A stretch of DNA of 51,423 bases from Prevotella sp. (lineage in GTDB: Bacteria; Bacteroidota; Bacteroidia; Bacteroidales; Bacteroidaceae). The DNA is taken from positions 1 through 51,423 of the forward strand of contig JAFPZD010000128.1 in NCBI GenBank assembly GCA_017417465.1, written 5' to 3'. This document shows positions 1 through 51,423 of this stretch, piece by piece. A program made the position numbers and the translations under genes. Positions within the stretch are counted from its first letter, which is position 1. Every line of letters starts with the position of its first letter. The notes under the pieces were generated by a model, which saw only the letters and a program-made list of their open reading frames with translations, was not told where the DNA came from and did no database searches.

Positions 1-2
1 CT

Positions 3-3000
3 GATGCCGTGACGATGGAGTACAACGCGGGCGACATCCTCCGCTTCGACGGCACCAGCGACGGCATGCGCACCATCATGCACCTCACTCCCGAGTCGTC
101 GCACCCCGTGACGTTCGACTTCTTCCGCTGCCAGGATGCCGCAGGCTACAACTATCCCATCGTCCGCATTGGCGATATGCTCTGGATGCTGGAAGACCTG
201 CGCCCGCTGAAGATGGACGAGCTTATCAGAACCGACAAAGCGAACATCTGGAAAGGGGTAGGCGACTATGAGGCTGCCGAGTTCGTGGTGGGCGACCGTG
301 CCTACTACACCGTACAGGGTGCTCGCATGGCGATGCCCGAGGGCTGGGAGATGCCTTCCATCGACGAAATCTATGCAATGGTGAAGGAACTTGGTAACGA
401 CAGTCTGAAACTGGGCGACTTCATGAAGGATCGCGATGCCGACTGGCCAAAGTCTCTGGTTGAAGGTCCCGACACCATTCACATGCAACTGATGCCAAAC
501 GGCTACGTAAACAGGGATGGCGAACTGACAAGCGATGAGAGAACAGGTGCATGGCCCACCCGTACCACCATCAACCACGGATGCCCGGCAACTTTTGAGA
601 TTGGCGCGCTCAACTCCGTTTTCCATCCGTTGGTCATCCACGATAAGCGCTGCGCTTTTTCCGTTCGCGGCTGTCGCCCCGCTCCCTCCGTCTATCAGGA
701 GATGCTACAGACGTTGTTCGACTCCGAGAAGCAACCTGAGGTAGCGCCCATCAAGAAAATGCCCATGCAGTTGGTGAACACCAACGGACCGTTAGGCAGC
801 TATTATACTTACGGCTCCGCCCGCAACAGCATTTTCCTTGACTTCAGTGCGTGTCAGTGGAATTCAAGCACCAGCGAGAAACGTTCGGGTGTCCTCTATA
901 AAGACAAGTTAGAAGGTAAATGGTTGTTTGACTCCAAGAATCTGGTGCCACTGGATGTCAACGGAGCCTATTGCAACAATCACCTGAGAAAGGTGGCAGC
1001 CCAAGGCAATGCCGATGGTTACGAGAATGTGGTCTATGCTTCGTGGAGCCGTCCGTTCAAACAGCATTTCAACGGTGACCTCGTATTTGGCGAAGGTCTT
1101 GTCAATATAACTATTTTTGGAGACTCCACGAAAAACCATTCCATCCTTGAGAACTATGCCACACGTCCGCTGCTCGATGCAGATGGCAACGAATATCGGT
1201 GGAAAATGCCATACTATTTTATGGGTTATACTATTGCCGATAACGGTAACAGACAGCTTTATTGGATAGAAGTGGGATGTGAATATTATGCCCGCGCCTT
1301 CAACCTGAAGTGTATTCAGGACCAAACGGGCGACGGCTTGGATGAGATTGTGATGAACGTCGGCAATAAGATTGCCATTTTCGACGGTGCCACGCTCCGC
1401 TGCATCCGCGAACGGGAGTATACCGACGAAGGCAGCGATGTCGGCACAGCCAACATGCGCTTTGATGTGGCCGATGTCACCGGCGATGGTTTCGAGGACA
1501 TCGTCCTGCTCCTTAACAAGAACGTTGAACTGGGCTATCTCTATGTTTATAGCCAAGGCCAAATTGACCAGGAGCCTGTCTTTACGAAAATTCTTGGCTC
1601 GTCGTGTCTTTTCTGCGACGTGAAAGTGGGTAACATGAGCGGGCACGACTTACCAGAGATTGCCTTCCTGACACGAGGAAGAGTCAGTGAAACCAAGTTA
1701 CAGAAGACAGGCTATCTGTATGTATCACGCTTAGAATATGATGAGAATTTGGAACTTAAGGAAAAAGTTGTCCTGCCACGAACAAGCGTTGATTGTTTTG
1801 CTACGAACGAGAGTCAGTGTTTCCGTGTAGGCAATATGGACCTTGTGTTCGGTTATTTCCGCGGCCGCAGCTACAATCAGGACCTTGTGGTGGGCGATGG
1901 TTTGTGGCGCTTTGATGACGAACAGAAGAAACCAACCTATCGGTTCCAAGTTATGCCGAATGTAAAAACCACGAACTCCATTCCTGCAGATGCCATCATG
2001 GCAGTTCAGACCAGAGACAGTGGGGGCGACAAAGAAACCCTTATTTATATCTGGAACATTCCCTTAAGCGTTGATCAGAGGTCTTCAGACAATGATTCCC
2101 AATACAATACAGTGGCTGAGTTTCGGGAAGTGTGGCTCACAAATGATGGCAATACGGTAAACCATTCTAACAACTTCAATGTGGATATCTTCGGTTGGGG
2201 AAATGTTGGCGCCTGCTATAGCAATTGGAAGAATACGGAACTCTCAAGGTACTATAGGGGGGGAGGTTATAATGTGGAAATTATTTCTCATCCCGTCTTA
2301 TGCAAATTTGTAGACCGTGAGCGTGCCAAGCACTTCCGCTTCATCAGCCACGAGGTAACATTCAGCGAGCCTCGCATCTATGCTGCCATTGCCGCCGCAC
2401 CTTACTATAAGGGACTTGAAGGCGCTGACAATGCCCAAACGTCGTGGGGAAAGAACACATCCGACGGTACCAACATATCAAAGTCTGACGAATGGACGGG
2501 TTCGGTTATCATGGGTTACGAACACTCGTACAGTGCTCCGTTCCTCAGCGCCATGAAGGCCGGTGTGGAATTCACCGCCAAGGTCAGTGCAGGCGCAAGC
2601 ATTGCAACAGGCCACGAGGAAACAACCACCTACGGACAGATCTACACGGCTATCAAGGACCATGTCATCGTCATGCAGGCCATGCCTTACGATACCTATA
2701 CCTACGAGATCATAGGCAGTGACGAGCCCGACGATATCGGCATGAACTTCGTTGTATCCATGCCACGCGACCGCAGGTTTGTTGGCGTCAAGCTGGAAGA
2801 CTACGTTCGTCTGACCGCCGACCAGAAGGGAGTGGCAAAGCCTCAGAAATACCTGACAGCAACTCCCGGCGTGCCCAGCAGCTATCCGGTAAACTATAAA
2901 GACCTTCCCATGTTCATCGACAATGACCATCCGTTCCTGCAAGGTAAGGACGCCAACGATGGCGAAACCTACGAGATGGCGGGAACAGGCGGCTTCACCA

Positions 3001-3299
3001 CACGTTCCATCAGTCTTGCCACCAGCGACTCAAACACAAAAACGGTGAAAGTGGGCGTTGAAACAGAACTTGTTGCAACCGTCATGGGCGTCAAGGCCGG
3101 AGTGGGCTTCAGCTATAACAATACCAACGAGACCACCCACACCATCGGCAAGGAGTTTGTGGTGTCGGGGTCTGTCCCGGGCTTGCCGTCACTGAAAGAC
3201 CCCAAGTATCCGCAATTCAACTGGAATATCGTGTGGTACTATGTCAAGGACGAGGGTGGCATCTATCCCGTCGTGAACTATGCCGTAACGGAGAGATAA
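3..3299 (+). CDS. Giant exported FISUMP/VCBS-like protein, 5' end outside window
   Basis: This open frame is already running at the window edge, so the true start lies upstream. Its first visible residues (DAVTMEYNAGD) align with residues about 147 onward of the downstream paralogue at 3593-7306, so roughly 146 residues, probably a signal peptide and dockerin-like repeats, are missing from view. Visible parts in order: a FISUMP-type domain (about nt 120-690; 'YNYPIVRIGDMLWMLEDLR' through 'FSVRGCRPAPS'); a middle region with FG-GAP/VCBS-like Asp/Gly motifs ('DQTGDGLDEIV', 'DVTGDGFEDIVLL'); and a C-terminal region from about nt 2440 of alternating Ser/Thr/Val/Gly-rich strands resembling beta-pore-forming toxin modules. 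The stop at 3297-3299 is followed by a strong hairpin. Function unknown; an exported surface or secreted protein is inferred. The pore-former resemblance is my reading of strand patterning and not a profile hit. Confidence 0.85.
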   Translation, partial: DAVTMEYNAGDILRFDGTSDGMRTIMHLTPESSHPVTFDFFRCQDAAGYNYPIVRIGDMLWMLEDLRPLKMDELIRTDKANIWKGVGDYEAAEFVVGDRAYYTVQGARMAMPEGWEMPSIDEIYAMVKELGNDSLKLGDFMKDRDADWPKSLVEGPDTIHMQLMPNGYVNRDGELTSDERTGAWPTRTTINHGCPATFEIGALNSVFHPLVIHDKRCAFSVRGCRPAPSVYQEMLQTLFDSEKQPEVAPIKKMPMQLVNTNGPLGSYYTYGSARNSIFLDFSACQWNSSTSEKRSGVLYKDKLEGKWLFDSKNLVPLDVNGAYCNNHLRKVAAQGNADGYENVVYASWSRPFKQHFNGDLVFGEGLVNITIFGDSTKNHSILENYATRPLLDADGNEYRWKMPYYFMGYTIADNGNRQLYWIEVGCEYYARAFNLKCIQDQTGDGLDEIVMNVGNKIAIFDGATLRCIREREYTDEGSDVGTANMRFDVADVTGDGFEDIVLLLNKNVELGYLYVYSQGQIDQEPVFTKILGSSCLFCDVKVGNMSGHDLPEIAFLTRGRVSETKLQKTGYLYVSRLEYDENLELKEKVVLPRTSVDCFATNESQCFRVGNMDLVFGYFRGRSYNQDLVVGDGLWRFDDEQKKPTYRFQVMPNVKTTNSIPADAIMAVQTRDSGGDKETLIYIWNIPLSVDQRSSDNDSQYNTVAEFREVWLTNDGNTVNHSNNFNVDIFGWGNVGACYSNWKNTELSRYYRGGGYNVEIISHPVLCKFVDRERAKHFRFISHEVTFSEPRIYAAIAAAPYYKGLEGADNAQTSWGKNTSDGTNISKSDEWTGSVIMGYEHSYSAPFLSAMKAGVEFTAKVSAGASIATGHEETTTYGQIYTAIKDHVIVMQAMPYDTYTYEIIGSDEPDDIGMNFVVSMPRDRRFVGVKLEDYVRLTADQKGVAKPQKYLTATPGVPSSYPVNYKDLPMFIDNDHPFLQGKDANDGETYEMAGTGGFTTRSISLATSDSNTKTVKVGVETELVATVMGVKAGVGFSYNNTNETTHTIGKEFVVSGSVPGLPSLKDPKYPQFNWNIVWYYVKDEGGIYPVVNYAVTER

Positions 3300-3324
3300 C
3301 AGCGCTGACATTCACAGTATATTC

Positions 3325-3366
3325 GGGTGCTACCTTTGTGCAAGCAAAGATAGCACCCGTTTTGTA
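3325..3366 (+). terminator. Intrinsic terminator after first giant gene
   Basis: A 14-bp stem with one mismatch (arms 3325-3338 and 3345-3358, 6-nt loop) is followed by GTTTTGT. It lies 25 bp past the stop codon and separates the two paralogous genes transcriptionally. Confidence 0.7.
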
Positions 3367-3407
3367 TCTGCCCAGCAGGAAGAGAGCGGACTGAACCCTC
3401 TATAATC

Positions 3408-3428
3408 AACTACATCGTGACGCGGTAA
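3408..3428 (+). pseudogene. Possible 3' scar of a third paralogue (NYIVTR-stop)
   Basis: The 21 bases read Asn-Tyr-Ile-Val-Thr-Arg-stop, exactly the C-terminus of the gene ending at 7306 (7286-7306), with differences only at third codon positions of the last two sense codons. It lies between the two paralogues and has no open frame attached. This is most simply a leftover 3' end of a lost or recombined paralogue. A chance match cannot be excluded because it is short. Confidence 0.35.
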
Positions 3429-3527
3429 CATTACGTGGCACATCCTCCAACCAACTTTCTCTCCTTGAATTCGCGCTCTTTAACGTAGTTTAAGGGGTCG
3501 GCTACACTAATTAAAAAAAAAAATGTG

Positions 3528-3535
3528 TACCTTTG
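3528..3535 (+). promoter_or_regulatory. Bacteroidota -7 promoter element (TACCTTTG)
   Basis: TACCTTTG matches the Bacteroidota consensus TAnnTTTG and sits 58 bp before the ATG at 3593, just after an A-rich tract (3513-3523). It gives a leader of roughly 50 nt. No clear -33 TTTG is visible at the usual spacing. Confidence 0.65.
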
Positions 3536-3592
3536 TGCCCGCGCTCCCTCTAAAAACAGTCAATACTCAAACAACTCCAAACATTAACAACA

Positions 3593-6500
3593 ATGAACAG
3601 AACAACTACTTTCAAGGTCCGCGCAGCACTGATGCTGCTTGTGTCCATGCTCACCACTGCGACGTCAGCTGGTGCAGCCGACGTGATTGACCTCACGTTC
3701 GCCGGCCGTGGCGATGCCACCACGGTGGAGAGCGTAACCGTAACTAACCTGACACATCCCGACATTGCGCCCGTGACGCTGAGCGGCTCGGCCACTCTGC
3801 GCCTCATCGACATGGCCGCTGCCATGCGCAAGGGTGACGTCAACGTCGACAGCCAGGTGGGCATCGGCGACATTGTGGCCATCACCAACGTCATGGCCGG
3901 CACCGACACCGACACTGGTCTGAAGACCCGCTCCGACGTTAACGGCGACGGCACGGTGGGCATCGGCGACATTGTCGCCATCACCAACCTCATGGCCGGC
4001 AACTTCGGCTTCAACAACGCCGGCGGCAACGCCGTGACGATGCAGTTCAACGCTGGCGACATCCTCCGCTTCGAGGGCACCAGCGGCCGGATGCGCACCA
4101 TCATGCACCTCAGCCCCGAGTCGTCACACCCCGTGACTTTAGACTTCTTCCGCTGCCAGGATGCATCTGGCTACAACTATCCGATTGTCCGCATCGGCGA
4201 CATGCTGTGGATGATGGAGGACCTGCGCCCACAGACGATGCCCAACCTCACCACAACCGAAAAAGTTAACTTGTGGAAGAAAGTTGGGGCGACCGACTCT
4301 GCTGTGTTCGTCAGCAACGAAAGGGGTTACTACAATGTACCGGGTGCCCGCAAGGCGATGCCTGCAGGGTGGGAGATGCCCAGCATCGACGAGATGTATG
4401 CCCTTGTGAAAGAGATGGAAGTCGACACCCTGCTTTGGGGCGACTTCCTGAAAGACCGCACCGGCTACAAATGGGACAAGGCGCTGATAGAAGGCCCTGA
4501 CTCCGTCCACCTGCAGCTGCTGCCCAACGGCTACATCGACGCCACCGGCGAGCTGACAGACGAAGAGGTGATGGGTGCCTGGCTCACCCGCAACACTATG
4601 CGCCACGGCTGTCCCGTGACCTTCGAAATCAATGCGCTCAACTCGCAGCTCTATCCCATGGTCATCCATGAGAAAGGCTGCGGCTTTACCGTCCGCGGCT
4701 GCCGTCCGGCACCGTCGGTCTATACGGAGATGCTGGAGCAGCAGAAATTCTTGGAAACCGAGAATACGTCGGCAAGGCATAAGATTCCTATGCAGTTAGT
4801 GAACGACAACGGCCCCCTCGGAGCCTACTACACCTTCGGTGCTGACCGCAAGAGCATCTTTTTCGACTATAGCTTTACATTGAATACTAAGTATGATGGT
4901 TCAACCGCCTGTACGAAACGCTCAGGTATTCTTTATAGGAACACTGCAGGAACATGGACGGGCGAAAACAAGCAGTTTGTACCTCTGGATGTGAACGGAG
5001 CCGATTACCAGCACCATCTGCGCAAGGTGGCTCCTCAGGGCAATGCCGACGGTTACGAAAACGTGGTCTATGCCAGTTGGAGCCTGCCTTTCCAAGCATT
5101 ATATCCATATAGTGCAACACCCACTGTGGCAGGCGAAGGCGTAGTCCGCATCTCCATCTTTGGCGACTCCATCCGCAACCATGCCATGCTCAATGACTAT
5201 CGACTGACGCTGCTCGACTCCTCTGGCAATGAATACAAGTGGGAGATGCCATTTGTCGGTGTGTGGAGCCGTAGACGACCCGGTTATGAAGATAACAATT
5301 GCTATCTCAGTGACATCAGATATGAATACTATGCCCGTGCCTTCAACCTCAATTGCATTCAAGACCAGACGGGCGACGGCGTGGAGGAAATCGTGATGAA
5401 CGTGGGCGACAAGATTGCCGTGTTCGACGGTGCCAGCATGAAGTGCTTGCGTGAAAGGAGAATATCGAGTACGAGAACCTTTACTGGCTCAGCTCACATG
5501 CGTTTCGATGTGGCCGACGTCAATGGCGATGGCTATGAGGACATCGTTCTCTTGGTGGACGAGGAGTTAACTGGTGGACACCTTTATATCTATGATAAGG
5601 GGCATCTCGACGAAAAGCCAATCTTTACGAAGCCCATCTTCTACCCATTAACCTTCTGCGATGTCAAGGTAGGTAACATGAGCGGGTTCGAACTGCCCGA
5701 TATTGCCCTTTTGATGCGAGGCACTATTAGTGAGAGCGAAGAAGAACTGAAGAAACAGGGTACACTTATCGTTTTCCGTCTTGCATATAACAGCGATATG
5801 GAATTGGAAGAATCGCATCCGAATGTACAGACGGTTGATTGCTTCTACGCTGCCAGCCATCGCAAATGGGTTCTGGGCAATATGACTCTTTGTTTCGGCT
5901 ATTTCCGTGGCCGCGATGTTAAAGACTTGGATGGCAACACGGTAAGTTATCCACAAGACCTTGTCGTAGGCTGTAATTTGTATCGTTGGGACGAACAGGA
6001 GGCTAAGCCTGTTTGTCTGACAAGCATCTTACAATCAGACCGATACACTGTTCCTGCCGATGCCATCATGGCCGTACAAACTAAAAAAGGCGACAAGGAG
6101 AGTCTGGTCTATTTTGAGCACGATCACTTGTTTTGTTCTTCATCTTGGCCACGTAGTAACTCCAAACTGTGTGAGCGTTGGTTAGACACTGATGGTAAGA
6201 CAGTGAAGTCAAAGAGTGACTTTGGTTCAAGTATCTTCGGGTGGACTGATTCGCAGATGACTCGATTTCTTAATATGGAAACTAACCAAGAAACGAATGC
6301 CCATCCCGTGCTCTGCAAGTTCGCCGACCGTGAGCGTCCCATGAAGTTCAAGTTCAAGAGCCACGAGCTGAACTTCAGCGAGCCGCGCATCTACGCCGTC
6401 ATCGCCGCTCCACCTTACTACAAGGACCTCGGCCCTGGCGGTGCCACCACGTGGGGCAAGAGCTCTACCACCAGCAACAGCACAGCCACGTCTGATGAAT

Positions 6501-7306
6501 GGGGCGGCTCCGTTATTGCCGGCTACGAGCATTCCTACAGTGTGCCCTTCTTCAGCTCCGCTGAGGTCGGCGTGGAGTTTACTACCAAGGTGAGCGTGGC
6601 AGGCGGCATTGCCACCGAACATGAGGTGACTATGGGCAGCGGGCAGGAATACTCTGTCTCTGAGGAACATTCAGTCGTGATGCAGGCAACGCCCTTCGAC
6701 ACTTACCGCTACGAGATTATCGACAGCGCCGACCCCGACGAGGAAGGGATGGAGTTCGTGGTGTCTATGCCGCGTGAACGCACCTTCAAGCTCATGACCT
6801 TGCCGACTTATGTGAGGCTGATGGCCAGCCAGAAGAATGTGGCAAGGCCGCAGCGGTTCCTCACCTCTACGCCCGGCAACCCATGGAGCTATCCCATGAA
6901 CTACGACAACGAGATCAAGTTCGTGGACGATGCCCACCCCTTCCTGAAGGGTAAGGATATGAACCAAGGCTACACCAACGAGTCAGTGCCCGATGGCATC
7001 GGCAACAGCGCTACCCGCTCATTGAGCATGGCTACTAGCGACTCCAAGACCAAGTCGGTAAGCTTAGAGGTGGAGACGGAGCTCGTAGCAACGGTTGGCG
7101 GCGCGAAGGCCGGCGTGGGCTTCAACTACGGTCACACGAAAGAGAACACCCACACCATCGGCCAGGAGTTCTCCGTTGGAGGCACGGTGTCTGGTATACC
7201 GTATAACGACCCCGACCATCCGGAGTTCAAGTGGAACGTGGTGTGGTACTACGTGAAGGATGCCGGCGGCATCTATCCCGTGGTGAACTACATCGTGACA
7301 CGTTAA
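3593..7306 (+). CDS. Giant exported protein: dockerin-like, FISUMP, VCBS-like, pore-former-like tail
   Basis: This 1237-residue protein has a clear signal peptide (residues 1-28, cleavage near AGA/AD). Residues about 81-136 hold two dockerin type I/EF-hand-like repeats ('GDVNVDSQVGIGDIVAITN' and 'SDVNGDGTVGIGDIVAITN'). Residues about 188-385 are a FISUMP-type domain ending in 'FTVRGCRPAPS'. Around 588-660 are FG-GAP/VCBS-like motifs ('DQTGDGVEEIVMNVGD', 'DVNGDGYEDIVLL'). From about 964 to the end there are two Ser/Thr-rich amphipathic beta segments reminiscent of ETX/MTX2 or aerolysin-like modules. It is a tandem paralogue of the gene at 3-3299. Dockerin-like repeats in Bacteroidales are usually not cellulosomal. 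A calcium-stabilised surface or secreted protein is inferred; substrate and role are unknown. It has its own promoter and a strong downstream hairpin, so it is probably monocistronic. Confidence 0.9.
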   Translation: MNRTTTFKVRAALMLLVSMLTTATSAGAADVIDLTFAGRGDATTVESVTVTNLTHPDIAPVTLSGSATLRLIDMAAAMRKGDVNVDSQVGIGDIVAITNVMAGTDTDTGLKTRSDVNGDGTVGIGDIVAITNLMAGNFGFNNAGGNAVTMQFNAGDILRFEGTSGRMRTIMHLSPESSHPVTLDFFRCQDASGYNYPIVRIGDMLWMMEDLRPQTMPNLTTTEKVNLWKKVGATDSAVFVSNERGYYNVPGARKAMPAGWEMPSIDEMYALVKEMEVDTLLWGDFLKDRTGYKWDKALIEGPDSVHLQLLPNGYIDATGELTDEEVMGAWLTRNTMRHGCPVTFEINALNSQLYPMVIHEKGCGFTVRGCRPAPSVYTEMLEQQKFLETENTSARHKIPMQLVNDNGPLGAYYTFGADRKSIFFDYSFTLNTKYDGSTACTKRSGILYRNTAGTWTGENKQFVPLDVNGADYQHHLRKVAPQGNADGYENVVYASWSLPFQALYPYSATPTVAGEGVVRISIFGDSIRNHAMLNDYRLTLLDSSGNEYKWEMPFVGVWSRRRPGYEDNNCYLSDIRYEYYARAFNLNCIQDQTGDGVEEIVMNVGDKIAVFDGASMKCLRERRISSTRTFTGSAHMRFDVADVNGDGYEDIVLLVDEELTGGHLYIYDKGHLDEKPIFTKPIFYPLTFCDVKVGNMSGFELPDIALLMRGTISESEEELKKQGTLIVFRLAYNSDMELEESHPNVQTVDCFYAASHRKWVLGNMTLCFGYFRGRDVKDLDGNTVSYPQDLVVGCNLYRWDEQEAKPVCLTSILQSDRYTVPADAIMAVQTKKGDKESLVYFEHDHLFCSSSWPRSNSKLCERWLDTDGKTVKSKSDFGSSIFGWTDSQMTRFLNMETNQETNAHPVLCKFADRERPMKFKFKSHELNFSEPRIYAVIAAPPYYKDLGPGGATTWGKSSTTSNSTATSDEWGGSVIAGYEHSYSVPFFSSAEVGVEFTTKVSVAGGIATEHEVTMGSGQEYSVSEEHSVVMQATPFDTYRYEIIDSADPDEEGMEFVVSMPRERTFKLMTLPTYVRLMASQKNVARPQRFLTSTPGNPWSYPMNYDNEIKFVDDAHPFLKGKDMNQGYTNESVPDGIGNSATRSLSMATSDSKTKSVSLEVETELVATVGGAKAGVGFNYGHTKENTHTIGQEFSVGGTVSGIPYNDPDHPEFKWNVVWYYVKDAGGIYPVVNYIVTR

Positions 7307-7316
7307 CAGGCATTCC

Positions 7317-7354
7317 ACCCGTTCGGCGGGCATGCACTTTCCTGCCGAACGGGT
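7317..7354 (+). terminator. Strong hairpin after second giant gene
   Basis: A 14-bp stem with one G-T pair (arms 7317-7330 and 7341-7354, 10-nt loop) begins 10 bp after the stop codon. No T-run follows, so it may act as an mRNA 3'-end stabiliser as much as an intrinsic terminator. Confidence 0.55.
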
Positions 7355-7513
7355 CCTGATTTAGCCCAAACACATATAAAGCATTTCCTTTACACCAGTA
7401 GAATAAAAAGTTGCTATTTATAGAGGAAATCGGTTATTAGAAACATTATTCGTAAGACCTCCCCTAACAACTCCTGTAGGAGGGGGATAAGTTACCTATT
7501 TAATTACTTTTGT

Positions 7514-7600
7514 AAACCGAAAATATCCTACACTTCCTACACTTCCTGCACCCAAAATTAGGTGTAGGAAGTGTAGGAAGTGTAGGATGTTTTTCGGTTT
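7514..7600. repeat. Palindrome with 9-bp-repeat arms, copy A
   Basis: Two arms of about 40 bp (7514-7553 and 7560-7600) are near-perfect inverted copies. Each arm is built from three 9-bp direct repeats of the type TCCTACACT, flanked outside by AAACCGAAAA. The centre reads TGCACCCAAAATTAGGTG. The same architecture and a nearly identical centre recur at 7810-7889 with a different 9-mer. Confidence 0.85.
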
Positions 7601-7601
7601 G

Positions 7602-7765
7602 TCTCGGGTTTTGCGTTCTGAATCTCGAGAATTGCGAGCTGATTCTCGGGTTTTGCGAGTTTATTCTCGAGAATTTCGAGCTGATTCTCGAGAATTGCGA
7701 GCTGATTCTCGGGTTTTGCGAGTTTATTCTCGAGAATTGCGAGCTGATTCTCGAGAGTTACGAAT
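7602..7765. repeat. 21-bp tandem repeat array, about 8 units
   Basis: TCTCG starts occur at 7602, 7623, 7644, 7665, 7686, 7707, 7728 and 7749, an exact 21-bp period. Two unit types alternate: one with the palindrome TTCTCGAGAA followed by TTGCGAGCTGA, and one with TTCTCGGGTTTTGCGAGTTTA. Because 21 is a multiple of three, one frame stays open (7587-7808) and would encode Ser-Arg-x-Leu-Arg-x-x heptads. I see no evidence that it is a gene. The array lies between palindromes A and B. Confidence 0.85.
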
Positions 7766-7809
7766 GAAGAGAGGTGGGTATAGAAAAGACAAAAAGTATT
7801 TGAGTTAAC

Positions 7810-7889
7810 AAAAAAACATCCCGCTCATCCCGCTCATCTTGCACCCAAAAATAAGTGCGGGATGAGCGGGATGAGCGGGATGTTTTTTT
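7810..7889. repeat. Palindrome with 9-bp-repeat arms, copy B
   Basis: Arms 7810-7844 and 7855-7889 are inverted copies made of three 9-bp repeats of the type CCCGCTCAT, flanked outside by seven A or T. The centre, TGCACCCAAAAATAAGTGC, is almost the same as in copy A although the arm 9-mer differs. This shared design and centre argue for one repeat family. Confidence 0.85.
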
Positions 7890-7979
7890 ACTTAAATTGA
7901 GTACAAGTACACTTCGAAGTGTAGCATTCCGCCAGTAAGGGCAGGTCAAATCAAGTAAACGACAACCACGAATGGAGCT

Positions 7980-8172
7980 TTATACAACAGTCAATAATTC
8001 ACGACCTATTTTGTGGATACCATCCACGATGCGCTGCCGCTGTTGTCGACGTGGTCGTTTCAATCCGTTAGCATAGTGCGACAGTTGATGCTGGTTAATA
8101 CCTGAAGCACGACTAATAGCTGCCAACGAAATGAATGGCTCATAGGCCTGCCATACCCTGACCGTTCCGCTG
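7980..8172 (-). pseudogene. HicB-type antitoxin, C-terminal HTH remnant
   Basis: Read on the minus strand, an open frame from the GH3 stop to TAA at 7980-7982 encodes '...ISRASGINQHQLSHYANG' followed by 'RQRIVDGIHKIGRELLTVV'. This matches my memory of the C-terminal helix-turn-helix of Bacteroidota HicB antitoxins (GINQxQLxHYASG...K.I..A.H.LG.ELL.V). The N-terminal RNase-H-like part and any start codon are absent, and no HicA toxin gene is visible nearby. It appears to be the relic of a toxin-antitoxin locus truncated at the 3' end of bglX. Confidence 0.6.
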
Positions 8173-8190
8173 TTACTGGACGGTCAGGGT
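8155..8190 (-). terminator. Hairpin spanning the bglX stop codon
   Basis: ACCCTGACCGT (8155-8165) and ACGGTCAGGGT (8180-8190) are perfect 11-bp inverted repeats with the bglX stop codon (8173-8175) in the loop. On the minus strand it could terminate the bglX transcript, but no T-run follows. It also marks the junction with the HicB remnant, so it could be a recombination footprint. Confidence 0.45.
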
Positions 8191-10437
8191 TGTGGATTTC
8201 AGATTCTTCTGGCTGCTGTCAGGGCCAATCATAATGATGAAGTCGCCCGGTTCGAGCACATATTCGAGCTGCGGGTTATAGAACTTCAGCAGGTCGTCAG
8301 TGATTTGGAACGTCACCTTCCGGCTCTCGCCCTTCTTCAGGAAGATGCGCTGGAAGCCTTTCAGCTCCTTGACGGGACGAGAGATGCTTGCCACGGGGTC
8401 GTGGATGTAGAGCTGCACCACCTCGTAGGCGTCGCGTTCGCCCGTGTTTGTCACGGTGACGCTGGCGTTGCGCCCCTCGAGCGTGATGTCGCTATAATTA
8501 AAAGAGGTGTAGCTCAAACCGTAGCCAAAGGGATAGAGCGGATCGTTGCGCACGTCGAGGTAGTTGCTGACAAACTTGCCATAGGCAGTGGCACCCTCGG
8601 GTACGGGACGACCCGTGGGCAGATGGTTGTAGTAGAGCGGCTCCTGCCCCGTAGCACGCGGCATGGAGACGGTGAGCTTGCCACAGGGCACCTTGTCGCC
8701 GAAGAGGACGTCGCAGATGGCATCGCCAGTCTCGCTGCCACCGAACCATACCTGCAGGATGGCTGGGATATGCTCCTGCTCCCACGTCAGGACGGTGGGA
8801 CGTCCGGCGAAGTTAAGCAGCACGAGGGGCTTGCCCAGTGCGAGCAGGTCCTCGAGCAGTGCCTTCTGCACGTCGAATATCTCTAAGCTTGCGCGGCTGC
8901 TTGACTCACCGCTCATCTCAGCCTCCTCGCCCATTGCACAGACGATGACGTCGGCCTGACGGGCACATGCGAGTGCCTCCTGCCGCAGCTGGTCGCCATC
9001 GCGGAACGGCGTGGGGCTGTTGAAGCCGCCATCACGCTGCAGCTGCTCGTCGCTGGTGAAGTTACAGCCCTGGGCATAGCTGACGGTGGCCTTGCCAGCC
9101 ACTGCGCGCTCCATGGCTTCGCGGAGTGTCGAATACTTGTCGTGGACGGCTGTCGGCGCCCATGTGCCTGCCATGTTGACGCGGTTGTCGGCCAGCGGGC
9201 CTATGAGTGCGATACGCCCCTGCTTACTGATGGGCAGCAGTGGCCGGCCGTCGGCCTGTGGCTCGTTCTTCAGCAGCACGAAGGTCTCGGCAGCCATATC
9301 GCGTGCGGCACGCCGATGCTCAGGTGTCAGGATGTCGGTGCTGCGGCGCACAGGGTCGAGGTGGACGAAGGGGTTGTCGAAGAGTCCCAGCTTGTATTTG
9401 GCCTCAAGCACGCGCCGACAGGCACGGTCGATGTCGGCCAGTTGCACGCGCCCTTCGTTGAGCGACTGCTCCAAGGTGCCCACGAAGCCTTCGGCACACA
9501 TGTCCATATCGGTACCCGCACGAAGGGCCATCACCGACGACTGCTGCAGGTTGCCGAGTCCGTGCTTGGCCATTTCAGCGATCGAGCCGTAGTCGGTGAC
9601 GAGAAAGCCGTCCCATCCCCACTGCTTACGCAGCACGTCGTCTATCAGCCAGCGGTTGGCCGTGGCAGGAATGAAGTCGACGAGGTTGAACGAGCTCATC
9701 ACGGAGCCGGCACCAGCCTTCACGGCAGCCTCATAGGGCGGGAAGTAGTGGTTGTACATCCGCAGGTGGCTCATGTCGACCGTGTTGTAGTCGCGCCCAG
9801 CCTCGGAGGCGCCATAGAGTGCAAAGTGCTTCACGCAAGCCATCATCTTCGTGGGTCCGAAGTCGCCCTGATAGCCGCGCACCACAGCCTCGGCAATACG
9901 TGAGCCAAGGAACGGGTCCTCGCCACTGCCCTCGGCAATGCGCCCCCAGCGGGCATCGAGGGCAATATCGACCATCGGACTGTACGTCCAGTTAAGACCG
10001 TCGGCAGTAGCCTCCTTGGCGGCAATGCTTGCCCCCTTCTCAATGGCTTCGAGGTCCCAGCTGCAGGCCTGTGCCAGGGGAATAGGAAAGATGGTCTCGT
10101 AGCCGTGGATGACGTCCATGCCCATGAGCAGGGGTATGCCCAGTCGACTGCGATTGACGGCTGTCTCCTGCACAGTGCGGATGTCGGCATAGCCTTTCAT
10201 GTTGAGGATGGCGCCGAGACGGCCCTCCTCGATGAGCTTGAGCAATGGGCTGTCCTTGCTCTCGCCCGTTGTCACACTGCTACCCGGCAACAGGTTGAGT
10301 TGCCCTATCTTCTCCTGGACGGTCATCTTGCCCATCAGGTCGTCAATGAACTTGTCCATCTTCTGCTGCTGGCCCTGTGCCGACAGCAGAAGGGTTGTTG
10401 CCAGCATCATGGCTAGCATGGTGGTCTTTTTCTTCAT
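8173..10437 (-). CDS. bglX: GH3 beta-glucosidase, periplasmic
   Basis: This 754-residue protein is a glycoside hydrolase family 3 enzyme of the BglX type, predicted to release glucose or xylose from the non-reducing ends of beta-linked oligosaccharides in the periplasm. A signal peptide spans residues 1-20 (MKKKTTML... to SAQ). The N-terminal TIM barrel carries 'CVKHFALYG' near 201 and the nucleophile Asp282 in 'FLVTDYGS'. A middle alpha/beta sandwich includes 'NFAGRPTVLTW', and a C-terminal fibronectin III-like domain includes 'DVRNDPLYPFGYGLSYTSF'. Length fits BglX. It is the last gene of a minus-strand run, 72 bp after rseP, and the gap contains short GC-rich inverted repeats. Exact substrate cannot be read from the sequence. 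Confidence 0.95.
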   Translation of the reverse strand: MKKKTTMLAMMLATTLLLSAQGQQQKMDKFIDDLMGKMTVQEKIGQLNLLPGSSVTTGESKDSPLLKLIEEGRLGAILNMKGYADIRTVQETAVNRSRLGIPLLMGMDVIHGYETIFPIPLAQACSWDLEAIEKGASIAAKEATADGLNWTYSPMVDIALDARWGRIAEGSGEDPFLGSRIAEAVVRGYQGDFGPTKMMACVKHFALYGASEAGRDYNTVDMSHLRMYNHYFPPYEAAVKAGAGSVMSSFNLVDFIPATANRWLIDDVLRKQWGWDGFLVTDYGSIAEMAKHGLGNLQQSSVMALRAGTDMDMCAEGFVGTLEQSLNEGRVQLADIDRACRRVLEAKYKLGLFDNPFVHLDPVRRSTDILTPEHRRAARDMAAETFVLLKNEPQADGRPLLPISKQGRIALIGPLADNRVNMAGTWAPTAVHDKYSTLREAMERAVAGKATVSYAQGCNFTSDEQLQRDGGFNSPTPFRDGDQLRQEALACARQADVIVCAMGEEAEMSGESSSRASLEIFDVQKALLEDLLALGKPLVLLNFAGRPTVLTWEQEHIPAILQVWFGGSETGDAICDVLFGDKVPCGKLTVSMPRATGQEPLYYNHLPTGRPVPEGATAYGKFVSNYLDVRNDPLYPFGYGLSYTSFNYSDITLEGRNASVTVTNTGERDAYEVVQLYIHDPVASISRPVKELKGFQRIFLKKGESRKVTFQITDDLLKFYNPQLEYVLEPGDFIIMIGPDSSQKNLKSTTLTVQ

Positions 10438-10454
10438 AATTATTTCAGTTTTGT

Positions 10455-10491
10455 GCCGGCAAATATGCCGGCCACCCGACAGGAAGGTGGC
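10455..10491. repeat. Short inverted repeats between rseP and bglX
   Basis: GCCGGCA/TGCCGGC (10455-10461 and 10466-10472) is followed by an overlapping GCCACC/GGTGGC pair (10471-10476 and 10486-10491). On the minus strand these lie in the rseP-bglX gap. They may be alternative mRNA hairpins; no T-run follows. Confidence 0.4.
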
Positions 10492-10509
10492 GGATAGCCG
10501 GCTAGTGGT

Positions 10510-11886
10510 TTACATATAGCCGAGCCAACGTAGGATGTCGTTGAGGTTAGCCACGAGCATGAGCAGGATGATGATGCCGAAGCCGACATACTCGGCGCGG
10601 ATCATGAACGTCTCGGAGGGTTTGCGGCGCGTGATGAGCTCGTAGAGCAGGAACAGCACATGGCCACCGTCGAGTGCAGGAATAGGCAAGATGTTCATGA
10701 AGGCGAGGATGATGCTCAGGAAGGCCGTCATCAGCCAGAAGCGGTGCCAGTCCCATGTCTCGGGGAAGAGGCTGCCAATGGCACCGAAGCCACCCAGCGA
10801 CTTGGCACCGTCGGCAGTGAACACGTACTTCAAGTCGTCGACGTAGCCAGCGAGCACGTGCCAACCGTACTTGATGCCAGCAGGGAAGCTCTCGAAGAAT
10901 CCGTACTCGCGCGTCACAGGCTCATAGAGCTGCTTGGGCACGAAACCGAGCTTCAGGTCGGCGGTAAGCGTCACCTGCAGGCTGTCGATGACAGAGTCGC
11001 GCCGGACGACGATGATGGCTTGCCGCACCTTGAGGCTGTCGGCAGTGGTCTGGGCCGTGGCAAGCACATCGCTAAGGCGGGCCAGCTCGTCGGTAAACTG
11101 GTTGAACGAGCCCACGGCGCGGTCGTTGATGGCCACGATCTGGTCGCCCACCCTCAGGCCAGCCTTAGCAGCGGGCGTTTCGGCGAGCACGCTGTCAACC
11201 TCAGCAGGGAGGTACATCCGGGCGAAGATGGGCGACGACTTAATCATGTCGAGCAGGTTCAGGTCGCCTGAGAGTTGCAGTTGCATAGGCTTGCCATTGC
11301 GCAGGATGTTCACCTGCTTGGCGGTTGACAGCTGGCGGAACAGGTCGGCGCCGAAAGCCTTGAAGTCGCCCTTCTCAGTCGACAGCAGTACGTCGCCATC
11401 ACGGAATCCGAGAGCCTTGGCCTCGTCGTTGAACTCCATGCCTTGGGTCATCTGGCTCACGGGCACGTAGGTCTCGCCCCAGTGGAAGAGCACCATGGAG
11501 TAGATGAAGAGTGCCAGCAGGAAGTTGACCAGCACGCCACCAATCATGATGAGCAAGCGCTGCCATGCCGGCTTCGAGCGGAACTCCCACGGCTGTACGG
11601 GTTGCTTCATCTGCTCAGTGTCGAAGCTTTCGTCGATCATGCCCGCAATCTTGCAGTAGCCGCCCAAAGGCAGCCAGCCGACACCGTATTCGGTATCGCT
11701 GTTCTTGGGCTTGAAGCTGAAAAGCTTGCCCTTCCACTTGGCAATGGAGACATCGAAGAAAAGATAGAATTTATCAACTCGCACGCCGAAGAGCTTGCTG
11801 AAAAAGAAGTGTCCGCCCTCGTGGAGCAGCACCAGCAGGCCAATGGCGAGCATGAACTGTAATAAGCGAATCAAGAATATTTCCAT
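10510..11886 (-). CDS. rseP: RseP-type site-2 membrane protease
   Basis: This 458-residue integral membrane zinc protease belongs to M50 (RseP/EcfE family), which cuts anti-sigma factors and signal-peptide remnants within the inner membrane. Residues 22-26 are the HEGGH active site in the first membrane helix. A PDZ-like region includes 'AKAGLRVGDQIVAINDRAV', and the C-terminal 'LPIPALDGGH' is the conserved third-ligand LDG motif. Family length is about 450. It lies downstream of dxr, as in many bacteria. The 287-bp gap upstream is filled by AT-rich and AACTCC repeats. It could in principle process the anti-sigma-like protein at 24435-25121, but that is inference. Confidence 0.95.
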   Translation of the reverse strand: MEIFLIRLLQFMLAIGLLVLLHEGGHFFFSKLFGVRVDKFYLFFDVSIAKWKGKLFSFKPKNSDTEYGVGWLPLGGYCKIAGMIDESFDTEQMKQPVQPWEFRSKPAWQRLLIMIGGVLVNFLLALFIYSMVLFHWGETYVPVSQMTQGMEFNDEAKALGFRDGDVLLSTEKGDFKAFGADLFRQLSTAKQVNILRNGKPMQLQLSGDLNLLDMIKSSPIFARMYLPAEVDSVLAETPAAKAGLRVGDQIVAINDRAVGSFNQFTDELARLSDVLATAQTTADSLKVRQAIIVVRRDSVIDSLQVTLTADLKLGFVPKQLYEPVTREYGFFESFPAGIKYGWHVLAGYVDDLKYVFTADGAKSLGGFGAIGSLFPETWDWHRFWLMTAFLSIILAFMNILPIPALDGGHVLFLLYELITRRKPSETFMIRAEYVGFGIIILLMLVANLNDILRWLGYM

Positions 11887-11888
11887 CG

Positions 11889-12060
11889 AGTTTATTTACT
11901 ATTTGACAATTTACGATTTACGATTTATTTACGATTTGACGATTTATTTCTATTTACGATTTGACGATTTACTATTTACGATTTATTTACGATTTGACGA
12001 TTTATTTCTATTTACGATTTGACAATTTACGATTTACGATTTATTTACGATTGGACCATT
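11889..12060. repeat. AT-rich low-complexity array (ATTTACGATTTGACG type)
   Basis: The gap upstream of rseP is made of interspersed ATTTACGATTT, GATTTGACG and TTTATTTCTATTT words. A 26-base stretch at 11952-11977 is identical, in reverse complement, to 22329-22354 inside the GH127 coding sequence. No promoter could be singled out here. Confidence 0.8.
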
Positions 12061-12092
12061 TTACTATTTATTATCTACGGCAGAACTATCGT

Positions 12093-12183
12093 CCCTTAAC
12101 TCCCCTTTAACTCCACCTAACTCCCCTTAACTCCCCCACTCCTCTTAACTCCCTCTTAACTCCCTAACTCCTCTTAACTCCCC
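12093..12183. repeat. AACTCC-type low-complexity array at dxr 3' end
   Basis: About ten AACTCC(C/T) words separated by CCTTT, CTCTT and similar spacers occur here. The array runs into dxr: its final Gly-Ser-stop codons are written in the repeat. The same word family, in either orientation, appears at 20964-21000, 36479-36607 and 36729-36777. Confidence 0.75.
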
Positions 12184-13334
12184 AAGAGGGCTGCCGCAAT
12201 TCGTCGGGCCTCAGCATCGGTGGCGACGTAGTCGTCGTAGGTGGGTTGAGCGATGAAGGTGGCACGCTGCATGGTCTCAGCAATGATGTCGCCCATCTGG
12301 AGGAAGCCACAGCGGTCGTCGAGGAAGGCGCGGTTGACAATCTCGTTAGCAGCATTGACGATGCAGGGCATGTTGCCACCTTTCTCCAAGGCTTCGAACG
12401 CCATGGCCAGACAGCGGAACTTGTTGAGGTCGGGCTCGAAGAACTCCAGCCGCTGCGCCTTGAACAGGTCGAGGCGCTCACCACTGAGCGTGAGACGCTG
12501 GGGGAACGAAAAGGCGTACTGGATGGGCAGCCGCATATCGGGCACGCCAAGCTGGGCCTTCACGCTGCCATCGTGGAACTGCACCGCGGAGTGGACGATG
12601 GACTGGGGATGCACCAGCACCTGAATCTGTCGGGGGGCTACGCCAAAGAGCCACTTGGCCTCGATGACCTCAAAGCCTTTGTTCATCATCGACGCTGAGT
12701 CGATGGTGATCTTTGCCCCCATGTCCCAGGTGGGATGGCGCAGGGCATCGGCTTTTGTCACCGTGGCCAACTCGTCAATCGACTTCAAGCGGAAGGGGCC
12801 GCCGCTGGCGGTGAGCAGGATTTTCTCTATCTCGTTGCCGTCCTCGCCGACAAGGCTTTGGAAGATGGCCGAGTGCTCGCTGTCGACGGGCAGGATGGCG
12901 ACGTGGTTCTCAATGGCCAGTCGGCAGATGAGCTCACCGGCTACGACGAGTGTCTCCTTGTTGGCCAGTGCGATGGTCTTATGGGCACGAATGGCGTGGA
13001 TGGTGGGCGAGAGGCCTGCGAAGCCTACCATGGCAGTAAGCACCATGTCGATGGGGTCAGCCTCAACAATGTCGTCCAAGGCGCGAGCACCCGCATAGAC
13101 TTTCACGTCGGGCAGGTCGGTCATGAGTGCTTTCAGCTCATCGTAACGGGCTTCGTTGGCAATGACGACGGTAGCAGGATGAAACGTGTGAGCCTGCTCG
13201 GCAAGCAGTTCCACGCGGTTGTTGGCTGTCAGGCAGTAGACCTCATAGAGGTCGCTATGCTCAGCGATGACCTGCAGGGCCTGCGTGCCTATGCTCCCAG
13301 TGGAGCCGAGAATACATATTTGACGTTTGTTCAT
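12174..13334 (-). CDS. dxr: 1-deoxy-D-xylulose 5-phosphate reductoisomerase
   Basis: This 386-residue cytoplasmic enzyme makes 2-C-methyl-D-erythritol 4-phosphate from DXP with NADPH, the second step of the MEP isoprenoid pathway. It shows the N-terminal nucleotide-binding motif 'ILGSTGSIGTQAL', the 'LANKETLVVAGE' segment, the metal-binding 'PVDSEHSAIFQ', 'TASGGPFR', and 'TIDSASMMNKGFEVIEA'. Length and motifs are standard. It starts 2 bp downstream of the rimM stop, so the two are translationally close. The last codons fall within a low-complexity repeat, so the C-terminal Gly-Ser may be recent. Confidence 0.97.
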   Translation of the reverse strand: MNKRQICILGSTGSIGTQALQVIAEHSDLYEVYCLTANNRVELLAEQAHTFHPATVVIANEARYDELKALMTDLPDVKVYAGARALDDIVEADPIDMVLTAMVGFAGLSPTIHAIRAHKTIALANKETLVVAGELICRLAIENHVAILPVDSEHSAIFQSLVGEDGNEIEKILLTASGGPFRLKSIDELATVTKADALRHPTWDMGAKITIDSASMMNKGFEVIEAKWLFGVAPRQIQVLVHPQSIVHSAVQFHDGSVKAQLGVPDMRLPIQYAFSFPQRLTLSGERLDLFKAQRLEFFEPDLNKFRCLAMAFEALEKGGNMPCIVNAANEIVNRAFLDDRCGFLQMGDIIAETMQRATFIAQPTYDDYVATDAEARRIAAALLGS

Positions 13335-13336
13335 AT

Positions 13337-13849
13337 TTATAAATCCAAGAGGCCCTCAGGGAGGGCGATGGTGATGGTTTTGCCTTCCTGATCGACGGCA
13401 GTGATGAGCTCCTCGGCAGCGGGAACAAGCGTGCCGTCCTCCAGCTCGAAGAGCACGTTGACCGTCTGGTCGTCGACGCGGGCGATGGTGCCGACGGTCT
13501 TACTGGTTTTTGCATCGATGATGTCGAAGCCTACGAAGAAGCTCCAGCGCAGCTCATCTTCATCGTCGAGGGGTGTGAGGTCACGGGGGAAGTAGACGTC
13601 GCAGTTGGTCAGCTCGCGAGCACGCTCCTGCGTGTCGATGTCCTCAAACTTCATCAAGGCGGTGGTGTCCGAGCGGAAGCGGTACTCTTCGATGAAGAAG
13701 GGCACGAGGATGCCGTCGACCTCAAGCACGAGGTAGTCAGCGTCGACGCGGTCGAAGATGTCGTCATCGAAAAGTAGCGTCACCTCGCCCTTTACGCCGT
13801 GGGCTTTGCCAATGCGACCAATGCGGTAGACTTCCTCGGGCCTGATCAT
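13337..13849 (-). CDS. rimM: Ribosome maturation factor RimM
   Basis: This 170-residue protein acts in maturation of the 30S subunit head, binding ribosomal protein S19. The N-terminal beta-barrel motif 'YRIGRIGKAHGVKGEV' and the C-terminal PRC-barrel-like part are visible ('VGFDIIDAKTSKTVGTI', 'LVPAAEELI', 'GKTITIALPEGLLDL'). Length is typical. It lies between murA and dxr, a common Bacteroidota order. Its ATG sits right at the edge of a GATGAAAAATGAAA tandem array, so the leader between murA and rimM is essentially all repeat. Confidence 0.95.
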   Translation of the reverse strand: MIRPEEVYRIGRIGKAHGVKGEVTLLFDDDIFDRVDADYLVLEVDGILVPFFIEEYRFRSDTTALMKFEDIDTQERARELTNCDVYFPRDLTPLDDEDELRWSFFVGFDIIDAKTSKTVGTIARVDDQTVNVLFELEDGTLVPAAEELITAVDQEGKTITIALPEGLLDL

Positions 13850-13851
13850 AG

Positions 13852-13917
13852 ATGAAAGATGAAAAATGAAAGATGAAAAATGAAAGATGAAAAATGAAAG
13901 ATGAAAAATGAAAGATT
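13852..13917. repeat. 14-bp tandem array (GATGAAAAATGAAA) between murA and rimM
   Basis: About four units of GATGAAAAATGAAA fill the gap between rimM and murA. Closely related sequence occurs inside the anti-sigma-like coding region (24633-24713) and, as GTGAAAAGTGAA, over the lptG stop (33780-33812). Confidence 0.8.
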
Positions 13918-13933
13918 GGGAAATGAGGGGGAA

Positions 13934-15256
13934 TTATGGTATGCGGGTGATGTGGGCACCGAGGGCGTTCAGGCGCTCCTCGATGTGCTCGTAGCCGCGG
14001 TCTATCTGCTCGATGTTCTCAATGCGACTGGTACCCTTGGCACTCAGGGCAGCAATGAGGAGGGCGATGCCAGCACGAATGTCAGGACTCGACATACGGC
14101 CAGCCTTCAGCTGCACCTTGCGGTCGTGGCCCACAACGACGGCGCGGTGGGGATCGCAGAGGATGATTTGGGCCCCCATGTCGATGAGCTTGTCGACAAA
14201 GAACAGGCGGCTCTCGAACATCTTCTGATGGACGAGCACCGAGCCACGTGCCTGTGTGGCCACGGTGATGAGCACGCTGAGCAGGTCGGGGGTCAGTCCG
14301 GGCCACGGTGCGTCGGCGAGTGTCATGATGGTGCCGTCGATGAACGACTGTATCTCATAGTGGCGGGCGGTGGGGATGAAGAGGTCGTCGCCCTCTACCT
14401 TCACCTTGATGCCCATACGGCGGAAGGTGTTGGGGATGATGCCCAGGTCGGGGAGCGACACATTCTTGATGCGCACGCCATTGCCCACCATAGCGGCCAT
14501 GCCGATGAACGATCCCACCTCGATCATGTCGGGCAGGATGACGTGCGACGTGCCGTGTAGCGTGCTGACGCCCTCGATGGTGAGCAGGTTCGAACCGATG
14601 CCGCTGATGCGGGCACCCATCCCGCAGAGCATGCGGCAGAGCTGTTGCACGTAAGGCTCGCAGGCGGCATTATAAATAGTGGTGGTGCCACGGGCCATCA
14701 CAGCCGCCATGATGATGTTGGCCGTACCAGTGACGCTAGCCTCGTCGAGCAGCATGTAGCTGCCCTTGAGCTGCGTAGCCCCAATCTCGTAGACGCCACG
14801 CTCAGGCACTGGGTTGAAGTGTGCCCCCAGACGCTCAAAGCCCAGGAAGTGGGTGTCCAGTCGGCGCCGCCCAATCTTGTCGCCACCGGGTTTGGCAATG
14901 ATGGCCTTGCCCATGCGGGCAAGCAACGGCCCGATCATCATCACCGAGCCGCGCAGCTGAGCGCACTTCTGCACAAAAGCGTCGCTCTCAAGATAGTCGA
15001 GGTTGAGGTCGGAGGCCTGAAAGGTAAGAACCTCGCCCTGCCGGGGGAGGTCAGAGGGGGCTTCCACTTTTACGCCAATGTCCTTGAGCAGCTGGATGAG
15101 CGTCTGTACATCGCGGATGTTGGGAATGTTGCTGATGGTAACGGCCTCGCTGGTGAGCAGCGTGGCACAGATGACCTGCAAGGCTTCGTTCTTGGCACCC
15201 TGCGGCTGAATGGTGCCGCTCAGCGGATGCCCGCCTTCGATGATAAATGCTGCCAT
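13934..15256 (-). CDS. murA: UDP-N-acetylglucosamine 1-carboxyvinyltransferase, Asp-type
   Basis: This 440-residue cytoplasmic enzyme transfers enolpyruvyl from PEP to UDP-GlcNAc, the first committed step of peptidoglycan synthesis. Seen: 'GAKNEALQ' near the N-terminus, 'LRGSVMMIGPLLARMG', 'PDMIEVGSFIGMAA', and 'RAGIALLIAALSAKG' near the end. The loop residue that is usually Cys115 is Asp126 here ('PGGDKIGRRRLDTH', codon GAC at 14879-14881). The Cys-to-Asp form is known in other bacteria to keep activity and be insensitive to fosfomycin, so insensitivity is inferred. It sits between the DUF4290 gene and rimM on the same strand and is probably co-transcribed with both. Confidence 0.97.
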   Translation of the reverse strand: MAAFIIEGGHPLSGTIQPQGAKNEALQVICATLLTSEAVTISNIPNIRDVQTLIQLLKDIGVKVEAPSDLPRQGEVLTFQASDLNLDYLESDAFVQKCAQLRGSVMMIGPLLARMGKAIIAKPGGDKIGRRRLDTHFLGFERLGAHFNPVPERGVYEIGATQLKGSYMLLDEASVTGTANIIMAAVMARGTTTIYNAACEPYVQQLCRMLCGMGARISGIGSNLLTIEGVSTLHGTSHVILPDMIEVGSFIGMAAMVGNGVRIKNVSLPDLGIIPNTFRRMGIKVKVEGDDLFIPTARHYEIQSFIDGTIMTLADAPWPGLTPDLLSVLITVATQARGSVLVHQKMFESRLFFVDKLIDMGAQIILCDPHRAVVVGHDRKVQLKAGRMSSPDIRAGIALLIAALSAKGTSRIENIEQIDRGYEHIEERLNALGAHITRIP

Positions 15257-15287
15257 TCCTTGGTAGGTTGGGGGAACTGTCTGCTTG

Positions 15288-15896
15288 TTACTTCTTTTTC
15301 TTTTTCGACTGCTTGTACTCCTCGGTGCTCACGAAGCGCTCGAAGGCGAAATTGCTCAGGTCCAGCTGGATGACGCCGTCGGTGAGCCGCGCCATGTCGT
15401 CGGCAACCTTCTCGTCGTCAATCGAGCCGTGGCCCCACAGCACGAGGTCGCGCTTCATCTGGTTGGCAGTGTAGCGCATCAGCTCGTCGCGCTCCTGTCC
15501 TGGCTCCATGGTTTTCAGCTTGTTGAGGAGCTCCATGACCAAGCGCCCGTAGTGGCGCAGCGAAATCTCACCCTTGGGCAGTGCCATGGGCTCGGGCTTT
15601 GAATGAATCTTCTCAGCACCACTCACGTCGTAGGGCCAGTCGATATCGAGTGCCTTATGGCTCATCAGGTACAGGTGGTCCCACAACATCTGCTGGTAGT
15701 CGGCGTTCTCACGCATCTGGGGCACCTTGGTCTCCATCATCTTCACGATGGTTTTCGCACAGAGCAGACGCTCCTCTTTCGAGGGGAGCGTCACGGCATG
15801 GTCGACCATTTTCTGAATCTCACGGCCATACTCAGGCATGAGCAGCATCTCGCGCTGCGTGTTGTAGTCTAATCCTTGTATCTCCATTTTAGTCAA
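15288..15896 (-). CDS. DUF4290 family protein
   Basis: This 202-residue soluble protein has no signal peptide or membrane segment. It begins with 'GLDYNTQREMLLMPEYGREIQ', a signature I associate with the Bacteroidota-specific DUF4290 family, and ends in a lysine-rich tail of six Lys. Its function is unknown. It overlaps tsaB by 8 bp and precedes murA by 31 bp, so it is expected to be translated with these essential genes. A second possible start is the Met at residue 4, at 15887, which would remove the overlap. Conservation next to murA in this phylum suggests an envelope or cell-cycle role, but nothing in the protein shows it. Confidence 0.85.
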   Translation of the reverse strand: MTKMEIQGLDYNTQREMLLMPEYGREIQKMVDHAVTLPSKEERLLCAKTIVKMMETKVPQMRENADYQQMLWDHLYLMSHKALDIDWPYDVSGAEKIHSKPEPMALPKGEISLRHYGRLVMELLNKLKTMEPGQERDELMRYTANQMKRDLVLWGHGSIDDEKVADDMARLTDGVIQLDLSNFAFERFVSTEEYKQSKKKKK

Positions 15897-16626
15897 TTAG
15901 GGGGTTGCGAGGCATCTTTGCCACATAGTCCTTCAGATAGAACGGCTCGAAATAGGCCACGTCCTCGGTCTGCCCGTTCAGCAGACGGCGCTCGGCGAGT
16001 GGCTGCATCCAGCGTGCCACTGGCTCGATGCCTTCGATGAGGTGGGCATTGGGGTGGTTGATAGTGTCCATGCACTTTGCCGCGCCGTTGCCGAAGAAGT
16101 AGACGGGCCGCTGGTCGAGCCACTGGCGGTAGGTGTCGGCAGTCACCACGTCGGCCTGAACGTCGCGAACGGGCCGCAGGCTGCGCTCGTAGAGGCCCGC
16201 ATAGACTTCCATCCGACGGGCATCGAGCATGGGACAGAGCACGGCGTCGTCGGGCAGCTCTTTATGGAGCAGCACCGGCACGCAGAGCAGCTCTAACGTC
16301 GGCACGGCGATGAGCTTCAGGTCGCGGCCAAAGCACACGCCCTTAGCCATCGACACGCCAATGCGCAGCCCTGTGTAGGAGCCAGGTCCGCAGCTCACGG
16401 CCACGGCGTCGAACGGGATGGCGTGGTTGTCGGTAAACGACAGGGCCTCGTCGACCATCGACCCTAAGCGCTCGGCGCTGCCACTACCCATGTGGGCAGT
16501 TCGCTGGTCGGGGTCGGAGGGCGCTGGCTGTCGGTTGCTCTCCTCGTGGTAAATCACCTGTGAGTCGTCGCTGACAGCCACCGAGCACTGCTGCGTGCTC
16601 GTCTCTACATGCAGTATGCAAGCCAT
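15889..16626 (-). CDS. tsaB: tRNA t6A biosynthesis protein TsaB
   Basis: This protein of about 245 residues is an ASKHA-fold partner of TsaD in making N6-threonylcarbamoyladenosine at A37 of ANN-decoding tRNAs. It starts 'MACILHVETSTQQCSVAVSD' and carries the conserved 'AVSCGPGSYTGLRIGVSMAKG' region, followed by 'MLDARRMEVYAGLY'. I chose the ATG at 16626: the open frame extends 18 codons further to 16680, but that stretch contains the promoter element at 16657-16664 and has no homology-like character. It heads the tsaB-DUF4290-murA-rimM-dxr-rseP run. Confidence 0.93.
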   Translation of the reverse strand: MACILHVETSTQQCSVAVSDDSQVIYHEESNRQPAPSDPDQRTAHMGSGSAERLGSMVDEALSFTDNHAIPFDAVAVSCGPGSYTGLRIGVSMAKGVCFGRDLKLIAVPTLELLCVPVLLHKELPDDAVLCPMLDARRMEVYAGLYERSLRPVRDVQADVVTADTYRQWLDQRPVYFFGNGAAKCMDTINHPNAHLIEGIEPVARWMQPLAERRLLNGQTEDVAYFEPFYLKDYVAKMPRNPLID

Positions 16627-16656
16627 GTTCCTTGTTTCTCTTGCTGATTGAATGTG

Positions 16657-16664
16657 CAAAGGTA
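16657..16664 (-). promoter_or_regulatory. Bacteroidota -7 element for tsaB cluster
   Basis: TACCTTTG on the minus strand lies 31 bp upstream of the chosen tsaB ATG and gives a short leader of about 25 nt. Its place inside the longer open frame supports the downstream start. Confidence 0.7.
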
Positions 16665-16720
16665 CGAAAAAAAACGCCAACAGCCCCGTTATTATCAGAA
16701 ATTAACACTTTTGGCTATTC

Positions 16721-18883
16721 CTACCTTACCACGACCTTACGCCCATCGACGATGTTGATGCCCTTCTGGCTGGGTGACGTGAGGCGCCGCCCCGTCAGGT
16801 CGTAGACGCGGCTGCCTTCCGTCGACGTCTGCCGGCAGACATCGGTGATGCCCTGAACCGTCGGGTCAGCATAGTCAGTACTGCGGAGCATGACCGAGGG
16901 CACAGCGTCGGTGTCGCCGATGGTGATGTTAAAGACGAAGGTGGCCGTGGCATTGACGGTCGACGTCCGGCGGTAGCGCAGTGCCTGACGAATGGTGTAC
17001 TGCGAGCCAGCCTGACACTTGCCTGGATACTGGCCGACATAGAAGGTGAGTGCCGACGGTGTGAACTCCGAGTAGACATAGCCGGCACTGTAGCTGGTGA
17101 CATTGCCCGAAGCGTTGAACCAGTGCCCGTAGCCATTGGCTGTCGAGCCGCTCTGTGCCAACGAGCCGTTGGGATTGACGGCATAGAACATGATGCGGTT
17201 GTTGGCAGGGCCTTGTGCCGACCATGTCTGCAGGCGTGTGGCAATGTTCGACGGCTGCATCTGGAAGGCCGTGCCCAACGTGGAGGCAGCGCGGCCACTG
17301 ACAGCTACGTTGACACCAGAATAGTCGTTGCCCGTGGTACGCGGGATGGTGACGTCGTAGGTGAATGTCACGTCGGCAATGTCACGACCGTCGAGGGTGG
17401 CCTCGGCATAGACGGTGGCCGAGGTGGCAATGTCGGTGCCCTCGAGGCTGAACTTGTAGGGCCACATATCGTCGCCGTCAATCTTGTCGTCCCACTTATG
17501 CTGGTGGTAAGACTTCAGGGCCGGGCTGACGACGAGCCACAGAGCGCTGACATCATCGGGAACGGTGAACGTAAAGTCCTCGGTGACGGCTCTTGTGCCC
17601 TGACAGTAGACGCTGTCTTCGCTGAAGTAGCGGCGCGTGCCGTCCTTCATCAGGGCCACGTAGCCCATGCGGAAGCCACGTGCCGAGCGTGTGCCACCAT
17701 TGATGTAGTGACGGTTGTCGCTGACGACGAAGCGCGAGTCGCCGTCCAGATACTCGCCCGGGTCGGCATCGAGCAGCGCCGCACCGACGGTAAGACCCGT
17801 CAGGTGGGTGGTCACCTCCGTGCCACCCTGAGGCACCTGCAGCGGCACGACGTTGAAGCCCGTGCCCTGCGGACAGCTGGACAGTGCCACCTGGTACGCA
17901 TCGTCGTCGGTGAGCACGCAGCGGTAGGTGAAGTCGCCCACATAGGGGTTACGGTAGGGCACGCAGACGTCGAAGTCCCACGTTGCACAACGGCAGGCGT
18001 AGTCGAAGTAGAGCTGGTAGAGGTCACGCACAGAGAGGCCTTTCAGTGCCATCAGCGCCTGGTTGAAGTCGGTGGCGCCCGTCATGGGCTGGTTCCACAC
18101 CTGTGCCACGGTCTTGATGTCGCCATAGTGCTGGCAGAGGTAATACAGGAACCAGTAGCTCTGATAGCGATGCCACTCGTGGGTGAAGGCATAGTTATGC
18201 GAGTTGCGGAAGATGCCGATGCTCTGGTCGTACATCAGCTCGGGGTACGACTGGTTGGCCTGCCACTGGGCCGTCTGCTCCCAGATGGTCTGGCCGTTGC
18301 CCACGGGCAGGTGGAAGCCTGTGCCAATGGTCGACGACGACCAGTGGTTATGGCCGCAAGCTTCGGCGTAGCACATGTAGTGGAACGAGTGGCCTACCTC
18401 ATGGGCGACGCTGTGGCCCACGGGTTTGCACGTCGAGGGGTTGAGCCACAGTGCCGACACTTCAAAGTCGTAGCCGCCACCGAAGCAGGTCCACTCCGTG
18501 GTGTGGTTCATCAGCACCATGACCTTGTACTTGCTGAGGTTCGAGTTCACAGGGTCTACAAAGCCCAGCTGGTTGATTTCCAGGTCGAAGAAGGCTTCGC
18601 ACTTCGCCAAGAGGTCGTCGATGTCGACGTAGTAGAAGTTGCTCTTCGGCAGGTTCTTGGGATTGGTGCTACCATAGTACTTATCCCAGAAGATGACGAC
18701 GTTGTCGCTCTCCACCGAGCGCGTCTTCGACCAGGTGTACTTGTTGTCCGGATCGCTCTCTTTGTAGAGCAGCGTGTCGGTGCGGTTCTGCCGCCACTCG
18801 TCGGGGATGTATACACGCTTCTGTGCAGTGAGTGCCGATGTGATCATCATGGCCAGCATGGCCGTTGTTAGTAATCGTTTCAT
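16721..18883 (-). CDS. Secreted DUF6055-like putative metallopeptidase with C-terminal sorting-like tail
   Basis: This protein of about 720 residues begins with a good signal peptide (MKRLLTTAMLAMM... to LTAQ, residues 1-20). I chose this ATG over a GTG 36 bases upstream that overlaps the preceding stop. Residues 161-165 are HEVGH followed by SFHY, a gluzincin-like zinc site, with 'GQTIWEQTAQW' as a possible third-ligand region. The 'YIPDEWRQNRTDTLLY' start resembles DUF6055. The C-terminal third (from 'VTIPRTTGNDYSGVNVAV') resembles the DUF4859-type region also seen in the adjacent CotH gene. The last 30 residues ('VYDLTGRRLTSPSQKGINIV' then DGRKVVVR) are a Prevotella-type C-terminal motif. 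Secretion and proteolysis are inferred; the substrate is unknown. It is probably co-transcribed with the CotH gene. Confidence 0.85.
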   Translation of the reverse strand: MKRLLTTAMLAMMITSALTAQKRVYIPDEWRQNRTDTLLYKESDPDNKYTWSKTRSVESDNVVIFWDKYYGSTNPKNLPKSNFYYVDIDDLLAKCEAFFDLEINQLGFVDPVNSNLSKYKVMVLMNHTTEWTCFGGGYDFEVSALWLNPSTCKPVGHSVAHEVGHSFHYMCYAEACGHNHWSSSTIGTGFHLPVGNGQTIWEQTAQWQANQSYPELMYDQSIGIFRNSHNYAFTHEWHRYQSYWFLYYLCQHYGDIKTVAQVWNQPMTGATDFNQALMALKGLSVRDLYQLYFDYACRCATWDFDVCVPYRNPYVGDFTYRCVLTDDDAYQVALSSCPQGTGFNVVPLQVPQGGTEVTTHLTGLTVGAALLDADPGEYLDGDSRFVVSDNRHYINGGTRSARGFRMGYVALMKDGTRRYFSEDSVYCQGTRAVTEDFTFTVPDDVSALWLVVSPALKSYHQHKWDDKIDGDDMWPYKFSLEGTDIATSATVYAEATLDGRDIADVTFTYDVTIPRTTGNDYSGVNVAVSGRAASTLGTAFQMQPSNIATRLQTWSAQGPANNRIMFYAVNPNGSLAQSGSTANGYGHWFNASGNVTSYSAGYVYSEFTPSALTFYVGQYPGKCQAGSQYTIRQALRYRRTSTVNATATFVFNITIGDTDAVPSVMLRSTDYADPTVQGITDVCRQTSTEGSRVYDLTGRRLTSPSQKGINIVDGRKVVVR

Positions 18884-18915
18884 GGTTGTATGCTTGATAG
18901 TTGTTTCGTTGCTTA

Positions 18916-20805
18916 TCACCAGCCGTTGTTTTCTATCTTAAAGGTTACTTCGACATTGACTTTCAGCACGGTGCCGTTCGAGGGATACTGGTACTGCATG
19001 GTGACGGTGTGCTCGCTGTCCCAGCACTGCCACTGATAGAGTCCGCAGTTCCAGTTCCACAGGTCGTCGAACACCTCGATGTAGACATGGCCATTGGCAT
19101 AGGCGCCGGGATTGCCATCGCCGTCGAACCATCCACCGAAGACGCCGTTGGTGCCATTAGGCCCCTCGCTCCCGTCGGTGAATAGCGGGACGATGGTGAC
19201 GTTGGCCTCTACAATCTCGCTCAGCCCCATCAGGCTGAGGACACGGTTCTTGCTCACCTTCACCTTGCTGCTCTGGTCGTAGCCACGGTCCCACTGCATC
19301 GTCACGTTGGTCTTGATGGTGCCACACAGCTTGTCGCCAGCGATGGGCGTGTCGTCAGGCTCGGGAATGGCAGGAATGAGGTAGCTCATGTGTATCAGGC
19401 GGTTCTTGAGCCACGAGTGCATCTTCTCAAGCTCGGTCTCAAAGTCTTTGCCGCGCAGGGGCCACCGCTCAGCCTCGCGGTCCATGGCGCCCTCTCGCAG
19501 GTGCTCGACATACTTCATGCACTCGTTCCAGTTGCGGCTGACGAGGGAGTCCTTGACGGCTGCCCACTGGGCCTTGTACTGCTGGACGAACTGCTTGCAG
19601 CCAAACAGGTCGGTGAAGAACTGCGGCACGTAGTTGTAGTTACCGTTGCGCTTCAGTGGGTTGGTACCCATGACGGTCTCCGTGACATTGGCAAAGAAGG
19701 TGTGGCCGGCATACATGTTGCTCCAGTCGAAGTCGTAGCCGCCGTCGAAGTCCCACAGCGGCCCCATCACCCACTTGCCGTCGCCGTCCTTGTGCATATA
19801 GATAGAGCGGGGTGCCGACAGCTCCACATTGTAGACAAACTCCTGCAGCTGCAGATACTTGATGAACGACGGGATGTCGAGCAGCTGCTCTACGGCTTCA
19901 TAGTCCTTTGCCTTGATGGCCTGCTCCAGCTCGGCGAAGACGGCTTTCACTGAGTCGACGGTGTTGGCAGTGAAGCGCTCGTCGTCGGGATATTTCACGC
20001 AGACGGGCATGCGGTAGACCGTCGACCAGAAGTTGTCGCCGGCATCGGGGGCCTCGCCGGGACCGTCGTCGACATCCAGCGAGATCAGTATGCCACGGTC
20101 GTCGCTCACCGCCACGCGGTTCTTGCCCTGCTGCACCTGCTCGGTGAGCTGATACACGCCACGGTAGTCGCCATTGACATAAAGCTCGACGTAGCGGGTG
20201 TGGTTGGTATAGGGCAAACCGAGCCAGCGGCCAGCCTCGAAGACGAACGTGTTCATCAGGTCGGTGACGTCGCGGTAGTTGGCCAGCAGCACCCAGCTCT
20301 TCGCCTTGTCAAGGCCCAGCAGTTTGTGCTTGTCGTTGAGTTTCAGGCGGAACGGCTTCTTGTCGTACCAAAGGAACGAGCTGTTGCCACGACCACGTAT
20401 CTGGGCCAGTGCCGAATAGTTCGAGAACGACCCCTTCGCGTTCAGCGACACATGGCAGTCGGTGTAGTAGTCGCGCGATGTAATGTCGGAACCGTCGTTG
20501 GTGGTGATATAAAGCTGGAACACCTGATAGGGATCCTTGCTCTCGTCCGTGCCGACAGGCTCAACCGTGACACGGTCGATCGCATCAATGGTGAAGGGCA
20601 CCGTCACGTCGCCACGCAGGTGGAACAGCAGCTCCTCCTCGTCGTCAGTGACCGTCATATGGTCAATGCTGTCGATTATCAGCGGAAAGTCCCACAGTGC
20701 CGAGCGGTCGGCCATATGGACATGAACCTGCTGCTGGCCAAAGCACGGCAGCATCACGAAAACGGCAATCAGCAGTAGGTTAAACTGCCTGTAGAATAAG
20801 CGCAT
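18916..20805 (-). CDS. Exported CotH-type protein (kinase-like fold)
   Basis: This 629-residue protein has a signal peptide (residues 1-23, to CFGQ). The CotH core is clear: 'AQIRGRGNSSFLWYDKKPFR', 'LLANYRDVTDLMNTF', 'YVELYVNGDYRGVYQLTEQV' and the acidic 'GPLWDFDGGYDFDW'. CotH proteins are atypical protein kinases in Bacillus spore coats and occur as exported proteins in many gut Bacteroidales; the activity here is inferred. Residues about 500-629 resemble the C-terminal domain of the downstream metallopeptidase ('GFFGGWF'-like Gly/Trp-rich region, 'VYIEVFDDLWNWNCGLYQWQ'). It ends 33 bp before the ATG of the metallopeptidase gene on the same strand, suggesting an operon. A divergent promoter region separates it from the GH127 gene. 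Confidence 0.9.
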   Translation of the reverse strand: MRLFYRQFNLLLIAVFVMLPCFGQQQVHVHMADRSALWDFPLIIDSIDHMTVTDDEEELLFHLRGDVTVPFTIDAIDRVTVEPVGTDESKDPYQVFQLYITTNDGSDITSRDYYTDCHVSLNAKGSFSNYSALAQIRGRGNSSFLWYDKKPFRLKLNDKHKLLGLDKAKSWVLLANYRDVTDLMNTFVFEAGRWLGLPYTNHTRYVELYVNGDYRGVYQLTEQVQQGKNRVAVSDDRGILISLDVDDGPGEAPDAGDNFWSTVYRMPVCVKYPDDERFTANTVDSVKAVFAELEQAIKAKDYEAVEQLLDIPSFIKYLQLQEFVYNVELSAPRSIYMHKDGDGKWVMGPLWDFDGGYDFDWSNMYAGHTFFANVTETVMGTNPLKRNGNYNYVPQFFTDLFGCKQFVQQYKAQWAAVKDSLVSRNWNECMKYVEHLREGAMDREAERWPLRGKDFETELEKMHSWLKNRLIHMSYLIPAIPEPDDTPIAGDKLCGTIKTNVTMQWDRGYDQSSKVKVSKNRVLSLMGLSEIVEANVTIVPLFTDGSEGPNGTNGVFGGWFDGDGNPGAYANGHVYIEVFDDLWNWNCGLYQWQCWDSEHTVTMQYQYPSNGTVLKVNVEVTFKIENNGW

Positions 20806-20832
20806 TTCTTCAATTTATTTTAGAAATCGAGT

Positions 20833-20865
20833 GCAAAGTAAGCAAAAATTTGGCACATTACCAAA
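20833..20865 (-). promoter_or_regulatory. Likely promoter of the CotH gene
   Basis: On the minus strand TTTG (20862-20865) precedes TTACTTTG (20833-20840) by 21 nt, the normal -33/-7 spacing. The -7 element deviates from TAnnTTTG at the second base. It lies 28 bp upstream of the ATG. Confidence 0.45.
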
Positions 20866-20882
20866 CTCTTTCCCCAAAAAAG

Positions 20883-20913
20883 TTTGTGAAGTGCAAAAAA
20901 TATCGTAACTTTG
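20883..20913 (+). promoter_or_regulatory. Promoter of the GH127 gene
   Basis: TTTG at 20883-20886, a 19-nt spacer and TAACTTTG at 20906-20913 match the Bacteroidota consensus in sequence and spacing. The leader to the ATG at 21001 is about 80 nt and its last 37 nt are an AACTCC repeat. Confidence 0.8.
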
Positions 20914-20963
20914 CAAGCAAATTGCCAAACTATCAGCTCCAAATGCTACTAAAATCAACATCT

Positions 20964-21000
20964 ACACCCCCCAACTCCTAACCCCTAACTCCTAACTCCC
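20964..21000. repeat. AACTCC-type repeat in GH127 leader
   Basis: Several AACTCC(T) words run directly up to the GH127 start codon and occupy the position where a ribosome binding site would be. The same word family occurs at 12093-12183 and in the 36.5-36.8 kb gap. Confidence 0.7.
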
Positions 21001-23541
21001 ATGACCCCTTCCCCACTAAGTTCATTACTCCTACTTTGTTCATTCTTCATGAGCCCCAGCACCGCGGGGGCACAAAAGGGCTACCCCATCAGTCCCGTCA
21101 GCTTCACCCAAGTGAAGGTCGCTCCCAACTCGTTCTGGGGCGAGCGTCTTCAGGCCAGCCGCGACGTCACCATCCCACTGGCTTTCTCGAAGTGTGAGAG
21201 CGAGGGCCGCTACAAGAACTTCGAGAACGCCGCCGCCCACCTGAAAGACCCTTCAAAGGTGTTCAAGGTCAATGGCGTAGGCTACTCGTTCGACGACACC
21301 GACCCCTACAAGACCATCGAGGGTGCCTCCTACATCCTTCAGACCTATCCCGACAAGCGTCTGCGCGCCTATGTCGACAGCATCATCGACATCATTGCCA
21401 CCGCACAGGAGCCCGACGGCTACCTCTACACCGCACGCACGCAGAACCCCGCCGACCCGCACCACTGGGCAGGGCCCACACGCTGGTCGAAGGAGGAAGA
21501 CCTCTCGCACGAACTCTATAACCTAGGCCACATGGTCGAGGCCGCCGTGGCCCACTATCAGGCTACGGGCAGCCGTAAGTTCCTCGACATCGCATGCCGC
21601 TACGCCGACTGCGTATGCCGCGAGGTAGGTCCTAACCCGGGACAAGCCTGCGTGGTGCCCGGCCACCAGATTGCCGAGATGGCACTGGCACGCCTCTACC
21701 TCGCCACCGGCGAACAGCGTTACCTCGACGAGGCGAAGTTCCTCCTCGACTACCGCGGAAAGACAACCATCACCCACGACTACTCACAGGCCCACAAGCC
21801 CGTCGTCGACCAGGACGAGGCGGTAGGCCACGCCGTCCGCGCCACCTATATGTATGCCGGCATGGCCGACGTGGCAGCGCTCACCGGCGACTCGGCCTAC
21901 ATCCGCGCCATCGACCGCATCTGGGACAACATTGTCAGCCGGAAGCTTTACATCACCGGCGGCATCGGCGCCACAGCCAGCGGCGAGGCCTTCGGTCCCA
22001 ACTACTACCTGCCCAACATGTCGGCCTACTGCGAGACGTGCGCCGCCATCGGCAACGTCTACGTCAACTACCGTCTCTTCCTCCTCCACGGCGAGGCGAA
22101 ATACTACGACGTGCTCGAGCGCACACTCTACAACGGTCTCATCTCGGGCGTGTCGCTCGACGGTGGCGCCTTCTTCTATCCCAATCCCCTCGAGTCGATG
22201 GGCGAGCGCCAGCGCCAGGCGTGGTTCGGCTGCGCCTGCTGCCCCAGCAACATCTGCCGCTTCATCCCCTCACTGCCCGGCTATGTCTATGCAGTCAGGA
22301 CCGGAGACAACGGAAATAGTAAATCGTCAAATAGTAAATCGTCAAATCGTAAATCCCCCGATATTTACGTCAACCTCTTCCTCCCCAATAGCACCAACAT
22401 CAACGTAGGCAAAAAGATGGTGGCACTGACACAGACCACGGCCTACCCCTGGGACGGCGAGGTCACCATACGCATCGACAAGAACACCGTCGGCGACTTC
22501 AACCTGAAGGTGCGCATACCCGGATGGGCACGCGGCAAGGTGGTGCCCTCTGACCTCTACCACTACACCGACGACCAGCGCCTCGGCTTCTCAGTCATCA
22601 TCAACGGCATCACCGTGCCACTGCTCGTCGGCGACGATGGCTACATCAACATCGAGCGACGCTGGAAGCGCGGCGACGAGCTACTGCTGTGCCTAGATAT
22701 GGAACCGCGCGTCGTGCGTGCTATAGAAAAGGTGGAGGCCGACCGCGGCATGGTCGCCATCGAGCGAGGGCCCATCGTCTACTGCGCCGAGGGCGTCGAC
22801 AATGCCGACTTCGACATCATGAGCGTGCTCATCAACCAGCAGCCCACCATCGACGTACGCCCCAACCAGCCGTTCAGCTATCAGACAGCAGACCCCGCTC
22901 CCGACGGCTCCCCGTCGGGTCCCCGCACCCCGCACCACCTCACACAGCTCGTCACCGACGCCCAGACCCTCGCTTTCGACCCACAGGGGCGGCTGACGAC
23001 CAAGAACGTGCGGCTGACGCTCATCCCCTACTACGCCTGGTGCCACCGCGGGCGCAGCAACATGAAGGTGTGGCTGCCGCAGGACCTCCGTGCCACACGG
23101 CCTGCCGAGCCCCCCACCCTCGCCTCCGAGAGCAAGATAGAGTCGTCCATGCGCATACCTGCCCTCAGCAGCATCAACGATCGCCTCGTGCCGAAGGATG
23201 GCAACGACCGCTCCATACCCTACACCCACTGGTGGCCAAAGCAGGGCTCCACGGAGTGGATCAGCTACACCTTCAAGCAGGAGGCCACCGTCCAGTCGAG
23301 CACCGTCTACTGGTACGACGACCAGCCATGGCAGGGCTGTAAGATTCCCGACAGCTGGTGTCTCTACTACCGCGACAGCAACGGGCAGTGGCAGCCCGTC
23401 ACCAACCCCGATGCCTACCCCGTCGCGAAGGGAGTGCCATGCACCGTCAATTTCGACCCTGTAAAGACCACAGCCGTCAAGCTCGAAGTGAAGATCAACG
23501 GCGACAAGTCGGCAGGCATCTTTGAGTGGTCGGTGAGATAA
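21001..23541 (+). CDS. GH127 beta-L-arabinofuranosidase-type enzyme (DUF1680)
   Basis: This 846-residue protein belongs to GH127 (formerly DUF1680), which releases beta-L-arabinofuranose from plant arabinan or extensin-type glycans. A signal peptide spans residues 1-24 (to AGAQ). The catalytic barrel shows 'SHELYNLGHMVEAAVA', 'CVVPGHQIAEMALARLYLATG', the zinc-site pair 'AYCETCAAIGNV' and 'FGCACCPSNICR', the latter carrying the expected catalytic Cys. A C-terminal F5/8-like beta-sandwich starts near 'WISYTFKQEATVQSSTVYWY'. Oddity: residues about 438-452 (NGNSKSSNSKSSNRKSP) are an in-frame low-complexity insert in the loop before 'DIYVNLF', and its DNA matches the array at 11889-12060. The preceding leader is also repeat-derived. 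A hairpin follows the stop. Confidence 0.93.
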   Translation: MTPSPLSSLLLLCSFFMSPSTAGAQKGYPISPVSFTQVKVAPNSFWGERLQASRDVTIPLAFSKCESEGRYKNFENAAAHLKDPSKVFKVNGVGYSFDDTDPYKTIEGASYILQTYPDKRLRAYVDSIIDIIATAQEPDGYLYTARTQNPADPHHWAGPTRWSKEEDLSHELYNLGHMVEAAVAHYQATGSRKFLDIACRYADCVCREVGPNPGQACVVPGHQIAEMALARLYLATGEQRYLDEAKFLLDYRGKTTITHDYSQAHKPVVDQDEAVGHAVRATYMYAGMADVAALTGDSAYIRAIDRIWDNIVSRKLYITGGIGATASGEAFGPNYYLPNMSAYCETCAAIGNVYVNYRLFLLHGEAKYYDVLERTLYNGLISGVSLDGGAFFYPNPLESMGERQRQAWFGCACCPSNICRFIPSLPGYVYAVRTGDNGNSKSSNSKSSNRKSPDIYVNLFLPNSTNINVGKKMVALTQTTAYPWDGEVTIRIDKNTVGDFNLKVRIPGWARGKVVPSDLYHYTDDQRLGFSVIINGITVPLLVGDDGYINIERRWKRGDELLLCLDMEPRVVRAIEKVEADRGMVAIERGPIVYCAEGVDNADFDIMSVLINQQPTIDVRPNQPFSYQTADPAPDGSPSGPRTPHHLTQLVTDAQTLAFDPQGRLTTKNVRLTLIPYYAWCHRGRSNMKVWLPQDLRATRPAEPPTLASESKIESSMRIPALSSINDRLVPKDGNDRSIPYTHWWPKQGSTEWISYTFKQEATVQSSTVYWYDDQPWQGCKIPDSWCLYYRDSNGQWQPVTNPDAYPVAKGVPCTVNFDPVKTTAVKLEVKINGDKSAGIFEWSVR
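22313..22355. repeat. In-frame copy of AT-rich repeat inside GH127
   Basis: The sequence consists of AAATAGTAAATCGTC units and encodes Asn/Ser/Lys repeats. Bases 22329-22354 are the exact reverse complement of 11952-11977 in the rseP-dxr gap. Surrounding codons are GC-rich, so this patch stands out in composition. Confidence 0.85.
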
Positions 23542-23548
23542 AAAGGGC

Positions 23549-23786
23549 ACCTCCGCACTCCCGCACCTCCGTTGGCACAAGACGCTGAAAGTTTCTTGTG
23601 CCAACTGCTTTATTCCTACCCCTCCGCACCTCCGAAAAGGCCAGAACTAATCTCGTACCCCCGCACCTCCGCACCCCCGCACCTCCGAATAATCCAGAAA
23701 TAATCTCGCACCTCCGTACCCCCGCACCTACGAATAATCCAGAACTAATCTCGCACCTCCGTACCCCCGCACCCCCGCACCCCCGA
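23549..23786. repeat. C-rich nested tandem array after GH127
   Basis: CCGCACCTC and CCGCACCCC 9-mers are nested in about three longer units that each contain AATAATCCAGAA(C/A)TAATCTCG. This fills most of the 340-bp gap between the GH127 and sigma-factor genes. It contains the 23571-23605 hairpin and no coding sequence that I can support. Confidence 0.8.
23571..23605 (+). terminator. Terminator-like hairpin after GH127
   Basis: GTTGGCACAAGA (23571-23582) and its perfect complement TCTTGTGCCAAC (23594-23605) form a 12-bp stem with an 11-nt loop, followed by TGCTTTATT. It lies 30 bp after the GH127 stop. Confidence 0.6.
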
Positions 23787-23881
23787 AAAAAAAAATCCTG
23801 CTTTCCGTAAAAAAACGGCACCCTGAAGTGTCTAATAGATAAACGCCCCCCCAAAAACGGGGGTACAAACAAACGACTGAC

Positions 23882-24421
23882 ATGCTTGAACAGACCATAC
23901 TGGAACAGCTTTTCCGCCAGAACTACAGCAAGATGATTCATCTGGCCAGCATCTTGCTGGGCAATGGACAGGAGGCCGAGGACGTGGTGCAGGACGTCTT
24001 CCTGCGTGTGGCCCGCTCCGACCTTCCACCACGTAGCGACCACTACCTGCTGACCGCCGTGCGCAACGCCTGCCTGAACAGGATCCGCCACATGCGGCTA
24101 CACGAGCGGGTGAAGAGGCTGCTGCCTGTTGAAAGCCCTTGGACAGGCGCTGCCGATGGAATCGACGAGCCCGGCACGCAGCCCCTCGGCCACACCACTG
24201 CATCTCCGCCTATCTATGAGGAGGACAGCCGCCTCGACGCCATTGCCACGTTTGTCGACGAACAGCTGGACGAGCCCCACCGCAGCATCGTCCATCTGCG
24301 CTTCGACGACGACCTGACAATTGCTGAGATTGCCCGTCGACTCGCGCTTAACCCCAACACGGCCTACAAGTACCTGGCTCAAAGCATTCAGCAAATCAAA
24401 CAGCACTTCAACAACCACTAA
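23882..24421 (+). CDS. ECF RNA polymerase sigma factor
   Basis: This 179-residue protein has the two-domain layout of ECF sigma factors. Sigma2 (residues about 10-75) contains 'NGQEAEDVVQDVFLRVAR' and 'LLTAVRNACLNRIR'. Sigma4 (about 120-175) contains 'DEPHRSIVHLRFDDDLTIAE' and 'LALNPNTAYKYLAQSIQQIK', the helix-turn-helix that reads -35 DNA. It is followed after 13 bp by an anti-sigma-like gene and then an outer-membrane barrel, the standard order of Bacteroidota ECF circuits. It would direct transcription of a small regulon, perhaps this operon itself. Upstream is a C-rich hairpin (about 23847-23865) and no clear TAnnTTTG promoter, which would fit ECF-dependent autoregulation. Confidence 0.93.
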   Translation: MLEQTILEQLFRQNYSKMIHLASILLGNGQEAEDVVQDVFLRVARSDLPPRSDHYLLTAVRNACLNRIRHMRLHERVKRLLPVESPWTGAADGIDEPGTQPLGHTTASPPIYEEDSRLDAIATFVDEQLDEPHRSIVHLRFDDDLTIAEIARRLALNPNTAYKYLAQSIQQIKQHFNNH

Positions 24422-24434
24422 CGACGACACAGCA

Positions 24435-25121
24435 ATGAAAACGACCAACGACCCCATCCGCCTGCTACTCGAGATGCTCGACAACCCCGAGGCTTACACC
24501 GAGCAGCAGATCCACGACATCATTCATCGTGATGAAACGACACGCGAGGCCTACCGCCTCATGGTTGACGTCAAGCGCAGCAGCCGACGACGCCACAACG
24601 ACAAGGCAGTCGATGTGGATGCCGCATGGAAGAAGATGAAAGATGAAAAATTAAAAATGAAAGATGAAAGGGCGGCAAATTTTTCATCGTTCATCGTTCA
24701 TCGTTCATCTCAAAAGATTGCGGCTTCGTTCATCGGTGTGCTCATCGCGTCGGGCATCGCCTTTGCCACCGTCCATATCGTGCGCACAGTCGTAGGACGT
24801 GACCAGAAATCCCCGGCACAAGTGGAGCAGCCGGCAACAGTACGACCGTCGCAGGCCGCACAAGCCAGCGCTCAGAGCGTGCCTGCCGACACCGCCACCG
24901 TGCAGCCCGTCGTCTACGACAACGTCCTGCTGGAGAAGATGCTGACCGACATTGCCGCACACTACGACGTCAGCGTCACCTTCGTCAGCGACGAGGCCCG
25001 ACAGCTGCGCTTCCGCTTCGTATGGAACCCGCAGAACGACATCGACCAGGTGGTCAGCGACCTCAACCAGTTCGAGCGCCTCACCGTCACACTGAACGAC
25101 CGTCAAATCACCGTAGAGTAG
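24435..25121 (+). CDS. Short anti-sigma-like membrane protein with DUF4974-like domain
   Basis: This 228-residue protein starts at MKTTNDPIR, 13 bp after the sigma gene. Residues 1-65 are cytoplasmic with an acidic/helical segment; residues about 100-118 form one membrane helix (SFIGVLIASGIAFATVHIV). The periplasmic part ends in 'NVLLEKMLTDIAAHYDVSVT' followed by 'RFVWNPQNDIDQVVSDLNQF', which resembles the C-terminal DUF4974 domain of FecR-type anti-sigma factors. The central FecR domain is missing; only a Pro/Ala/Gln-rich linker joins membrane helix and DUF4974. Residues about 68-92 (MKDEKLKMKDER... and IVHRSSQ) are written by a low-complexity inverted repeat inserted just before the membrane helix. 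It probably binds and inhibits the sigma factor and contacts the barrel at 25131. Confidence 0.85.
   Translation: MKTTNDPIRLLLEMLDNPEAYTEQQIHDIIHRDETTREAYRLMVDVKRSSRRRHNDKAVDVDAAWKKMKDEKLKMKDERAANFSSFIVHRSSQKIAASFIGVLIASGIAFATVHIVRTVVGRDQKSPAQVEQPATVRPSQAAQASAQSVPADTATVQPVVYDNVLLEKMLTDIAAHYDVSVTFVSDEARQLRFRFVWNPQNDIDQVVSDLNQFERLTVTLNDRQITVE
24633..24713. repeat. Inverted low-complexity repeat inside the anti-sigma-like gene
   Basis: AAGATGAAAGATGAAAAAT-type sequence (24633-24669) is followed by its imperfect inverted copy built of TTCATCG units (24681-24710). The left arm matches the murA-rimM array at 13852-13917. The insert keeps the reading frame and lies between the cytoplasmic domain and the membrane helix. 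Confidence 0.75.
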
Positions 25122-25130
25122 ACACAAGCC

Positions 25131-27710
25131 ATGAACAAAACAGTCATACTCACCATGCTGGCCCTGCTGCTGACGGGCCACACCGGGGCACAACAACTGA
25201 ATCGTAAATATAATAATGTGTCGCTCTCGGATGCCCTCCGACAACTCGACGAGCAACAGACCGACTACACCATCATGTTCCTCTACAACGAGCTGGAGGA
25301 CTTCCGCATCACTACCACCGTCAACAACAAAACCCTGCCCGAAGCCATCCAGCAGATGATCGGCTTCTACCCCATCCGCGTCACCACGAGCAACGATGAC
25401 AACGGCCGGAAAATCTTCGTCGAATGTGTACAAAAGGCCGACAACCGATACAAGGGAACCATCGTCGACGAGCAGGGACTACCCCTGCCCTACGCCAACA
25501 TTGCCCTACTCGCGCCACACGACTCCACGCTGATGACCGGCGGCGTGTCGAACGAGGGCGGCCTCTTTGTCATCCCCTGCGAGGCGAAGCCCGTCATCGC
25601 CCGCATCTCGTGCATAGGCTATAAGACCGTTTATCGGCTCTGTGAACACCCGGAGACAGGAACGATTCGCATGCAACCCGACAGCTATACCATCAACGGC
25701 GTGGTGGTGGAGGGCGAGCGACCCAAGGTGCAACTGCAGGGCAACACGCTCATCATGAATGTGGAGGGAACGGTGATGGAACGGCTGGGAACGGCCGAGG
25801 ACGTGCTGTCGCGTGTGCCGACCATCTCGAAGAAAGGTGATGCTTTTGAAATCTTAGGCAAAGGCCAGCCAATCGTCTACGTGAACAACCGCAAGCTGAC
25901 CGACCTGAACGAGCTGCGCAACATCCAGTCGGACCTCATCCGTAGCGTCGAAGTCGTCCAAAACCCAGGCGCCCGCTACGACGCGTCGGTCAATGCCGTC
26001 ATCGTCATACGCACCAAGCGGGCTGCAGGCGAGGGACTGGGCGTAGAACTGAACTCATGGAGTCGCAAGGGACGGGGCTATGCGAACAACGAGCGCATCA
26101 ACCTGACCTATCGCACAGGCAAGCTGGAGCTGTTCGCCAACCTCTTCGGCGCCTACAACAAGCGGTGGAGCCGCGGCGGGTTTGAGCAGACCGTCTATGC
26201 CGACACGCTGTGGGCCATCACTAACAGCCATCGGTCTACGGCGCGCAATCCCTATCTCGAGGGGCGTGCCGGCTTCAACTACCAAGTCAACGACCAGAAC
26301 TCCTTCGGCGGGTTCTATCAGAACGTCTACGACTACGTGAAGACCAGTGACGACAATGCCGACGACCTGCTGGCCAACGGCATCGCTTACGACCACCTGC
26401 ACAACAGCGGCATACGCCGCGACAGGAGTACACCCAAGCATCAAGTCAACCTTTACTACACGGGCAAAGTGGGGCACTACACGATCGACTTCAACGCCGA
26501 CTACACCTTCAATAAAAAGATAAGTCGCAACACACAACAGGAGCTGAGCGATAATTACGAAAACCGCGACGTAAACACAGAGAACCTGACACGCGGCAGC
26601 ATGGCAGCCGAGAAGCTCATCGTCAGCCGACCACTGTGGAAGGGCCAAATAGAGATTGGCGAGGAATACACCCACACCCGATGGTTCACCTGTTTCGAGA
26701 ATGTCAAGGGCTACATCCAGGGCAGTAACAATGAACAGCACGAAAGCAACATCGCGCCTTATGTGGAGCTGCGACAACAGTTGGGGCGTATCCTGATGCA
26801 GGCAGGGCTACGCTATGAGCATGTAACGTCAGACTACTTTGTCAACGGGCAGAGGAACAGCAATCAGAGTCGCACCTACAACAACCTGTTTCCATCGGCC
26901 AGCTTGTCGACATCCGTCAAGGGTCTCCAGCTGTCATTCAGTTACACCAATCGCACCAACCGCCCTGCCTACTGGCTCCTGAGCAACGACGTTGTCTACG
27001 AGAACCGCTTGAACATGCAGATAGGTAATCCCTATCTGAAGCCTGTCAAATACCACAATCTGAACGCGACGGTGATGTGGAAGTGGCTGTTTCTGACGAC
27101 CAACTTTACGCATTGCGTCGACCCATTCATGCACACGATGAAGAGTATGGAGCAGGACAGCAAGGTAAACATTGCCACCATCGAGAACTATGGCCATGCC
27201 GACTGGATTGTCTTTACCCTGGGCGCACAGAAGAATGTGGAACTGGCTGAGCGTATCGTGTGGACGCCGCAATACAACCTAACGTTCATGAAGCAGTGGC
27301 TCAAGACAACATTCGTAGGACAGGAGAAGAACCTGAACCAGCCGATGCTGTCCCTACAACTGGGTAACATCGTCACGCTGCCCCACGACTGGCTCTTGCA
27401 AGCCGACTTCAACATGCACACGCACGGCTATACAGGTTCTAACTTCAGGGTCGAGACCACCAATGCCATGCTCTCGCTCAGTGTCAGCAAGGACTTACTG
27501 AAACGACGCCTGAATGTCAAGCTCTCGGGAAACGACCTCTTCAACCAGGGCATGGGGCGTGGCACATTCTACTTTGACCGCATGTTGTTCCACAAGATGG
27601 AGGACAACGACACGCGCTGCGTCACGCTCGCACTGCGCTACCGCTTCAACGTCACCCCGTCGAAGTATCGCGGCACCGGCGCTGGCAATGCCGAGAAGAA
27701 CCGACTCTGA
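25131..27710 (+). CDS. Outer-membrane beta-barrel protein with STN-like and CarboxypepD-reg-like N-terminus
   Basis: This 859-residue protein has a signal peptide (1-20, to TGAQ). Residues about 22-82 resemble an STN signalling domain ('SLSDALRQLDEQQTDYTIMF', 'LPEAIQQMIGF'). Residues about 103-185 are a carboxypeptidase-regulatory-like domain ('GTIVDEQGLPLPYANIALLA'). Residues about 190-300 are plug-like ('GTAEDVLSRVPTISKKGDAF', 'SVEVVQNPGARYDASVNAVI'), followed by an outer-membrane barrel of the beta-barrel family type. It is shorter than SusC and no SusD partner follows. An STN domain normally talks to an anti-sigma factor across the periplasm, and the two genes just upstream supply that partner set. 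Ligand unknown. It lies 9 bp after the anti-sigma-like gene, so the three form one operon. Confidence 0.9.
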   Translation: MNKTVILTMLALLLTGHTGAQQLNRKYNNVSLSDALRQLDEQQTDYTIMFLYNELEDFRITTTVNNKTLPEAIQQMIGFYPIRVTTSNDDNGRKIFVECVQKADNRYKGTIVDEQGLPLPYANIALLAPHDSTLMTGGVSNEGGLFVIPCEAKPVIARISCIGYKTVYRLCEHPETGTIRMQPDSYTINGVVVEGERPKVQLQGNTLIMNVEGTVMERLGTAEDVLSRVPTISKKGDAFEILGKGQPIVYVNNRKLTDLNELRNIQSDLIRSVEVVQNPGARYDASVNAVIVIRTKRAAGEGLGVELNSWSRKGRGYANNERINLTYRTGKLELFANLFGAYNKRWSRGGFEQTVYADTLWAITNSHRSTARNPYLEGRAGFNYQVNDQNSFGGFYQNVYDYVKTSDDNADDLLANGIAYDHLHNSGIRRDRSTPKHQVNLYYTGKVGHYTIDFNADYTFNKKISRNTQQELSDNYENRDVNTENLTRGSMAAEKLIVSRPLWKGQIEIGEEYTHTRWFTCFENVKGYIQGSNNEQHESNIAPYVELRQQLGRILMQAGLRYEHVTSDYFVNGQRNSNQSRTYNNLFPSASLSTSVKGLQLSFSYTNRTNRPAYWLLSNDVVYENRLNMQIGNPYLKPVKYHNLNATVMWKWLFLTTNFTHCVDPFMHTMKSMEQDSKVNIATIENYGHADWIVFTLGAQKNVELAERIVWTPQYNLTFMKQWLKTTFVGQEKNLNQPMLSLQLGNIVTLPHDWLLQADFNMHTHGYTGSNFRVETTNAMLSLSVSKDLLKRRLNVKLSGNDLFNQGMGRGTFYFDRMLFHKMEDNDTRCVTLALRYRFNVTPSKYRGTGAGNAEKNRL

Positions 27711-28096
27711 ACTTATTCACACCGCCGAGGGCAGTGTCAAGCACGCACATGCCCTTTCTCGGTCCTCGAACCGCCCTCCGTTCAGCATGCTGCGTTGTTA
27801 ACGCGGCCCTCTAACCGCCCTCCGTTCAGTATGCCGCGTTGTTAACGCGGCCCTCACCCGGGCTGACGCAGGTCGGATTCCCCACCATGGCGCTCGCGTG
27901 GCAACGACGATTTCCTGCTTCATCATTACAAAGGAGAGAATCACAAGCCATCGAGCGCCTTCTTGCTGAGTAAGTAGCGCAAGTTCTGCGCCGACAGCCC
28001 CTACGAGGCTGGCCTTTGGCGTCCTTCAACTTCTGGATTTGCGTTAAACTTGGGTTAAAATATCGCAAGCGCCATGCTGGATTGGGAATCTTTTCG
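27711..28096. other. Gene-free gap with 44-bp direct repeat
   Basis: This gap carries two adjacent 44-bp units (27769-27812 and 27813-27856) with the core GCGTTGTTAACGCGG, which can itself pair, followed by a GC-rich stretch with no convincing start or codon pattern in any frame. A minus-strand frame crosses it (27826-28113), but its composition and Arg/Cys richness argue against a gene. Confidence 0.6.
27769..27856. repeat. 44-bp direct repeat, two copies
   Basis: Two tandem copies of AACCGCCCTCCGTTCAG... through ...ACGCGGCCCTC differ at only a few positions. Each contains an internal inverted repeat, CGCGTT/AACGCG. No spacers or further copies are seen, so this is not a CRISPR. Confidence 0.75.
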
Positions 28097-28104
28097 TAAT
28101 TTTG
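28097..28104 (+). promoter_or_regulatory. Bacteroidota -7 element (TAATTTTG)
   Basis: TAATTTTG fits TAnnTTTG and lies 33 bp upstream of the ATG at 28137. It falls inside a longer possible frame, which supports the downstream start. A possible -33 TTG is not at ideal spacing. Confidence 0.6.
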
Positions 28105-28136
28105 CCGCATCATTACAAAACAAGAGAGGAACAGTC

Positions 28137-28856
28137 ATGAAAAAACAACGATGTGCCATCGCCGCACTGTTTGCACTGATTATTGCTTCGAGCCTGACCA
28201 GCCTTGGCAGCTATCGCTACACCAGCCGACTGGTGAACGAGGACATGGACAGGGCACTTGCACGGGCTCTGGCCGAACAGCAGAGCGACGTGATCAGCCA
28301 GGACACCATCCGCACGTTCAACAGCTATTTGCAGATAACAGCACTGCGCGGCAATGCAACACTGGCCGTGGACACACGCGGGCAACAGTTCAAGGCATAC
28401 GCCCGCTGCTCCGAAGCCACCATCTTCAGACTGTCAGACCAGCGTCCTGCCACCGTGCTCTGGCTACTGACGGTGTTCTGGGCGATGATCGTATGGCACC
28501 GTCGCCAACAGGTGGCGGCTAACGAGCGGCTGACGGTTGCCGCACATGGCGGGAACAGCTTTGGCGGGCTGACCTACTCAGAGGCCGACAGCCGTTTCTA
28601 TGCTGCTGACGGCAACGTGGTGCAACTCACCCCCATGCAGCACCAGCTGATGGAAATGTTCTTTCGATCGCCCTCACACGCGCTGTCGAAGGCGGAAATC
28701 TGCGATGCCCTCTGGCCCAAGAAGCCCGATGCCCATGACACACTCTACACGCTCGTCAGAAGGCTGAAGCCAGTCATTGAGCATCATTCCCAGCTCAGGA
28801 TAGAGTCTGACCGCAGCAGGGCCTACCGGCTGACTGTCAACGAGATAGAAAACTGA
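28137..28856 (+). CDS. Membrane-anchored winged-helix transcription regulator
   Basis: This 239-residue protein has an N-terminal membrane helix (residues about 7-25), an exported segment of about 80 residues with no recognised domain, a second membrane helix ('VLWLLTVFWAMIVW', about 108-121), and a cytoplasmic C-terminal OmpR/ToxR-like winged helix ('LTPMQHQLMEMFFRSPSHAL', 'ALWPKKPDAHDTLYTLVRRL'). This is an envelope sensor fused directly to a DNA-binding domain, without phosphorelay. A GAGAGGA sequence precedes the ATG. It lies 95 bp upstream of an outer-membrane barrel with its own promoter, so regulation of that barrel is a reasonable inference. The sensory ligand is unknown. Confidence 0.88.
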   Translation: MKKQRCAIAALFALIIASSLTSLGSYRYTSRLVNEDMDRALARALAEQQSDVISQDTIRTFNSYLQITALRGNATLAVDTRGQQFKAYARCSEATIFRLSDQRPATVLWLLTVFWAMIVWHRRQQVAANERLTVAAHGGNSFGGLTYSEADSRFYAADGNVVQLTPMQHQLMEMFFRSPSHALSKAEICDALWPKKPDAHDTLYTLVRRLKPVIEHHSQLRIESDRSRAYRLTVNEIEN

Positions 28857-28874
28857 CAGAGGGTCTGACCAAGA

Positions 28875-28896
28875 AATGTCAGACAAATGTCAGGCA
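28875..28896. promoter_or_regulatory. Possible operator: direct repeat ATGTCAGRCA
   Basis: ATGTCAGACA (28875-28884) and ATGTCAGGCA (28886-28895) repeat with an 11-bp period between the regulator gene and the -7 element of the barrel gene. An 11-bp direct repeat is typical for OmpR-type winged helices binding one helical turn apart. Function is inferred. Confidence 0.45.
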
Positions 28897-28925
28897 GATT
28901 TTTTGGCTTGACGCATCTCTCTTCA

Positions 28926-28933
28926 TACCTTTG
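28926..28933 (+). promoter_or_regulatory. Bacteroidota -7 element (TACCTTTG)
   Basis: TACCTTTG lies 18 bp before the chosen ATG of the barrel gene. It is preceded by two near-direct ATGTCAG(A/G)CA words (28875-28896) that could be regulator binding sites. Confidence 0.7.
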
Positions 28934-28951
28934 CAGCAAAAAACGCAAGCA

Positions 28952-30988
28952 ATGTGTATGAAGAGCGTATTGTTGATGAGCCTGTTCATGGCAACGGTTT
29001 TTGCCGCTTCGGCACAAAAGGAAGTGGTATTAGAAGAGGTAACAGTAAAGGGGGCAACGACGGTCCAGCACGCAGAGGGGCTCTGGATCTACCCCAGTCG
29101 GCAGCAACTGGAACATTCAACGAACGGCTATTTGCTCTTGTCGAAACTGACACTGCCCCACCTGCGTGTCGACCCCGTTCAGCACACCGTCACGGCCTTG
29201 TCGAACCTGGGTGCCGTGCAGGTGCGCATCAACGACATGGTGGCCACACAGGAAGACCTGCTAGCACTCGATGTCAAGGCTGTGCAGCACATTGAATACA
29301 TCGATAATCCTGGCGTCCGCTATGGCGAGGGGACAGCCTATGTCGTCAACATCGTCGTCAAGAGGGCAACGAGCGGCCACGTGCTGGGGGCCGACCTCAC
29401 GAACACCCTCACGACGGTCAATGGCAAGGAGTCGGTTTTTGGGAAGTTCAATCGGGGAAAGCGTGAACTCGGTCTGCATTACACCATCGGCTATCAGAAC
29501 TTCCGTGGCACAGACTACGATGAACAGGCAACGTACGAAATGGCTGCTGGCGACATCCGCTCCATCCATCGACAGCAACTTGAGGGACAGAACAAGCGCC
29601 TCTATCACAATGGGCAACTGACCTATAGCCTGAGCGATTCCAGCTATGTGTTTCAGGGGAAGCTCACCGCCCGCCGCGACATCAAGCCTCAGCGTGACTA
29701 CACGAAGATGGCGGTGAACGGGCAGGTCAGCGACGATCAGTCTGCAACGCGCGGTCTCTCGCCGGCTCTCGACCTCTACTTCCATCGTCGTTTTACACGT
29801 CATCAGTCTCTGACGGCCAATGCTGTAGGCACCTTTATCAAGACCAACAGCGATGCCGAGCAAAATGAAGGGGCGCCATACAGCTACACGGTGGCGGGCA
29901 GAACCGCCTCGCTCTTCACGGAGACGATTTACGAAAACCGACTGGAGCCGTTCGCCCTTTCTGCTGGTCTGCAATACAACCAGAAATATGTCCACAACGT
30001 CTATGCGGGTAGCACCAATGCCATCAACGACATACGCTCGTCGGGCTTCTATCTGTTTGGACAGCTGAAAGGGAATCTCGGCAGAGTGACTTACATCGGT
30101 GGCCTGGGAGCCAGCAACTACTATAACCGGCAGGACAACCGCGGCTACCGCTTCTGGCTGTTCCGTCCCAAGCTCACCGTTGCCTATCCGCTGACGGAGA
30201 GGCTGAAGGCGAAATACGACTTCGAAGTGTCGCAGCACGTTTCGCAGATAGCATTGGTCAGCGACGTCAGTATCAAGCAGAACGCCTGGGAGACGCTGGT
30301 CGGAAACCCCGACATACACCCCAACCGGGTGACCAGCCATGACCTGCGCCTGACCTACTCTACACCAAGGCTCACCACCGAACTACAGGGCTACTATCGC
30401 CTAAATGCCCATTGCAACATGGAGCGGTACGACAGGCAGGACGGCCACTTCTTCAAGACGCAAACCAATGCCGACAATACGTGTAGCTTCTTCTTCGTTC
30501 AGAGCTACAACCAGTGGAACATTGTGCCCGACCGTCTCACGGCGACGCTCTACGGCGGCATCTATCGATTCTTCAACTTCACGGACGACTACCGGCACAC
30601 CTATACCGCCTTCAACGGTGGAGCCAGTCTCGAGGCTTATCTCGGACACTGGACGCTCACGGCATACGCAGATAACGGATGGAACTTCATGGAGGGCGAG
30701 CACCGCGGCCACCAGCCTGCCACATGGTATCTCAGCGCTTCCTACCAACTGCGACAGCTGACCGTCTCGCTCTATGCCCAGCATCCGTTCAGTGCCCATC
30801 CACTGGGAAACAAGACTGAGATTCTTAGCCGCTACATCCACAAAGAGGTGGTGACCCATGAGCGTGACCGGGGCAACATGCTGACGCTCGTCCTCTCGTG
30901 GAACTTCTCAGCGGGTAGCAGGTACCGTAGCTTTCAGCGCACCATCAACCATCAAGATCAGGACACTGGCATCCTTCAGGGCAGATAG
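28952..30988 (+). CDS. Outer-membrane beta-barrel protein with plug-like N-terminus
   Basis: This protein of about 678 residues begins MCMKSVLLMSLFM with a signal peptide ending at ASAQ. The Met two codons later (28958) is an equally good start. The frame extends to 28931 but that overlaps the promoter. The mature N-terminus 'KEVVLEEVTVKG' resembles a TonB-box-like stretch, followed by a plug-like segment ('GAVQVRINDMVATQEDLLAL', 'VQHIEYIDNPGVRYGEGTAY') and a barrel rich in alternating aromatic residues. Unlike the barrel at 25131 it lacks STN and carboxypeptidase-regulatory domains. It is likely controlled by the membrane winged-helix protein just upstream. Ligand unknown. Confidence 0.88.
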   Translation: MCMKSVLLMSLFMATVFAASAQKEVVLEEVTVKGATTVQHAEGLWIYPSRQQLEHSTNGYLLLSKLTLPHLRVDPVQHTVTALSNLGAVQVRINDMVATQEDLLALDVKAVQHIEYIDNPGVRYGEGTAYVVNIVVKRATSGHVLGADLTNTLTTVNGKESVFGKFNRGKRELGLHYTIGYQNFRGTDYDEQATYEMAAGDIRSIHRQQLEGQNKRLYHNGQLTYSLSDSSYVFQGKLTARRDIKPQRDYTKMAVNGQVSDDQSATRGLSPALDLYFHRRFTRHQSLTANAVGTFIKTNSDAEQNEGAPYSYTVAGRTASLFTETIYENRLEPFALSAGLQYNQKYVHNVYAGSTNAINDIRSSGFYLFGQLKGNLGRVTYIGGLGASNYYNRQDNRGYRFWLFRPKLTVAYPLTERLKAKYDFEVSQHVSQIALVSDVSIKQNAWETLVGNPDIHPNRVTSHDLRLTYSTPRLTTELQGYYRLNAHCNMERYDRQDGHFFKTQTNADNTCSFFFVQSYNQWNIVPDRLTATLYGGIYRFFNFTDDYRHTYTAFNGGASLEAYLGHWTLTAYADNGWNFMEGEHRGHQPATWYLSASYQLRQLTVSLYAQHPFSAHPLGNKTEILSRYIHKEVVTHERDRGNMLTLVLSWNFSAGSRYRSFQRTINHQDQDTGILQGR

Positions 30989-31217
30989 GGCACTCTCCCG
31001 GTCGCTCCTCACGAACGACAATGCATAGTTACCACTTTTCAGCACCGAAAGCAAAATTTCCGCAGCGTAAACGCCAGTTAATCGATGTCACGCTAAATGA
31101 CACTTGGCACACTTAGAAGGTATCATTTACAATGTCACGCCCTCAATGCGCCGCACACCTCAATTCGAAATGCCGGACACATCAATTCGAAAGGTCGATA
31201 ACCAGAGTTTCAATAGC

Positions 31218-31249
31218 GACAGCGAGCAGCATTTCTGCTGCTCGCTGTC
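31218..31249 (-). terminator. Perfect hairpin downstream of tRNA-Met
   Basis: A perfect 14-bp stem (31218-31231 with 31236-31249) closes on a GAAA loop when read on the minus strand, 8 bp past the tRNA 3' end. No T-run follows. It may be a terminator or a stable processed RNA tail. Confidence 0.55.
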
Positions 31250-31257
31250 GATATCCG

Positions 31258-31331
31258 TAGCGGGAGCCGGGATTGAACCGGCGACCTCATGATTATGAAT
31301 CATGCGCTCTAACCAGCTGAGCTATCCCGCC
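31258..31331 (-). tRNA. tRNA-Met (anticodon CAT)
   Basis: This 74-nt cloverleaf has acceptor arms GGCGGGA and TCCCGCT with discriminator A, D arm GCTCAGCTGGTTAGAGC, anticodon loop TTCATAA (anticodon CAT) between CATGA and TCATG, and T arm GCCGG/CCGGC. The 3' CCA is not encoded. The acceptor lacks the initiator-type C1-A72 mismatch; G1-U72 fits an elongator better. The tRNA-Ile2 (lysidine-modified CAT) possibility cannot be ruled out by sequence alone. Confidence 0.9.
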
Positions 31332-31351
31332 AAAGTTTTGTTTTGCGGGTG

Positions 31352-31359
31352 CAAAGGTA
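31352..31359 (-). promoter_or_regulatory. Bacteroidota -7 element for tRNA-Met
   Basis: TACCTTTG on the minus strand lies 20 bp upstream of the tRNA 5' end. It is divergent from the START-domain gene promoter. Confidence 0.7.
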
Positions 31360-31399
31360 CAATAAAAGTTTGGAACGGCAAAATTTTTTGGCCATTTTA

Positions 31400-31430
31400 T
31401 TTGGTAATTCGCGAAAAAAGTGTAATTTTG
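31400..31430 (+). promoter_or_regulatory. Promoter of START-lptG genes
   Basis: TTTG at 31400-31403, a 19-nt spacer and TAATTTTG at 31423-31430 match the Bacteroidota promoter. The leader to the ATG at 31479 is about 45 nt. Confidence 0.8.
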
Positions 31431-31478
31431 TACCCGATAAGGGTCGTGAAGACCTCGGAAACGTTAATCTGACAAGTC

Positions 31479-31877
31479 ATGCATAAGCAAAGATTAGAAC
31501 TGGAATATCCCCTGAATGCCCGTAAGCCCGACATCCTCTGGCGGCTGATGAGCACCGACCACGGCCTTGAACGCTGGCTGGCCGACCGTGTGACGGAAGA
31601 GGCAGGGGTGCTGTCGCTTACGTGGGGCAGCATCTATGGCGAACACCACACGCTGCTGGCCAACATTGTCGAGCGCGAGAAGAACAGCCACATCCGCCTG
31701 CAGTGGGTGGACGAGGACGACCCAGAGGCCTATTGGGAGATGCGCATAGGGCGCAGCGAGCTGACCGAGCAGCTGTGCCTGCAAGTGGTGGACTACGGCC
31801 CCGCCGAAGAGATTGACGACCTGCACGGTCTGTGGGACGGCAACCTGGAACGTTTGCACCAGACCAGTGGCATGTAG
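31479..31877 (+). CDS. START-like domain protein (Bacteroidota family)
   Basis: This 132-residue cytoplasmic protein begins MHKQRLELEYPLNARKPDIL and has the alpha/beta pattern of small START/AHSA1-like helix-grip proteins, including 'LMSTDHGLERWLADRV' and 'HIRLQWVDEDDPEAYWEMRI'. In Bacteroidota such proteins usually sit next to the lptG-like permease gene, as here (10 bp apart). A role in lipid or LPS handling is suggested only by this context. No signal peptide or membrane segment is seen. Confidence 0.85.
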   Translation: MHKQRLELEYPLNARKPDILWRLMSTDHGLERWLADRVTEEAGVLSLTWGSIYGEHHTLLANIVEREKNSHIRLQWVDEDDPEAYWEMRIGRSELTEQLCLQVVDYGPAEEIDDLHGLWDGNLERLHQTSGM

Positions 31878-31887
31878 CGTTAGAGAA

Positions 31888-33792
31888 ATGTTGCGCATCA
31901 AGAAACTTGATATCTTCATCGCTCGCCAGTTTGGGCTGCTGTTCGTAGGAACATTCTTTATCTGCCTCTTTGTGCTGATGATGCAGTTCCTCTGGCGCTA
32001 TGTCGACGACCTGATCGGCAAAGGCCTCACCATCGACGTGCTGGGACAGTTCTTCTGGTACATGGGGCTGATGCTTATCCCCACGGCACTGCCGCTGGCC
32101 ATCCTGCTGTCGTCGCTGATCACCTTTGGTAACCTTGGCGAGTCGTCGGAGCTGACAGCCATCAAGTCGGCTGGCATCTCGCTGCTGCAGACCATGCGGT
32201 CGCTGATTCTGATCGTGCTGGTGATAGCAGGCGTGAGCTACTACTTCCAGGACGTGATAGGCCCCGAGGCTAACAAGTCGTTCGCACAGCTACTGCTATC
32301 GATGAAGCAGAAGAGCCCGGAGCTCGAAATACCCGAGGGCGTATTCTACGACGGCTTGCCCAACACGAACCTCTACGTGCAGCAGAAGGACATGGAGACG
32401 GGCAAGCTCTACCAAGTGATGATCTACCGGCAGACGGGCAGCTACGAGGACCAGGCCATCATCCTGGCCGACTCGGGCATGCTGCAGTCGACGGCCGAGA
32501 AGAAGCACCTGCTGCTGACGCTATGGAGCGGCGAGTGGTTCGAGAACATGCGCTCGCAGGACCTGGGCAACGCTGCCGAGGTGCCCTACCGCCGCGAGAC
32601 CTTCGCCCACAAGCAGATACTGCTCGACTTCGACGGTGACTTCAGCCTTGCCGACGCCTCGGGCATCGCGACCAACGCCAAGGCGAAGTCGACGAAGCAG
32701 ATACTCCACGACCTGGACTCCATCCGCCTGAGCAGCGACTCGCTGGGACGACAGTTCTACCGCGAGGCACAGGGCTACGTGTTCAACACAGGCCACCTGA
32801 CGAAGGCCGACTCGGCGAAGCTGGCGACGGTGAGCGCGGCCGACCTGCCCACGCTCGACAGCCTGCTGGCACAGCAGAGTCAGGACGGGCGTCGCGACGC
32901 CGTGAAGACGGCTGCACGACAGGCACAGAATGCCGTCGGCGACCTGGTGATGAAGAGCGACTATGCGAAGTACATGAGCCGCCAGGAGCGCATGCATGAG
33001 ATGGAGGCCATCGCGAAGTTCACGCTGGCCCTGCAGTGCATCATCTTCTTCTTCATCGGAGCGCCGCTGGGCGCCATCATCCGCAAGGGTGGCCTTGGCG
33101 TGCCCGTGATCATCTCGGTGCTGGTGTTCATCGTCTACTACATCTTTGATAACTCGGGCATGCGCATGGCACGCGACGACAACTGGACGGTGTGGTTCGG
33201 CAAGTGGATATCGACGATGGTGCTGGCACCGCTGGCCGTCTTCTTCACCTACAAGGCGAACAACGACAGCGCCGTGTTCAACATCGACGCCTACCGCCAG
33301 CTACTGATCCGCATGCTCGGCCTGCGCCAGAAGCGTAACATCGTCGGCAAGGAGGTCATCATCAACGACCCCGACTATGCCGCCGACGCCACACAGCTGG
33401 CCCACATCAACACACTCGTTAGCCAGTACATGAGCGAGCACCACCTGCTACGCTGGCCGAACCCCATCAAGGTGTTCTTCCGCCCGGGCGACGACCAGCA
33501 GGTGCAGGTCATCAGCGACCAGCTGGAAACGGTCATCGAAGACTTAGGAAACACGCGCGACCAGCGCATACTGCACTACCTGAACAGCTACCCCGTGCTG
33601 GCTACCCACGCCCACACGCGGCCCTTCCGCCGCCGCTGGCTCAACGCGCTGGTGGGCCTGCTGCTGCCCGTGGGCATCTTCTTCTACATCCGCATGCTGC
33701 GCTTCCGGCTGCGCCTCTATCGTGACCTACGCACCATCGAGAGCACCAGCAACAGGATCGTGGAGGTAATAAAAGTGAAGCGTGAAAAGTGA
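31888..33792 (+). CDS. LptG/LptF-family (YjgP/YjgQ) LPS export permease
   Basis: This 634-residue inner-membrane protein belongs to the YjgP/YjgQ family, which works with LptB as an ABC transporter extracting LPS for transport to the outer membrane. I chose the ATG at 31888 (MLRIKKLDIFIARQFGLLF); the frame extends to 31813 but that would overlap the upstream gene. The N-terminal transmembrane cluster (residues about 12-125) is followed by a periplasmic jellyroll-like domain containing 'EIPEGVFYDGLPNTNLYVQQ', then a C-terminal membrane cluster ('ALQCIIFFFIGAPLGAIIRK'), and an extra C-terminal extension with another membrane pair near residue 590. The extension makes it longer than the 360-residue E. 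coli forms, as is usual in Bacteroidota. Its last codons lie in a GTGAAAAGTGAA repeat. Confidence 0.93.
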   Translation: MLRIKKLDIFIARQFGLLFVGTFFICLFVLMMQFLWRYVDDLIGKGLTIDVLGQFFWYMGLMLIPTALPLAILLSSLITFGNLGESSELTAIKSAGISLLQTMRSLILIVLVIAGVSYYFQDVIGPEANKSFAQLLLSMKQKSPELEIPEGVFYDGLPNTNLYVQQKDMETGKLYQVMIYRQTGSYEDQAIILADSGMLQSTAEKKHLLLTLWSGEWFENMRSQDLGNAAEVPYRRETFAHKQILLDFDGDFSLADASGIATNAKAKSTKQILHDLDSIRLSSDSLGRQFYREAQGYVFNTGHLTKADSAKLATVSAADLPTLDSLLAQQSQDGRRDAVKTAARQAQNAVGDLVMKSDYAKYMSRQERMHEMEAIAKFTLALQCIIFFFIGAPLGAIIRKGGLGVPVIISVLVFIVYYIFDNSGMRMARDDNWTVWFGKWISTMVLAPLAVFFTYKANNDSAVFNIDAYRQLLIRMLGLRQKRNIVGKEVIINDPDYAADATQLAHINTLVSQYMSEHHLLRWPNPIKVFFRPGDDQQVQVISDQLETVIEDLGNTRDQRILHYLNSYPVLATHAHTRPFRRRWLNALVGLLLPVGIFFYIRMLRFRLRLYRDLRTIESTSNRIVEVIKVKREK

Positions 33793-33808
33793 AAAGTGAA
33801 GAATGAAG

Positions 33809-33948
33809 TAGATGAACACAATTATTTTATAAAAACAACGAGTTTAACGAATTAAACGAATTACGACGCGCAGCAATTCGTTTAATTCGTTAAATTCGTT
33901 GTTGGAAAAAGGATTATTTGTATAAACCATATATTTGAATAGTTACTT
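33809..33948. repeat. 140-bp dispersed repeat element, copy 1
   Basis: This block, from TAGATGAACACAATTATTTT to GTTACTTA just before ribBA, recurs in inverted orientation at 51285-51423. By eye about nine in ten bases agree. It contains palindrome C and a conserved GGATTATTTGTATAAAC tail. Confidence 0.9.
33834..33903. repeat. Palindrome with 9-bp-repeat arms, copy C
   Basis: The left arm consists of AACGAATTT/AACGAATTA-type 9-mers, the centre contains GACGCGCAG, and the right arm is the inverted copy of TTCGTTTAA 9-mers. The stem is nearly 30 bp with one mismatch. The design is the same as in palindromes A and B with another 9-mer. Confidence 0.85.
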
Positions 33949-35154
33949 ATGAACTACGAACTGTCAACCATAGACGCCGCCCTTGAGGACTTCCGTGACG
34001 GCAAATTCGTGATTGTCGTCGACGACGAGGATCGCGAGAACGAGGGCGACCTAATCTGTGCCGCCGAGAAGATCACACCCGAAATGGTGAACTTCATGCT
34101 GAAGAACGCCCGCGGCGTGCTTTGTGCGCCCATCACCATCAGTCGCAGTAAGGAGCTCGACCTGCCCCATCAGGTCAGCGAGAACACGTCGATGCTCGGC
34201 ACACCGTTCACCGTCACCGTCGACAAGCTGGAGGGATGCTCGACGGGCGTCTCAGCACACGACCGCGCCGCCACCATCCGCGCACTGGCCGACCCATCGT
34301 CGACACCGCAGACCTTCGGACGCCCCGGGCACATCAACCCGCTCTACGCTCAGGACAACGGCGTGCTGCGCCGATCGGGGCATACGGAGGCCGCCATCGA
34401 CCTGTGCCGCCTCTCGGGCCTCTACCCCGCCGGTGCACTGATAGAAATCATGAACGACGACGGCACGATGGCACGCCTACCGGAGCTGCTCCGCTTCGGC
34501 GAGAAGCATGGCTTGAAGATCATTACGATCAAGGACCTCATTGCCTACCGGCTACGACAGGAGTCGCTCATCGAGGTGGGCGTCGAGGCCGATATGCCCA
34601 CCGTCTACGGGCACTTCCGCATCATCCCCTTCCGCCAGAAGAGCAGCGGACAGGAGCACTTCGCACTAATCAAGGGGACATGGGCCGACGACGAGCCCAT
34701 CCTGGTGCGCGTACACTCGTCGTGCATGACGGGCGACATCCTCGGCTCCATGCGCTGCGACTGCGGCGAACAGCTGCACCGCTCGATGGAGAAGATCGAG
34801 CAGGAGGGTAAGGGCGTCATCATCTACATGCAGCAGGAGGGCCGCGGCATCGGCCTGATGAACAAGCTCGCCGCCTACAAGCTGCAGGAGGAGGGCTACG
34901 ACACCGTCGATGCCAACCTGTGCCTCGGGTTCAAGGCCGACGAGCGCGACTATGGCTGCGGCGCGCAGATGCTGCGCCACCTCGGTGTGCACAAGATGCG
35001 GCTGATGACAAACAATCCCGTGAAGCGCGTCGGCCTGGAGGCCTACGGTCTGGAAATCGTTGAGAACGTTCCCATCGAGGTGACGCCTAACAAGTACAAC
35101 CTGCGCTATCTGCGCACCAAGCAGCAGCGCATGGGGCACACGCTACACCTGTAG
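33949..35154 (+). CDS. ribBA: Bifunctional riboflavin synthesis enzyme RibBA
   Basis: This 401-residue cytoplasmic enzyme fuses 3,4-dihydroxy-2-butanone 4-phosphate synthase (residues about 1-205) and GTP cyclohydrolase II (about 206-400), supplying both substrates of lumazine synthase. Seen: '[20 protein letters not shown]' in the DHBP synthase active site and '[15 protein letters not shown]'; in the cyclohydrolase half '[20 protein letters not shown]' with the zinc cysteines and '[18 protein letters not shown]'. Length is normal. The upstream gap is occupied by the 140-bp dispersed element whose end abuts the start codon, so the native promoter is not visible or is supplied by the element. 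Confidence 0.97.
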
Positions 35155-35182
35155 CACCCCCGCCCTTCCCCCGCACACACAC

Positions 35183-36475
35183 TTACCATCGATCGCGCGT
35201 CTGGATGTCGTCGCTCCAGCGGTGGTCCTTGGGGAAGGGTTGTCCACTCCACGCTTTCACCTGCGTCCATGGCTCGGCGTCGCAGGTCCAGAACGGATGG
35301 TCGGCAGGCAGTCCGAGGGGCATCAGCGACAGCGAGGTCATGTAGAGCGACCCGTTGTTGGTGTACCAGTCGGCTGTTTCTGGCTGTGACCCGCAGAAGC
35401 CGATGGTCAGGAACCCACCCTCGTTATAGTTCTGCTGGTGGTCATACATGCGGTGCATCACCTGCGTCAGGGCAGCGCGCACCTGTCCGTTGCTGAGCTC
35501 TTTCGGCAGTTTCTGCTGCCAGGCCAGTAGGGCCAGGGGCTGCAGGGCGGCCAAACGGTAAGGTGTCGAGCGGCCGATGACTGGGAACGTGCCTTCCGGC
35601 GATATGAACCGCTCCAGGATGATGCTGAACTTCTGCGCCCGCTTCAGTGCACGGTCGTAATACTTCTGGTATTCCAGCCGCGTGTTGGCGCGGGCGTCGA
35701 TCATGTTCTGCAGGGTCTCCAGATACATGGCGTGGAACACGTAGCTGGAGTAGTAGTCGAAGGCAAAGACGGGGCCGTCGGCATACCAGCCGTCGCCGAC
35801 ATACCACTCCTCTACCTTGCGGATGGTCATCATCACGCGGAAGTCGTCGTACTCCTTCAGCCCTGCCGCCTTGGCAATGAAGCTCTCGATGGTGCTGGAG
35901 AACAGGAACCAGTTGGTGTAGGGAGGCTCGATGGCGCGCAGCTTCTTGAACTCAGCGATGTAGCGGTCCTTCGTCAGCTGGTCGAGGGGCACCCACAACT
36001 GGTCGTAGGCACGAATGAACGACTCGGCGATGTAGGCGGCATCGACCAGGTTCTGACCAGAGACACCCCAGCACAGATAGTCGGGCGACTGCGGGTCGAC
36101 GGAGTTTCGGTACGACTGCAGGGCCCACTCGCGCAGCTGCCGCCGCTGCTGTCCCTCGGCACTGTCGTCGTCGGGCAGCGTCAGCCAGGGTGCGATGCCA
36201 GCCATCAGGCGTCCGAAGGTCTCCATGTAGACCACCTTCCGATTACGGTTGTCGAACGACGGTGAGAACTCCGTCTGCATGTTCTTCTGCAGCTCACCCT
36301 TTGCCATGTTCTCAAGCACGGGCTGTGCCATTTTCCACGCCTGCTCGCACCAGTACTGGCGCTCGCTCAGCTCTTGTTTCTTCACTTTCTTAGCCTCAAC
36401 GGGCAACAGCAGCACCGTGAGTGCCACCATAAGAACCACTCGCCAGGAGGGTTCACGTCTTTGCTTACATGTCAT
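35183..36475 (-). CDS. Exported DUF2264 family protein
   Basis: This 430-residue protein has an N-terminal signal/anchor (residues about 10-28) and the DUF2264 pattern: 'TFGRLMAGIAPWLTLPDDDS', 'LVDAAYIAESFIRAYDQLWV', 'TNWFLFSSTIESFIAKAAGL', 'GDGWYADGPVFAFDYYSSYV', and 'GGFLTIGFCGSQPETADWYT'. DUF2264 proteins have an (alpha/alpha)6-type fold and occur in polysaccharide-degradation loci; a glycan-cleaving role is inferred and the reaction is not established for this one. It lies downstream of the GH10-CE1 gene across a 298-bp repeat-rich gap, and is convergent with ribBA (28 bp apart). Confidence 0.88.
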   Translation of the reverse strand: MTCKQRREPSWRVVLMVALTVLLLPVEAKKVKKQELSERQYWCEQAWKMAQPVLENMAKGELQKNMQTEFSPSFDNRNRKVVYMETFGRLMAGIAPWLTLPDDDSAEGQQRRQLREWALQSYRNSVDPQSPDYLCWGVSGQNLVDAAYIAESFIRAYDQLWVPLDQLTKDRYIAEFKKLRAIEPPYTNWFLFSSTIESFIAKAAGLKEYDDFRVMMTIRKVEEWYVGDGWYADGPVFAFDYYSSYVFHAMYLETLQNMIDARANTRLEYQKYYDRALKRAQKFSIILERFISPEGTFPVIGRSTPYRLAALQPLALLAWQQKLPKELSNGQVRAALTQVMHRMYDHQQNYNEGGFLTIGFCGSQPETADWYTNNGSLYMTSLSLMPLGLPADHPFWTCDAEPWTQVKAWSGQPFPKDHRWSDDIQTRDRW

Positions 36476-36478
36476 AAT

Positions 36479-36607
36479 TTAAGGAGTTAGAGGTAGTTAG
36501 AGGTAGTTAGAAGGAGTTAGAAGTCGATAGAAGGAGTTAAGAGGTAGTTAGAAGGAGTTAAGAGGTCGTTAGAAGGAGTTAGAAGTCGATAGAGGTAGTT
36601 CTTGCGT
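36479..36607. repeat. GGAGTTA/GGTAGTTA tandem array upstream of DUF2264 gene
   Basis: About twelve GAAGGAGTTA, GAGGTAGTTA and GAAGTCGATA words of 10-11 bp run from the DUF2264 start upstream. GGAGTTA is the complement of the AACTCC word seen at 12093-12183. A second short array of ACTCCT words lies at 36729-36777. The rest of the gap (36608-36728) shows no gene and no clear promoter. Confidence 0.75.
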
Positions 36608-36728
36608 CCCTTTGGTAGCAAGCGAGCAGAGTTCGAGCGAGAAGTCATTAGTATAGGCATCTCGGGTGTATCGTAGCGTCAGGTCTATCCTACTTTACCT
36701 CCTCCGCTCAGCTTTGCCGCTTCGCTCT

Positions 36729-38996
<2,268 letters not shown>

Positions 38997-40013
38997 TTAC
39001 CTTTGATAAATCATTTCCATCAGTTCCCGTGCGACGACCGGACGGTAATGGCTGTCCTCATAGAAGAGGTGGTAGTCGTCGTTCCACTTGTTGGGGCCAG
39101 AGAAGTCGTTGACGTTGGCCGAACCGAAAATGTCACGGAGCGCAGCCACATCCTCGGGGTGGAGGCGAATCTGGTCGTAAAGGGGACTAATGGCGATGCG
39201 GCAGTCCGCATGATGCAGGTTCAGCACGTCCTTCATCTGTTTCAACAGCACCCGCTGCTCATCGCCAATGACCGGCGGCGAGATGCTGTCGGGAAATTGC
39301 TTACCCTCGAACCGACGGGTCCTCTCGGGTGTATAGTAGCTGTCGTTGGCGATGGCTTCCTCAAGCAGGTATTCGCGCACCTCGTTTGTCACAGGGTCGT
39401 AGTCGACAGGCTGCTCGAAGAGGAAATTCTCCGTCATGTAGGGACGCAGCTGGCCGAAGAGGGTAAAGTCTATATAGCCCACAAGGAACGCTGGCTTCAT
39501 GAACGCCAGGAAATTCTCGGCATGAAACGCCAGCAACCGACCGTCGGCCTTGGGGGGCATCAGGCCAAGATGGCCTGCGGTCTGCTGCGCTGTCTCAACA
39601 AGCAGGTCTCTGTCGACAACCATCAGCACATGATCGATGGTCGCCTGCTGCTCATGGAGGAAGCGAAGGTGGCAATTTAGGCGGTAGAGCGTCTCGCCGT
39701 TACCGTAATAGTGATAACCGACAGCGCCCTCGGGCAGGTGGCGCTGCCAGTCGGCTACTTGCCAGAACTGTGACCGCGAGTTTCCCATGAGATAGGCATT
39801 ATAATGGCAGGTGTCACGGCGTGCGAGGTAATTCTCACAGCTCACATAGTCCATGTCGAGTGACGGATGGGGCGCCTGTCGCTCGTAGTAGTTGTCGTAG
39901 TGCCAAACCACTTTAAACGGGTCGAGCACGACGTAGACGGCCACAGCCACCAACAGTGGGGTGGAGAGCAGCAGCAGGTGCAGAAGGAATCGAACTATGG
40001 GCGTCTGTCTCAT
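38997..40013 (-). CDS. SGNH-type acyltransferase partner of MBOAT (DltD/AlgX-like)
   Basis: This 338-residue protein has one N-terminal membrane helix (residues about 10-30) and an exported domain. The Ser motif 'YLMGNSRSQFW' (Ser79) and a C-terminal 'YEDSHYRPVVARELM' (Asp320, His322) fit the SGNH/DHHW-type catalytic triad of DltD-, AlgJ- or WssE-like proteins that finish acyl transfer onto extracytoplasmic polymers. It starts 6 bp after the MBOAT stop, so the two are translationally linked. The acceptor (polysaccharide, peptidoglycan or teichoic-like polymer) cannot be read from sequence. Confidence 0.8.
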   Translation of the reverse strand: MRQTPIVRFLLHLLLLSTPLLVAVAVYVVLDPFKVVWHYDNYYERQAPHPSLDMDYVSCENYLARRDTCHYNAYLMGNSRSQFWQVADWQRHLPEGAVGYHYYGNGETLYRLNCHLRFLHEQQATIDHVLMVVDRDLLVETAQQTAGHLGLMPPKADGRLLAFHAENFLAFMKPAFLVGYIDFTLFGQLRPYMTENFLFEQPVDYDPVTNEVREYLLEEAIANDSYYTPERTRRFEGKQFPDSISPPVIGDEQRVLLKQMKDVLNLHHADCRIAISPLYDQIRLHPEDVAALRDIFGSANVNDFSGPNKWNDDYHLFYEDSHYRPVVARELMEMIYQR

Positions 40014-40019
40014 GGCCTG

Positions 40020-41648
40020 TCAGAACTGGAAATAGATAAACGACTCCTGCTTGGCCGACAGCGCGTTGAGCGAGTACAGCAGCACATAATACACCAGCCA
40101 CCGCATCGGGGCAGCGTAAAGAATCCTGCGTGTCGAATGCTGGGCACTGCCACCTCCCGTGTCAAACCGTGTAGAATCGTGGCCGAAATCCAGCGCATGC
40201 CCACATCCCGTGTCAAACCGTGTAGAACCGTGGCCGAAATCCAGCGCATGCTCACATCCCGTGTCAAACCGTGTAAAACCGTGGCCGAAATCCAGCGCAT
40301 GCTCACACCCCGTGTCAAACCGTGTAAAACCGTGGCTCCACTCTACAGCCAGGCATATTGCTGAGACCGCCAGCGGCTTAAAGCCCGAAAAGTCGGCAAG
40401 GGTCCACGGCCCGCTGACTGTACCTGTGAAGAAAGCAACCGCATCGGCCAAGGTTGGTGCACGGAAGATCACCCAGCCAACAGTGACGAGCAAGAAGGTC
40501 ACAAGACAAGCCACCATGCCTCCCAGCCGCTTGTGGCGCACTGTCCCTTGTGTCCCGTCCAGCCCCTTCTCCCTCGTGGAAGGTTTGGGACTTAGAACGA
40601 TCAGCGCTGCATGATACAGTCCCCACACGATGAACGTGAAGTTAGCACCATGCCACAGGCCGCTGACAAAAAACACCACGAACGTGTTGCGTACTGTCTT
40701 TGCCGCCCCCTTGCGACTGCCGCCCAACGGAATGTAGATGTAGTCGCGCAGCCAGGTCATCAGCGTGATGTGCCATCGCCGCCAGAAGTCGCGAATGTTG
40801 CTTGCGAAATAGGGCGTGCGGAAATTGGTCGACAACCTGATGCCAAAGAGCTTTGCCGTGCCGATGGCGATGTCCGAATAGCCTGAGAAGTCACAGTAAA
40901 TCTGCATGGAGAAGAGCAGTGCAGCGACGACGTGCATCGTCGACGAGTAGTCGGCGTAGTCGGCCCACACCATGTTCACCGTCATGGCGCAGTTGTCGGC
41001 TACCACGACTTTCTTCACAAAGCCCCACAGCATCTGGCGACAGCCGTCGGTCGCCGCCTCGTAACTGAACTGCCGTTTTGCCAGAAACTGTGGCAGCAGG
41101 CGGGTGGAGCGCTCAATAGGCCCCGCCACCAACTGTGGAAAGAAACTGATATAGGCCGCGAAAGCCACCAGATCGGTCGTCGCCCTGCTCTGCCGGCGAT
41201 AGACGTCAATGGTATAGCCGATGGCCTGGAAAGTATAGAAGCTGATGCCCACCGGCAAGATGATGTGCAGCGTGGGCATGTCAGCCGCAACGCCGATGGC
41301 GCTAAGAACGTTCGCAAACGTGTCGGCAAAGAAGTTCAGGTACTTGAATACGCAAAGAATACCAATGTTGAGCACAATGTTCGCCACCAGCACGGCTTTC
41401 CGGCTTATGGGGCTGGATGTGCCGTCCGGCCTGTCTATCAACCGTCCCGTTACCCAGCTGCTCAGGGTTGTGACAATGATGAGCGAGAGAAAGCGCCAGT
41501 CCCAGCACCCATAAAAGAAGTAACTGGCCAAAACCACAAACAAGTTCTGGGCGCGGCAGGATCTTGAATCTTGCCGAAAGCCCAATGCCCAATAGATAGC
41601 AAATACTACCGGGAGGAATATGAGGTATTCGTACGAATTAAACAGCAT
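40020..41648 (-). CDS. MBOAT family O-acyltransferase with internal 51-bp repeats
   Basis: This 542-residue polytopic inner-membrane protein belongs to the MBOAT family (AlgI/DltB/PatA-like). Seen: 'LPVGISFYTFQAIGYTIDVY', 'FFPQLVAGPIER', 'YCDFSGYSDIAIGTAKLFGI', 'NIRDFWRRWHITLMTWLRDY' and the invariant His333 in 'SGLWHGANFTF'. It moves acyl groups across the membrane for its SGNH partner encoded 6 bp downstream. Oddity: residues about 438-500 contain four copies of a 17-residue repeat (HGFTRFDTGCEHALDFG type) between the last membrane helices, coded by the 51-bp repeat at 40152-40336. Whether the protein tolerates this insert is unknown. The promoter ends about 10 bp before the ATG. Confidence 0.9.
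   Translation of the reverse strand: MLFNSYEYLIFLPVVFAIYWALGFRQDSRSCRAQNLFVVLASYFFYGCWDWRFLSLIIVTTLSSWVTGRLIDRPDGTSSPISRKAVLVANIVLNIGILCVFKYLNFFADTFANVLSAIGVAADMPTLHIILPVGISFYTFQAIGYTIDVYRRQSRATTDLVAFAAYISFFPQLVAGPIERSTRLLPQFLAKRQFSYEAATDGCRQMLWGFVKKVVVADNCAMTVNMVWADYADYSSTMHVVAALLFSMQIYCDFSGYSDIAIGTAKLFGIRLSTNFRTPYFASNIRDFWRRWHITLMTWLRDYIYIPLGGSRKGAAKTVRNTFVVFFVSGLWHGANFTFIVWGLYHAALIVLSPKPSTREKGLDGTQGTVRHKRLGGMVACLVTFLLVTVGWVIFRAPTLADAVAFFTGTVSGPWTLADFSGFKPLAVSAICLAVEWSHGFTRFDTGCEHALDFGHGFTRFDTGCEHALDFGHGSTRFDTGCGHALDFGHDSTRFDTGGGSAQHSTRRILYAAPMRWLVYYVLLYSLNALSAKQESFIYFQF
40152..40336. repeat. 51-bp in-frame tandem repeat inside MBOAT gene, 4 copies
   Basis: GTGTCAAAC starts occur at 40159, 40210, 40261 and 40312, an exact 51-bp period. 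Units contain CCCGTGTCAAACCGTGTA(A/G)AACCG, the same words as the arrays at 42011-42122 and 43155-43302 in reverse complement. Confidence 0.9.
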
Positions 41649-41657
41649 TTACGGGTG

Positions 41658-41665
41658 CAAAGTTA
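41658..41665 (-). promoter_or_regulatory. Bacteroidota -7 element for MBOAT gene
   Basis: TAACTTTG on the minus strand ends 9 bp before the ATG at 41648, implying a leader of only a few nucleotides. Confidence 0.6.
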
Positions 41666-41712
41666 CATTGTGCTATCAACAGGGCGTAGTTCTGCTGTTG
41701 CCTGTGGCGTCG

Positions 41713-42303
41713 TCAGTCCGTAGTGTTGCCGAACACGTCAATTTGCTCCGTCTTCACCCCATTGCCGGTTGGAGTCGTCGACGAATTGTTTTTGTTATTT
41801 TGGGGATTCTTGGAGCAAGTGCGTGTTGCACTATGATGACGATTTTGAGCTGAGCTGCCATCCATTGATATCGTAGTAGTGCTGTGCTCTTGAAAAGTTA
41901 CTGTCGCAGTTCCGTTATCATCGGTAGTGACACCCAGTAATTGGTAGAGTTTTGCCCCATTGCCAACTTAAATCTTTGGCGCGGATGGCAGACAGAGGGT
42001 GTATGCGTACAGCATCGGTTTGACACGGGCATCGGCTTGACACGGTTTGACACGGGCATCGGTTTGACACGGTTTGACACGGGCATCGGTTTGACACGGG
42101 CATCGGTTTGACACGGGCATCTTCGGTACTTACTACGCTGATGTCTTCGCTGTCGAAATAGGCATCGTTTACGAACGTGACGGTCACACGGTCGGCACGT
42201 TGCGCCGAACGCTTCACAGCGTTGTTTTCCGACTGATGAGCCTATCCTCTTGAACCATGGTGCAGAGGAAAAGGAAAACGATGATGGCAGGGTGGATTGC
42301 CAT
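41713..42303 (-). pseudogene. Degenerate small secreted protein interrupted by repeat array
   Basis: Coding-like stretches occur in three minus-strand frames. The ATG at 42303 opens a signal-peptide-like start (MAIHPAIIVFLFLCTMVQ). A shifted frame then reads 'NNAVKRSAQRADRVTVTF' and 'NDAYFDSEDISVVSTED'. This runs into a CGGTTTGACACGGGCATC array (42011-42122). After the array a third frame reads 'AKLYQLLGVTTDDNGTATVT' and 'FQEHSTTTISMD', ending at TGA 41713-41715. The pieces look like one exported protein with two frameshifts and an expanded repeat. I do not recognise the family. It lies downstream of the outer-membrane barrel gene at 42356, possibly once in its operon. Confidence 0.6.
42011..42122. 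repeat. CGGTTTGACACGGGCATC array in dead gene
   Basis: About seven CATCGG(T/C)TTGACACGGG units occur, some with an extra TTTGACACGG word. The motif is the reverse complement of the one in the MBOAT repeat and is shared with 43155-43302. Confidence 0.85.
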
Positions 42304-42355
42304 AGTCTGTTTTCCTTTGTGGATGCAAAAGATGATACAAAAAACGGATTGGTGC

Positions 42356-43069
42356 TTAGAGTCTGATGCCGAAGCTGAGCGACTGGAACTCTGGTCCTCG
42401 GTCGCTCTTCAGCACGCTCATCGGCGCGTACTTGCAGTAGACTGCTACGCGGTTGATGTGAAACATGCCAAGCAGATCGACCGTGATGGGACGTGTGCCA
42501 ATGTCCTTCGTACTGATATTGCACTCATCGTCGCCATCTTTATATTTGTTGGTAAGGCGTGAGTAGTAGTTCCAGTTCAGCTGGGCCCCTACCGTGATGG
42601 CAAAGTTCTTTGAAAGGCGCTGCTTGATGAGCAAGGGCATCGTGAGCGCCAGTACATGAACCCTCGACGACAGGTCTTCAATGTTGCCGCCATACGCATT
42701 CCCTATCACGACCTTGTCGTTTACCTTTGCAAACATGTCGTCATGACCTTTCAGCGTGTAGTTGTCCCATTCAAGGCCAAGACCGACAGAGAACGTCGTA
42801 CTCCAGTTCTTCGGCGTATAGTCGTACTGGCCCACCGTCCAACCGACCTCCCATGAGCGGAAAGGTGCAAACTTCACACCGTCAGGAGCGCCCGTGGGCA
42901 CATTGACGCCCAAATTGAAGTGCATTGTCCAGCGGTCGTTTTGGTCTTTTCCCTGTCCAAGGTCAAGCAGGCTCTCGTCTTCTGACTCGCCGTCACCAGC
43001 AATAATCGTTTCAGCATTGGCCGTCATTCCGATAGCCAACAATGCCAATAGTAATAGCTTCTTCATCAT
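42356..43069 (-). CDS. Small outer-membrane beta-barrel protein
   Basis: This 237-residue protein has a signal peptide (1-19, to ANA) followed by an acidic stretch ('GDGESEDESLLDLGQG') and alternating hydrophobic/aromatic strands ('WTMHFNLGVNVPTG', 'TTFSVGLGLEWDNYTL', 'FAITVGAQLNWNYYS') ending in 'LSFGIRL', consistent with an OmpA/OMP-type 8- to 10-strand barrel inserted by BAM. Family is not identified more closely and the role is unknown. It has its own TAATTTTG promoter at 43102-43109. Confidence 0.82.
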   Translation of the reverse strand: MMKKLLLLALLAIGMTANAETIIAGDGESEDESLLDLGQGKDQNDRWTMHFNLGVNVPTGAPDGVKFAPFRSWEVGWTVGQYDYTPKNWSTTFSVGLGLEWDNYTLKGHDDMFAKVNDKVVIGNAYGGNIEDLSSRVHVLALTMPLLIKQRLSKNFAITVGAQLNWNYYSRLTNKYKDGDDECNISTKDIGTRPITVDLLGMFHINRVAVYCKYAPMSVLKSDRGPEFQSLSFGIRL

Positions 43070-43101
43070 CGATAAACATTAAAGTGAATATAAATCGGTT
43101 G

Positions 43102-43109
43102 CAAAATTA
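43102..43109 (-). promoter_or_regulatory. Bacteroidota -7 element for barrel gene
   Basis: TAATTTTG on the minus strand lies 33 bp upstream of the ATG at 43069. Confidence 0.6.
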
Positions 43110-43154
43110 AACAATTTTCGGCGAACGACAAAGAAAAAGCACTAGAAATTCATT

Positions 43155-43302
43155 CACGGGCATCGGTTTGGGCATCGGTTCGAGCATAGGTTTTACACGG
43201 GCATCGGTTCGACACGGTTTTACACGGACATCGGTTTGGGCATCGGTTTTACACGGTTTTACACGGGCATCGGTTTGGGCATCGGTTCGACACGGGCCCA
43301 TC
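43155..43302. repeat. CGGTTTTACACGG / GGGCATCGG array after S41 gene
   Basis: Words GGGCATCGGTTTG, CGGTTCGACACGG and CGGTTTTACACGG are mixed over about 150 bp, starting within 5 bp of the S41 stop codon. They share the TTTKACACGG core with the MBOAT and pseudogene arrays. Confidence 0.85.
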
Positions 43303-43306
43303 AGAA

Positions 43307-44437
43307 TTAGTAATGCTCAACGATGTACTGCCACGAACCGTCCTTGTCGTCGAGGTTGATTGCGACGTCTGGCTCCATAGAGGTATCATCGACCGTGGCA
43401 ACGTCAGGGCGGGCGAAGAACTTACAGGAGATGCTGCCCAGGACACCCGTGTTCGGCAGGCGGTAAGGCAGCACCTCACCATAATGAGAGGGCGTGAAAG
43501 TCGAGGTCGTGCCGATGATGGTGCCTATGTGGTTGTCACGGGCACTTGTCAGGAGCATGCCTGCGCTGCTGAACGTCTTCTTTCCCATGACGAACACCAC
43601 CTGTCCCCCGTAAACCTTTGGCTGCTGATAGTCGGCAGGAATCTTGGGGGCGGGCTGCTGATAGAGCTCGTCCTTGTGGCCATCACCCTCCCAGTTCTTC
43701 TTCACTTCGGCAATCCTCGGATTATAGGCGGCCATCAGGTCGGAGAAGCGGATGTAAGTCGTGAAGAACTTCGTCTCGCGCAGTGGATACAGGTGTGCCA
43801 ACAGCTCGTCGCAAAGCTGGCTGCTGCCGCCACCGTTGTACTGTACGTCAACGACGAGTGTCTTGATGTGCCCCTCTTCCATCTTGGCGAACATGTCATT
43901 GAGGAATGTGGCGAAAGGATAGTCGCTGGCATTGACACACTGGTTGAACTGCAGATAGCAGATACTCTCATCAGGGAAAAGCTGATAGTCGTAGAATGAG
44001 TCATGGCGGCGCATGATGTGCGCCTTGTCGATAGGTCCCGACGCTATGCTGTCCTGTTCTGTCGCCTGTGCCTGCTTGCGCTCACTGAGGCGCTGCGTCG
44101 TTGTGAGGTCCGTATGTTTGTCGTGGAGCGGTCCCAGCACCCCGATCAGGGCATCGACAAAGGCTTCGTCAGTCTCGAAATGCTTGCACTGCTCCAGGAG
44201 TGCCTGCTTCTTGGCGAACCAGTCGGCGCGCCGGTCGGCCTTTATATAATAAGGATGTGTGTCGGCCACCATATCCATAAAAAGGATGGCATCTTTCTGA
44301 TACTTGTTGCCAGCCTGATAGTCTGCCGTGCCTAGATAGGCAGAATCATTGAGGCATTTAAACATGTTCACGTCCTGGGCTACGACGGTCTGCCATCCGG
44401 CTATGAGGAGTAGCAGGGTGATAAGAAAATGTTTCAT
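43307..44437 (-). CDS. Exported S41-like serine peptidase
   Basis: This 376-residue protein has a signal peptide (1-20, to VVAQ). The S41 (C-terminal processing peptidase/tricorn-like) core is visible: 'HIKTLVVDVQYNGGGSSQLC', 'VYGGQVVFVMGKKTFSSAGM' with the nucleophile Ser at 290 or 291, and 'IGTTSTFTPSHYGEVLPYRL'. There is no PDZ domain, as in many short Bacteroidota S41 proteins. It is predicted to be periplasmic or surface-exposed; substrate unknown. It lies 70 bp downstream of the GH29 gene on the same strand, so it may be co-transcribed. Confidence 0.85.
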   Translation of the reverse strand: MKHFLITLLLLIAGWQTVVAQDVNMFKCLNDSAYLGTADYQAGNKYQKDAILFMDMVADTHPYYIKADRRADWFAKKQALLEQCKHFETDEAFVDALIGVLGPLHDKHTDLTTTQRLSERKQAQATEQDSIASGPIDKAHIMRRHDSFYDYQLFPDESICYLQFNQCVNASDYPFATFLNDMFAKMEEGHIKTLVVDVQYNGGGSSQLCDELLAHLYPLRETKFFTTYIRFSDLMAAYNPRIAEVKKNWEGDGHKDELYQQPAPKIPADYQQPKVYGGQVVFVMGKKTFSSAGMLLTSARDNHIGTIIGTTSTFTPSHYGEVLPYRLPNTGVLGSISCKFFARPDVATVDDTSMEPDVAINLDDKDGSWQYIVEHY

Positions 44438-44507
44438 CGGTTTTGGTCTTTATTCTTCTATTAGACGGTGCGAAGGCGCAAAAAGTTGCAGATGGCCTTA
44501 ACGCCAC

Positions 44508-45881
44508 TTACAGGCCTAACTCCAGGGCAAACGACTGGCGGGGCAGCTTCTTTGGCAGCGTCACCGTGACGCGTTCGCCCTCCACCTTCCACTTAAGCTT
44601 CTTGCCTGTCGACAATAGGCGCACGTCCTTTTTCGGGATGTTTCCCGTCCAGCTGATGGTTTCTGGCAGTTGGCCGTCATCGTCGAGCAGGTAGATGGCG
44701 AACAGGCTGGCGCCATCCTTCGATGCAGTAAACCACAACGGGCCGTCGTGGTAGTGCGCTGTCGTAGTGGTGTTATAGATGGCTTTGCCATTCTGCCGTA
44801 GCCACTGTCCAATCTCCTCCAGCCGTGCCACGGCCTCGGGCTGTATCAGGCCTTCGGGCGTGGGGCCCACGCCCAGCACCAGATTACCACCTTTGGCCAC
44901 GATTTCTGTCAGGGTGCTGATGACGCGTTGTGCGCTCTTCCATCGCGGCCGTTTGACATAACCCCAGTCGTCGCTCAGCGGGATGCAGCTCTCCCATGGG
45001 AAGTTCAGCTGCTCCTCGGGGATGGTGCGCTCGGGGGTCTGGTAGTTTTCGTATGGGCCATGGATGGTGCGGTCGACGATGATCAGTCCGGGCTGATGGG
45101 CGCGTGCCATCCGGGCCATTCCAGGCATGTCGATGTCCTGGCCGCGGTTCTCGGCAGTCACCCAGCCGCCGTCTAACCACAGGATGTCAACTTTTCCATA
45201 GTTCGTCATCAGCTCTTCAATCTGCCGATGCGTATAGTCGACAAACTTGCTCCATCGGTCAGGGTGTCGCTTCACGGGATAGTTCACATTGCGCCCCTTC
45301 TTTCCATAGACGTCCCACCAGTAGAGTTGTGAGTGCCAGTCGGGCTTCGAGAAATAGGTTCCGACGGTGAAGTCCTTCTCGCGGAAGGCGTCAAGCACAT
45401 GGCAGAGCACGTCGCGGCGAGGGTCGTCGCTGAAGGCATGGCGGGCTATCGAAAAGTCGGTCTGCTGCGTGTCCCACATGCAGAAGCCGTCGTGATGCTT
45501 CGTCGTGAAAATCATGTAGCGCATGCCGGCATCCTGACAGACCTGTGCCCACTGCGTGGCATCGAACTGCACCGGCCGGAACGTGTCGGCAAGCCCGAAG
45601 TACCAGTCCATGTACTGCTGATAGGTGCGGGTGCTGTCGCGTGTGATCCACTCCTCGTCGCATATCGACCACGACTCCACGATGCCCGGCACGGCATAGA
45701 GGCCCCAGTGCAGCAGCACGCCAAACTTAAGGTCCTGCCACTGCTTCAGGTTGCTGACCACCGCTTCGTCGGTGGGCCATTGGTAGACGGCCGACCGCTC
45801 GTGAATATTGCCTTGTGCCATGGTCGTCAGCGCCGTCGCCGCCATGGCTGCCGTCACGATTGCTTTTCTCAGTCTCTTCAT
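44508..45881 (-). CDS. GH29 alpha-L-fucosidase
   Basis: This 457-residue exported enzyme has a signal peptide (1-22, to TMAQ). GH29 hydrolyses alpha-L-fucosyl linkages with retention. Seen: 'KFGVLLHWGLYAVPG', 'MRYMIFTTKHHDGFCMWDT' (His129/His130 region), the nucleophile Asp237 in 'VDILWLDGGW', and a C-terminal beta-sandwich ('WTGNIPKKDVRLLSTGKKLK'). Length matches compact GH29 members. Whether it is subfamily A or B cannot be settled by eye. It could act on host mucin glycans or plant xyloglucan. It has its own promoter about 70 bp upstream of the ATG. Confidence 0.94.
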   Translation of the reverse strand: MKRLRKAIVTAAMAATALTTMAQGNIHERSAVYQWPTDEAVVSNLKQWQDLKFGVLLHWGLYAVPGIVESWSICDEEWITRDSTRTYQQYMDWYFGLADTFRPVQFDATQWAQVCQDAGMRYMIFTTKHHDGFCMWDTQQTDFSIARHAFSDDPRRDVLCHVLDAFREKDFTVGTYFSKPDWHSQLYWWDVYGKKGRNVNYPVKRHPDRWSKFVDYTHRQIEELMTNYGKVDILWLDGGWVTAENRGQDIDMPGMARMARAHQPGLIIVDRTIHGPYENYQTPERTIPEEQLNFPWESCIPLSDDWGYVKRPRWKSAQRVISTLTEIVAKGGNLVLGVGPTPEGLIQPEAVARLEEIGQWLRQNGKAIYNTTTTAHYHDGPLWFTASKDGASLFAIYLLDDDGQLPETISWTGNIPKKDVRLLSTGKKLKWKVEGERVTVTLPKKLPRQSFALELGL

Positions 45882-45950
45882 GTCTGTTCTTATTGTTGTT
45901 TCTTTACAATCCCGAAGAAGCTGGGCTCCGTCCCTTCACCCTGTCGTTTG

Positions 45951-45958
45951 CAAAGGTA
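45951..45958 (-). promoter_or_regulatory. Bacteroidota -7 element for GH29 gene
   Basis: TACCTTTG on the minus strand lies 69 bp upstream of the GH29 ATG, giving a leader of about 65 nt. Confidence 0.65.
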
Positions 45959-45989
45959 CGAACCCCATCAAACCGTGCGTTTTAGTTTC

Positions 45990-46088
45990 CGAGAAGTCTG
46001 CCGGTCCTCTCGGAGAAGTCTGCCGGTCCTCTCGGAGAAGTCTGCCAGTCCTCTCGGAGAAGTCTGCCGGTCCTCTCGGAGGGGTTTA
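45990..46088. repeat. 22-bp tandem array, about 4.5 units
   Basis: GAGAAGTCTGC starts occur at 45991, 46013, 46035 and 46057, an exact 22-bp period, and a partial unit ends the array. Each unit junction has the short inverted repeat TCTCGGAGA. It lies just past the stop of the Rpn-family gene. Confidence 0.85.
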
Positions 46089-46102
46089 CCCTTGCTAAAA
46101 AA

Positions 46103-47071
46103 TCAGGCAATACCTGACAATTCTTCTTTAGTCAAGCCGGTTATTTCAATGATGTCTTCGTCAGGAAGCCCTTGTCCTTTTAACTTACGGGCTATCTCCA
46201 ATGCCTTTTGGTGTGCACCTTCGGTTAGTCCCTCTTTCCTTCCCTCTTTCATTCCCTCTTTTATTCCCTCTTCTCGTCCTTCCGCTCTTCCCTCTTCTCG
46301 TCCTTGTGCTTTCCCTTCTTCATACCCTTCTAACTTCCCTTCGCCGCGTGCGGTGGTCATGGTGTTTTCAAGGATGTGGCGGTCCATCCAGTAGCTTTCG
46401 TATGCACGCTGTTCCTCACGGCTCATCTGCATGATGGTCAGCTTTTCGCGAGCCTCTTTCAGTCCAGGGGCATCGGCATCATCGGGAATATCGCTGGTGG
46501 CAAGGAAGTACAGCCACTGGTCTAAGGGCACGCGCGACCACCGGTTGAAATCGTTTACCTTCAGGATGTAGTATTCAGGATAGAGCTCATAGATGTCGCT
46601 AACTTCGAATTTCTGCTGCTGGTAGGGGCTGAGCCTTAGCAGGTCGCCCTTGTGGATGCCACGGAACTCGGTCTTGCCGTGGTAGACCACATCGTCGCCC
46701 TGCCCCAAGTCGAAGTAGACAATGTTGACGGAGTAGATTTTCTTCACGTTCTCATAGTTCTGTCCGCCGTTGATATAATCGGTGACGAGCTTGGAGGCTC
46801 CGAAGAGCATGCGCTGGAAGTAGGCGAACTCCGGCTCACCCTGTACTTCTATGAGTATCAGTTCGCCGTCACCGTTCTCCGCCAGCAGGTCCACACGGTT
46901 GTATTTTGACTCCCGACGGTCCTGGTTACCCTCGCTCTCAAGCAGGCGGTGTATCTTCACGTTGAAGTTCAGCAGCGTGGTGAGGAAGCCCTCGAGCACG
47001 CCGAAATTGGCCTTGTCGCGCAAGATGCGCTTTAGGGCCCAGTCGAAGCTGACGAATGTCCTTTCTTTCAT
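46103..47071 (-). CDS. Rpn-family recombination-promoting nuclease / PD-(D/E)XK
   Basis: This 322-residue cytoplasmic protein begins 'MKERTFVSFDWALKRIL' and contains 'RVDLLAENGDGELILIEVQG', the Asp...Glu-x-Gln/Lys core of the PD-(D/E)XK nuclease fold, plus 'YFQRMLFGASKLVTDYINGG', all typical of Rpn/DUF4143-neighbouring Bacteroidota proteins annotated as recombination-promoting nucleases or transposase-like. The C-terminal region (about residues 242-280) is an Arg/Lys-Glu-Gly repeat (EGREEGRAEGREEGIKEGMK), followed by a short helix bundle. Rpn enzymes are DNA endonucleases that raise recombination, often lying alone and variable in copy number. Whether it acts on the repeats in this window is open. 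Confidence 0.9.
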   Translation of the reverse strand: MKERTFVSFDWALKRILRDKANFGVLEGFLTTLLNFNVKIHRLLESEGNQDRRESKYNRVDLLAENGDGELILIEVQGEPEFAYFQRMLFGASKLVTDYINGGQNYENVKKIYSVNIVYFDLGQGDDVVYHGKTEFRGIHKGDLLRLSPYQQQKFEVSDIYELYPEYYILKVNDFNRWSRVPLDQWLYFLATSDIPDDADAPGLKEAREKLTIMQMSREEQRAYESYWMDRHILENTMTTARGEGKLEGYEEGKAQGREEGRAEGREEGIKEGMKEGRKEGLTEGAHQKALEIARKLKGQGLPDEDIIEITGLTKEELSGIA

Positions 47072-47092
47072 GATGCTGCGAATATTTGCCGC

Positions 47093-47100
47093 AAAGATAC
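47093..47100 (-). promoter_or_regulatory. Bacteroidota -7 element for Rpn-family gene
   Basis: TATCTTTG on the minus strand lies 22 bp before the ATG at 47071. Confidence 0.6.
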
Positions 47101-47204
47101 ATAAAATTCGTTAGACGTAAAAGAAAACGCTTTATTATTTGCTTTTTTTATCTATACTTTTGTCGAATATGGGCGAAAGGCGGCGTGATGTCGCGGAAAA
47201 TATA

Positions 47205-47212
47205 TACCTTTG
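47205..47212 (+). promoter_or_regulatory. Bacteroidota -7 element for EamA gene
   Basis: TACCTTTG ends 8 bp before the ATG at 47221, so the transcript should be nearly leaderless. Its location inside the longer frame supports the chosen start. Confidence 0.65.
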
Positions 47213-47220
47213 CACCCCGT

Positions 47221-48150
47221 ATGGAATCGAATCATTCAGGAAACAACCGCGAACCCCTGCTGGCCCATCTGTCGATGTTTGCGGCCTGCGCCATCTGGGG
47301 ACTGATGGCACCACTGGGCAAGGACGCGATGACACATGGACTCGACGGTCCCTCGATGGTGATGCTGCGCGTGTCGGGCGGAGCCCTGCTCTTCTGGATA
47401 GCATCGCTCTTCACCAAGCGCGAGCATGTGCCTTTGAAACATGTGCTGACTTTCGCCGGAGCCGCCGTCTTTGGCATCGTGTGCAACCAGTGTGGCTACA
47501 CCATCGGACTGTCGCTGACGTCGCCCATCAATGCCAGCATCGTCACAACGTCGATGCCTATCTTTGCCATGATTCTCGCCGCACTCATCCTGAAGGAACC
47601 TATCACCAGCAAGAAAGTGCTGGGCGTGCTGCTGGGATGCAGCGGAGCACTGATGCTGATACTCACGTCGATGTCGCATGCCAGCGACAAGGTGGGCGAC
47701 ATCCGTGGCGACCTCTGCTGCCTGGGGGCCCAGTTCTCCTACGCCCTCTACTTGTCGCTGTTCAATAAGTTCGTCAAGCGCTACAGCATCTTCACTGTCA
47801 ACAAGTGGATGTTTCTCTGGGCAACAGTCCTCTTGCTGCCTTTGGCGGGGCCACACACCTGGTCGATGGTCAGTGCTCCGTGGTCCATGAAAACCCTGTT
47901 GGAAACGGTCTATGTCATCGTCTTCGGCACGTTCATCGGCTACATCCTGATTATCAAGGCCCAGAAGATTCTTCGTCCTACGGTTGTCGCCGCCTACAAC
48001 TACGTGCAGCCTGTGGTGGCTGTCATCGTCAGTGTGCTGGCGGGCCTTGGCGTGCTGATGTGGACTCATGCACTGGCCGTCATACTCGTGTTCAGTGGCG
48101 TGTCGCTGGTGACGAAGTCCAAGAGTCGCAGGGACATGGAGACTAAATAG
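47221..48150 (+). CDS. EamA/DMT family transporter
   Basis: This 309-residue inner-membrane protein has about ten hydrophobic helices arranged as two EamA repeats ('MFAACAIWGLMAPLGKDAMT', 'GIVCNQCGYTIGLSLTSPIN'; second half 'GDLCCLGAQFSYALYLSLFN', 'RPTVVAAYNYVQPVVAVIVS'). DMT-superfamily members export amino acids, nucleosides or other metabolites; the substrate is unknown. I chose MESNHSGNN at 47221 because the frame upstream to 47086 has no membrane-protein character and contains the promoter. It is divergent from the Rpn gene. Confidence 0.92.
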   Translation: MESNHSGNNREPLLAHLSMFAACAIWGLMAPLGKDAMTHGLDGPSMVMLRVSGGALLFWIASLFTKREHVPLKHVLTFAGAAVFGIVCNQCGYTIGLSLTSPINASIVTTSMPIFAMILAALILKEPITSKKVLGVLLGCSGALMLILTSMSHASDKVGDIRGDLCCLGAQFSYALYLSLFNKFVKRYSIFTVNKWMFLWATVLLLPLAGPHTWSMVSAPWSMKTLLETVYVIVFGTFIGYILIIKAQKILRPTVVAAYNYVQPVVAVIVSVLAGLGVLMWTHALAVILVFSGVSLVTKSKSRRDMETK

Positions 48151-48195
48151 TCGTTTTAAAAAAGAATTTCCTTGTCAGCACCCAATCTTATGAAA

Positions 48196-48226
48196 AGCAG
48201 TTCCCGTCATCCCGACGGGAACTGCT
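48196..48226. terminator. Perfect 13-bp hairpin between EamA and Crp/Fnr genes
   Basis: AGCAGTTCCCGTC (48196-48208) pairs perfectly with 48214-48226 around a 5-nt loop. On the plus strand it follows EamA but is trailed by A-rich sequence. On the minus strand it is trailed by TTTTCAT, better for termination of a transcript from the -7 element at 48271-48278. Confidence 0.6.
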
Positions 48227-48270
48227 CATAAAAAACGAGAGAGCCTTTATGGAAAAAAGACTCACGGCTG

Positions 48271-48278
48271 CAAAGGTA
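48271..48278 (-). promoter_or_regulatory. Orphan Bacteroidota -7 element, possible small RNA
   Basis: TACCTTTG on the minus strand has no gene downstream before the EamA 3' end; about 45 bp further on lies the hairpin 48196-48226. Together they outline a possible transcript of about 70-80 nt. Confidence 0.4.
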
Positions 48279-48377
48279 CAAAATACGAACAAAAAAGCCC
48301 TCGCCGAGTCTTGAAAAGTAGCTGCCGAGGACATAAGTCTTTACTTTGGTAAAGAGTTATTTGGTAGAAGTCGCACG

Positions 48378-48956
48378 TTACTGGTTAAAAGTGATGTCGC
48401 GACGCATCATCGAGATGGTCTTGGGCGTCACATTGAGGAAGGAGGCAATGGCGTTTAGCGGCAACGCGTTCACGATGCCAGGGCAGCGCTGCATCAACAG
48501 TTCGTAACGCTCACGGGGAGTGGTGCGGTGCAAGTCTTGATAACGGGCCTTAAACTGGTTGAGCATGTGCTCACCGATGAGTGCGCGTATATCCTTGGTT
48601 TCGGCACTTCGATTAAAAAAATCTTTCAGGCAGTCGCCACTGACCCTCCACACACGGCTTGACATCATGGCTTGTATAGAGGCCTGCGATGGACGACCAA
48701 AAAGGACATTCGGATAGTCGGCCACAAACTCTCCTTCGAACGAGAACCACGTGATGTGTTCCTTGCCATCGCTGACACCCCGCGTCAGATACTTAAAGCA
48801 CCCGCATTCAACATAGGCAAACCAAAGTGCCGGTTCGCCCTCACGCTCCATCTGCTCACCCTTGCTATAGGTGACGATTTCGCCCTCCCGTTTGCAAAAC
48901 TCTCGCAGCCTCGCAATTTCTGTTACCAGCATCGATGTGTTATATTTCTGCTCCAT
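48378..48956 (-). CDS. Crp/Fnr family transcription regulator
   Basis: This 192-residue protein has an N-terminal cyclic-nucleotide-binding-like beta-roll (residues about 10-115; 'IVTYSKGEQMEREGEPALWF', 'KEHITWFSFEGEFVADYPNV') and a C-terminal winged helix-turn-helix ('ALPLNAIASFLNVTPKTISM', 'MRRDI'). The cAMP-contacting Arg/Glu signature is not obvious, as in most Bacteroidota members, so the ligand is unknown. It is monocistronic. The signal it responds to and its targets cannot be read here. Confidence 0.9.
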   Translation of the reverse strand: MEQKYNTSMLVTEIARLREFCKREGEIVTYSKGEQMEREGEPALWFAYVECGCFKYLTRGVSDGKEHITWFSFEGEFVADYPNVLFGRPSQASIQAMMSSRVWRVSGDCLKDFFNRSAETKDIRALIGEHMLNQFKARYQDLHRTTPRERYELLMQRCPGIVNALPLNAIASFLNVTPKTISMMRRDITFNQ

Positions 48957-49106
48957 GTCTTTACCTATTTATATAATAGCTTCTAATCATAATACACCCA
49001 TGAGTTGGAAACGTGACACTTGAGGCCGTTAAACTTTCTAAATCGAAGAGCACAAAACAGGCGCGAGCCCTTATTAGCACAAGAGGCTGAGACATCTGAG
49101 CTGGTA

Positions 49107-50204
49107 CAAAACGACTGGATGGAGCAGCTTCCTGACAATCGTCTCGTGACGGCCTTGTAGCTACCCGGTACGCACGACGCCGCCTCTGCGGAGGGATGGA
49201 CAGGGTTGGCCGAAATCATTGGTGATGCGATGGCTCGTGCACAGGATCTCACCATTGCCGACCAGTGGAAAGTTGGCGTGCGCGTGTTTGACATCCGTCC
49301 ACAAAAAGATGGCGACGTGCTACGCTGCATGCACGGCATATCGGGCACAAAGCTGCTGGTGGGCGACTTCCTTGCCAAGATGCGCGACCTGCTGGCTGCC
49401 TCGCCTTCTGAATTTGTCATTGTCACCACCAAGATCGACACCACCGATGGTGAGCCAGAGGTGGCTGAGTGGGCGCCACTGTTCTCCTCGCTGATACAAA
49501 GCGACTCACTGCGCCAGTGCTTCGTGGAGTTCAGTCCCACGCAGAACGTCGGCGACCTTCGTGGAAAGATTCTGCTACTCTCGCGCAACAAGTATGCCGA
49601 AGTGCCACTGGGCGGCTTCATCACAGGCTGGTCGTCAGACAAAGATTTTGCCTATCAACAAGGTGGCACCATCACTGGCAGCGATGGCAGCAGCTGTCCG
49701 CGATGGATGCAGGACTGCTACAAGCCCAACAAAGACCGCGAGGGCAAGGAGAATGCCATTCGTCTGATGCTCGACGCCGCCATGGGACGTGACCTCACCA
49801 CGCAACAGCCAGCATGGGTGATGAACTACACAGCAGGCAACACGCTGGAATTCTTCTCAGACGGTTACCGCGAGAATGCTGTCTATGCTCACCAGCTGGT
49901 ACTCGACTACCTGAATGATGAGGACCATACAGGTTCCACTGGCATCGTCTTCATGGACTATGCAGGCGTAGAGACGACTAAGGGCGCCGGTGGGGACTAC
50001 TACGAGGTGAAAGGTCGCCAGCTGGTTGAGGCACTCATCGCCCAGAACTTCCGTAACGATGTCAATGGCATCAAGCCTATTCTCAATGCTCGACTCTCAA
50101 CTCTCAATTCAGACTGGTATACAATGGATAGTCGCCGCCTCTCCAAGCAGCCCACTACTCCTGGTATCTACATGAGCAATGGAAAGAAAATAGTCATTAA
50201 ATAA
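49107..50204 (+). pseudogene. PI-PLC family phospholipase, broken by in-frame TAG
   Basis: In one frame the DNA reads 'QNDWMEQLPDNRLVTAL', then TAG at 49158-49160, then 'LPGTHDAASAEGWTGLAE' and onward without interruption to 50204. 'PGTHDA' is the first catalytic-His block of phosphatidylinositol-specific phospholipase C (usually S[IL]PGTHDS), so the stop replaces the expected Ser codon (TCG to TAG). The remaining 348 codons include 'QWKVGVRVFDIRP', 'GRKILLLSRNK'-like text and a C-terminal 'SRRLSKQPTTPGIYMSNGKK' sorting-like tail. No signal peptide is found upstream; the 5' part is lost or degenerate. A restart at TTG 49206 would lack the catalytic His. Probably a pseudogene; a sequencing error is the alternative. 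Confidence 0.75.
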
Positions 50205-50370
50205 TGTAGTTTATCGAATGCTTACGTTTCTAATGACCTATGTAGAATAAATGCTGTTTTCTTTCAACTCTTCACTTTGATGCTAAGTATCTGTATAACA
50301 GCTGGTTTTGGTGAATGGATTCTTAGGGTGTGAAAACAACAGACAGAGCCGGCACACTCGCCAGTGTCAA

Positions 50371-50641
50371 TGCCGCCAGTGTAGGGGCAGGCCCCGTGCC
50401 TGCCCGTTGGCCCGGCAGGGCTAGTGTGCCTTCTGCGGATGGCCAATGCCGCCTATATCGTTGCCTGTCAATGCCGCCAGTGTAGGGGCAGGCCCCGTGC
50501 CAGCCCGTTGGCCGCCAGTGTAGGGGCAGGCCTTGTGCCAGCCCGATGGCCCGTCAAGGGCCAGTGTATCATAACCATTCTCTCTAACACTGGCTCTATC
50601 GAGCCAACGGGCTGGCACGGTGCATGCCCCCACACTGGCGG
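50371..50641. repeat. REP-like GTGTAGGGGCAGGCC repeats, 3 direct + 1 inverted
   Basis: Copies of about 40 bp at 50371-50414, 50472-50512 and 50512-50552 read GCCAGTGTAGGGGCAGGCC then CCGTGCC(T/A)GCCCG. An inverted copy lies at 50603-50641. Each can fold GGGCAGGC with GCCTGCCC. Confidence 0.8.
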
Positions 50642-50745
50642 ACTGCCATCGCGTCGACACATAACACTGGTGGTCTGTCATCACGTCGAACTCGGTTCAG
50701 TCATTTCCTCCGATTGAATCGCCTTGAAAGGCAGGAAAAAGCTTT

Positions 50746-50853
50746 GCTGACCTACGTCAGCAGATTTGCTGACCTTCGTCAGCAGATTTGCCGACCTTCG
50801 TCAGCAGATTTGCCGACCTTCGTCAGCAGATTTGCTGACCTTCGTCAGCAACA
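50746..50853. repeat. 22-bp tandem hairpin array, 5 units
   Basis: Units GCTGACCTTCGTCAGC + AGATTT start at 50746, 50768, 50790, 50812 and 50834. Each 16-bp part folds as a 6-bp stem with a CTTC (first unit CTAC) loop. Two units carry GCCGAC, which breaks one pair. Confidence 0.9.
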
Positions 50854-51198
50854 GTTGGAATCGCTATTTGGGACCATTGAATTAGGATTGCGGTTCATCA
50901 AAAATTGGGGCTGGCTGCAGCGGCCGATGGTTACATTAATCATACAATAATCGGCTTCGTGTGCACTTTTTCGCGCATTATCCCAAGCCTTTGTCTTTGC
51001 GTTTTCAGCCGCCCATAGAAACCCTTCACCATAACATGCTCGTAATGAGGCGTTTATTGGAAACGTGAAGGGTTGTGAGGTTACTGCATATAGAAATATA
51101 TTGATGTCCGCTAACCAAGCCCCAGCCAACGGAATTCTCTCGAACGGACCATGTACTTTGGACAAATAGGGGATAAGATGAAATTCCCCGGACACCAA
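50845..51198 (-). CDS. Uncertain open frame, unrecognised
   Basis: A frame of about 117 codons with lower GC than its surroundings reads 'RIPLAGAWLADINIFLYAVT' and 'GFLWAAENAKTKAWDNARKS'. Amino-acid composition is plausible, but there is no good start codon (TTG at 51198 only), the C-terminal end runs into the 22-bp hairpin array, and I recognise no family. It may be the remnant of an acquired gene or not a gene at all. Confidence 0.25.
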   Translation of the reverse strand: MVSGEFHLIPYLSKVHGPFERIPLAGAWLADINIFLYAVTSQPFTFPINASLRACYGEGFLWAAENAKTKAWDNARKSAHEADYCMINVTIGRCSQPQFLMNRNPNSMVPNSDSNCC

Positions 51199-51284
51199 TA
51201 GTTTATAATAGCAATGTTGCTCCCCTTGTTATAGACATATATTAACAACGAAGGCATCGACCGCATTATTACATGGTTTACAAT

Positions 51285-51423
51285 TAAGTAACTGTTCAAA
51301 TTTAGTTTATACAAATAATCCTTTTTTTAACAACGAATTAAACGAATTTGACGAATTGCTGCGCGTTGTAATTCGTTTAATTCGTTAAATTCGTTGTTTT
51401 TATAAAATAATTGTGTTCATCTA
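51285..51423. repeat. 140-bp dispersed repeat element, copy 2 (inverted), reaching window edge
   Basis: Reverse complement of the 33809-33948 element, from CTA at the window end to TAAGTAAC at 51285. Similarity reaches the last base, so the element may continue beyond the window. It contains palindrome D (51329-51398). Confidence 0.9.
51329..51398. repeat. Palindrome with 9-bp-repeat arms, copy D
   Basis: Arms of ACGAATTAA/ACGAATTTG 9-mers and their inverted copy flank GCTGCGCGTTG. It is the inverted equivalent of palindrome C with a few substitutions, most of them in one arm. Confidence 0.85.

Follow-up and report, generated by a model that had tools for sequence, protein, structure and literature searches.

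In the window, the whole 51,423-nucleotide stretch of Prevotella sp. DNA analysed here, two long palindromes (A and B) sit between the convergent ORFs 3593-7306 (+) and 8173-10437 (-), on either side of a 21-bp tandem array, and two palindrome-bearing elements of another kind (C and D) lie further along (Table 1). Palindrome A, the 21-bp array and palindrome B are one composite of about 385 bp.

Table 1. Features of the palindrome composite and of elements C and D (window positions).
Feature	Position	Strand	Description
Palindrome A	7513..7601	.	three 9-bp units per arm: ATCCTACAC TTCCTACAC TTCCTGCAC
Palindrome A outer stem			AT-rich, AACCGAAAA/TTTTTCGGTT; 64-nt core 7525-7588
21-bp tandem array	7611..7763	.	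lies between A and B; unit TTGCGAGCTGATTCTCGAGAA, 7.3 copies; alternative reading with a 63-bp unit
Conserved array-element tail	7764..7807	+	ends ..GGGTATAGAAAAGACAAAAAGTATTTGAGTTA; common to other composites of the window's genome
Palindrome B	7798..7897	.	three 9-bp units per arm: ATCCCGCTC ATCCCGCTC ATCTTGCAC
Palindrome B outer stem			A/T runs; 64-nt core 7818-7881
Element C	33806..33949	-	~145-bp TAAGTA..TACTTA element; palindrome 33834-33903, 9-bp AACGAATTA units; ends by eye
Element D	51285..51423	+	same element as C, cut by window/contig end; palindrome 51329-51398

Both A and B are near-perfect, a palindrome scan giving arms 7520-7555/7558-7593 for the former and 7810-7844/7855-7889 for the latter, with left and right arms differing at 1 of 28 positions in A and at 3 of 28 in B. 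The original prediction described them as long palindromes with three 9-bp units per arm, and this is borne out, 9 being the best period in all four arms. Their 64-nt cores, running from ATCC to GGAT, align without gaps: the units ATCCTACAC TTCCTACAC TTCCTGCAC of A match up with ATCCCGCTC ATCCCGCTC ATCTTGCAC of B, followed by the centre and the mirrored arm. It had been stated that the 9-mers of A and B differ completely, which is incorrect, as TTCCTACAC and ATCCCGCTC are identical in register at five of nine positions. Folded as RNA of the plus strand and compared with shuffles, A is paired over 7513-7601 (-67.2 kcal/mol, z -16) and B over 7798-7897 (-69.3 kcal/mol, z -15), and all four A/B strands fold 14-16 standard deviations under shuffles. 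The window has five palindromes with arms of at least 18, namely A to D and one at 31213-31254. No such palindrome turned up when it was shuffled 96 times with dinucleotides preserved, so that the proposed comparison with shuffled DNA came out well above chance. An Rfam search of the window at gathering score returned one tRNA and no match to A or B. Beside A, a dispersed repeat (7358-7468) has 95% identity to L136 166-271 of the window's genome and 92-94% identity to places in G637. Between B and the next gene, 7976-8150 gives BLAST matches of 71-84% in about 20 genomes of the genus, apparently independent of the gene after B.

Copies of the A/B type were sought with two covariance models. 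The first, from eight seed copies of the window's genome (98.8% of cells paired), had 13 of its 30 pairs changed on both sides, vs 0-1 when slid; it located 49 places in the window's genome, a few of the weakest being probably other hairpins, and 26 of the 49 are exactly 84 nt. At E<=0.01 it matched 21 of 150 genus genomes. The wider model came from 41 copies in eight genomes, each copy entered on both strands (82 rows, 95.7% paired). Two-sided changes affected 21 of its 30 pairs, vs 5-11 when slid, although the alignment had been adjusted to the structure and its pair count was reached by 6 in 500 shuffles. At E<=1e-6 this model matched at least 33 of the 398 genomes of the genus, the window's own among them, and, in an order sample of 295 genomes, the window's genome and 0 of the 294 others; the large searches used strict filters with 10-30 candidates scored per genome, and their counts are lower bounds. 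Further copies in the window's genome and its relatives, the absence of which would have spoken against the original prediction, are numerous. The window's genome is 5.5% contaminated and the genomes compared include MAGs. A strict sequence pattern gave 95 stretches when run on the named collection. Of the 80 that were listed, 76 are from MAGs of Prevotella or Prevotellaceae, with reindeer, goat abomasum and yak reticulum among the source labels of several, and the remaining four do not look like such palindromes by eye. The pattern matches in one Verrucomicrobia, one Bacteroidales and one Bacteroidia MAG, in Ferrimonas and in a viral contig are by eye not such palindromes. The A/B centre pattern alone matched 29 of 100 genomes (reversed control 3), none of the 28 loci fetched from other genomes being of this kind, and that search was superseded by the covariance models R1 and R2. 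Look-alike palindromes with arm periods of seemingly 12 and 11 bp (by eye) were seen at L109 1501-1624 (G006) and L108 1501-1588 (G111), respectively.

The 21-bp array, which the original prediction did not include, is the more general part of the design. Nine of the ten palindrome pairs of the window's genome that were printed bracket an array of the 21-bp type, and the tenth (L134) has only a 29-bp spacer. Across 20 genomes, 116 of 144 palindrome loci have an array of period 20-22 no farther than 300 bp away, and 28 do not. Counting periods of at least 12 and merging overlapping rows, the period is exactly 21 in 115 of 168 arrays within 300 bp of a palindrome vs 28 of 157 farther away (Fisher p 7e-21 with shared ancestry ignored, a value that, like the permutation values below, overstates independence, as the copies of one genome have a common origin and certain loci of different genomes are orthologs). 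Representative units nevertheless fall into about seven sequence groups, with the period still 21: those of the window's genome; G022/G492; G051/G589/G034; G600; G553/G137/G188/CAJOLE; G667/G617/G645/G159; and G678. Identity between groups is mostly inside the shuffled range (99% point 0.62), a value reached by G051-G678 and G600-G492; the G661 unit is of the G051 kind by eye, yet has 0.67 to G188 and 0.62 to G034. In Reindeer_1_mag_250 (CAJOLE), whose unit belongs to the G553 group, 29 of 32 loci picked by the palindrome pattern alone have the array. There the array and a TATATAGTTGTYA-like motif, selected after inspecting the CAJOLE flanks, are on the same side in 26 of 28 scored copies, in 23 of which the array is on that side only; the corresponding counts are 10 of 12 in G051, 1 of 13 in the window's genome and 0 of 7 in G600. 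The arms of an A/B module typically consist of three 9-bp units that fit xTCCxxCxx, although exceptions occur, and a 21-bp array is usually present within 300 bp; the family keeps both periods while its unit sequences change. The idea that the 21-bp units are palindromic dimer-binding sites was dropped, 1 of 14 consensus units being clearly above shuffles (CAJOLE, 0.002).

Arms within a copy were compared for copies at fixed offset only (26 of 49 in the window's genome, 14 in G022, 17 in G051, 7 in G600, 5 in G661 and 5 in G589). In the 26 copies of 84 nt of the window's genome, 96.8% of positions are the same in the left arm and the mirrored right arm, vs 75.5% across copies, a level that 0 of 5000 permutations reach; because copies within a genome share ancestry, this measures concordance and not the number of events. 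The covariation of arms proposed as a check is also present in G022 (0.885 in the same copy vs 0.752 across; 1 of 5000 permutations) and weak in G051 (0.796 vs 0.731; 79 of 5000), and concordance did not exceed permutation in G600, G661 and G589 (2018, 2678 and 879 of 5000), where the copies are alike. Tandem units agree too: in the window's genome unit 1 and unit 2 of one arm have an identity of 0.974, vs 0.586 to other copies, among unit types that include TTCCTACAC, ATCCCGCTC, ATCCCGCCT, ATCCGACGC and ATCCTGCGC, as well as TTCCCTCAC and ATCCTACCC. Such likeness among the units of an arm is not something that pairing alone demands. Intermediates occur as well: L126 and L093 have one GACGC unit in common, whereas their remaining five units are TGCGC for one of the two copies and CGCGC for the other. 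The earlier claim that arms change in concert is accordingly strong for the window's genome, but it describes a tendency, tempered by the three differences in B, by one chimera and by discordant relatives, such as L162 of G022 with ATCCTACCT units in the left arm and TTCCCGCAC units in the right. Some short variants in the window's genome have two units in one arm vs three in the other. The G051/G589 orthologs L166/L242, L170/L244 and L177/L246 (about 97% identical) retain the same left/right differences, so that discordance persists across two related species, indicating that arm re-matching is slow.

Elements C and D had been taken to follow the same plan as A and B. Their arms do consist of 9-bp units, but they are opposite-orientation copies of one different, apparently mobile element of about 145 bp with its own shared, non-palindromic flanks, laid out as TAAGTAACTATTCAAATTTAGTTTATACAAATAATCC, a palindrome of AACGAATTA units with centre GCTGCGCGTTGT, and TTTTTATAAAATAATTGTGTTCATCTACTTA; the C/D family is separate from A/B. 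Its unit pattern occurs at 28 places in the window's genome (83 matches grouped) and an end-pattern search gave 22 places, while BLAST matches to D were obtained in 99 of 398 genus genomes, the window's genome included, many to the arm repeats only. The ends TAAGTA..TACTTA suggest duplication of a TA target. Unit number is unequal between the arms of the C/D copies L043, L076 and L078. In L081, one of 17 scored copies of the window's genome, the asymmetric centre is flipped with respect to the flanks, and by eye it is so in L305 of another genome too. The arm-to-arm copying proposed earlier is plausible, and these two copies have the inverted spacer that it predicts, although the coupling of arms is incomplete and unit number changes in one arm; the orientation of the A/B centre was left unused as inversion evidence, single changes sufficing to explain it. 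L303 (G553) was likewise unused as an orthologous C insertion, since over 3141 bp it matches window 32309-35449 with 100% identity, either as shared strain DNA or through cross-contamination between MAGs. At seven places (window 51332-51423 and contigs C78, C124, C183, C220, C252 and C272 of the window's genome), C/D unit matches come to about 100 bp or less from a contig end, and the element seems to break the assembly.

The gene context of A/B copies could be classified for 96 of 126 copies from 19 genomes: 40 are between convergent, 47 between tandem and 9 between divergent genes, vs 23, 105 and 45 background gaps of the same stretches (convergent excess p 4e-7), with ORFs called by length, a crude method, and with 25 copies at stretch ends, 5 inside predicted ORFs and the reindeer MAG left out. 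The result stands, at 39 of 91 convergent (p 6e-7), once G589 and G645, two genomes with orthologs of loci in G051 and G667, are removed; in G022, with 2 of 14 convergent, there is no such excess. Of the gene ends that read toward a palindrome, 19 of 127 lie within 20 nt of it. The modules lie mostly at gene 3' ends, and this location and the convergent excess agree with a role for selection only, in which the palindromes are ordinary two-way terminators or RNA 3'-end structures, unpaired changes are purged, and neither special mutation nor mobility takes part; the A/T-run feet, the stable folds and a slight surplus of G-T over A-C on the gene-sense strand (35 vs 21, weak at p 0.08) point the same way. 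Location, folding and this wobble count, the last too weak as proof of an RNA, are what bears on the transcribed hairpin first proposed. A terminator consensus scan at 7000-8500 gave 0 sites vs 1.6 in shuffles. We nonetheless regard selection by itself as unlikely to be the whole account: it does not call for the likeness of units within an arm, it leaves the 21-bp array and the inverted C/D spacers unexplained, it is at odds with modules common to different species in unrelated flanks, and terminators need stems shorter than the approximately 28-43 bp present here.

Mobility is better judged from the flanks. G051 has modules of 171 and 240 bp in common with G589 and G661 (95% and 92% identity), the flanks showing no further match, and in L173/L243 and L164/L240 homology ends within about 130 bp of the palindrome. 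This argues against segmental spread, by which palindromes would travel with duplicated neighbour genes or through inter-repeat recombination and not as elements. The 434 flanking ORFs are mixed, most of them mutually unrelated (17 clusters of at least three proteins), and their products appear to include surface- and secretion-type proteins. The search for a shared gene within 2.5 kb of the palindromes yielded one cluster, the largest, of 24 mostly large proteins from nine genomes, and otherwise mixed genes. That cluster, together with window A and contig C46 both following related genes with the same C-terminus, is what segmental spread could explain, and we hold it to be quite improbable as the general route. 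Candidate ends of A/B (TTAAC..GTTAA), like the TA of C/D, are suggestive of target duplication, and none was proved for A/B. Nine orthologs (72-77% identical) of the gene after B have no adjoining A/B-type palindrome, and a base-exact empty site for A/B was not found, the ortholog spacers being too diverged. L172/L247, with a palindrome in one only, was rejected as an empty site for the same divergence of the spacer. In L168/L263, one and the same gene has a palindrome close to it in both G051 and G667, with units that differ; the two palindromes are either orthologous or independent.

A transposase tied to the A/B family was not found, and RAYT is not supported as its mobiliser in the window's genome, where the Y1 gene goes with a different, GTAG-footed palindrome. 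This REP, GTAGGGGCAGGCCnnGTGCCnGCCC, has six exact copies in 3.2 kb around a 224-aa Y1 transposase gene (L202 1408-2082), with which it likely forms a REP/RAYT pair; in the window itself, 50384-50641 holds three exact copies and one with two mismatches. The weak model matches on both sides of that RAYT (L202 1085-1193, 21.6 bits, E 0.00065; 2829-2883, 16 bits, E 0.047) are by eye without 9-bp unit arms. In G139, a 281-aa Y1 (RAYT-like) transposase gene (L192 991-2138) has its end some 210 bp away from a palindrome of the A/B type, and among 24 Y1 loci from 14 of 18 genomes (R1, E<=1) this is the only strong A/B-type neighbour; the weak matches of that scan are at L202 and L195, and by genome G159 has a weak one (15.8 bits) and G040 none. 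That the palindromes are RAYT (Y1 HuH transposase) substrates, as in REPIN/RAYT, is the least probable of the readings weighed here: dispersed intergenic palindromes, palindrome pairs, mosaic composition, the G139 gene and the L202 matches recall it, but a RAYT gene flanked by A/B palindromes, as REP/BIME membership implies, was not found among these loci, and the feet are of the type AAAAC/GTTTT on stems of 28-43 bp rather than the GTAG or CGTC foot on the 5-13 bp described for REPs (PMC3733652). The family does not belong to REP/RAYT, and we leave a small chance that RAYT is the mechanism in relatives. It is multi-copy, non-coding, intergenic and without internal transposase, as MITEs are.

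The A/B modules are best read as BIME/MITE-like, placed at gene 3' ends and possibly acting as two-way terminators. We think it fairly probable that the composite is a dispersed, non-coding and probably non-autonomous module of Prevotella-type bacteria, mobilised in trans, shaped by slippage and template switching and terminator-like, with C/D as a separate element of the same kind, seemingly duplicating its TA target. A trans-acting enzyme would spread the modules, replication slippage would change the number and identity of units within an arm, and hairpin-templated polymerase switching would occasionally re-match the arms, rewriting one from the other, and now and then invert the spacer. 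The long hairpin with its A/T-run feet may work as, or be tolerated as, a two-way terminator or RNA 3' end, a role that fits because the modules are in excess between convergent genes. Of the mechanisms first proposed, an element of fixed architecture with exchangeable units is supported by the family copies, the covariation and the shuffle control. If this account is right, the A/B modules are natural replicates, with many copies per genome whose arms and tandem units are rewritten together, and arm-to-arm copying and unit homogenisation could be measured in bacteria from strain sequences alone. More tentatively, the periods themselves could be what is inherited and not the letters: the 9-bp steps of the arms and the 21-bp steps of the array (two helical turns) would be kept, and units replaced outright by species, through a period-reading protein assembly or a copying process acting on spacing and pairing instead of a set motif. 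If the main account is right, a fixed 21-bp step beside a hairpin of fixed plan, with about seven largely unrelated units in one genus, would also point to a new reader of DNA spacing or a new selfish element.

As to known systems, eukaryotic Foldback elements have long inverted repeats made of short tandem repeats and are much larger; the A/B palindromes, bacterial and of 84-150 bp, resemble them in their tandem-repeat inverted arms. The nearest described system is the BrickBuilt MITE of Porphyromonas gingivalis, with 19 intergenic copies of a spacerless 23-nt tandem array within leader and tail segments (PMC4596501). Like the A/B composite it is an intergenic, multi-copy tandem array of Bacteroidales without internal transposase; it resembles the array part, without the long palindromes. 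Its period is 23 and not 21, its ends are small inverted repeats where A/B has long palindromes with 9-bp-repeat arms, and unrelated unit sequences under one period, as seen here, are not mentioned in the available part of its description (PMC4596501). REPs and BIMEs share dispersed extragenic palindromes and a mosaic arrangement with A/B, and REPs have been reported as targets of other insertions (PMC3733652, PMC6006769), to which the C/D elements adjoining A/B palindromes in L038, L068 and L077 are a parallel; the A/B palindromes differ from them in stem length, foot, 9-bp tandem-unit arms and the lack of a consistent RAYT. Template switching in inverted repeats is reported to homogenise arms and invert spacers (PMC8604942, PMC8794818), and both have apparent counterparts here, but it is a mutation process and not an element family, and leaves the fixed 9- and 21-bp periods unexplained. 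Palindromic candidate RNAs have been described from human microbiomes, several in Bacteroidetes, with 230 of 250 scored as possible intrinsic terminators (PMC8040213); they have palindromic structure in common with A/B, and tandem-repeat arms are not mentioned in the portion of that report at hand. The original prediction knew of no described family with this design, and none was found in the open-licence literature by titles and abstract openings; the unusual part of the A/B family is a fixed architecture with free sequence.

Further tandem arrays were noted in passing. In CAJOLE, the space that separates the palindrome pattern from the 21-bp array holds a 12-bp array (GAACCGACACCT and rotations), 83-105 bp away from the former, in L315, L322, L339, L385 and others. 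L135, L139, L140 and L142 have short-type palindromes (CATCCTGCATACCCTGC), then a 21-bp array and then a 22-bp array (TTACGACCTGTAAATGGCATAC) 98-119 bp away, in a flank common to L135, L139 and L142 and different in L140. Other arrays of the window, at 11891-12183, 36481-36600 and 43155-43295, have periods such as 7, 10, 18, 21, 29 and 58 bp.
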